A DNA stretch of 64,000 nt from Dioscorea cayenensis subsp. rotundata (taxonomy: Eukaryota; Streptophyta; Magnoliopsida; Dioscoreales; Dioscoreaceae), in assembly GCF_009730915.1 (NCBI RefSeq), contig NC_052474.1, positions 5,801,501 through 5,865,500 on the forward strand, read 5' to 3'. The position numbers and the translations under genes were made by a program. The notes under the pieces are model-generated. The model had not been told where the DNA came from. It saw nothing but the letters and a program-made list of their open reading frames with translations, and made no database searches. The first letter of the stretch is position 1. Every line of letters starts with the position of its first letter. This document shows positions 1 through 64,000 of this stretch, piece by piece.

Positions 1-3000
1 TGGTCGGAAATCAGGAGCTGTAAGCCGCCACCGGGAATCCCCTGGATTCTCTGTGGTGACTTTAATGCAATTTTTTCTGAGTTGGACAAGAGCTCAGGGA
101 ACGTGTGTTGGGATGACATTCGTAATGGCCAGAACCTCATTCGGGATTTAAACCTCGTGGAGACTCAACTCAGGGGTCGTCGGTTCACTTGGACCAACAA
201 CCAGCAGACTCCTATATGTGTCTGCCTTGATAGGTTCTTGATCTCTCCCGACTGGCTCTGTCGTTTCCCTAGGGTTCATTAATTCGGTCTCCCTAGATTT
301 GGGTCGGACCACGTCCCCATTCGTCTCGAGCTTGGCCTTCATGTGTTTAAGCCTTTCTTCTTTAAATTTGAAAAATCGTGGTGTCTGACCGATGACTTTC
401 ATGATCGGATTAAGGGTTGGTGGGAAGAGCAGCATTTTGAGGGGTGCGGGGCTTTTGTCATGTCCAAAAAGCTGATTGGTCTTAAGAAGCGTCTCAAGCT
501 TTGGGCTAAGCACACTTTCGGCTCCATTCGGGATCGTAAAAGAGACCTCCGGCATTCCTTGGACAGTTTGGATGTCGCCCGGGAATCCAGACCGCTAACG
601 GCTGATGAGTTAGGGAAAGTGGAGTCGATTTCGCACGAGCTTTCTCTTACCCTTAAACAAGAAGAAATATACTGGAAGCAAAGATCTCGGGTCAAGTGGC
701 TCCGGGAAGGTGATGATAATACTAAATTCTTTCACGCGGTCGCGAACGGTCGCCGTAACCGCAACCTCATTGCTGAAGTGGCTTTGGATGATCGTGTTTT
801 CAAGGGGGCAAAAGACATTAGGCAGGCGTTCACAACCTTTTTTCGCGCTCAATTCGGTGCTAAACGTGATTCCCGTTTGCATTTCGACTGGAATGTTCTG
901 CTCGCTAATAAACCAAGGGTTGACCTCACTTGCCTGGAGTCCCCTTTTTCCATTGAGGAGATTGCTGTGGCCACTAAGGACTTAGGGGCGGACAAGGCTC
1001 CAGGCCCGGACGGTTTCCCTATCCTGTTCTTTCAAAAGTTTTGGAACATTATCGAACAGGATTTGGTTAAATTGTGTAACGACTTCTCTAATCACTCTGC
1101 CAATTTGGAAAAAATCAACTGGGCAAATATCGTTCTTATTCCTAAAATTGATGACCCTGCGTCGGTCTCTGACTACCGCCCTATTAGCTTGATCAACGCC
1201 CCCCTTAAGATTATCTCCAAGATCCTTGCCACCAGACTCTCTAAGGTCATCGACCAGTTAGTGGATCACTCACAATCTGCTTTTATTAAGGGCAGGTCCA
1301 TCATGGACAATGTGGTGGCAGCTGAGGAAATCATCTTTAGCCTTCAAAAAAGGAATCTTGATGGGCACATCGTGAAAGTGGACTTTGCTAAAGCCTTCGA
1401 CATGGTTGACTGGGATTTCCTCCTGGAGCTTTTGGAGGCACGGGGTTTTGGCCCGCGATGGAGGCGTTGGATTGTCAATCTTCTGTTCACATCCAAAGCC
1501 TCTATCCTTGTTAATGGGTCTCCTGAAGGCTATGTCAGATACGAGCGTGGTTTGCGTCAGGGGGACCCCCTGTCACCGCTGCTCTTTGTTCTGGTGGCTG
1601 ATGTGCTCAGCTCTATGTTTAACCATGCTCTTACTTCACGCATTCTTTATGGGGTCCCGCTTGGCAGTTTTGGAAATGTTTGCCACCTGCAATACGCAGA
1701 TGACCTCATTATTTTATCGGCAGGAGGGACAGACGACCTTAGGATTATTAAGTTGATCCTTTTTATCTTTGAACTCTGGTTTGGCGATTAACCTCCACAA
1801 ATCTTGCTTGTTCTCTACCGGCTTTGGATCCCTGCCCAACCAATCTGCCCTGGACACTCTTAATTGTGATGCCAGCGCCCTCCCGATCACCTACCTGGGT
1901 GTCCCGATTGCTGGTAGAAGGCCACGTAGACAGGACTGGGAGGTTCTCATCCTCAAAGTCAAGAAAAGGCTCACCTCTTGGAAGGCTAATTACCTTTCCA
2001 TGGGTGGCAGGCTCACCCTCATCAATTCCGTCTTGACGGCAGTACCCACTTATTGGATGTCGATCTTTCGTCTCCCCAAGTGGGTGGTTCATCGTATTGA
2101 CGGCCTGAGAAGAGATTTTCTATGGAAGGGCCCTGATCTGGATAGGCCTAAATGTCGTCTGGTCAACTGGCTTAGGTTGTGTCTCCCAAGGGATCAAGGG
2201 GGCTGGGAGATCATCAACCTTGTCGAGTTCAATAGTGCTCTCCTTGGAAAATGGTGGTGGAAAGTTGTAAAGGTTGACTCCTGGTGCGGTTTGGCGCCCA
2301 TCCTGTACAACTATTTCCACCATCAACCGAGATGGAACCTCTGGGTATCCCATCATCGCTGGTGGTCTTTCTTTTGGCAAGGCATTCTCCCTTCGTTGGA
2401 AGCTTTCAGAGCCTGCCTTCACTCCCATGTCAGGAATGGTCTGACCACGCTCTTTTGGCTAGATAATTGGTACGATGGGTGTGCCCCTAAATTCCGATGG
2501 GCTGAAGCTTTCCACTCGACTACCTCCCCTTTGTGACTGTTCGGGAGATGCTTTGGGACCTCCCTTCTGGTGCTCTGGGAGACGATCCCCTATTGGCGGA
2601 ACTTAGCAGCACCTTCCACTTTGTGTCTGAAGATCTCCCTGATCTCAAAGTCTGGAAGCTCACTACTGATGGCTCGTTCACTGTCAAGTCTTTCTATAAT
2701 TTCCTTATCGGCGTGGGATCGAGATGCGTGGTCACCCCCGAGGATCTTCAAACACTTCGTTCCTCGGAAAATTGCCACTTTTGCTTGGCTGGTTTGGGAT
2801 AGGAAGATCCTCACGCTTGACACTCTTTCTGCCCGTGGCTGCAACAAGCTGCCCACTGCAACTTGTCTCCTCTGCTGCTCGGATACTGAGTCGATTGATC
2901 ATCTGTTTTTTAGGTGCCCTATGGCGAGGGATATCTGGGACCGCCTTGCACGCCTTTTCTCTTTCCCACGTATTCCCTCTTCCTGCGCAGACCTTTGGGG

Positions 3001-3515
3001 TGCTTGGCTCCGCGAGCTCAGCCCTCGGCTCACTTTGTCATGTTCTTTGATTGCTAGGGTGTTCTTGTGGCAAATTTGGCTTGCTAGAAATAACTGTATT
3101 TTCAACTCTGTTTTTATTTCGTTGCATGCTCTATTTATGAAAATTTGTCATATGCACATCTCTTGGATTCCAGTGGTCCCTGCTAGGGAATTGCACAGGC
3201 TTGAGGAGTCTATTGCTGCGGTCCGGCGCTGCATCCAGTTCTCAGGCCCCCCTCGCGAGGAGTTGGCGCCCGATAGGCACGAGGAGCTCTCCGGCTAGTG
3301 TCCCTTTGTGGCCCCGAGTCTTGGTGGAGTCCCTCCCTCCTCCCTTCTGTGTCTCGGGGTGTTTTTTCTGTCCATGTTGGACTTTTTTGTTTTGTCTGTC
3401 TGGGTCCGTTTGTTTCCACTGCTAGTGGATGGTCTGTTTGCCTTTTTTATCTTGTACTTGTTCTCTTCGTTTAATGCATTTGTGGTTTATCCACTTTATC
3501 AAAAAGAATTATCCA
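1..3515 (+). mobile_element. LINE (L1-type non-LTR retrotransposon), 5'-truncated by window edge and decayed
   Basis: This is the ORF2 part of a plant L1-like LINE, which encodes an endonuclease plus reverse transcriptase that copies the element into the genome. Seen in order: the end of the APE endonuclease (GDFN at about 55-66, SDHVPI at about 307-324), then a reverse transcriptase core (FAKAFD near 1384-1401, GLRQGDPLSP near 1550-1580, YADD near 1693-1704), then a C-terminal zf-RVT region with CxxC and HxxxxC spacing near 2860-2925. The copy is dead. A TAA at 280-282 interrupts the endonuclease frame, the frame shifts near 1765-1775, and it shifts again near 2530 and near 2750-2790. The last coding stop is at 3296-3298, followed by a 3' tail ending in a GTTTATCCACTTTATC-like motif at about 3483-3500. 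The 5' part lies outside the window. No target-site duplication can be judged. Confidence 0.93.
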
Positions 3516-3525
3516 CTCTAAATAG

Positions 3526-3650
3526 CATTCTAGAGAACGAGAAAGAATAACTTCTTAACTGTCCAAAGTTGTGGTAATTTCACCATTCTAGAGAACGAGA
3601 GAGAATAACTTTTTAACCAGTCCAAAGTTATGGTAATAATTTCACAGTGT
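3526..3650. repeat. Tandem duplication of about 60 bp
   Basis: Two adjacent near-identical copies both start CATTCTAGAGAACGAGA, continue through GAATAACTT and a TCCAAAGTT block, and end in AATTTCAC. They begin at about 3527 and 3583. They sit just beyond the LINE tail and before the 3' end of the small gene at 3797. Function unknown. Confidence 0.7.
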
Positions 3651-3796
3651 TTAAAGGTCAAACCAGAAGGAAATTGATACAATGCTTGATGATCATAATA
3701 ACAGAATTTTCCAAGTATATATAATGTTTATGATCACATATATTAATATATATAGCCCTCTCTCCAAGTATAATTATCACAAAACTTTTACAAGCA

Positions 3797-4018
3797 TCAA
3801 ATTTCTTTGCATACATTGGCTGCATAACGAACAACTTGTTTAGCCCATATCTTGATCCAATCTTTCATCCTCTCAGGGTCTAAATCTTTAAGCGTTTCAG
3901 ACTCTATCTTGAGCTCAACGTGTGAAAAACTACGGTTAAAACAAGCTCGTTTCACCCTCTCATTGCCGGAGTTGTCACCGTCCAAATTCCGACGAGCAAG
4001 AGGCTTCTCAGAGGACAT
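3797..4018 (-). CDS. Small plant-specific protein, 73 aa, unknown function
   Basis: A single-exon minus-strand ORF of 73 codons starting with ATG. The protein is polar and charged. Its C-terminal third (LKDLDPERMKDWIKIWAKQV, then VRYA) resembles, from memory, the ending of small uncharacterised plant proteins with a KxEIKRWAKAVVxYAR-like signature. No signal peptide, membrane segment or catalytic motif is visible. A TATATATATATA stretch lies about 50 bp upstream (4069-4084) and could act as a TATA box, although such tracts are frequent here. Family membership and expression are inferred. It may also be a chance ORF or a truncated gene copy, because the 3' side abuts decayed LINE sequence. Confidence 0.5.
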   Translation of the reverse strand: MSSEKPLARRNLDGDNSGNERVKRACFNRSFSHVELKIESETLKDLDPERMKDWIKIWAKQVVRYAANVCKEI

Positions 4019-4299
4019 TAACCTTCCTTCCTCTCTTTGTGCAATAAGTGCTTGAAAATATTGAGTTCATATATATATATATATTACATATTAGTTGACT
4101 TTGAGATGTTTGTAATTTGAAAGATTCTTGTACAGAGTCAGTCTACTACACGCATATGTATATTTATTTATTTATTTATTTATTTTTTAGAAGTTAGTCT
4201 TGGAGTTCAAGTTATTTGTTGGGAAGTTTGATTCATTCCCAAGGACAGTTGTATATGATGGTCTTTGTTTACATATAAACAAAAGTGCTTAAGCAATAG

Positions 4300-4330
<31 letters not shown>

Positions 4331-4864
4331 AATACTAACACAAAGTTTTCGTTTTTCTCACACACGTGTGCGTGTAAGATATTTATAAAATCAAATTTTC
4401 ACAAAAATATCATGAACTCTCATTTAGGAAAATGCATTTCTTATTAAACAATGGCATTAACACCCTCCTAATTTCTAAACTAAATTAAAAAAAGAGTTTT
4501 GTAATTTAAAAAAATATATTTCATACTGCATAATTTTTAATGTTATAAATAAAAAGAAAAAAAAAGAGTTTCAAAACATGACAAAAAGAAAAAAAAAGAA
4601 AAAAGAGCAAGTATAGCAATATGCACTTTTACAGAATTAATACATTAGAATTCAAACTCTCACCAACTTTCCGCATCCCAAAGGATTTAGGATTAGTACA
4701 ACTAATTGCTCAAATAAAATGGTTTTGAAAACCCAAGGTTAGAGTTGTTAATCACCCGAACAAAGTGACTATAGCGACTGCTTTATAATTTATGCCATGA
4801 AAACTTTTCATTAATCTTAAGCAATTAATGATAACAATAATAAACAAATGCTATTAGAGAATTG
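4019..4864. other. AT-rich intergenic stretch
   Basis: No gene is recognised. It contains (TA)n tracts at about 4070-4084 and 4302-4316, a (TG)n run at 4315-4331, a palindromic CACACGTGTG block at about 4361-4370 (G-box core), and poly-A-rich tracts near 4550-4605. It ends at the assembly gap. Confidence 0.6.
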
Positions 4865-5864
4865 NNNNNNNNNNNNNNNNNNNNNNNNNNNNNNNNNNNN
4901 NNNNNNNNNNNNNNNNNNNNNNNNNNNNNNNNNNNNNNNNNNNNNNNNNNNNNNNNNNNNNNNNNNNNNNNNNNNNNNNNNNNNNNNNNNNNNNNNNNNN
5001 NNNNNNNNNNNNNNNNNNNNNNNNNNNNNNNNNNNNNNNNNNNNNNNNNNNNNNNNNNNNNNNNNNNNNNNNNNNNNNNNNNNNNNNNNNNNNNNNNNNN
5101 NNNNNNNNNNNNNNNNNNNNNNNNNNNNNNNNNNNNNNNNNNNNNNNNNNNNNNNNNNNNNNNNNNNNNNNNNNNNNNNNNNNNNNNNNNNNNNNNNNNN
5201 NNNNNNNNNNNNNNNNNNNNNNNNNNNNNNNNNNNNNNNNNNNNNNNNNNNNNNNNNNNNNNNNNNNNNNNNNNNNNNNNNNNNNNNNNNNNNNNNNNNN
5301 NNNNNNNNNNNNNNNNNNNNNNNNNNNNNNNNNNNNNNNNNNNNNNNNNNNNNNNNNNNNNNNNNNNNNNNNNNNNNNNNNNNNNNNNNNNNNNNNNNNN
5401 NNNNNNNNNNNNNNNNNNNNNNNNNNNNNNNNNNNNNNNNNNNNNNNNNNNNNNNNNNNNNNNNNNNNNNNNNNNNNNNNNNNNNNNNNNNNNNNNNNNN
5501 NNNNNNNNNNNNNNNNNNNNNNNNNNNNNNNNNNNNNNNNNNNNNNNNNNNNNNNNNNNNNNNNNNNNNNNNNNNNNNNNNNNNNNNNNNNNNNNNNNNN
5601 NNNNNNNNNNNNNNNNNNNNNNNNNNNNNNNNNNNNNNNNNNNNNNNNNNNNNNNNNNNNNNNNNNNNNNNNNNNNNNNNNNNNNNNNNNNNNNNNNNNN
5701 NNNNNNNNNNNNNNNNNNNNNNNNNNNNNNNNNNNNNNNNNNNNNNNNNNNNNNNNNNNNNNNNNNNNNNNNNNNNNNNNNNNNNNNNNNNNNNNNNNNN
5801 NNNNNNNNNNNNNNNNNNNNNNNNNNNNNNNNNNNNNNNNNNNNNNNNNNNNNNNNNNNNNNNN
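4865..5864. other. Assembly gap, exactly 1000 N
   Basis: The unsequenced run is exactly 1000 bases, which suggests a fixed-size scaffold gap placeholder rather than a measured length. Sequence on either side is AT-rich and non-coding. Any gene or repeat here is invisible. Confidence 0.99.
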
Positions 5865-6108
5865 GCAAATAGTAAATGATAGGAATGTCTTCTAAATAAC
5901 GTCCACAATAAATTTTAAAGGAAACAAGCCAGAGCTTTTAAATGCTTACATACACAGTAATACAGTAACTCTAGAATACAAAGGCAATAAAAAATTTTCA
6001 AGATATGCTGTAAAAATGTGGGAAGTATATCTTAAATTCTCTACAAAATTTGGATGCAGCAAAATGGCTACAAAATAATAAATTAGCAAACACATAAATT
6101 TCATTGCC

Positions 6109-9100
6109 TTAAGATTTATTCTTTTTGCTGAATTTTGACCTATCTTTATGACCGTCGCCTTTTCTTTTGTTCTTTCTTGATGATTCCAAGTGAGTTTCGG
6201 GCTTCTCTTTCCTCGGTCTGTTGGATTTAACACTGAGGAGGCCACTGGCCGGAACTTTACCAGCTCCGGTTTGAAGAGCCTTCTCGAAATCACCTTCTCT
6301 ATCCACAATGGCATATTGCTGCAGGAGCTCTGGATCCAACATCGCTTCATTTCCGGCTTTCATTTTCTCCTGACGAGTTTGCTAAAAGCTCAGTAAACAA
6401 ATTTTGAAGGCGAAAAGAATACTAATAATAATAAAAGGAAATATATTGAATTAAATTGCTCACCATGACCTCCCTGGCAGCCTCATTGAGATCTTCATCA
6501 ACTGATTTACTGTGAGGAGCAAATGATACCTACACAACAACATGACATATTGAAAATGTGGACAAATGAAACCAGAACAAGTTTTGGCTTTGTATCTGAG
6601 TTTGATGAGCAATTAGAACAAAAGCTTGAATTTAATCATGGGAGAAACAAGTGGTTGCTTACATCCTTGAGTCGAGGTAAAGTTGAGTCAATGTCTTTGG
6701 CTGCAATGCTGTATAGATAATTGTACAGTTTTTTCATCACCTTGATGAACAATGACAGTATCTGCTCTCTTTCCAGCTTCATCTCTTCCTGCAAAGCAAA
6801 AGTACAGAGGCTCATGAATCATAATCATATACTCCCTCCGTTCTTCTTTATCTGTCGTGGTTATAACCGAATCTCACGTAGCAAGAAACTTAGTTATTTC
6901 ACAAAATTTTATAAAAAATTAGTTATATTACCAAAATTACCTCTATTTTATATTTTCACATTTCTTTCTCATATTTAATTCCAATAGGAGAGTTGAATAG
7001 AGTATAAAGGGTAATTTTGAAAAAAAATAATAATAAGTGCTTCTTAATGTTAGCAAAAGACAATAAAAATGAATATGGATTTGTGACAGATAAAAATGAA
7101 CGGAGGAAGTAACATGTATAATTTCTGAGTTTTAATAAAAAACTAGATTGGTTTAATGAGTGAGCTTGCCTTGATATATGAAATGTCTTGGTTCTGCATA
7201 CCTATGCAGAATAAGACAGAAGCTTGAACAGGAGTTAATGTCATCGGAATCTTTTCCTGGAAGTACTGATGCGCGAGTATCGGAACAAGGTCTAGAATCT
7301 GCAGACCAAAGTAAATTAAGTCCTTGAATAGGATGTGTATGAGAACTTATACTCATCAACAGAAAAGAAAATGTGAGCATGTGATTTGGTGTTTTGTAAT
7401 AACAGAAATTAATAACCCAAATAGACAAGGACCATTTTATTAAATACAAAATCATATAAGAACAACCTAAGCCACCTTACCATATGATAATCTACATGAT
7501 TATTTGTGTATGCTTCCAGTCGCTTCATATCATATGGTGACAGCAGGGCCTGCAAAGGCTTTGAGTTCTCATCGGATAATGTTTCATGCTCTGCAAAACT
7601 TATCTTTGATGCCAATATGCTGGTACATTGATAAATAAGGAAAAAAAAAAAACATATTATCATGATGCATATGTGTGTGAATCAGAAAGAACGGTGACAG
7701 AATTTGGGTAATGACCTCATCGCAAGCTTATAATCAAGTGCACGAAAGGTGGTGCCAAGGAGTCGGCTAAACCGTTGTTTGAAATCTGCAACAGTTTTCA
7801 TGATCTTCAACAGATTCCCCATTGGATTCAAGTAAGATGCATCTTAGCAAAACTTACCTTCATAAAATGGAGAAAGAAACCCCAATTGCCCAGGTTCACT
7901 AACTTCAATTTCATCATTGTTTAATGGCTTCAGAACCATGCAAGTATGTTCACCAGTCACGGCACTCTGGTGATGAAAAATGAAGGTCTCGATAAACCCA
8001 AAGACAATCTAAGCAACATCAGCAAACACAGTGAACTAATAGAATGTCTTACTGGAATCTGGCCAATATAGAATGGCACAAAGTTGTGCTTCCTCCAGAA
8101 ACGAAATAGATCCCTTGTCAGACCAAAAGATACACCAAGGTAATGGAGTTTTTCAGGGTGCCTTTCACGAAGATGTACAAGAAGAGGAGGGAGATTAGCC
8201 CTCGGCGTTATATTCTCCTCTAATAATGAGACCTGTGAACAATGCACAAGGTAATAAAATTCTAAGTTAACTACAAAACAAGATTCCCAGAGCAAATTAT
8301 TGGTTAACTGTTAGAAATCAACTAACAAAAATTGTATCAAACCAAAAATCAAATTAAAGGTAAGCATATTTTGTAAAGGAAGATTCAGACTTGAAGGGAA
8401 AAAAAATGATAGATCTGCATGTATTAAAACTTGAACCACTTCTCATTTCAGTTCCAAAAACAATTCATGATAGAAGAGCAGGCTTGATAACAAGCTTTGA
8501 AAATCACATGGTTAAAGGAGTAAGCTCAATATTAGATGAAGTGCATTTCAGATTCTATCTGTAAATATAGGAAGGAATCATATACTGTTAATATAGTTTA
8601 AAAAACCACCTTTTCTGCAGCTTCAGTAACTCTGATGTTTTGCTCCTCATTCTCATCAAATTCTGCTTCAGTGAAATGAGTCAGCTGTCCTTCATAGTAC
8701 CTGCACGATATAAAAAAGAGACGTGAGAGATGCACTGGAAAAATTTCCAGACACACAGCAAGATGGAAATAGCAGAAATAGTGGCGAGGGACAGAGCTCA
8801 TGTAAATCAGTTTGTCATAGCCTTGCCCGTGATCAAATTGAGACATAAGAGATGCACTGCAATAATTCCAAGACAAAAATTGGAGAAGGGTTGGAAGGAT
8901 AGAGCACAAGGAAATCAGTTTGCCATATAGCTTTTCAGGTTGTTTAAGGAATTTTCAGAGAAGAAGCTCAACTATGGATCTAGCACAAATCCCTCATCAA
9001 AACAGTCGAAAATAGACAACTTCTATTCTCAAAGGGATGGACGAACAGAGCACAAGGAAATCAGTGTCAATGTACTAATATGAATCTTTTAACCCCACTT

Positions 9101-12100
9101 AAACTATCCTCAAATGAATGTCTTGGATATAAACAACCATGTATCCATGTAACTAGTTATTCATTAAACCACAGTCAAAAGAATAAAGGAAATACTCAAT
9201 AAATGCAAGAAAGCATCAGATATAAAGGTAACCAAAAGTTTCAATAATTTATTAAAATTATGCAATAAGAACATGTGCCCTCAAAGAGCATTAATCCAAA
9301 TGCATGTTGCAAGTGGAGATAGCAAGTGGAAACACCCAAGTACTTCCTACCTCTTTGAGCATATAGACTGTATTTTTGCCTTATAAAATGCCTTTCTAAC
9401 AAGCTTATAGGCAAAACCAAATACAAAATTTAATAAAGAGAAATCAGCTGCTGGCCCACCCATACCTTGCTAAAAGCTCTACCGCAACTGAGCCATATCC
9501 AAGCTGCATCAGTTCAGAATGCAATTATTAGCGATAAGAAACCTGATCTGGATGGATTCTACTAAAATGGCTTAATGATATTAAATTACCCTTAACGCAC
9601 TGGGGTGGACAGCAATTCGCACAATTCTAGCACCAGAAAGACTTGGAAATGTATTATCTTGGAATTGCTCACAAAATTTCCAGGGAATTTGGTCACCAAA
9701 AGGTTGGTGTCCCTCGCTCAGGCTTTTAATAGCAGATTTACGTGATATTTGCCCTTCAAGAGAAACCTGTATTCAAGATCGCAGAATTCTTATTTTGCAT
9801 ATGTTTCCCAAACAACTACACTTGTATATCCATAATTGGCAAAATTAAACAAGTTCAATAGAAGATATTGCAAAATTCTGACCAGAAAGTAAAATATTAA
9901 AGAAACTTCCAGAAAAAATTGAACTGCTGAGTTATAATAGTTAGTTAACAATGAAAATCAACCCAAAAAGTAACTAATAATACGTGCGCCAAAATAGTAA
10001 AATAGGCCCAGCATTCAGTTTGAAATCCAGAAACTATGCAGACGTTCAATGAAGTACTTAAGCAAAATTATTAATGTTTTATGGTGTTACAAGAAATCAA
10101 TCTTGATGACAAAAAACCAACCCAGAAGGTAGTTAGTACAATTAACAAGTATATAGATACAGTTAACCCAATGATAATAAATGGACAGCTTATAAATAAT
10201 ATCAGAGAATAATCCTTAGCTTTCCCATTGAATGTTATGGTAAGTTAAATAGAATCCACGATGTAAACCTGTATTACACACAAAATATCTGGAAGTTGAT
10301 TTTTAGACTCATCAACAGGGCCTGCACATGAAGATACAAATATTGAATCAAGTATTGACAGAGAAAAATGAGCATCATCCTCAGATAAAATGGCTAATGA
10401 AAATGGTGGTAATGGTTCCTCTACGAAAGGCATACCGAGCAAAACAAATAGGTGGTGTGATGGTGCATCAGCCATTAATTGCAAGTCATTCGGAGAATTT
10501 TTGTAGTGAGAAGCAACATAAAGAGCCATCATCCTCTGTCAAAATAAAATAAGTTCAAAGATAAAGATAAACATATTCACTGCTAACAACTTTTGAGCAT
10601 GCCACACACACACTGAAATAAACCACATTCATAAAAAGTTGCTTAAAATAATAATAATAATAAATTTTCAAAAATAAACACCCTATTTTAACAAAGAAAA
10701 CAAAGAAAAGATGAGCTGTTGTTCCACTTACCTGTAAAAATATTTCACTCTCTTTGTGATAAGAGAAAAGGGTGTCTCGATTAACATAGTAGAGATCACA
10801 TTCACTCGGATGGGGGAGTCTGCAAAAATGCACCAACGACTAAGGGATAATCAAATAGGAAATGAAGCAGGTCATCAGTGAAACACAAACCTGGAAATGT
10901 TAGGTATATAACTTGTGACATCCAAGCAAAGTAATCCATAAAGCCAAGACTCAATAGGATCTCCAGAAGCATATCTGATCGACTCATTCAGTTCAATCTT
11001 CTTAAAAAGCCTACCTACAATCCAAACCATGCAAGTCCACACGGCATCATAATAAGAAAGATTGTAAAGTAATTCAACGCAAATAATTTTTGGATGCAAC
11101 AATCAGCCTATATTTACAATAACCTGGCTAGTCAATCACATTCCAACTCACCCACAAAGGAAGAATATGAAAATATTTCACTTGAAGAGCAACCAATAAA
11201 CAAGAAAGATTATTTATTATGAAATAAGATCATCAAAAATATTGACCAAGTTAAAAGAAGTGCTAATTTCATTAACACAATCCTAGCATATATTTGGTTG
11301 ATTGGCTGACGAGCTTAGTTTCTGTCCATGAATAAACTATCAAACATTTTTACTTCTATTGCATCTCTTTATTATTTTTAAAATTTTTGATAAATGTGCC
11401 AAGCCACCTCAAAACATCAAATGAGAGAGTGTTTTCCAAACTTTGCATTGTGGAAGTGGCATGTCTCCTTATTGCAAATTCCATTTACTACCCTGTCATT
11501 ACATATTAGAAGGAACAGCGCAACAACTCTTACCAGGATGGGGACCATCAACAGTCTGACCAGGCACCTGGCTTTGTGATTCCAATTGCTGAAGAAGCTT
11601 CAATGACAATGACCTTCCCGTGCCTTCATACCTTTAAAGAGAGAAATCATCAAAAATCAAATAATATAACTAAGCATATTCTATAAAGCATGAAAAACTG
11701 CATTAATACAAGTTACAGCCAAAGCCAATATCTCCATAGAGATCAGAAGCTTCATTCTACAAAACAAAAAGTGAATAGATAATAAAAAGAATTTCCAGAA
11801 GAGCACACCCATTAACAGTAGATGAAAGGAAGACAAGATAAGGTCCGAGCAGTGACTTCACGATAGGTAATGGAATAGCTGCAGCTTCATCAATAACTAG
11901 AAGCTCAACTTGAGCAAGTTTTCCATGGTCATGTGGTTTCAGATACTGTTGCAAGAAAACTTTGTTAGAAGAGAACATCAAAAGACAAACAGTGCTAGTG
12001 AACAATTTCAACAGCATTAAAAATGGGCACTGCTTTGCCTACATTAGGGTAAATCTAAACTAAATTGCATCATGTTTAAAGTATTAAGCATACATTTGAT

Positions 12101-15100
12101 AATGCATGACCAGCAAGACTACTGCAAGAAGCCAATTAAGCATAAGTTTGTTCATAACACCTCAATTAAGAAGTCCAATACCATTCAAAGATTTTGATTT
12201 GATCTACTGAAGCCTTTAGTTTGGGTAGTTTCCAGAATAAAATGCAAATATATTTATCATCCACTTATAATGAAGAAAACTTGACTTTTTTTAAAACAAA
12301 AAAGCACAGATAGTACCAAGGCCATAAAGGCATCTTTCATTATAAAAATAAATAATAAACTGAATGTCTCACTAGCAACTACAAATTATCCTATGGCAGA
12401 AAATTCATGTGACCTTATAACAGGAACTTACTTGAATTGTCTGTCGATGCTGCTTGTAAACATTTATCTGGATGGTTGCTTTCTTGAGATCTGGATCAGT
12501 GCTCTTAACCACATCATAATGCAAATGTTCCTGCAGGAAAACAGTAATCAATTACAGTGCAAGAAGAAGGTAAATGATAAAATCAATCAATAAGAGTTCA
12601 AAGATAAAGACAGCAAGAAACACTCCTTTTGCTCTTCAAATTAACGAGATACACAATGTCATGGATAATATTCATGGCTACAAAATATTTTACTTACAGT
12701 TGTGTTTGTTTCGTCTTTAACAAAGTGGTGGGGTTCATGCATTTCAAGAATATTGGCAGTAATGGGTGTTGGCAGATTGGACAAGGTTTGTCAAAACTAA
12801 TGTGGTCAATTAGGAGGACGCATAAAATTGAAATTTGGAATTATATCACATTATCTCTAGATAAGGGTCCTGACTATTTTGTGCGCCATAACTCTCTAGC
12901 AGAAAAAAAAAACATCAGACTGACACAGGGCATTTTGATTCAGATAGGGATCAACTATGATAAAAACAAACACAGTCAACTGTTGGTTGCATAACACACG
13001 AATTGAGGAATGCAAATTCAACAAAATAATAATGCAAGAGTATGAAGAAGTAAATCCTAATTTACAGCTTAAATGATCTCAAGCAAATCTTTCAAGAGTA
13101 GTGACATTAATCATAAACCTTATATTCCAACGCATTAAGTCCCTTGCACACAAACTCAAACAACGTCTTAAGGTTTTCAGGGCTGGGTGCTGTGACAAAA
13201 ATGTTTGAATACCTAGAAAAAGAAAAACAAAGACATAATTTAAAAAATTGAGCATGAAATATGACAAAAGAAGGCAACAATAACAAAATGTCAATTTAAG
13301 TATACAAACCCTGCAGCAACAGCCCCTGCTACAGCAAGACCAAGAGCTGCAGATTTTCCTCGTCCACGAGAAGCAATTAATGCAACAGTGCTTCGAAGTG
13401 TCTTATCCAGAACTGCATCAAGAAATGTAATCACAGCTTTTCCCTATACATTAACAAGATCCATCAGTTAAGTAGACCGAAGAGAAACTTTATTTTAATG
13501 TTAGATTAAAAAAACAAAAGAGGAGTACACACCTGGTCCATTGTACAACACTTGCCAATTAAAGGGCCTACTGGTAAATCTTCATGAAATTGCTCTTTCA
13601 AAGTTTTCAGCTTCCTTTCCTTTTCTGATAGGCCCTCAGAATCCTTTTACAATAAATTAAAAAAATTGCATAAATGAACTCTTTGATTCCAAAATAATGT
13701 TACAGCCGAAATTAGATCATATACAAATACCAATCCCAGAATATTTCTCTGTTTAAGTAACAAATAGATGGTATATAATTGTTGGAACAACTGGATGGTT
13801 CACTTCTTTTATGATAAATAGCATTATATAAGTGAGAGAGTTACCTCCATGACTGTTACAGGTTGGATTGATCTTATATGAGATGATATTGGCAAAATAT
13901 TAAGCTCATCATCCATAACGACACATGCTTTACATGATGCAATTGACAACAAGAAACGTTCATTGAATCGTGCAGCTGGCTGACTATGAGATTCTGTACG
14001 AAACCTTTCATGCACATCCTGTGAAAAGCAAAACAAAGAGGCCCAATGAGAATGCAACTGGGGCAATAAAACCAGATTCATAAGCATGGAAGATGAACAA
14101 CAGCTTTACCATGTAGAAATTGATACAAAGCATTATAGCAATATACAAACAAGAGAAAATAGTGAGATTCTCAATTTTGGCTTCAATGTCAGAGATCAAA
14201 AAATATTGAAATTGCGATCCGTAAAGATCTAAATTAGAATGTCATTTGGAAGTCAATAACTAGCAGGCAACTTGAGATTATAACAAATGCCAACTAGTGA
14301 TCCGTCAGTAGTTAAAAAAAAAAAGAAGGTTGGCATACCTTAAAACAAAGATTGCAAATATCCACCAAGCAAACTGCTTGCCACCCACTCAACACAAATA
14401 ATTCCTATGAATAGTGCTCATACAAGAAAATTAGGCAATGACTAAAACGATTGAAGACATACCATAACCATAGTGTAGAGACTGGTGAGAGAAGAAAGTG
14501 ATCGAAGTAATAAGACAATCAAACCACCACCCTCCACTGTCTCAATAGTCCTCGCAAGGAGATTAGGTGTTAATGCTTCAAAATCCTAACAACAATGAAT
14601 AGCAACATGCAAAATAATACATTAGAATAATATAGCAGACTGAAATAGAACCAGTGATGTAAATAAATAACAATTGGCAACAAACCTGTAGAATACACAT
14701 GCCAAAGGTATTCCCAAGAATTCTTTCTGAGTCTCTATACAGGCAATATGTTATATTCCCGCTTTCAACAAAAAGAGAAAACTGGGTCTACTTTTTCAGG
14801 GTCCAGCAATCCCCTCTGCATCAATTTCTTTATCTGCTTTGCACGTTTTTTCTTGTGACTGAAATATCACACACATTTTAAGCTTAGTTTAATGATTCTA
14901 ATACTTACTCTGTAAATAATTAATTCAATAAAAACAACATAAAAATTTATATGCAAAAAAAAAAGAAAGGAAGCTCCTTTTAAAGAATAAAAGCTACATA
15001 AATTAAAGATTATTGAACCTAAGTGCGTATTGTTTGGATAATTTTCTCATTCTTTGGAAGACTTTTCACGTCACATAGCAAAAAGTTAAGATCTTGCCTC

Positions 15101-15458
15101 TACCTAATCATAGGAAAGAAAGAGAAATCAACTGAAGAGATGAATTTAAGATAAAGAACCTGCTGAGTTCGAGTTTATCCTTGTAGCACCACAGAACAGT
15201 AGGGCGAGATTTCACCACCGATTTGCTCAACATGTAGTGCAAATTCACAATCTACATCCCAACCCCAGAAAATTCAATCAAAACTTCGAAAGCACAAATC
15301 TTTACTCATAAATATACTCATATCCACACTGAATCGGGAATCACGAAGAGAACCTGATCTCGAGACTTGTCTCCGACGATCAAGAACATGGAGCGGTGCC
15401 GGAGCTTGACGCCATTCTCGATCAGCGTGCGGATCCGGTCGTCCACCTTCTTCCTCAT
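6109..15458 (-). CDS. NAT10: RNA cytidine acetyltransferase (NAT10/Kre33/TmcA family), one apparent frameshift
   Basis: A nucleolar ATP-dependent enzyme that makes N4-acetylcytidine in 18S rRNA and in tRNA and is needed for 40S subunit biogenesis (family knowledge). I assemble 26 exons: 15354-15458, 15160-15251, 14686-14858, 14463-14585, 13845-14018, 13533-13643, 13310-13443, 13119-13212, 12432-12530, 11809-11945, 11534-11631, 10891-11014, 10732-10819, 10436-10535, 10269-10321, 9590-9766, 9466-9503, 8610-8700, 8053-8232, 7858-7966, 7716-7785, 7481-7619, 7170-7298, 6663-6788, 6464-6529, 6109-6381. The protein is about 1033 aa, close to the family's usual 1025-1030. It starts MRKKVDDRIRTLIENGV. 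A Walker A loop (GRGKS) lies near residue 286-290, a DEAA helicase motif is in exon 10, the GNAT fold follows (exons 16-20), and the tail is Lys-rich (KKNKS). Oddities: one extra base in exon 3 (about 14782-14784), a GC donor at 7168-7169, and a stop-free in-frame intron at 10322-10435. Teloboxes lie upstream of the start. Confidence 0.95.
6832..7109. mobile_element. Stowaway-type MITE (Tc1/mariner-derived), 278 bp
   Basis: The element is bounded by inverted termini, CTCCCTCCGTTCTTCTTTAT at the left and the complement of ATAAAAATGAACGGAGGAAG at the right, flanked by TA dinucleotides (6830-6831 and 7110-7111) as expected for Tc1/mariner insertion. CTCCCTCCGT is the classic Stowaway terminus. 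The internal part is AT-rich and non-coding, so it would need a transposase in trans. It lies inside the NAT10 intron 6789-7169 and makes up about 278 of its 381 bp. Confidence 0.9.
8715..9070. repeat. Degenerate tandem repeats in a NAT10 intron
   Basis: Three diverged copies share GAGATGCACTG, a TTCCAAGAC-like stretch, and AGAGCACAAGGAAATCAGTTT-like endings (about 8780-8815, 8906-8930, 9046-9068). Unit length is roughly 110-140 bp. They lie in the intron between exons 9466-9503 and 8610-8700. No coding potential seen. Confidence 0.6.
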
Positions 15459-15580
15459 CGTCGGCCTGCCGAATTGACAACTACCTCGGAGAGTTTCTAG
15501 TGTTTCTCGAGGTCTAGGGTTTCAAAAACGAAGTGGCGAGTCTTCTTCGTTCCCTCCGGCGAAGGGTTTAGGGCTTTATC
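15459..15580 (-). promoter_or_regulatory. NAT10 5' leader/promoter with telobox-like motifs
   Basis: On the minus strand the region upstream of the NAT10 ATG holds AAACCCTA (complement of TAGGGTTT at 15515-15522) and CCCTAAACCC (complement of GGGTTTAGGG at 15564-15573). Teloboxes are known in plant promoters of ribosomal-protein and ribosome-biogenesis genes. The transcription start is not determined, so leader and core promoter cannot be separated. Confidence 0.55.
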
Positions 15581-15713
15581 AGTCTTGGAGATCTTTTTAC
15601 GTTTAAGACCCTCGTGTTTACTTAAATTAACAATGCTATTGCTATTCAACCCCATATCCCTTTCCTTTGGGATATTTATAGAAGGCCCTCTTACTTCTCA
15701 GTTACCACCATTT

Positions 15714-15750
<37 letters not shown>

Positions 15751-16930
15751 TTTAAGTTATATATACACATACATGGATGCATTGGTCACTACATCCATTG
15801 AATGATGATCTAATAGTAATTATATACTGTATTGAGTTACTATATATAACTACTGTATAAACTTAATACTGTTTTTACAATGTTCAAATATTATTTAGAA
15901 ATGGATTGTAACGGTTGAATACTAATCCAATATTTTACATCTCTGGATGATTAATTCTACGTATATATATATATATATATATATATTACAAATTATGTAA
16001 TTACCTGCTTGTAAGTTAGGAAGCACCACCCTTTTTATTTATTTCCAGAAATCCTTCTTGAAATAGATTCCATATGCCATAAAATACAATTTCATAAAGT
16101 TTTAAAATAATTATGTCTTTATTTGGTAATTTCAATTTAATTTGATAGAGTTGAATGGTGGAAAAACCGGGAAATAAGAGAGAGGGAGATGCTGAAAAGT
16201 TAAAGAGGAAACATTAATATTTATGATGCACCATCTCCTTCTCATTTTTATGTATCAATTTATATCTCAGTCCAAACACACTTATGATGGTCAATTTCTT
16301 TTTGTAACACCTTTTTTTTTTGGGTCTGTTTTTGTTTGAAATACATCATCTACTAACTACATATATTTCCGTTGCTTAGTAAAACTTCTTTCTTTATCAG
16401 AACGATATATATGATAGAACCAAATACAAAGAGCGTGAGATTAAATACACACAAAAATTGTTTCCAATTTATCACAAATTAGCATAAATTTGCTGGGATT
16501 TGCAATAAATGTATAAAACCAGATAGATTAAAGGAGTTCAATCATCCACAGATTAAACCCATTATCATGAAATTGTGCCTTCACCTACTTGATTCTTGAA
16601 AACAAAGATAAGTTTTAAGGGGGTATCCACAACAAAAATAAAAAAATGAAAAAAAACAAAATAAAAGAAGCATTGAAAGGATGAATTGCAACTTTTTTGA
16701 ATACTGGATTACTGCAATCTAGGCTAAAACAAAAAATGTCTGGAAACCTTCAGCCACAGGAACAGAAACGCTGGTTTTAAGCTCAAATAAAAACCAAGTT
16801 CAGGGAAAATATCTAAAGGACAGATAATAAAGCTTTGAGTCACAAAATAGTTTGAAATTTGATATGAATCTCCAGCCAAAAATAGGAAGACAAACCATTA
16901 AAACAGAAACAAATGGCTGCAAAACTAAGT
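15581..16930. other. AT-rich intergenic region with TA microsatellites
   Basis: No gene is seen between the NAT10 promoter and the eL28 stop codon. It holds (TA)n runs at 15717-15747 and 15962-15986. The last few hundred bases (about 16600-16930) are probably the eL28 3' UTR and flank. Confidence 0.6.
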
Positions 16931-18823
16931 TCACTTTTTGAGGGCCTGCCTGTTCCTCTTCTTCACACCGGATTTGGAAACCTTGAGGCTGCGGTGGACA
17001 GCACTAAGCCTTGCAAGAGCAGCCTTGGTCAGGTCTGGCCTGTAGAAGTTATCTGTTACCTGCAGGCAAGATTATATATACATGGTTATAAGTTTTAATT
17101 GAGGAAGTGAGGAAGGTGTAAATGGAGAAATGTTTATGGAAAATAAAAACACTCAGCAATGGTGAACAGAAGCAGAAGCAAGGGAGATGCGCTCAGAAGC
17201 CAAGCGTAACATTTATATTTCATTGATGAACCTATCTTTTGATAGGTTCATCTTACATGTTAGCAGCTCATCATAGCAGCATTAAGCAGATCTCGGAGAT
17301 AAATAATCCCCCAACCAAATGACAGATAAAGAATCATTTCCAAAAACGATCGATTGTCACAAACACAAAGGGAGAAAAAACCATATAAAATGCACATGGA
17401 AAACCTTAGCTACAAAAGGTAGATTATTATAGCTTATTTCCAAATAGATTTAAAAGTACCAAAGATACTGCCTCCTAGAAGCATGAAATAGGACGTCAAG
17501 AATTGATTGTAAAAAAAAAAAGGGTAAGAAAATATCACATGGAATGATAAAGGCATTAGGAGTATCACATTGGAAGTTTTTGTTTGTTTGACCTAACATA
17601 CTAAGTATGGTTTAGAATTACAAAAATATATTAAAAAGGAAAGCGTCAGAATTGGGAGGAAAAAAAAAGGATCTTCATTGCATAAATACATGTCACAAGT
17701 TCTTAAAAAATAAGACCACAAAGTCCTAACAGAAGCCAGACTAGAGCTATATCTTGGAGCAGTATGCACTTAAGGTGTTGTGAAGTTTCAAAATGGAAGC
17801 CATTCCTTAGCCAAAACAAACAAACACTGTTTATGGTTTAAATCAATGGAGAAATAGGCTACCCACATGATCTAGTCAGATAAAGCAAACAACGATTCCA
17901 TTTACTCAAACAGCCTTTGCCACAAGAGCAGTTAACCTTGAAACAAGGGGGTCATAATATGAGATAAGCAAAACAAGAAGCATGAGGCACAGAACAAACG
18001 ACTAGAAACTTAGATCATAATTTAAAGACAACTTGCATGAACGAGCATTTCTAATTTAAAGATTAACGCATAGTGGCTAGACACAAATCTCCTGCTCAAA
18101 AGGTTCTTCCATTCAACTCGAAGAGGAAAACAATATGACATGGATGACACTATTAAAAATCCTAACACCTAAAAACATGACTTATCTTACTTCCCTAGCC
18201 TATCAGATGAAGAAATTTTCATGAATAGCAACGTTTCATCAATTGATGAAACACCACATTTGGGTCGTGTTTTTATAAAGTAATTTGAGAAACAATCAGA
18301 AAATTTCCCAAAAACTGAATTTTTACTGTGGCCACGCATTATCAAACACATAAAGCAACAAATCTCATAAGAAACGAATCAAATGAGCACCATCAAATGC
18401 AAAAGCCAAATCCAGAGCAGCTACCTGATTGGTGACGGCCTTAGCCATCTTGCGGAACTCTTTCTTCATGACTGACCGGTTGTAGAGGCTGCTGGGCTTG
18501 TTCTGCTTCTTCGTCTTCGTGGTAGCAAGCGTCACAGAGAGCCCCTCTCCACCCGGCTGGATTGACACCGACTTCTTGTTCACCAACCCTAAGCACGAAC
18601 AGAAACACATAAACAAAAACAGAAATTTCCTAAAAACAAAACACAAAAACATCGAGTGAAGACCGATCTAAGCACCTGAGTGCTTGTAGGAGTGCACGTT
18701 GTATAGATTATTGGGCTCTTTGCTGAACTGCACCTTGGCGTTGCCATTGCCGAACTGCTTCACAAGAAACGCATTGTTCTTCTTCACGATCTCCCAAACA
18801 AGCGGCCCAGGAATACCTGCCAT
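16931..18823 (-). CDS. RPL28: 60S ribosomal protein L28 (eL28)
   Basis: A structural protein of the cytosolic large ribosomal subunit. There are three coding exons, 18676-18823, 18425-18588 and 16931-17059, giving 146 aa (plant eL28 is about 143). The protein starts [20 protein letters not shown]. It contains the family hallmarks [31 protein letters not shown] and [18 protein letters not shown], and a basic C terminus. Phase is kept at both junctions. A further intron in the 5' UTR (18826-18924, donor CCG|GTAATC, acceptor TGTAG|AAATG) ends two bases before the ATG. Coding intron 1 is 87 bp and intron 2 is 1365 bp, unusually long for so small a gene; it holds the candidate snoRNA at about 17188-17280. 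Confidence 0.96.
17188..17280 (-). ncRNA. Candidate C/D-box snoRNA in the eL28 intron
   Basis: On the minus strand, the same sense as the host gene, ATGATGA (box C, complement of 17268-17274) is followed about 70 nt later by CTGA (box D, complement of 17193-17196). Between them is a perfect 12-bp hairpin with a 4-nt loop (17225-17252). The stretch just before box D reads ACGCTTGGCT. From memory this is complementary over 10 nt to the conserved plant 25S rRNA segment AGCCAAGCGT, so the box-D+5 rule would point to a C in that segment. Ribosomal protein introns commonly host snoRNAs. Weak points: the terminal stem is poor and no convincing D' box is visible. Confidence 0.4.
18233..18252. repeat. 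20-bp perfect palindrome
   Basis: GTTTCATCAATTGATGAAAC is its own reverse complement. It lies in the long eL28 intron, about 170 bp from its 5' splice site. Role unknown; it might be a protein-binding site or chance. Confidence 0.8.
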
Positions 18824-18970
18824 TTCTACAGATCAAACGAACCACTGATCATCGGAAAAAACAACCAAAACCCATACAATTAGAAATCAAGGAGATGAAA
18901 CCCTAGGGCAAGATCAAGGATTACCGGATCGGCGGCGACGAGGGATCCTGACACCACTGCGTCCGAGTGC

Positions 18971-19033
18971 TAGGGTTTGGAAGGCGGAGGAGGCCTTTGA
19001 TCGCAATTTATATAAATGATCTCAAAAACCCTA
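18971..19033 (-). promoter_or_regulatory. eL28 core promoter: TATA box and teloboxes
   Basis: TTTATATAAA (about 19007-19016, reads as a TATA box on both strands) lies 30-40 bp upstream of a minus-strand AAACCCTA telobox (complement of 18971-18978) near the expected transcription start. A second AAACCCTA is on the plus strand at 19026-19033, and another at 18898-18905 falls in the 5' UTR intron. TATA plus telobox is a usual layout for plant ribosomal protein genes. A 15-bp palindrome AAACCGGCCCGGTTT lies further upstream at 19122-19136. Confidence 0.6.
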
Positions 19034-19139
19034 GACTTTGTTTTGGCTCATAGTAAATGACCAAAATACCCCTTTTTGTTTGGGAAATTTATGGAACCAT
19101 GATTTTCCCTGCTTTTAGAATAAACCGGCCCGGTTTTAT

Positions 19140-19540
19140 TTAAATGGACACGTGGATATTTTTAAAATTAAATATATAAAAATAAATAATATACTTTTAA
19201 TTTTTTTTAAGAAAATTTTAATTTTTAAGTCTATGCATCAATACTCAATACAGAGCATAAAATGATCCTAAAATCACTGGATTTATTCATGATAAAAAAT
19301 TCATTGTTTAATCTTAATTTTCAAAAATATAGATTGCCAATTTTCACCTCATAACAATGAATTTTAATCTGTGATATTAATCTCTTTGAAATATTAAAAA
19401 TTTCAAAATTAAAGAGGGGGACAAATAGAAAAGAACCAACAAAGAGACCAAAAACATTGATTCAGCTCATACATGTAAAACTTCCCATGATCACCAGTTA
19501 TAATACATCCATTAAAAGCTTTTTTATTAGACGAACATGC

Positions 19541-19580
<40 letters not shown>

Positions 19581-20951
19581 ACTTTCAAAAAAACTGAAAA
19601 CAAAGAATTAACTAGAACGAACAAAAATTGTGCAATTTTAAAACTCTTAGTTATATCTATCTGTTCAATAAATTTTTCCTATAAAAGACAGCAAACGACT
19701 GTCTCTGTAACATATGAGCTTGTATTGTGATGCTCTCACCAATCCGCACCACACGGCATACCATATACTTGAACCAAGTGGCTTTAGCTGTTCAAAAATT
19801 TTTAATTTGAAAATAGCTTTACAAAACCCACAACAAATGAAACATTTGTTTCTGGAAGGACGATAGTGCCCAAGCAACAAGATGCAAGAAGGTAAGCGTT
19901 TAAATTGTTAAAATTAGAGCAATTTTTCGCCATAAAATATTGTACCATCATTAACCAAAAAAAAAACATTTTAAAAAATAAATACATAACAAGTTGCAAT
20001 TTATAATTGAAAAACAAGCTGTGACGGCTGAAATTCATTGATAATACTCTCAACAATGAGCTATAGAGCCACAAAAACACAGGAAGTTATTCATTCAAAT
20101 TGTTAAAATTTAAGCATATCTTACACATGAATTGTGTATCAAAGCCAGACAGGGGTGAAGGTATTCATTCAAACCATTAAAAATAGAAGAATCTTTCACA
20201 ACCAACACTATTTCAGTAAAAGCAAGGAAAAAACTGAAAAGGTTCAACTTCATCAATATTTCAACAAAACTAATGTATCAGCAAAAAATAAATAAATAAA
20301 TAAATAAATAAAAATACAAAGCTGTGAAGTCTGAAATTCATCGACGTTGTCAACTACTAAGACTAAATATTTCTGTCTAATTCCTGAGAAGAAATGAAAC
20401 AGCACCAATCACTAGAATGAGATACACATACATAGCAAGAAAGGAAACGGTATTCATTCAAATTGTTCAAATCAGAGCATATTTTGCCTTCAAAAATGTG
20501 TCAGCAGGAAAAGAATAACCCAATTTGACATTCATCAATATGTGAATTGCTTAAGATTAACACAAAAAAAAATAAAAAAAACCACCTTCCTACTCAGTAC
20601 AATGAGATACTGACCAAAAAAAGAGGCCAATTTTCATGCAAATTCTAAAAGGTTGAACATCTTTGACATAATACTGTATCAGCAGAGAAAAAAAGAGCTG
20701 CAATGGCTGATATTCATCAATGATATGAATAACCAGAACTAAATACTTCAAAAAAAGGCGTTAAAACATAAAACATGATATATGAACAAGTTCAATGCTG
20801 GGCATATTTACAACATCAGCTACAGAAAAAAGTCAGGTGCACAAAAGCAGGCAACTTAAGTGAATTTATACCTCATAAAGCTGAAAGAAAAGTAGCCTAA
20901 TCAGAGCTTATGAAAAGGGAGGAAATGCAGCTGCCTAGACTTGGTTGAATG
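19140..20951. other. Intergenic region between the eL28 promoter and the PWWP gene stop
   Basis: AT-rich, no gene recognised. It holds an (ATT)n microsatellite (19541-19577) and a diverged tandem repeat family (19880-20780). The final ~170 bases are probably the PWWP gene's 3' UTR. Confidence 0.6.
19880..20780. repeat. Diverged tandem repeat family
   Basis: Recurring modules are ATTCATTCAAATTGTT followed by an AGAGCAT-like block (about 19893, 20091, 20450), AGCTGTGA..CTGAAATTCATC (about 20021, 20321, 20697, with a weaker copy near 20520), and GACTAAATATTTC-like ends (about 20360, 20733). Unit length is uneven, roughly 180-300 bp, with four to five copies. No coding capacity. Confidence 0.55.
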
Positions 20952-23900
20952 TCAGATACAGCTTGATGGTCGTGCTGAATTGGTCAATGCTTCATTTATA
21001 CGACTGAAAACCAGTCTAAGAGGGATGCAGGCAATGGCAGGGCTAACTATCTTCTCAACAACTAGTTTTCTATCCGCCACAGTGCGCCTACGATCAATTG
21101 TAATTGAAGAAAGTCTGCGGATCTTCCTTTGAGAGAAGCCTGATTTCTTATGCTTACTTCTGGATGATTTACTTCTCAAGAAAGGAGAACCCAGCATCAA
21201 ATGACCAGAGATCATGTGCTGTATCTTCACACGTGACTGTGACTGTGACTGTGACCGTGTCCGCATGCCAAACCGAGACTTTGGTGTTGATTTGGTAATC
21301 ACATTGCCCCGCTTCTTGATCAAAAGCTCAGTTTTAGTGGTTATTGGATGGCATTCAGTTTTCTTCAAGAGAGCATCTGAGGAACAATTTTGCAGAACTT
21401 CAACAGTCACACTATGACCTACAATAGCTAGGTCATCCAAATTGCTTTGGAGAGAAGCTTGAGGAACATGCGGTTCATGATAGTTTCGTTCCACATTCAG
21501 CTTGACATCATATAGCCGAGAAGCTTTCAGCATGCCATTGGCCAGATCTGATACCTGATATTCAGAACAGATTGTAACATGATGCAAAGAAGACTTTTCA
21601 TGTGGCACAGTGGAGACAGCAACATCTCCTGTGAATGCTGTTTCACTATATCTGGCAAATGGGAGAGCATAAGAGGTATCTGTTAGATCCTCAGCCGACT
21701 GGACATGTACTTCATTAGCAAAACCTTGTTCAAGGGAGTTCATATGACACAAATCAGCAGCTTTTGAAGTCTCCAGTTGAGGTCCATCACTCACATCATC
21801 TGATGATGAGCAGTACTTCACCAAGTGACCATCTGAAGAGGTACCACTAATTTTATTGTCGCCAGCCCTTTCCATCAAATAGGTGCCAGATTGATCAGCG
21901 CCATCAAGGCAGCTGTCTGAATGTGTAGTTTTGCTCAGTGTCACATATTTTGACTTCCTTTTCCCTTTTATATTCAATCTTGATTTTTTATTTCCAACTA
22001 TATGCCTAGCACAATGGAGCTGAATTGGATGGTTGGTGGAGAAGGTTTCACTATCATGCAAATGTGTTATGGTCCCAGCTTTACTTAACTGGCAAAATTG
22101 TCGTGGTGCACAAGGATGGAACTTTCTTGATGCATCTAAACCAGATGAGCATCCAAAATCTAACAGGACAGAAAATAGAGAGAAGAATAAATAGCAATAT
22201 TTATCACGAATAAAAGTGAACACGATACAAGTTATAAAAAAACAAATAAATAATCAAAAGGCATTCATAGATTACACCTTAAAGTGGACTTCCCTCAATC
22301 AGACTGTACATCACATATATGCACAAAAGGGAGGCACTACAGACTTATTCTCATGCAATATGCAATGACGAGCAAGTTATTTCAGTTGATGCAGTTAATT
22401 CCATATATAGAAATTTATCTATTGAAAAGCCAAGCATTGTCCTAAAGCCTCATTACTTTCTGCAGATGGGATATTGGTTTGATATCTGTATGCTGTGTTT
22501 TAGGTTTATTGGTTCCGAGCGGACTCTTCCTATTAAACATATGGATATATTAAAATTGGTTCTTCTGGAGAAGAAGAGCAACAGTATTATCGAGCTTGTC
22601 ATGTGAGGGATCAAACAAAGATATCCATTTAAAAGAGACCGGCAAGAAGCTCAGGTTTTCTTAAAGAAAAAAAGTAGGTTTGCCAAAAATGCTGGAAACT
22701 AGGCCTTCCTCTCAACCAAAGTGTCACAGTGCTGCTACCAACACACTGTTTAAGTTCAGTAGCGCCTAAGAAGTCTTCTATAGAATACCTGATGCTAAAA
22801 AGCTGGAAAGTCACCTAACTATCATGGAAGCTAACAAATGAGGCCACTAAAGCACATTTTACACGTGCTTGACCTCCATCTGTTTGGTACTTCCTGTGTG
22901 CCAATATCACCAGCCTGAAGTTTATTAGGCAAATAAATGTTTATACCCCACATTAGTTTATTGTCATCCCTTCTATCTGAGATGATCTATGACTTTCAGT
23001 TATCAGGAAGACAGATTTTTTGTGAAGGTGAAAAACACAATCTTCTATTTACAAGAAGATGTGATGCATCACATTTTAGAAAATCATAAAATTCCATGAC
23101 TATACCTCTAGTTTCCCCATTGGCAAGGGGAACATTGGGGCGAGCAGGGCATTTATTGCCACTAAATTCCAGCGAGTTTGAGTGGTCGTGATCCTCCATA
23201 TCTGAACATGAACTGCTGCCATCAAGTGTACCACCATAAGTGTTTCCGGATACATCTAAGGATGATCCTTCATGTGATGTGCCAGAACGGTGTGATCCAT
23301 GACAGGCCGAAACCTCAATTGTGTTTACTACAAAAGATTTTAAAGTTTTATCCTCCCTCTTTATAAATTCCACAAAAGATGATTGATCTACAACAGCAAT
23401 CTGACAAGCTGATGGATTCAGTATCTGGGTCTTACCTTCCAAAACCTTTGTTAGTTGGCGACGGCGACTTTTCTTTTTTGAATTCACATGGACGTGGGTC
23501 CCCATGGATTGTTTCCTTTTTAAAGACAAGAAAGAACTTTTACAGCTCTTTACTGGAATATCATCGGAAAAAACATTATCAAACTTTGAGCTGAGAGGAG
23601 ACCCTTTTCTGCAGACAAGAATGGAGCCTTTTTTTTGCGACACTGTCCTCAATCCAAGATCTTGAAGACCCCTGGTACGCCTAGTTTCTTCAAGGTGATC
23701 ATTCTCTGAATCATATGGGGTTTTCCATCTCTTTTTCTGTGTAAGTTGCGTGGCTGTGGTAGATGGATTATTTGGTTCTTCAAATGACACAATAGACTGT
23801 GAGAACTCTTGTGTTGAAGCCTCGTCATGGATTTCATGTTTTCTGGACATACAGAATGGCTTTTTGCTTTGAGTAGATGCAGGTTTTGGTTGCGTGGCAG

Positions 23901-25214
23901 ATTTGTAATCTCTTTTGTCCATCAAGTTGATTGACCCTGGATAACTCTTCTGGCTTTCACTGGAGGAGTGAATGCTTTCAAGCTCAAGGGCATGCAGAAT
24001 AGCATCCTCCCTGCGAACATATTTCCCTGCATTAGGTGCTTTCTTGTTGGAATTACCGGCAGAAACCTTAGCCCTCTCAATGTCCTCGTCATATTCACCA
24101 CAACGAAATGCTTTCACACGTGTAGATTTTCCAAGATTGTACCAATCCCTGAGTGGGAGTAGAATGGGTTAGAAGTTTTAACTAAACTATATCCACACCA
24201 AAAGTAACAAATCACATAAAAGACTAGAGAAGGAAAGAAATAATTACAAACAGATCGCTCTCTAAGAAATAAAAATATTCAAACTTGCCGAGAAACTCAA
24301 TCATGAATACATTTCCTTTTCAAAGATTATGATCAAACAGTTTAGCATGCTTTTTTCGATGGCTTTTCCTTCACTAAGCTCTTCTATGCATCAACCAATA
24401 GCTCAAAACACCAACTTTTACAAGGGTAAAAAATGGAAACCTTATGCAATAAATGTTCAAAAGAAATCTCCCACTTAACTGACACAGATTCAATATTTAG
24501 GGAATGGCCACAATTAGTAGATCACATGTAGTAAACTAGATACATTTACATTTTACATCCCAGTGATCCTGACCATGAAAATAAAGTTCCATGACTACTC
24601 AAATCCAATGAAAGCCCAGTCCTTGAAGATAACTTCCAACACAGCAAACATTGTCTACAAGAAAAACTAACCATATTTAGCTGACAACAAGACCAATGGC
24701 CAGCAAGAAAAGCATGAAACCATAAAAATGGCATGAATCTTCAAGGCGTCACCAATCCATACAACTCAATGCCCTGGTCTTTTCCAAATAGATATTAAAA
24801 GCACAAAAAAAAAGACAAATCTATATAATCTTACTTTTGAGTATATCTTTTATCTTCCATTAACTATAACCAAAGAATCCACGAATCAACGGTACAAGGA
24901 AAACATCATCACTATCCAGAACAAGAAAGCCTTCAGGAATAGCATATAAATCTAAGAACAAAAAAACCATGTGAAAAGGTTCAAGAGAAGAGGGCAAGAG
25001 CTAGGTAGAAAACTCACATACTGCCATCCTCTTTGCCGAGGAGCTTGATGGGGGTCCCGGATCTCGGTGGAACTGAACACTCATCAGGGAGCTCATCCAG
25101 TCCGAGAACCCTCCCAGGCCACCACGACCCATTCCTCCGCCGTACCCACACCAGGCTCCCGGCAGTGGCGTAGTCACTCCCAGCCATGATCTTCTCTTCG
25201 TGATAGCTTCCCAT
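20952..25214 (-). CDS. PWWP-domain protein (At1g51745/At3g21295-like)
   Basis: A putative chromatin-associated reader: PWWP domains bind DNA and methylated histone tails (family knowledge), but the role of this plant subfamily is not established from sequence. Three exons, 25018-25214, 23106-24148 and 20952-22159, join in phase and give 815 aa. The N-terminal PWWP begins near residue 18 (AGSLVWVRRRNGSWWPGRVL, with SWWP at 30-33) and runs across the first junction into DWYNLGKS and KAFRCGEYDEDIERA. The long middle is Ser/Lys-rich and probably disordered, with KR-rich likely nuclear signals (KKKSRRRQ). The C-terminal block includes an SQSQSQSR tract encoded by a 6-bp repeat near 21234-21257. 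The first in-frame ATG was taken as start; a preceding CAG|GTG could be a 5' UTR acceptor. A (GA/CT)n run lies in the leader. Confidence 0.9.
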
Positions 25215-25393
25215 AGTCACCTGAAGCTCAAATCCAACATAAAACCTCAGAGATCATCACTCCAAGGATTGCACATCGCCATCGAAACCCTCTCGAGCTT
25301 CTTCCTCTCGCCGTCGAGGAATCCAAGAGAGGATGAGATGAGCTTCAGACGGTGAGAACTGAGAGAGCGTTGTGGCTGATGAAAGGGAGCACT

Positions 25394-25415
25394 AGAGAGA
25401 GAGAGAGAGAGAGAG
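25394..25415. repeat. (GA)n microsatellite in the PWWP gene leader
   Basis: About 11 GA units, read as (CT)n on the gene's strand, roughly 180 bp upstream of the start codon. GA/CT tracts are common in plant 5' leaders and are bound by BASIC PENTACYSTEINE factors (family knowledge); a regulatory role here is inference. Confidence 0.8.
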
Positions 25416-26028
25416 GTTCCGGTATAATGAGCCTCAGGTTCACTGTAAAGTAATCGTACTTCGGTCTTAAAGGGCCGGGTCCAAAAACCCAGGCCCTGGA
25501 CCCGTCCCGATCACTGTAATGTAATTTAATGGCATTTTAATAACTAACTTGTGCTCAATTAGCTGAACAATTTTTTTATTTTTTTCAAAAATTAATGAAG
25601 TAAATAATAAGCACTGAATTAATGATTTCCAAAAAGAGAGAACTGAATTTTGATGAACCAAGAATGTCAAAAATATAGAGCATTTATCAACCTTGAATGA
25701 TTTCATCTGAAAAGTGAGCATATAAACCATATTGAATACACTGATGGATGACTCATGTTTCAAAGTTCAGGCACTGAATTCAGTCCTGCAAACTCTCTAC
25801 ACAGACGAATAATACCATCATTTACAAACAATATCGAAAACTTCCCGGAATTCAATGTGTTCTATTTCTCTTGGTTGCAAGCAAGCTCACTCTTTGGTAC
25901 AATCCAACGCGATTGGACGGCAAATCATTTATCGATTAAGTTCATGAGTAGCACATCTTATGTTCGGTTTTCGCATCGGGTTGAACAGTTGAGAATGAAG
26001 AGTTGAGGACTTGGATTCATTCACAATT
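25416..26028. other. Intergenic region, PWWP promoter side and GDH-like 3' flank
   Basis: No gene is seen. Near 25470-25505 there are GGGCCGGGTCC and CCAGGCCCTGGACCCG blocks, GGCCC-type elements often found in plant proximal promoters; they lie just upstream of the PWWP gene. The remainder is AT-rich 3' flank of the next gene. Confidence 0.5.
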
Positions 26029-35449
<9,421 letters not shown>

Positions 35450-35476
35450 TTCGATGCCCCTCCCAGGAACTAACAT

Positions 35477-37874
35477 TCAGATAGCTAACTCACAGCATAC
35501 CTAAAAATTCACACCTACCTTCAATTCCAAAACCCCAAAAGCTTCTAATTTTGATCCCCAAATATAATTTTCTCCAATACACAAGCCGGAAAACAAAGAC
35601 TATTTAACCAAAACCACAACTTTTTTCTCTCATTCAAGAATAAGAGCACTAATAATCAAAGATGATGTCCCAAACAATCAAAGCTCCAAAAGAAACCAAA
35701 CATCATGACGACGACTACTGAATCGAAAGCACGTATGGCTTCAGCAAATCAATCAATAAATTGAAAGTTGAAACCAGGAAAATCCTCACCAAATCGTGCA
35801 CAACCTCACGCTACTCCTACCATCCATCCCCGCAAACCCCTTGTGTGTCAAAACTCGAGCTATTTGATGACGATCAAGCCACAGACAACGATCGCCACCA
35901 AAACCAGATGAATTCTCCCAAGATCAGCACAGGTACCGATGATTATAGGATTTTGGTTGCCAATAAGATCGCCCGCGATTTGGCTTCCAGCTCTTCGCAC
36001 GAAGCCGCTCTTCGAATCCCTCTCTCTCTCTCTCTCTCTCAAAGAGAGAGAACTCTTGGATATTATATGAGACCGTACTACTGTAAACGGGCCGGGCTCA
36101 ATCTATCCTAAATAAACTGAGCCCGAATTCAACCGTGAACTACAAAAGAATTGCATATATTAGAATGTCTTCAGTAATATTTTGAAGTATTGTTGTAGCT
36201 CTATTATTACATTTGTTAGAGTTATATAAATAAATATATTTTAAAGATAATAAATCAATAATTAATTATTTTTTAAAATATTTTTTAGACAAGTCATGTA
36301 TTAAGAATGAGCACACACGAGAAGTTAAACTATATTTATACATTTCACTTGTGTGAATTCAGTACATATTTTATTTTAAAATTTTCCCAGAATATCAGTT
36401 TCACTCAATAAATTATAATTTATTTATTTTATTCAAAAAAATTAGCAAATATTCATATTTAATTTTGAATTATATAAAAAATTATTTTAATTTATAAAAT
36501 ATACAAAAATTATCCATTACGTTTTTTATTTATGTTTTTTAATCTGACTAATGGCTACTGTTACATATTTAATTTGAATATTTTAATTAAATAATCAATA
36601 AATATAATATAAGTTATGCGGCTGAAACAGAATATAAAATAAATAATTTAATATAGTTAGAAAAACCGTAATAAAGTTCTCCTATAGGACCCATGGCCAC
36701 ACCCATAATTCTCTATAATAACCTAACGGGTCTGAGCTTCGTTTCGGGCCTAAGCCCGTTAACGCGATGGTGACACAGATGCAGTTGAGAAACAACCAAT
36801 GGGCATTTACTTGGATGGCCTTGCGAGTGTTGGCCAGTGACGCTGAAAATGAAACTTCTTCAGCCGACCAAATATAGTGCCTTTTCACACGTGGCGTTCT
36901 GTAACTCGTACAAAAAAAAAAGTTTCTTTCTTGGGTTTCTCTGTGCAGTTTCGCATTTACACTACTCAGATGCATTCCATTTATTTTGTTTTTTTCAACA
37001 AAAAGCAGTAGGTCAAAAGTTTTTTAATTACAACATATATTGATTTATGTAATCAGATATTAACATTTCAACCAAAAGAGATACTAAATTATAAATAATC
37101 AATGCTATCAAGTTTAAGATTTCCACATGAACACAGTTGCTTGTAGTTATACTCCATTTCAAAGTCAAGCATTTTATACAAATTTTGATTTCTTTATTTT
37201 CAACTCAAACTTTAACTAAGAGCCAAACACATTACCTTACAAGAAGACTTTAGTGATTTAATATATTAAAATATTATGTTAAACATTTTAAACAAGCAAA
37301 ACGACAAACAACTTTTCCTTCATCTGCTTCCAAAGAGGATCCTATACTTTTACCAAAACCTCTATTTGGCAAAATAACATGATAATGCAAGCTAATGTCG
37401 CAAATATATGCAAGTCATCACCTCAATAATTGAGTGATAAGACATTCGACTTCTATGAGAGTACACTTTCTCTCCTACATGATTAAAACATAGTAAAAAG
37501 TACATAATTGAGGTGTAACAAAAATGTGCGCACAAAATGATTTGTTCACGTTGTCTAAAATAAATAAATTAAAAAAATAATCAAACAAACAAACAAGCTG
37601 AAGCGTCTTGTCAGTTGCCACATGATAATATCAACCAGTAACAACAATTCAGCAATCAGTAAAATATATAATGAGATGTTGTTGCAAGTCAACATTCTTC
37701 ATATCTTCTTTTTTCTTTTTTTCTTTCTCCTTCCACGGAATAATCATCCTCACAACTGCTCAATAAATCCCTGTATAATTTTTTTCCTTTTTTTAAATTA
37801 ACCCCAAAGTTCTCTTTTATCTGCCAACTTAAACAAAGCAAGAATAAATGTAGAACCTATTCCGCTTCAAATTG
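35477..37874. other. GDH-like promoter region and UBP6 3' flank
   Basis: No further gene is seen. A (CT)n tract (about 36018-36040) followed by AAAGAGAGAG sits in the likely GDH-like leader. GGGCCGGGC (about 36090) and GGGCCTAAGCCC (about 36746) are GGCCC/TGGGC-type elements. 36150-36660 is strongly AT-rich. The stretch just before 37875 is probably UBP6 3' UTR. Confidence 0.5.
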
Positions 37875-40800
37875 TCAAATATGAGCCAGCCTTGCTTTGT
37901 ACATGCAAATGTACGCCATATGCCAATCCCCTATTTTCACCAACAAAGCAAAAAAATATGGAACTTGATAAATAAACCGCGCAAAGAGATTCAGACTAAG
38001 CACAATTGCATAACTTTTAAAAGCAGTAAAAAAAAATGGTGTCCGATTTTATTCAATGAGATGGAAGAAGATATTGGATCATGAACACTCTTACCTCCGC
38101 CAGATAGCTTCGAAATATCCTCCTCTCTTTGTGGAATGGGATTGTCATCATCATATTGAATCCATTTTCCTGAACCAGAAATGTATATGAGAATACCGTC
38201 AAATAAGTTCAAATCCAACTGAGTAAGAATCGATTCGATGTGTCGTTACAAAAGACTAGAAAATTTGAGTTGTGACTGACCGCTCTCTTGTTTTACCCAG
38301 GCAACATAGTGCCCAGAGTCTGCACTCCTTCCTTTGTGGGTTAGCACAGCAACAAGGTCATAGATTCCAGTTGGGTATGTTTCTTTCTGGGATGAAGCAC
38401 CTGTGTAGAGCAAAGAATGCAAAACCAGAATGGAAATCTTGATCTAAGAATCACTGATTATTTAAGAGAAGAAAATACACTACCAAAGTTAACATGATGT
38501 ATCAATAAAATATTGAGTAGGCATATCACAGAACAAGTTCATTTGATCAACAGTAATTTAGCTCACTTATGCGCTCCGAATGCTTGGGAATTGGAACAAT
38601 AAAGCTCGAATTAGTCATTTAGGTTCAATGCCAGTTAACATCATTCCATGAACAACAAGAAATCCATGATGGCACAAACCATGATATGGAAGAGATGCTA
38701 TACACCCCAAGCTACAACCTATCAAATGGCATCCATCTTTTAACAGTCACCAGCATGAATTTGGGTAAATACGACTTCTCTTATTATTAAGTGAAATAAT
38801 TGGCAGAAACCACATCAGATATTACATCCAAAAAAATCAACTGAAATAGGTATAGACATAAGGAATCTTGTTAGATTTGCTTTTGTATGCATCTGCAATG
38901 CTTTACATAGAACTTCATGAGTAAACAAATAAAAGCATGACATTTGGAAGGCATAGATGCCTTTGAAGTGATGAGGCACGTGTCTCAATGCATTCCCAGT
39001 GAATAGTTTCTTATGCGCAAGTTCACCAAAGACATGCTTGAAGTATGCAACACAATACTGACTCATCAATTTCTACACCAGGTGGTTGGTTACAGATACT
39101 TGACAAGTTAACCAAGGGCCTTCACAAAGCAAAACATTAACATGCATTGCAGCAAAAATCATGAGACAGATTAAGACCCTCTAAAATTTACCAAGCCAAA
39201 AAGGAATGAATGTTTTATATTCACAAATCCACAATACACAATTAATGTGAAAATGCATTCAGATTTCATTATTTACCTTCAGGATTGACATTGGTGGATG
39301 GTCCGCTAGATCCCTCAGAAGCCTGGGACAGAAAAAGGATAACTTCAGTCAAAATGCAAATTAAAGGGATCTTTGCAGAATCTTTGTCTTTATTAGTCAT
39401 AATTGAATAAATCCATTCCTAATGAGAACATTATCTATCTCTACTGCTCTGCAATTGCATATCCATGGCTTTGCTAAAGAACGCAAGATGTCCAAATGAG
39501 GTCTGACGGTTAAGCGTCATTATCCAAATAAGTTCTAATTGAAAGAACTAAGATACTCCCAAATTTCAATGAAAAAGGCATAAATATAGAGGAAACAATT
39601 CTCACCTCAGCCATGGTCGCATCACCATCACTTCCTGCTGAAGTATCAATTTTTTGCTTGGTTTTCAACCCTAGCTTTTCATTCTCCAGTTCCCTCAGAA
39701 CCTACATATGTGCAAAGAAATATACAACCACAAAAAACTTTGAATTAAACATATTCATATAATGTGAAATGCTGTCAAAAATCCCGCAAAGGGTTCATTT
39801 AACAAAGAATACCTGACGAGGTTTTTGAAGCTTTTGACGAAGCTCATCTGAACACAAGTCATATACATCCAATTCCAATGGATAGTCCACTTTCTAAAGA
39901 AAAATGAAGATAGAATGTTACATTGACAGAGTTATGATTAAGAATCATTATATCCTGATTTGTCATGTGCTTGAAGCTGACAATAATTTTTCTCTTATTT
40001 CATATGGAAAACCAAGGGCATATGCATCATAAAAAGCGTCTAGCACAAAAGGTAATAAGTTAGAGATCTGAAAATCTTTGTGGATGCAGTCATTCACAAA
40101 TCAGAGTCATCTCAAGATAGGTTTTCATTCATAATACTTAATGACTGGTGGATTAGGATGCACAGCACTACAAACAAAAAGGTTCTTGCTTTAGCAACAT
40201 CCAAGTGCTAAGCAAACCAAACCATCTTTCATAATCATACCCCCACTTTTCATCTAAATCTAACATCATCGTTTTGAGTTCTAGGCAAAACTCACACTAA
40301 ATAATCGAGATTTTCTAGTCTTAACCTTACCACACTTGACTTTTTTAGGAAACGAGACAAAGTTAAATAATTTTATTTGGTTGAAATTTTCCATACCATA
40401 AAAAAATTTCCAACTGGTCACTCTAAACAACAGTAAAGCTCAAGGAAGCATATGCACTAAGCATTGGTTTAAACCATAGTTACCAGAAACACGGTACGAT
40501 CCAAGTCGCGAGACGGGTACAAATGCAAGAAACGACAGTGGAGTAGGCTTAGTTGGTACGATTAATTCGATTCAAGATACGATTTAAAATTATATCTTAG
40601 TCGGTTATATAAAATACATACAAAATTATAAGACTTTAATATTAATTGAAAAAAAAAAGTTCTTAAATTAGTAAATAGATCAAAAAGGGCATAAGAATAA
40701 CACTTAATAAGAAAAGAACATTATAATTAAAGTTATAAAATGAATTAAGCAACTTTAAAGAACTAATTTTATTGTAATTTTAAAGAATGTATAGATTATA

Positions 40801-43800
40801 ATTTTATACAATAAAATTGTATATTATATAATAATTTAAAAACTTACACTAGATTTTAAAATAGATAGCAATTTTATCTAAAACAACTTTTAAAACCTAA
40901 TAAATTGTAGCGTTATCTATAACTAGTTAGATAGAATTTTATAAAATCTACTGTTAATTAATTTTGATGCGCCGCTCTCATCGACCAGAATGAAAACAAA
41001 CTCCGATTGGGTACGAGAGATCTAGATCGAAGATCGGTGGGGGACTTAGTGAATTCGGTAACTATGATTTAAACAAAGTACATGATTTCCCAAGAAGCAT
41101 GGAAGAAAAGAGAACCGGTTAAAAAATGCTTGATGACTTTAATCAATTCACAAGAAAATCCAACCTGAAACAAGTCAAGCCTATCCTTGTAAAAGAAAAT
41201 ACAAACCGAAACCTAATGATTTTGGAAAGCCAAATATACCCGCAATATTTTTGCTTTCTGATTAGACTCCCTTTTCCAGAAGAAACGCACAAACTGAACA
41301 GTCAAATACCTGAAAGACATTAAATAATGTGAACATTAAAAAAAATGATCATTTTTACAAGCAAAACATAAAAATAGAATATGTGGTTCTTGCCTAGGTA
41401 GATCACTAATAGATGATTCTTTTGAAAAAACAGCACTGCGCCCCAACGAAGGAGAAACTTTCTCCAATTCTGATTTCATAGCCTGTATAAATAAAACATA
41501 AATGTCAGAAATAACCATAACCAGAATTCATAAAAATAAGCTTCAAATGAATACCAAAGCTAATTTGCGTTGGCATCAATAGCACACGGAACACTATAAT
41601 GTGAACAAATATTCCTAAATGGTGGTCCACTTGTTTTTCTAATGCATTAGAGCTAAATGGTTAGTCAATTTGAGAACAAAAACAACACCCATGAATGTGC
41701 TTTAAAAGCTTGTTTTTCCCTATAATGATGGTGATTGGGAGCTGCTATTTAAGCAAAAATTCAAACAGGATTCATCCAATAGTTCATAAGTCATAGTTAC
41801 ATGTGTATATTATTAGAATGATGAACCACAAATTACATCCCGGACGTCCGAAAGCCAACGAACCACCTGTCTGATGTTGAAATTAAATAGCATTAATAAT
41901 GTGGCTTCTGCAATAACTAGTAGGCAACTATTTATATTACTCACGCGTTTCAAACCCTCATGTAAGTGGTTAACATCCTGTGAAATGTGGCATTTCAGTG
42001 CATAGACTGACTCTGTCTCTGAGCTCTCCTCACCACTTTCAGCACAGTGAATCCTGGTATACCAAAATAATATCAAAGATTTCATGTTAAGGCATGGGAA
42101 AGTGATGACAGAAATCAATACACTTATTCACCGGGGGAAAAATAGAAAATGATGTTGTTATACATCTTGATCCAATCCATTCATAGACAGAGCACTTGCG
42201 AACAGGGAAACAAACACCAATACCAACTTTAATAGCTTGTCAAAATGGCAGTAAAGGAGCAGAAGCTTGTACTATATTCTTACGGGCACAGTTGCAGAGT
42301 CTAATCCACAGAACCAAACTTGATGATAAAAGATTTGACAGATATTCAAAGTCATATGATAAGGATTTTAAGAGATGTTTTAGTGAAACAGCACTAGAGC
42401 AGAAAAAAAAAAGGCAATATCAAACAAATTAACTTCTATGATCAGTGGGGTGACTATGAGTTTCTCCCTAGAAGTAATTTTACACAACCATCAGGACCAT
42501 CCCACACAACCTAAATAATAAGAAAGTTCTATAGCATTTACCATAATTACCTTGGCAGAATACTTTCCATGATGGGTTACCCTTTTTAGCTGTCTTTGTC
42601 TGTATATTGTCGACTAATAATAAAATACGACAAAAATGTAAGTGCTGCTCATTTTATTAAAAGAGTGCACTATTATTTTACATCCATTAGTTTGTAAGGC
42701 TTCAATGCAGCCTTCGTCGTGGATAGCGGACCAAAAGGCTGTGAACACCTCACATTATCTTCAGAAGCTCAAGCAGAGGTTTTGAGTAATGTTTATGAAT
42801 ATTTATTCAAGATAACAGATGTGTCAGTAACCAAATCAACAACAGACGAAAATATTCCTAAAAGGTCTGAATGCAACTTTTCTAGCAAAGAAGGATTTTT
42901 CTACCAACGAACTAAACTACCAACTGTTGCTATGGAAAAGAAAGAATTTATGAGGCTAATGCCAGCATGCTGGAATGTCAAGGATGTCAGGATTCCCACT
43001 AAATCTTTGGCTAACTTACAGCAACTGATATAAATTACAACAATAAGCACAGTTACAATTTGGCATCCATCCTCTGACTGCATTTAAACCCGGTGGTGAA
43101 ATGATGAGGATCGGACAGTTAATAGAATTTGCTCACCTAAGAAGACTTGCTTCTATGCATAAAAGTAAGAATATACAGCCAATTAATAAATTAGAACAGT
43201 AAGAATATACTGGCAGGAAATCAAGCTTGTTTAAGTAGACAAAATATAAAATGTGTTTAATGGACAAATATCCTACCTGCTGACAAGGTCGATACCAAAG
43301 AGTGATTTCACCGCACCAGATATTTCACTACATAAAATGTTTAGTGATTAGAAGCATTAGACATTATTTACCATCAAACTCCCAAATATCAGATAATCAC
43401 AATAAATGGAAACAACAAGTGCCATGAACAATATTTTTAATGAAAAAAACATTTTGTTATGTAAACACAATCATTATCATCATTGAACCCCAATAACCAG
43501 ATAACACAGTCTGCAAGCTTGACAGCAGCAAATAAAACCTATGAATGACGACAACCTATACCACATATATGTCATAACGCTCTCAGTTGTGCATATTATC
43601 ACCAATTTAAAGTGAAACATAACTGCCACTTAGCACTTCTCGCTATCCAATGAGTCATGAGATGTTCTTGTTTTTTAATATGTTATACATATTATTTCTT
43701 TCATCATTTTCATATATGTTTTCTGTGGGTTTCTATTCAACCTTTCAGACCTACGAACCTGGATCACCTCACCACTCCACAAGTTAATTTGTAGTGATGC

Positions 43801-43974
43801 AAATGCATTACACAATAATAAATCCTGAGCAAGAGATTAGCACATCTCTATTCCATAGATAGTTAAACATTTATTACATATTAAGCACAAAAGTAATGGT
43901 ACATAGGACCCCACAACATTAACATTTTGGAACCTCAACCATTCAAGAACGAAAAATATGAAATCCAATCAAAT

Positions 43975-44005
<31 letters not shown>

Positions 44006-47000
44006 TTTTAAACCTCTTATGTAATTACAAAATTTTATTCAGAAGTCTTTCACTGACATGAGGGCCTCCCAGCAATTAAGCAACAAACCTTGATTCCGAT
44101 GACCGAAGCGATTGAGAGAGGGTATACATAAGTTGAGTCCAACACTCTTCAGCATCCTGTACTCACATCCATGATACCAGAAGTATCAAGAGAAGGCAAT
44201 AAAATTAGAAGAACCAACCAACTAACCTGTTGCATATAAACACCATTATGTTGCTGTGCAAATTGAGGGAACTTTTTGCGTAAGACCTGCATTGCAGAAA
44301 TTAACCGGTAATCAAGAACAAATATCAGCTAAGAGAACGCATTAGAAGCAACATATTTTCTCCAAGACAAGACTGAAGACTGACCACAAACATGGCATAC
44401 TGAACATTTTGTTATAAAATTTTTCTCAAGGATTGTTATGAAATTGATAATCCAAAAAGAAGGCCAAAGAAGACCAAAATAGCACATCCACAGAAATATC
44501 CATTATAAATTTATAATTCACACCACAGAAAGAATTTTAAGCCCCTAAGTCACCATAGACTAGATCTCTCTTTCCAAATCACAAAATAATGATCATTTTC
44601 TTTTAAGCCAAGCAAATAATTGTCTTCGGGATGATTGCACTACAAAAATGTATTGTGCTATTTTCACTCAAAACTAACTGATCACCTGTACTTCTCAATT
44701 GATTTAAAAAGAATGGATAGAACAACACTAACAAACGAAGATATCGAAACGAGAGCAACTGAATATTGCAAGTTTACATGAAGGTCTGGGCATTATATGC
44801 ATGGCAATTAAAAACTAAGACCACACCAACCACATGTATGATGTTAAAAAATTCTATAATATTGAAAAATGGAATGGATAAAATTAAAACATATAAATAT
44901 AACTTATTCCATTATTAAGAAATATTTGGTTGTAGAGATAGTCTTGCATAGCAGTCTTTTCATAAAGGTTTTTAGCTACACTGGAAATCATACCTTGTCC
45001 TCCCTGCAAACTATAAGCAAAAGTTATAATACTAAATTCCTAATTATCACATACAATGTCTTGGGCTGCTCCATGGGAACTAGTGAGCTCATCATAATTG
45101 ACATATAAGTTTGCAAAGAGGTTCTCATAAGAACCAAACAGATATTGATTAGCTACTCAGTAGTAAACATGCAGTAACAGAAGAAAGCTTGCAGAAGAAG
45201 ATTGGTAATAATATGTAAGAAGTCTGTCAACAGAAAGTTAGAACAAAAGCTAACCGATAAAAACTGTAACGGTGCAACAGGCTTGGCATTCCGATCAAGC
45301 TCAGCAAAAAGATCACGAGTTGCAATAGTCAAAAGGTGAGAGTATTGATCTAGTTCATTGCTTCTTCCTGAATTTGTATAGCTGCTTGCCAAAAACAAAT
45401 GAAATCATAAAAATCAACCAAATAACATAGATCGAATAGAAACTTCAAAGCACAATTTAACTCTTTAAGACAGCAATGGATCTATTCAGGCAGACTTACG
45501 TCAGGAGTGCTGACTTCAACTCTGGAACAGAAGCAAGGCATTGAATAGTGGAATTCATATAGCAGGTGTTTCCCAGGTTAAAGAGACCAGCAGTGTGACC
45601 CTGTTAAACAGGGCAATGACTTCAGTTCAGACAAGTGTGGTGGAAGGCAATTCTTATGATCAGTAAAGATTAGCATGTGGAGTATCAAAGAATAAAAGGA
45701 AAACAAAGTAAAGCTTACCTCAGAAAACATACGACAAATAACAGGAAAAGGCAAAGATCTTATTTCCAAAAAAAAAAACATAATTAAAAAAAAAATCCAG
45801 ATTAGGATTGTTTCCCTGAACCTTCTCTACAAGTGAAAAGGTTTCATTAAAGAGAACATGCATGCATATCCCAAATGCAACCAGCCAGATTATCCTATCA
45901 TAGAAATAGGGGAAATGTTAATCTAATAAAAAATCCAAATTCAACAATTTGTCAATTGCAATAGCACCCTAATCATGAGTGTAAGAAACAGCGTCTTGAA
46001 TCTCGATTAAGACAAATTACAAAATTTGACCGTCAATCAAACTAGACGAAGGACCCTTTTTATTTCAAAGCATGCCAAGGAAAATTCAGTACAAACAAGG
46101 AAACATCAGTTTGTGAAGCAAACGCAGCCTTCCCCATGAAAGTTTTTCTAACATGGGTAGATGAAATGTAAAGATACATAAAAGCTTCCATCTAACCCAA
46201 ACAAAAACCATTGCTTTCAATGGTAAAGAAACAGGCCTACAATGGTGAGTCTCTAAAATTACAATGCTTATGATGCTAAGGAAATAACCAGTTCATACCA
46301 GAGATTCATAGGAGAAAAGAAACAAAGAAATCCAAAGGCTATTTCAAGTTTTAAAATGTCTGGAACTTAAAATAACAATTAAAATAACCTAACAATCAAG
46401 AAAATATTTACATGATTAGTTAAAAGCATGAGCCACAGCATATTCCACATATTGATAGAATGGCAAGCTTACCACAGCAACAACTTGCTCTTCTTCTGGA
46501 AGGTCTTCCACAAAGACAGGACCCTTCTCTGGAGCTTTTACAACCTCATCTGCAGTGCCCATCATCATCAACTTTTGACCCTGTGACCCATAATTACCAA
46601 CTTCTCAAGTTCCAATTTCAAAGCATAGAAGGACATGGATCTGAAAGCAATACATGCCAAGGGGGAAGCTTACATCTTTGACGGCCAAAGTGGACCAATC
46701 TGCATCATCCTATATTGCAAAGAAACAGCATTCATACTATAAAAATTAATTGATTTATGAAGGTTCAAAGTGAATAACATGAGCATGTCCACTTGGCCAC
46801 TTTGATGCTCAAAAGACAGTTTCCTACCTTCAGTAAGCCACCTTTAACCATGATTTTTTGCCTTTCTGGGGGTACGCCAGTAAGATCAAACAACTGGCAT
46901 TTAAAAACATAAGGTGGTTGACTGGTGTCAATTTCTACAGCAGGAAATAGCTCCTTCTGCCATTTTACGCTCACTGTTGGAATTCCGTAAGTCCCAAATT

Positions 47001-48241
47001 AACCAGATACAATAGAAAGGAGCGAAAAGAGAGAGCCAAAAAAAAAAAAACTAGTATTCAAACAAAATCATAACCATAACCAATACGTTTTCCATGCTTG
47101 AAACAAGCATACATACTATATACGCAAGCTTGAACTAGCATGAATAGTAACAGCATTGGTTTCTACAAGAACCCAGGAAAGGAAGTCAGTAAACCCTAAC
47201 TAATCAAAGAGATGCATCAACGCTATTCCTTAAATAAATAAATAAATAAATAAATAAAATAAAAAATAATGATCAGAAATGAAACCCAATTTTGGAACAA
47301 TTCCATCATGTACCATCAAAATCACCATTGAAGAAGCATCAAACCAGTATCTCAAGTAAATAAACAATGAGAACACATTAAAAATCATATCAAGAAGCAG
47401 CAAATAAACCAATGTAGGACATCTCACAAGAGTTTCAGGTTGATACAACATGCATCAACTCAGTACTCCACCTAACATTCAATGATAGAATCCCAGAAAA
47501 GGAAACCAGTAAACCATAACAAATTAAAGAGACTCATCATCATTATTCTATAAAAAAATGTACAAACATAAACAATCAGAAATAAGCTCAATTTCATGAA
47601 CAACTTTCACCCTTCACCAACAACCACCATAATCACCAACTAAAGACCACTCATACCAGTATTCTAATCCAAAAAAACAAAAACAGGGAAAACCACTGAA
47701 GATCAAAACAATTTGAGGCCATCTAACAAAAGCCCCAAGGTTAATCGCAACATGCATCATCTCAATACTCCAACTAACACTCCATAATACTTCCTGAACT
47801 AATATGAACAATCAATTCGAGGCCATCTACCACAAGTTCAAAGGATGATCGCAACATGCATCACCTCGGTACTCCAGCTAGCACCCCATAACACATCTTG
47901 GACTAGTATAAACAATATATGAGCAATAATTTCTGTAGAAACCAAGGAAAAAAAACAGCAAACCTAACAAATAAAACAGACCCATCATCATTCATCCATT
48001 AAAAAAAACTAGCTTAAAGATCAGAAAGATGTCCAATTTGGGGAACAAGTCCAACATCAGACAACCGAAATCACCACTGAAGACGAATCAAACAAAAATT
48101 TCACCAAAAAATAAAGGAAAACAAGCTAAAACCCACATCAAGAAGGAGCAAACAAAGTAATGGACTACATTCAAGAATCAAAATCCAAGACAAAATTCAC
48201 ATGACGGAGAGTAGAGAGCGAGCAATCGAACCAGTAGGCAT
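37875..48241 (-). CDS. UBP6: Ubiquitin carboxyl-terminal hydrolase 6 (proteasome-associated deubiquitinase)
   Basis: The orthologue of plant UBP6/7, yeast Ubp6 and human USP14, which docks on the 26S proteasome through an N-terminal ubiquitin-like domain and trims ubiquitin chains. Eighteen exons join in phase: 48232-48241 (only 10 nt), 46828-46973, 46674-46709, 46473-46580, 45500-45600, 45255-45381, 44227-44286, 44089-44156, 43277-43327, 41945-42053, 41394-41482, 41240-41309, 39813-39893, 39606-39701, 39277-39322, 38281-38400, 38095-38169, 37875-37930. The product is 482 aa, the length I recall for Arabidopsis UBP6. Ubl: residues 1-75 (starts MPTVSVKWQKELFP). Catalytic Cys113 in LGNTCYMNS and His430 in DSGHYVAW are present, so it should be active. 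The intron after exon 41394-41482 uses a GC donor. Intron 1 is 1258 bp with internal repeats; another intron holds a TIR element. Confidence 0.97.
40468..41074. mobile_element. Candidate non-autonomous DNA transposon with short TIRs
   Basis: A 10-bp perfect inverted terminus, CATAGTTACC (40475-40484) and GGTAACTATG (41057-41066), is flanked by direct TTTAAAC copies (40468-40474 and 41068-41074, one extra A at the right). The ends carry GC-richer sequence than the very AT-rich middle. It is about 590 bp with no ORF and lies in a UBP6 intron. The 7-9 bp duplication suggests hAT or Mutator type; the superfamily is uncertain. Confidence 0.6.
43980..44006. repeat. (TA)n microsatellite in a UBP6 intron
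   Basis: About 13 TA units in the intron between exons 44089-44156 and 43277-43327. Confidence 0.85.
47140..48080. repeat. Diverged tandem repeats in UBP6 intron 1
   Basis: Two module families recur. One is AACATGCATCA..CT..GTACTCC (about 47449, 47751, 47852). The other is CAGTAAACC.TAAC..AT.AAAGAGA..CATCA (about 47188, 47505, 47957). The spacing of roughly 100-450 bp shows at least two rounds of duplication. Non-coding. Confidence 0.6.
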
Positions 48242-50212
48242 GATCTCGGAGGCGGAGCTGGCGTTGCCGAAGCGAGGGTTTGAGAAGAAACGAAGAGATC
48301 GAGGAATTAGAGAACAAAGGAAACGCAATGTCGGCTATATTTACTTTGTATAAAAGCCTTTATTTAACCTCCCAATTTTACCAAAACACCCCCAAATAAA
48401 CTTTAATCATCTCTAATCCTCGTTAAAACGTCGAGTGAAAATTGTAATTGTACCTTGTTTAATTTATACAATTCTTATATATATATATATATATTTAATA
48501 ATTTTAGTTTATAGACAGGAAAATGAGTTGTGAAATCAGAATCCAACAGACTGGTGAGAGAGACATCAGACTGTTTTTTCTTTGAAGTGTTTGTTTCCCT
48601 TGTGAGTTTTCTCCTGTATTTTCTTCTATTTTTAATAAAATTATAATTTATTTATTTAAAAAATAATAATCTAAGACACGAAGAGATTTAATCGAGCCAA
48701 ATCGTTAACCATTATACGATATTGATTTTTTATGCACCTCTTATTGCGTTGATATGATATTTCTCCATTAGAAAAAATAATCAGATTCTTTAAATTCTTC
48801 GGACAAAATAATAGAGACAAATGAGTATAAAAATTTTATTTTTATATATATTTTTTTCATTTTTTGATAAAATCACTTAACGGCACGTCGGCTTTGAATG
48901 TAACTTTTTTGTACCGAATCATGTGTCTTTTAGTATTTTTGCTCTTTCTCGTCAGAAAAAATAATCAGATACTCTGAATTCTTCAATTCGACAAAATAAT
49001 AGAGACAAATGAGTATAATTTTTTTTTTCATTTTTTTTATAAAAGTCACCTAATCATTCCAGCACCACGGCTTTGAATGTAACTTTTAATGTATTGAGTC
49101 ATGTGTTTTTTGTATTTTTGCTCCGAGTCTTTATATGTCCATCCTATACCGCCTATATTGTACCTGTATTTGTTTTTTTTTTATCTAGTACATTTTGGTT
49201 GTTTTTTCCAATTTACTTTAAAAATTACAGTGATTATTTCAAATTTAACCAATTATTGATAATTATTTGATCACGAGTGCAAAATTGTTGAAATGCTTTC
49301 CATACCCTTTATCTCTCCCTAAACTTGCAACATTTCATATATTAAGTTTAGGATTAAATTATATTGAATTTATCAAAACTTAGCTGTTTATTCCGGAATA
49401 AAATCATAAATTTTCCTTGTTCTGTTAGTTATCCATAACATTGCCTTTGTCTATTCAGGAATTTTTTTTAAAAAAAAACTCTACTTATGATCAATCTATT
49501 GTAACAAACACTGCAAATTATTATTATTTTTTATTGTATATGCGTATTTTTTGTTATTTAAATAAATGGAAATGTGTTATTATTTTATATATCTATTATT
49601 ATTCTTTAATAAAATGATGTAATGTGATAAAATTATTTTAGTCCATCAATTATGTTTTTTTTTTAGTTTTAAACCATAAAAAAATTATAATAAGGTTTGG
49701 CTCTCAAATTTTTTATTTTTTATTTTTTTACAAAAAATAATATTTATTCTCTCAAGAACATGCGTGAATTGAGATTCAAATCCACCTCTTTGACAAAATA
49801 TATATATTCTACACCAAGAACCCGGCCCAATAAATCGAGATTTCATTAGCTCTTCAAATCTTTTCTTTTAAGAACAAGTAAGACCAACAACAAACATTAA
49901 TCAAAACAATGAAAGCAAAAAATATTTCACAGCCTTGTAATGAGAGTACTTGTTTCCATTAATAAAATACATACTTTGCAAACATAATACCAACCATAAC
50001 TCCATATGAATTATCAACAAATTTTAATACATAATCACAAAAAAAAGAAGAAAAGAAACTAGCATTAAAATAAGGAAGTTAACCAACCAGAACAAAGAAC
50101 AATAAAACCAAACGCCAGATAACCAAGCAGTAAATCATGAAAGAACACATTAATTTTTCTCTCAAAAAAAAAGTTGAAAAAAGAAACACATGAAAATCAA
50201 AGAAGAGAAAGA
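48242..50212. other. UBP6 promoter and Dof 3' flank, AT-rich
   Basis: No gene is recognised. 48242-48360 is the GC-richer UBP6 leader. A tandem duplication occupies 48772-49130. 48590-48660 resembles a plant LINE tail only weakly. The last part before 50213 is probably Dof 3' UTR. Confidence 0.5.
48772..49130. repeat. Tandem duplication of about 185 bp upstream of UBP6
   Basis: Copy 1 (about 48772-48955) and copy 2 (about 48956-49130) both begin GAAAAAATAATCAGAT, continue through GACAAAATAATAGAGACAAA, then GGCTTTGAATGTAAC, and end in TATTTTTGCTC. They differ by indels in T-rich stretches. Confidence 0.8.
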
Positions 50213-50772
50213 TCAAGACATCCACCAGCCATGCAAACCCAGCAAACTCTCATGCTGCAATGGCTTGTCATTAGCACCAGCAGCAGCACCAGCAGCAGCA
50301 GCAGTGTCAGAAGAATTCTGCAGCTCAAACACATTTGAATCAAACTCAGACAAACTACTTGAATTTGGAAAGCTAAATCCATCCAGAAGCTCTGTAAAAT
50401 GACCACCAGATGAAAGAAGAGAAGTGAAACTCTCATTGATATCAAGCATTCTCTCATCTTGATCAATCATTGTATCTGCAGTAATGAGGTTCAGTTCAAG
50501 AGGCTCTGGAGATGAGTTAAGTGAATGCTTGGAGCGTTTGGAGGATTTACGGGAGCCACCGCCGACAGGGAACGTCACGGAGAGCGCCGCCTAGAGTCCA
50601 GTATCGGCGGCAAGACTTGCAGTAATGCCTGGGGCTGGGAGAGATTGTAGTTGTTGTAGTAGCTGAATTTTGTGTTTGTAGAGTCACACCTTGGACACTT
50701 GATTTGCTGCTGCTGCTGCTGCTGTTGTTGTTGTTGTTGAGAAGTTGGCAATGCAGTTGAGTTTTGCATCAT
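50213..50772 (-). CDS. Dof-type zinc-finger transcription factor, reading frame interrupted by two 1-bp insertions
   Basis: Dof proteins are plant-specific DNA-binding regulators that recognise AAAG cores through one C2-C2 zinc finger. The locus starts [11 protein letters not shown], then a run of 12 Gln encoded by CAA/CAG repeats (about 50704-50740), then [12 protein letters not shown]. After QP the frame shifts because of an extra C in a CCCC run (50631-50634 on the plus strand), and shifts again in a CCC run (50568-50570). In the successive frames the rest of the domain is still legible (CKSCRRYW, then [15 protein letters not shown]). The two extra bases would correspond to a protein of about 185 aa with a C-terminal poly-Ala tract and an HGWWMS end. 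The Cys normally in KFCYYNNY is Ser. Translated as given, the protein stops inside the Dof domain. Assembly error or a true pseudogene are both possible. A 5' UTR intron acceptor (GCAACAG) lies at about 50792. Confidence 0.8.
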
Positions 50773-50791
50773 TGAAGATCAAATCTTTGAG

Positions 50792-52184
50792 CTGTTGCAA
50801 AGAAAAATGAAGAATTAAATATCACTGAATTATAAAAATAAATCTCTGTAAACATATTTTTTTGAATCATTGAATTGAAAATAAGAAAACAAAGCAACGG
50901 ATAAAAAGATCAAAAGTTGTTTCCTTTATTGACAAAACTAAAGATTAAACAGGGTGATCGACGCAATTGGAATACCTGAGAACAAAGGAGTATGAACTTC
51001 ACTCATGAACATCAAAAAACAAAAACAAGAAGCACATAAATGGAGGATTATTGGGATGAAAATTGGTTCCTTTTTTGAGAAATCCAAATATTTTAGCAGA
51101 AAACACAAACAGAGTAATACTTAAGGACCACTTGAATAACAATTTTGAATGAACTTTATTCATGAATATCACCAAACAAACAGCACAATGTTTTTCCCTT
51201 GAAAAAGCTGGTTTTTTTTTTGGACCAATCCAATGATTTAAGTAGACTAATAAATAAAAACAGAAAAATACCTGAAAAATACCTGAGAACCAAAAGAATA
51301 AAAAAGTTTCATGAACTTTATTCAAAAACATAACCAAATAAACACAATGATTTTGGTTCCTGTCTTGATAAATCCAAGGATTTTATCAGACTAACAAACA
51401 CAAACAAAAGAACACCTACGAACAAAAAGAGTAGCAATGTTACATGAACTTCATTCAGAAACATCACCAATCAAACACCTCAATGTTTTTGGCTTAAAAA
51501 AACTGGTTCCTTTCTTAATAAATCCAAATATTTTATCACACTAATAAGCACAATCAGAAGAATACCTGAGAACCAAAAGGAGTAAAAATGTTATGAACTT
51601 CATTCAAGAAAATGACCAAATAAAACAACACCATATTTTTGTCTTGAAAAACCTGGTTCCTTTTCTTCACAAATTTTAAAGATCCTAGCAAACTAATAAA
51701 CACAGACAGAAAAGAATACCTGAGAACCAAAAGAGTAACAACGTTGAATGAACTTCATTCAAGAACACCACCAAACAAACAACACAATGATGTTTATGGC
51801 TTAAAAAAGCTGATTCCTTTCTTAACAAATCCAGAGAGTTTAGCAAAATAATAAATACAAACAGAAAAGAATACCTGAGAACCAAAAGAGTAAAAATGTT
51901 GAATGAACTTCATTCAAGAACACCACCAAACAAACAACACAATGATGTTTATGGCTTAAAAAAAGCTGATTCCTTTTCTTAACAAATCCAGAGAGTTTAG
52001 CAAAACTAATAAACACAAACAGAAAAGAATACCTGAGAACCAAAAGAGTAACAATGTTGAATGAACTTCATTCAAGAACAGTACCAGACAAACAACACAA
52101 AGTCTTTGGCTTGGAAAAAGCTGCTTCCTTTCTTGACAAAACTAAAAAGATATCATCAAACTACTAATCAACAGAAACAGAATA
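50792..52184 (-). other. Probable 5' UTR intron of the Dof gene
   Basis: An acceptor TTGCAACAG ends at 50792, 19 bases upstream of the first Dof ATG. The likely donor is CTCAG|GTATTC at about 52184, at the end of a leader with plant-like TATATATTTG upstream (about 52430-52440). Almost the whole intron is the about 153-bp repeat array, and each unit contains another CTCAG|GTATTC-like site. The choice of donor is inference. Confidence 0.45.
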
Positions 52185-52215
52185 CCTGAGAGCAAGAAGT
52201 GCATGAGCTTCATTC
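50960..52215. repeat. Array of 8-9 tandem units of about 153 bp
   Basis: Unit landmarks on the plus strand are AATACCTGAGAACCAAAAGAG, GAACTTCATTCAAGAACA, CAAACAACACAATG, TGGCTTAAAAAAGCTG and TCCTTTCTTAACAAATCCA. ACCTGAG landmarks fall at about 50974, 51281, 51564, 51718, 51873, 52031 and 52184, with degraded ones near 51113 and 51413. The two units at about 51720-52030 are nearly identical, so the array has expanded recently; the outer units are more diverged. Confidence 0.92.
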
Positions 52216-54559
52216 ATGAAAATAAAGAAACAAACACAAGACAAATGGAGAGAAGAGAAAGCAACGGATGAGTGAAGAGAATGGAGAGTTGGTGGGTGGG
52301 TGCTATAATGGCCAAGGATTGCTTGGTTTGGACAACAGAGGCAATGGATATGTAGAGTGAACAAAGGGCCCCGGGTTTCACGAGAGCTCCTTCAGCCATT
52401 GATTATGGCTTTAGATACACGCTCCAAAAGCAAATATATAAAAAATAAAAATAAAAATACTAATAAAAACACCAAGCAAACCAGTAATATTACTGTTCAG
52501 ATCTTTTTATTAAAAAAAAAAAATTTTAAAAAAAAACCTTAAATATCAGTGCTATTTGCAAATATCCTTTAGTTATTGGCCAATATTAATTAATTTTGGT
52601 TAAAAAACTTTACCAACTCTTTGAAAAACCAAAACTACCCTTCCCTCCTTCCCATGAGCTTCCATTCACATGTATGTAAATATAAATGCAAAAAGTTTTT
52701 AACATAAATCGAGGGTTACCAATGACCTTTTTTTTTTGGTTATATTATACTCTTTTCTTTTCGTTTCATTATAACTGCTTATCTTAATTGTTTTTAAAAA
52801 AAATAAGAAAATAATTTAAATTAAAAATATCATTCATATTTAGTTTCCATTTTTTTTTTTATTTTTTTCATTTTTCATCCACTAAAATTATGATTTAAGG
52901 TTAAATTTTAAAATTAATTTTTAAATTATGTATATGGACAAATAATTTGTGATACGAAAAAAAAAATTTTAAAATGCACACAGGTCGAAAGTGAACTTTA
53001 TCTTCTCAGCTGTTATTTGTTCTTTTATTTACTCTTCACTTTAATGTTTTTTTTTCCTTTTAGAGTGTGCTTCATCTTTGGTTACTGCGTCCTGTCTCTT
53101 GCTCATTTTATTTGTTTTATTTTTTATTTAGTTTATACTGTTTTTTTTTATATAAATTAGTGATTTATCCATATTATTAAAAAAAAATGTACGTCGACCC
53201 TGAGAGAGAGTATATACTAATGTTTGTTTAAAAATGTTACTAAATCTTTGAAAAACCAAAAGTACCCATCACTCCTTCCCCTGAACTCATTGAGATTTCC
53301 ATTCACATATATATACATATAAAAATGAAATAAATGTAGAAGAAAATTTCAGCCATAAATTGAGGGGTATATATGGAATAAGAAAGAGGGGCAAATATGA
53401 ATATGATAGCATAGCAGTCAAGTGTGCAGACATCTTCTTGTTTGTATCTCAAGGATCATAAGAGGTGGTAATGGTGGTGATAGTGGTGGTGGTGCCTATG
53501 GAGGGGTGTGACCTCCCAATTGTAGCTATCCTTGGGAATCAACTCTTTTGTCAGTGAGTGTATGTATCAATTCAAGACTCCATTCTGGTCACACATTTCT
53601 CAAAGACTCAAAACACCTGCTCTTCCCTCTCAGTCTCAGACTCTCACTCCCATCCCTCAACTAAAAACAAATTCATTTAATGCCTCAACAAATTTCTATT
53701 TTTTATTTTTATTATTTTATTTTGTTTTATTTTATAGTGTGTACAAACAACCACATAGACCTACAACACTTATTGAGAGACAATTTGATTGTCTTATTCT
53801 CGTATAAGAATCAAATACTTTTATTGCTCGATCATTAAAATATCAGCGAATTTTATACATATTATTGTTATTTATTTATTAAAAATAATAGCACATCTCT
53901 ATCATCCTTTCAATTTTTTAGAAAATTAACATTGAAATTTATTAAATTTTAAAAGAATCTTGATTTTTAAAACTCGTATTTTTAAATTACATGTGCACAC
54001 AGTGACACACTCTATGGCTCGGTACTAGGGTATTTTTTAATATTTATTAAGTTTTTGAGAATATATAACCTCATAAAAAAAATTAAATAAAAACGCCAAA
54101 GGGATTATTTTTTTTTAAAAAATGAATAAACTATATTCATTAACAAAGAAAAAAAATACATAAAAAACAAAGCATAAACAACAAGAGCCAAACTCTACGA
54201 TGAAGGGATTATATGATGAGGATGAAAATATATAAAGAGATTTTTGTAGTTTTTCTTTTATTTGTTTGTATGCTCCTCAAAATATATCTAATTATTTATT
54301 AGCCTCTGTTTTATAAAAAAAATATGTTTATTACCCAATTGATCTAGAATAAATAGATGTCCATGTCAAGAAGACAATGGAAATCACCAAAATTTTAAAA
54401 TAGCGTTCACAATTAATTTTTTTTTATTCTTAAAATCACAAATAAAATATACTTATTTGCTTCTTAAAATACCCCTAGCAACGGTAAATAGATGTCCATT
54501 ATACTTGATTTCTGATCAATCAAAGGATTTTTGGTCATTTCACATATAAAAGGCTAACT
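52216..54559. other. Dof promoter and AT-rich intergenic DNA
   Basis: 52216-52400 is the probable Dof leader. It carries an upstream ATG at 52397-52399 opening a 61-codon ORF that would be a uORF if transcribed. Beyond this no gene is seen. 53460-53500 is GGTGGT-rich. Confidence 0.45.
52975..53190 (+). mobile_element. Possible LINE 3' tail remnant
   Basis: It ends in GTGATTTATCCATATTATTAAAAA, similar to the tail of the LINE at the window start (GTGGTTTATCCACTTTATC). No coding part is legible. Low confidence because the match is short. Confidence 0.3.
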
Positions 54560-54960
54560 TTTTAATAAAGTGGATAAACCACCAATTTATTAATAAAAAA
54601 GAGAAGAGAGGAGTACAACATGAAAGATCACGAACAAGAAAAGTCTAGAAAAAAATAATATCATCGAAATCCCTCACCGGGGATGAGGGAAAAGCAGATG
54701 AAAGCAAGAGCAGGAAGAAAGAGAAAAATGAGATAGTTCGGGACGGCGAAGTCAACCGTCTGAGACACAGTGCTCCCGCCATTTACTAAGGATAGGAGGA
54801 CTACTCTTGATCAGCAATGTGCACCAAATCGCCGATGAAATCAGTGGGTCTAGTGCCCAGAAAGTTGAGGGAGCGTTTGATCCTCTGAGTGGCCTCAGTA
54901 GTATCCTGATGAAGATTCTCTAAATCGCCTCTTGGATCTTCAGGGATAAATTCTAATTTT
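54560..54960 (-). mobile_element. 5'-truncated LINE 3' end
   Basis: On the minus strand the end of a LINE ORF is readable (TEATQRIKRSLNFLG near 54840-54900), followed by a 3' tail whose last part shares 17 identical bases (TGGTTTATCCACTTTAT, complement of 54565-54581) with the tail of the LINE at 3483-3499. It is a severely truncated copy of a related element in the opposite orientation. Confidence 0.75.
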
Positions 54961-57008
54961 AGGTACTAAATAAAGAATTAAACCTATTTTTTAATAGGCA
55001 TAATAAAAGATTTTTGGGCACATATATACACCCCCTGCTGCCTGAACAGAGATACATGTGTAATTGCAACAATGTACAGGGGTAAATATGGTAAAACATG
55101 AAGATATGAATAAATAAATAAAAGTAGAAAACAAACAAACAAACAAAAAATTTGACTAGTAAAATAGGCAACATGCTCTGCATGCGTGTCTGGTGACACA
55201 GAGGCCATTAGCATAAACAAGGCAACTAGTTCAAGATTCTGAATCACTGTTAAAGTGATAAAAACAAGTTGACCGGAATAAGCATGAGAAAACCACTACT
55301 GACAACCACTTTCAATTTGCTGATATGTCATGTTGGAATCCAATCCTTTTTTCCACAAAAGCATTGTGAGTAATTGATTGATTGCATTCAATAGACTACA
55401 TGCATGAGAGAGCTATGAGAAGCAAGTTGAAGATTCCAATTGGTCTGTAAAAACTTAAAACAAGATAAAAAAAGGGGCATCTGCAATTTAATACAAAGAG
55501 CAAATGAATAAGTGTTCAAATTTGCAGAAAAAAACTAAAAATGATGGATTACTGATGAGTAGAAATAACAGAGGAAGAAAATAAGAAGAAATCTTGAAAT
55601 AATTCTGACAGTTGGAATACTACCTTCCATGAAGTGAGAAATCAATAATTTCATGCTCAAAATTGGATTGGTCCTCTCTGTTGTACATAAAGCTTTGAGT
55701 TCCAGACTGGACACAGAGAATATGAAACTTTAATGTTAAAGGAAATGATGATAATATCTGCAAGAGAAACATGTGAGCCTAATGAAGGCCAATAACTGAA
55801 ATTTCAAATCAGTGCCCAATTTATCATGTCCTTCAAGCATCTTGTTCCTCAGTACATTGATCTATCTTTTTATATCAAGGTTGGTCATCGTAATCTCAAG
55901 TAAAACCGGTCACCGCCACAATCAATGTTTTCTTCATCATGTTCCCATTTCATACTCAAAGTGAGCTTGTAGTACATCATAAGATCACAGAAGAGAGGAA
56001 AAACAGATGAAAAGCCATATATAACTAGTCTGGTACTAATGAAACTAATCTCTTCAAGTTCATCTGCCAAACAACAATGCCATAGATATATAACTGTAAC
56101 ATAAACAGACCATTGACAGTAATGTTTCAGCCAGAACAATTCTTCACATTCATTAACTCTGCCAACCATATTACCAATCAAATTTTAAGAAAAATATATT
56201 CAAGTAGAAAACCAAAAGCTTACCACATTTGCTTCTTTTCCTGATCACCAGGCATGCTTGGAATTATTGTGGCAAGTCAAGCAATCATATATCCAGTTGT
56301 CTCATTGGAAAACACCATCAACCATTATCATGATACACAAGTACTGAGAATGCCATACCCTTCTTTTTTAAAATCCCAAATAAGGCCTCAGTGCTTTTGG
56401 GTCTCTCATGATACCAGTAAGATGCCTAACAAGTTTTTTTCAATCAAAAGTGTAAATATAAGCTAACCATGCAATATCTATAAACCATGTCAGAATTAGA
56501 CCATCAATATATGAAAGTGAATAGGAAGAATTTTGGTCAGAGAAGACTTTCAGCACCCAAATTGTCCTCAGGAAACAAGGAACAAAATTCCAAATCTTCA
56601 GCTGGAGGATGTGGGAGAGACTGGCAAGTAATGAATTTGGATCTCAACAAGAATGGTGCTTTGGCGTTTGACTGTCAGTTTAACAACATCAACACTTTGA
56701 ATAGAAATTAGATAGGAACTTATGTTCACTATTGCCAGGAGTTGCACACAATGCTATAAAAGCAAAGCAGACAAGGAATACATGAACCCAAAATGCAAAA
56801 AACTTTTCAGATATGAAGTATCACCAACTGCTAACATAGCACCAGAAAATTTGACTAGCTCACAAATATTAATATACAATAATACAAGGCAAAGTTAGAA
56901 TGGCATCTGTACTGACTGTACATATCATTATAAACTTCGAGTGGCAAACAAATCATTGGTTTATCGACAACAGGGAACACACAAGAAGCAAAAGCACAAT
57001 ACCTATCA
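54961..57008. other. Intergenic region downstream of the IST1-like gene
   Basis: No gene is recognised on either strand. It includes an (AAAC)n stretch at 55130-55147. Sequence just before 57009 is probably the IST1-like 3' UTR. Confidence 0.5.
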
Positions 57009-60000
57009 TCACTGCCGGTTTGCTCGGAGAGCCTGGAAATGAGCAACAATGGTATCATAATCAGGAAGTTTTGGGTGAACATGAGAAACACTTTTGAATG
57101 AGCTCTCACGTGATGGTATCTTGGAAACCTCCGAGTTTACTTGCGATTTGTGGAGATTTTTCTTGTGTAATAAAGAATCCACATTGGAGGAAGCCATTGA
57201 AGATTGTTTGAGTGAAATGTTTTGCTCTGAACTTCTTGAACTATCTCTTCTGTCTAAGTGCATCCCTCTATTTTCTGTATTAATAGGTTCAGATGAAAAA
57301 CTTCCTCCAAAGAATTCACTTTCCATTTCAGTGTATGCACAAGAACGGGCATGGTATCCGTAAACATTAGCTGATGGTAGGTCCCTAGTCCGAGAGAGGT
57401 CATCACATCTATCACTCCTAAATCCAAGTATATACTGTGGCTCTGCCTTGACAACATCTTGATCAAAACAATTCATTGATTCCCTGTTTGTTCTAACAGT
57501 TTGTTGTTGATAAGGGAATTCTTCATTTGAAACTCCACGACTTGAAAATGCCTTCTCTGAGAAAGAAACATTTTTCTCAATAGAGGGTGCAATATTTATT
57601 TCTTTGGGTGGCAATAAGGCACTCTTTGAACGGCCATATGCTCGTGAGCTATATAACTTGGCATCCCTTGCCATTGATTTCAGGCTGTATGAATCATAAA
57701 CCAGGTTTTCTGAATTTATTGATGCTTGGTTCTGATGGTAAAGAGTTTGTTCCTCAATATCAGAATTATTTCTTGCAACTCTACTCAAAGTAGGTGAACT
57801 CTCAGCTACATGAACTCTTCTTTCACTGCTACGATGTAGATCTGACCCTATAAACTTATCAAAGCCTCGAAAAACACCAGAAGGGCTTGCATCAGTCCTG
57901 CAGCCGTGCAAATTTGGCTCCAGTGACTTCTCCTGACTGGCAACACATCCTTCCATGGCTCTTGTATGAACTGGTTTTGATGGTACTGGAGTACCAGGCA
58001 GAGGGTCCCTCTGCCTCATATAAGGTGGGTCAGGAAAACCTTTATTCCTGAAGCCACCAGTTAGCCTACCCAAACTTAGCCTTTCCCTCTCCTCGGTATT
58101 GGAATCATAGGACATGTACGGATAATTAATATCAGGCAATGGAGGAGAAATGAATTCTACATTGTCAGGAAACATGTGATTGTGTTGCAAGTTCGTAGAC
58201 TTCATTGCTTCTTCGCGCATGATATTGTCTATCACATCCCCTCCATCAGAACTTTGGCCATCTGAATCATCAAATGTTGCATAATCATAAGGTCTCCCTT
58301 CAGTTTTCCTATTGACCTCCAACAGATCATCATCAGAGGATAGTTCATGGGAATAAGATGGAGAGTAACTGAACGATCTACTAGGATTAATATAATCATA
58401 ATTTCTTCTGCCTGCTTTCTCTGATCTAGCCTGTGGCACTTCATCTGTATTTCTGTCTTCTGCTTCCATCACTGACTCTGATGATTGTTTTATTTCATTG
58501 AATTGTACAGGCACAGACTCCTTAATATTTTGTTTTATTTCATTGTATGAAGCACTTTCACGCCTTGCAAGTTCAGCAGCAGCTCTAGCAGCAACACTAG
58601 CTCTTTCTGCAGATTCTGCGGCTGCCTGAGCAGCTGAAGTTGCATCCTTGAATCCCATATTCCAATTTTGCTGATTCAAGGAACCGTCTGTTTGATATGC
58701 TGAATTAACCTCTTCCCAGCTAGATCTGCTCCCTCTGTTCTCTGTTCCAAAATAATATATAAATACACATGAAAACCGTTCATCTGATTTAAGTCTAGTT
58801 GCAAGACCATAACAACAAAACCATACAGAAAAGTTCATTGTTTCAAGTTACCTGAAAATCTTGAGTGAGATGCAGTTAAAGGCATTGACATTGTATTAAT
58901 GCTTGACCTGGGGGAATCTTTAAAACTAGGTGTTTTGCTGACTACATCATTCTGAGACATTCTCTGACTCTGTTCATTCATTATGCTGGGTGTGGGTGAG
59001 TAGTTTGCATTGGGTGATTCCTTCGGCGTCTGGCTGGCACTTGCAAATGTTTTAGGTCCGGCCTGGTGAAAAAATAAACAGGAGAAGCTCAATTTACACC
59101 AAATAGGATCAGCAATCCATGTGAGAAACCAGTGAATATGAATTCTAACCATACCAGCGAGTCATCACTAGGCATGTGGTTCTGATCTTCCAATGACTTG
59201 ATATCCCATTTGATATTAAATTCTTCAGCAATTGAAGACAAGGTCTTCATTTTTGTCTTAGAATCAGGTGCTTTTGCTGACAGTTTCTCAACCAACTAAA
59301 TGCAACAAGGCCAGAACACAACCTCAATAAAAATCAGCTAGTAAAACTACTGAAAGAACTTACTATTACTAAAAAGTTGAGTTCCATCATAAAAAATGTC
59401 CACGCTTACTCAATCCCGGTAAAACTTACCATGCTGCTAACTCCACATTCTGGTCGAACCTCAAGTGCTGCGATTATGAATTCTTTCCCATATTTTGCTA
59501 CAAACTGCTTTCGGACATCAATGATTTCTGGAATGTCAGCACATCTTGAGGATGCAAATATAACACTAGAAATGGCTTCCTTCAACTCAACAGGGCAATT
59601 CCTGAAAATAAAGCATAATTGGCTACAAACAGCTGGAAAATAAACATAATGCTCTCAATTGATGAACAATTTATATCAAGTATACCACTAAAATAGTCAG
59701 TGAAGATGGCAATTACCAGCAAATTAGTATCAATTAAGGAAATGCAATTAAGCAAGTGAATTTACTTCGTGATATGAGCCTGTCTACCATCAATTTCATA
59801 GAGAACACATGGATCATTCAGTAACAACCAAAGAAACAACCGGCCAAACATTGAAAACAATAACAAAAGTATTATATAATTTTTTTCCCTGCACATGCAA
59901 TTGCAAACTCGATCACAATAATGAAGATCAAATCAAACTTACTTCTGTAACTCAATAATTGGCAACCGGGCAATGATAAGTTCACAGTATATATCTATCA

Positions 60001-60936
60001 GCTCATAGACTGACAGGTTCTTCTCTTCCCTGATTACATGCTCGACCTGAAAAGGATGACAAGATCAAACATATTATAAAATTAGACAGGCAAATATCAA
60101 ACTCATCAAAAACAGAACTAAATATTAGATCATAAATTTATTCAAATGAATCAGATCCCAAAAAAATTCACATTTTGAAATTAATTCTATTAATCTTGGT
60201 ACATATATACATAAAAGAAGAAGAACATGTACCCGGACTAGAGCAGTTTGATCTTGGCCGCCCGCCAAGAGCATCGCTATATCCCGGCGCATCTGCTTCA
60301 CCTGGATCCCCTTCTTGTTCTTTGTAAGCGTTAAACGCGTTCTCACGAGCTTTAGTGCTATCTTGCTGCAATTCATTTCACATCAAAACCATCATCAATA
60401 CTCAAAATCAACATTTATTTACCAAGAAAGAAAACACCTAAGAACCCATCCAGAAATCGTGAAAATTAATCCATATGGAATGGTAACAATCAAGAGCCAT
60501 TAACAAAACTCCCCAAAATCATAATTTTTAGCAAAAATAACCTAAATAGACATAGAAACCAGAGAATCTAAAGCTCAAAAAAGAAGAAGATGAAGAAGAA
60601 AACAATATATCCATTCGGATCAAACGCCCAAAATTTGACCTAAAACAACATAGGAACAAATAAAGAATATCAATAATCATCACGAAAAACTAAAACGCAA
60701 CCGAAAAATCCATATAATCTCTTTAAAAATCAAAATCAAAATAAACAAAAACGACGAACCAATCGAAAACTTAATGCAGAATAAAAAAAAAACCCAAAAT
60801 GGATCGAAAAAAAGTCATTAAATTCATGTGATTCATCAAAATACATCAAATATTGTTACCATTTTTCAGCCTTGAAGCTCTTCGGGAGCAGCTCAGAGGC
60901 GAAACTCTTCGATTTCCTGAACATCCAGCTCCCCAT
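57009..60936 (-). CDS. IST1-like protein (regulator of Vps4, ESCRT-III pathway)
   Basis: A plant IST1-like (ISTL) protein that assembles with ESCRT-III on endosomes and regulates the VPS4/SKD1 ATPase in multivesicular-body sorting (family knowledge). Seven exons join in phase: 60860-60936, 60233-60365, 59943-60046, 59430-59601, 59155-59295, 58852-59062, 57009-58741, giving 856 aa. A second in-frame ATG at 60924 (MFRKSKSFASELL) would give 852 aa and cannot be excluded. The Ist1 domain spans about residues 20-200 (KIALKLVRTRLTLTKNKKG, VKQMRRDIAMLL, ELKEAISSVIFASSRCADIP, VEKLSAKAP). The rest is low-complexity, with an Ala-rich coiled-coil-like stretch (AAQAAAESAERASVAARAAA) after the sixth intron. 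It ends LPDYDTIVAHFQALRANRQ, which looks like an MIT-interacting motif (MIM1) expected to bind VPS4 or LIP5. Confidence 0.94.
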
Positions 60937-61297
60937 ACAGACCAATTCAAGAACAAAACAGAAAAAAACCAGCGATCAAGGCATTCAACTTCCAGAATTT
61001 CTCTCCGAATCAAAAGCAAAATTCTCAAGGAATCGATTCGAGAGATCAAAAGTTCCAACTTTGGAAACACTCACACTGTTTTCTCGCTCTCTTGCGGGAA
61101 TGATAGAAATCCACAAGAGCGAAGGTTCTTATGTACGTAATGACGATAATACCCTTCGCGCTAAAATAACTGCGGTTTTTTCGCAGTTACCCGTGAAATA
61201 TTTTTATTTAAAAAACTCATACAAAATTTAAATTTTGTGCCTTTAACCCTGTAAACCCATATATTTGAGAATTTTCAAGCATGGTTAACTTATTATT

Positions 61298-61500
61298 CTT
61301 ATAAACATATTTGATATCAGTCATCTAGAAAGGTTATATGAACATCCCTCTATCAACTGTTGGAATTCAATTCAATGATTTTATATTATTCTTCCTAATA
61401 AACAGTATTTAGTTATAAACCTATATAATAGCGGTCATCTAGAAATGTTCTACGGAAGTTCTGTTGAATTAGTTTTATATCATCTTTTCTGATAAACATT
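61298..61500. repeat. Tandem duplication of about 100 bp
   Basis: Both copies carry TTATAAAC.TAT...AT...GTCATCTAGAAA.GTT, then TTTTATAT.AT..TTC..AATAAACA. Copy 1 begins near 61298 and copy 2 near 61413. Diverged and non-coding. Confidence 0.55.
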
Positions 61501-61889
61501 GTTATGTAAATAGTGCTATTAGCAGTATAAAAGAAGATAAATAATAATATTATAAATAATTACAGTTAAAAAAGAGATGTACAATATTCTTTTTTTCTTA
61601 ACTATTCGATCCTAATCGTAATAATAATATAATAATTACAATCATTTATTTTCATTTGCACCCGTTCACAGATAACGACTCTCCTAATTAATATATAACA
61701 AATTAAAAAATATATAATTTTATGATATGAAAAACTATGTGCATAATAAGTAATATATGGAGGGGTATATTTGCCAAAAAGACCCTTGAAAGGTAGTTCG
61801 GTCTTTTGGACGTGGGTGAGTGGGTAATTTTTGGTATGACTTTTTTTGTCTCTAGGAAATAAGGAAACAAGAAGTTATATTTTGAGACA

Positions 61890-61955
61890 ATGCACACGTG
61901 TGCCATGTGGCTCATTCCCACGGCGCCACGTGTCTTGGAGTGACACCCACGTAAA
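61890..61955. promoter_or_regulatory. G-box/ABRE-like cluster
   Basis: Two CACGTG cores (61895-61900 inside the palindrome GCACACGTGTGC, and 61927-61932 inside GCCACGTGTC) plus an ACGT core near 61949 (CCCACGTAA) lie within 60 bp. Such clusters bind bZIP/bHLH factors and often mark ABA- or light-responsive promoters. No gene start is identified next to it; it lies about 960 bp upstream of the IST1-like start. Confidence 0.45.
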
Positions 61956-64000
61956 AATAAATTTTTTAATTTAAATTTATTATGGATGAAAAAAAAAATT
62001 ATTATTATTTAATTTTTGAGAGTGATGTGTGCTCGGTTATTAATTTTTAATCTTAACTAAAATTTTTAGACTAAGTAGGTTGGTCTTTTCTAATTAATTG
62101 TGATTCACTTTAGTGATTGCTTCGTTTTGGAGAATTTTTCTGAAGAAAATAATAAATAAATAAAAACTTTTAAAAAGAAGCTTCTGTTGAGAGTTATAAT
62201 TTAGAGTTTTTATTTTTAAAATTTTATCTTGGTTTAATTTCACCTATTTTATTGTAATAAAGTGATATATATATATTAAATAATTTCAAAAGCAACGGCT
62301 ATCAAATATTGTGTGTAAATATGTTATCAAAAAGTTAAGTATCGTGAATAATATTTTATTAAATAAGTTATAAATAATAATATATTTATATGTTTATTTA
62401 TGTATATAATGGGACTAGCTGGTATGATATGATCTCAAATGGACCACAGCTTGTTATCAACTAAGGGATGCTTTAATTCAACAAATTAAGGGACCACCCA
62501 AGCTTAATAAATATTATTAAGTTAGAAATTAAAATAAAAAAAAAACTATAAAAGTGATTAAAAAAATTATTATAAAACTAAATTTTGAACTATTGTTAAT
62601 TTTAATTATTTAATTTTCATTCGGACTTTAACTTCATTACATACACTAATAAAAGGTTCAATTTGAAAATTAGGAGCACAATCATATCTTATCATTAGAA
62701 ATGAGCCCAAATGTCAATTGGGCCCTTAAGTGGTTGGGCTTAAACTCAAAATTTTATCGACAAGTCAAATTTGATGTTTAATTAGTAAATAAGTCGAGGT
62801 CAAACTTGTAAAATTGTACATTTTAAACATTATAAATCATATGTACATAGTGGTTTTTCTTCTTTGCAATTCACATGTAATAAATTTAGGTTTAGTATGA
62901 ATTTGAATGGAAGAGTTAAATAATTTAGATTTAATTTGAGATCAAATTGAGCTAAGATTGGTTTAGAATTTCGACATAACTTCATTTGCTTGAATTCCAT
63001 TTTAACTTACATGTATTCTTAACCAACGTGATTTGTGAATTATTTGAGTTTGTTCATTATTTTAAGTTTGGAATGAGTTAATCATCTTCGGCTTATTCAA
63101 ACTCAACTTATTGCTTTCTAAACTTTTATCATTCTACTATATATATTGTTAGTATCTATATTGGGTCTCCTTGATTTATTCAATCTTGTATATTTGTCAT
63201 ATTTATATTTGGTCACTTGTATATTTGGTATAATTGTATTTAGCCAACTGTACATATAAGGATCTAGGAATATGCTTAGGCATATACAATCTTGTATTTT
63301 ATATATATATGTTCTCAATATACATGTAGGCTCATCAAGCCTTATTCCTCTTCATATATACATACATATTAATTTTAGTAATTTTGTGTTTTAATCACAA
63401 ATAAGAAAAGTATAAAAACATAGATCAAACTTATTTATTTCACTCAACTAAACATAAAAGAAAAAAATATCCTATTGTCTTTATTTTTATCAAAATTAAA
63501 AAATTTTAAAAAATGATATATAAACTTACAAAATAATATAAAAAATAAAACTTTATGGGTCACAAAAATTTAAATTGATAAAAAATATATACACATAAAA
63601 TGATCCGAGACTATCATATATATATATATATATATAATAAATCTTGACATTTAAATTTTAAACAACCTCGATAAAATAAAACCGATATTTATAACCAATC
63701 TACCAATGTCAACTTGTTATTGTATGTTCAATAATCATTTATATATATATATATTCGAATTTTCTTTTATGACTATTTGGTCTATTGACATCTTGTTTTT
63801 TTCATAAAATGTTTTTTTTTATCTTGTTGAAGAGATAAATTCGAACTTCAATTTGTATAGAGTGAGAACACGTGTTATAAAGCTCTGTTTCTAGCATATA
63901 CTTATTATTGACAAGTTGTTTTGCCCATGTTTCTCAATATATATATATATATATATATATATGGTGATACATTATCCATGGACGTTCGTATGTAGAGCGC

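Follow-up and report, generated by a model that had tools for sequence, protein, structure and literature searches.

The leader intron of a Dof gene in the window analysed here (a 64,000-nt stretch, C4:5801501-5865500 of a 584-Mb plant genome assembly) is mostly occupied by nine repeat units spaced 133-163 bp, the first of which spans the predicted end of exon 1. On balance, we favour the explanation that the junction of exon 1 and intron 1 was duplicated in tandem and that at least some of the internal sites are spliced beside the direct 52185-to-50791 splice. Origin of the array by tandem duplication of this junction is well supported by the alignment of the units, and splicing at the internal sites is predicted from sequence. 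The first-pass annotation had described repeats with an acceptor and a donor back to back in the Dof leader, and had proposed that the end of exon 1 was copied 8-9 times into its own intron. Both claims hold: the nine units all lie on the minus strand, eight of the nine have an intact AG|GT with nothing between the two sites, and, counting from U1 at the putative exon end, there are eight head-to-tail copies.

The Dof gene lies on the minus strand and is predicted to consist of leader exon 1, the leader intron and coding exon 2. The putative exon 1 (52186-52417, last base 52186) would start at about 52410-52417, as suggested by a TATA-like stretch ahead of it (52435-52440), its strong donor and the common start of several transposon-borne copies of the leader described below. 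The predicted leader intron (50792-52185, GT...AG) is 1394 nt long with 45% T on the gene strand. The likely acceptor of exon 2 (50213-50791) is at 50792|50791, with the start codon at 50772 and the stop ending at 50213. The coding region, assigned by frame reading and a profile match, runs through three successive frames: the N-terminal piece matches the Dof zinc finger PF02701 (profile positions 2-24 of 59, E 5e-10, 39.8 bits versus a cutoff of 26.6), and the rest of the domain continues in the two further frames. Both of the frame breaks that split the domain (50213-50772, minus strand) are next to C runs. They seem more simply explained by assembly base errors, with a recent pseudogene as an alternative reading that still has to be reckoned with.

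Exon 1 carries four upstream ATGs (52186-52399, minus strand), one of which opens a 61-codon frame. Two others open frames of 16 and 13 codons, the stops of which would overlap the Dof start codon after exon 1 is joined to exon 2. Elsewhere in the window, long open frames resembling LINE reverse transcriptase, as read from their translation, occupy 343-3298 on the plus strand; a run of about 1000 N at 4848-5879 marks an assembly gap; and a two-copy 104-bp tandem repeat with 80% matches lies downstream of the Dof gene at 47709-47916.

In transcription order, the units and their boundaries, the second number of each boundary being the first base after the AG, are U1 (52078-52230, boundary 52186|52185), U2 (51920-52077, 52033|52032), U3 (51765-51919, 51875|51874), U4 (51611-51764, 51720|51719), U5 (51461-51610, 51566|51565), U6 (51328-51460, 51416|51415), U7 (51165-51327, 51283|51282), U8 (51021-51164), in which the junction is broken and the corresponding base is 51119, and U9 (50865-51020, 50976|50975), whose downstream edge is arbitrary. 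The resulting spacing from U1 to U9 is 153, 158, 155, 154, 150, 133, 163 and 144 bp. Tandem Repeats Finder called 51357-52191 at period 155 and 51390-52140 at period 313, which takes in only the better-matching part of the array. Seven of the nine units (U1-U5, U7 and U9) share the exact core CTCAG|GTATT. The core of U6 is CGTAG|GTGTT, giving the weak donor GTGTTC, and in U7 an 11-nt micro-duplication adds a second AG|GT at 51271 (donor 11.1, acceptor 8.3 on the scale introduced below).

With gaps counted, identity is 0.59 between U1 and U2, 0.97 between U2 and U3, and 0.42-0.55 between U9, the most divergent unit, and the others; no pair except U2/U3 exceeds 0.81. U2 and U3 agree in 153 of 155 letters and differ by three one-base gaps. 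The near-identical units reported by the first-pass annotation are thus real, although they span 51765-52077 and not 51720-52030. A 12-13-nt insert found in the inner units is missing from the end units U1 and U9, and U9 is closer to U1 (0.55) than to any inner unit (0.42-0.47), a pattern that suggests an array with old ends and a middle that is turning over. We compared 29 of the 36 other Dof places in the genome (L009-L037, about 1.5 kb either side of the match) and found no such array among these 29. Their tandem repeats of period 40 or more have periods of 41-85 only. Nor is the leader common to these paralogues, since across the 29 loci neither exon 1 nor U1-U2 had a match better than one of 36 bp (E 4.6e-4).

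To judge the strength of the sites we used scoring tables made from actin introns of the same genome, a small set of 20 donors and 19 acceptors from which one doubtful row each had been dropped, and in which the retained locus L086 is possibly not an intact actin. Donor and acceptor were both above the lower-quartile thresholds of these reference sites in seven of the nine units, with U6 and U8 failing. The donors of U1 (that is, of exon 1, at 52185), U2-U5 and U9 all score 9.7, higher than 13 of the 20 references, and that of U7 scores 11.1, higher than 17; among all GTs of the window, these seven rank at the 99.4-99.8th percentile. The U6 donor (3.5) is below all 20 references, and U8 scores -6.2 as a donor (-2.0 one base earlier) and -3.2 as an acceptor. 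The acceptors of U2-U7 and U9 (9.8, 10.8, 9.8, 10.3, 10.1, 11.2 and 9.6, respectively) exceed 12-15 of the 19 references, and all seven outscore both the acceptor-like site of U1 (8.2) and the exon-2 acceptor (7.4).

A second cut-off, the reference median minus 1.5, was applied in a scan of 50790-52420. Apart from the exon-2 site, all acceptors that passed belong to the array; U7 has two of these nine, and U8 has none. Eight of the donors that passed are likewise array sites, the only other one being 51652, an unrelated strong donor in the body of U4 (donor 9.9, acceptor -1.0). Of the 379 AGGT sites on the two strands of the 64-kb window, 33 passed the lower quartile on both scores. Eight of these 33 fall in the 1.2-kb array on the gene strand, where they make up 8 of the 11 AGGT sites, a density of strong sites that is more than chance. 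Since the actin genes of this genome have donors such as CAACAG|GTATTT and acceptors such as ACAG|GTATT, a site of the AG|GTATT type is ordinary for the species. The unit length of 133-163 nt likewise fits ordinary introns of the same genome: eight of the nine actin introns in one listing are 77-190 nt long, the ninth (700 nt) being doubtful, and a second actin set has at least one longer intron.

As the alignment shows, a segment of about 150 bp that covers the end of exon 1 and the first part of intron 1 was duplicated in tandem, presumably by unequal exchange or slippage, and amplified to nine units. Because the exon end is pyrimidine-rich and closes in CTCAG|GT, each copy carries an acceptor that adjoins a donor without an intervening exon, and each unit-to-unit step would be a plant-sized mini-intron of 133-163 nt. 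With zero nucleotides between acceptor and donor, joining exon 1 to an intact unit would restore the same kind of donor. Stepwise, out-of-order and single-step removal of intact units would then all give the same exon 1|exon 2 mRNA, which would make extra units nearly transparent to splicing and allow the length of the array to drift. A site that failed would leave units with upstream ATGs in the leader, so weak selection may keep the sites: with splicing from donors further along the array, the leader would lengthen from 244 to up to 1454 nt and its upstream ATGs would increase from 4 to 19, taking the start to be 52410. Duplication would be nearly free while the sites function and costly once they fail. 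If the Dof gene were dead, selection on its splice sites would not be expected and this argument would be weakened.

We offer more tentatively, as a proposal with the balance against it, the stronger version in which eight zero-nucleotide recursive sites arose in a plant from one duplicated junction, the intron is removed about 150 nt at a time, and the number of copies governs how much RNA escapes as upstream-ATG-rich leaders. The intron is only 1.4 kb long, compared to typically more than 10 kb for known recursive sites, and its length therefore does not require stepwise removal. Since the donors are so alike, it is just as open whether units stay in and the leaders form a ladder.

The pattern of conservation across the units bears on whether the sites are used at all. 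Averaged over pairs of the nine units, mismatch comes to 0.106 for the splice core and 0.060 for a TGAATGAAGTTCAT block that sits upstream of it, as against 0.404 elsewhere. Step counts on the tree of units gave 5 in the 10 columns of the core (p 0.016), 1 in the 4 columns of AGGT (p 0.044) and 4 in the 14 columns of the TGAATGAAGTTCAT block (p 4e-5), compared to 1.40 per column in 109 other columns. With the inner units alone, the core stands out only weakly, ranking 8 of 147 windows (p 0.014). Conservation is highest in a block other than the splice site, which counts against a splice-driven reading. The block ends in YTNAY, a branch-point-like word: in U2-U8, TTCAT precedes the AG by 29-31 nt, and in U9 and U1, the units without the insert, TTCAT or CTCAT precedes it by 18-19 nt. 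Since YTNAY is degenerate, we treat this match as a lead and not as proof. Gene conversion or common ancestry could also be the source of the pattern, and, because donor and acceptor use the same letters, selection specific to the acceptor is inseparable from selection on the donor. Within the best-conserved block, U2-U4 each carry a palindrome, TTGAATGAAGTTCATTCAA, with 9-bp arms (52042-52075, 51887-51917 and 51732-51762, minus strand). We make no claim for it as an element in its own right, as arms of at least 9 arise in 12 of 200 shuffles.

It is rather unlikely, though less so than any other competing account, that the repeat is inert with respect to splicing, that is, a chance duplication in which splicing runs straight from the first donor to the last acceptor and the internal sites are left over as relics. 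Two of the nine units do not fit the explanation that we prefer, U6 with its weak donor and U8 without a junction, and their decay speaks for relics, as does the fact that a 1.4-kb intron needs no stepwise removal. Recent homogenisation of the kind seen in U2/U3 could, moreover, explain the conservation. However, U9 keeps 10 of 10 core positions at 58% overall identity to the consensus, and a spliceosome that bypassed all seven internal acceptors in favour of the weaker exon-2 acceptor would need explaining.

Less probable again, and in our view a minor contender, is that units are retained as 133-163-nt exons or as extensions of exon 1, and that the resulting upstream-ATG-rich leaders tune translation. 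The identical donor score of 9.7 in U1-U5 and U9 would suit such a ladder, as would the increase in upstream ATGs calculated above, and in fly, inclusion is reported to be decided by how the ratchet donor competes with the donor that follows it (PMC8605326). However, the unit lengths have no frame pattern, only three of the eight steps being multiples of 3, and an exon of zero length favours full removal.

We consider it very unlikely that the array serves intron-mediated enhancement, with the units as copies of an expression-raising motif and the splice sites merely carried along. The leader intron is promoter-proximal, and copies of TTNGATYTG are reported to raise expression in proportion to their number (PMC6760150). 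In the intron this motif has 12 one-mismatch matches where shuffles give 5.2 on average, and the other strand has none. Yet there are no exact matches in the intron, the 12 lie inside the range of 300 shuffles (maximum 13), matches with two mismatches show no excess (43 versus 43.0), and matches in sister copies are not independent of one another.

Exon 1 and the first units are also present at no fewer than four places outside the gene: C9:24528460-24528992 (L007:5461-5993), C11:2051937-2052246, C17:12854604-12854934 and C1257:24540-24871. The copies on C9, C17 and C1257 all start at the base corresponding to 52417, and the C11 copy starts inside exon 1, at 52223. Those on C9 and C11 contain two units, and those on C17 and C1257 one unit with an internal deletion; in the C9 copy, U1 runs without a break into a U2/U3-like unit and then into the first part of a third. 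The C17 copy has inverted repeats on both sides that match at 81% over 157 bp, as well as a perfect 9-bp target duplication; the C1257 copy is likewise flanked on both sides (74% over 192 bp), and related repeat sequence lies on one side only of the C9 and C11 copies. We take leader copies with flanking inverted repeats to be the marks of a Pack-MULE, a Mutator-like element that carries gene fragments. Template switching by a LINE, considered for the C9 copy on account of a downstream LINE, was abandoned once the adjoining repeat had been recognised as a terminal inverted repeat.

All four copies have CT in place of the U1 donor GT, which makes a single captured, unspliced fragment their probable source. 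The same change removes a cluster of splice-site changes in the C9 copy as evidence, since the donor change is common to all four and not independent. From the content of the copies, the gene at the time of capture contained U1 followed by a second unit and, at a minimum, by the beginning of a third one. One clean change is common to U2 and U3 and absent from the captured second unit (bootstrap 78, with C9 and C11 used; of the four columns in which U2 equals U3, two are unit edges and one is ambiguous among the other units). This is suggestive, no more, of a U2/U3 duplication younger than the capture by the transposon; the C9 copy alone is ambiguous on the point, its gap states matching U3 and its letters U2. 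The ongoing expansion proposed by the first-pass annotation has suggestive support in so far as U2/U3 look like a recent duplication. Relative rates, with 6 changes in the C9 unit versus 1 in U2, and 4 versus 2 for U1, involve too few changes to demonstrate constraint.

These copies also speak to the possibility, raised by the first-pass annotation, that the array is an artefact, a repeat collapsed or expanded in an error-prone assembly. The two Dof frame breaks do suggest base errors, and U2 and U3 are nearly identical apart from three one-base gaps. Against this, all other pairs of units are no more than 0.81 identical, and separate copies carry array units, the one on C9 contiguously, so the array is hardly an assembly artefact; we regard this account as even more improbable than enhancement. 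An intronic snoRNA cluster was rejected because it yielded two chance-level matches only (E 0.24 and 0.98; 21.3 and 27.8 bits versus gathering scores of 45).

The closest known relative of the array in its origin is the potato RdRp gene, in which a tandem duplication across an exon-intron boundary is reported to have produced a new intron whose splicing was shown by RNA reads (PMC4974935). In the Dof gene, as in that plant gene and in the Rogers model, the segment duplicated in tandem spans an exon-intron boundary and brings the splice signals along, and the nine-unit alignment identifies the Dof array as a tandem duplication bearing an AGGT junction. Unlike the potato case, where one duplication at the 3′ side of an intron gave one new intron, the Dof array repeats a 5′ junction nine times within its own leader intron, and the splicing of its units is a prediction. 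The Pack-MULE family differs from the array in kind: it has placed copies of the Dof leader beside inverted repeats at four places and is a carrier of copies, not the array itself.

In the arrangement of its sites, the array resembles ratchet points, where the acceptor AG is directly followed by the donor GT, a donor is regenerated at each step and a downstream donor can define a cryptic exon. Recursive sites are on record from fly, mouse and human, as a rule within introns of more than 10 kb (PMC13149111), and ratchet splicing in fly is reported to need a cryptic exon with a downstream donor, competition between donors setting inclusion (PMC8605326). Since each Dof unit supplies such a downstream donor, mostly of the same sequence, partial inclusion of units is a live prediction. 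The array has AG|GT in eight of nine units and usable strength in seven of nine; unlike the known ratchet points, which were shown by experiment and typically sit in introns of more than 10 kb, its candidate sites arose in tandem and lie in a plant intron of only 1394 nt. In the literature searched, no paper brings together recursive splicing, minisatellites, tandem repeats and introns, and recursive sites in plants were not announced in the titles or abstract openings of the listed papers that mention both recursive splicing and plants, which is not proof of absence; PMC4674806 invokes the recursive splicing model.

A third comparison is with human IFI6 (6-16), in which a minisatellite is reported to provide multiple splice donors (PMC4526556). 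There too, as described, a tandem repeat stands at an exon end, and its units act as alternative donors; in the Dof array, seven of the nine units have candidate donors that score at least 9.7. The repeats of the IFI6 minisatellite are reportedly short, about 12 bp. The Dof units, by contrast, are about 150 bp long and have an acceptor as well as a donor, IFI6 being described for its donors. The ingredients are thus known separately, as AGGT tandem duplication, the IFI6 donor minisatellite and fly ratchet points, and their combination in a short plant intron appears to be new. The array joins two ideas that have been studied apart, the gain or growth of introns by tandem AGGT duplication and recursive splicing, and, if the stronger version of our proposal is true, it would represent a self-expanding, splicing-neutral mode of intron growth. 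With sites of the same ancestry graded from strong to dead in one short plant intron, it would make recursive splicing in plants directly testable, along with whether the order of splicing matters and how an intron lengthens without harm to the mRNA.
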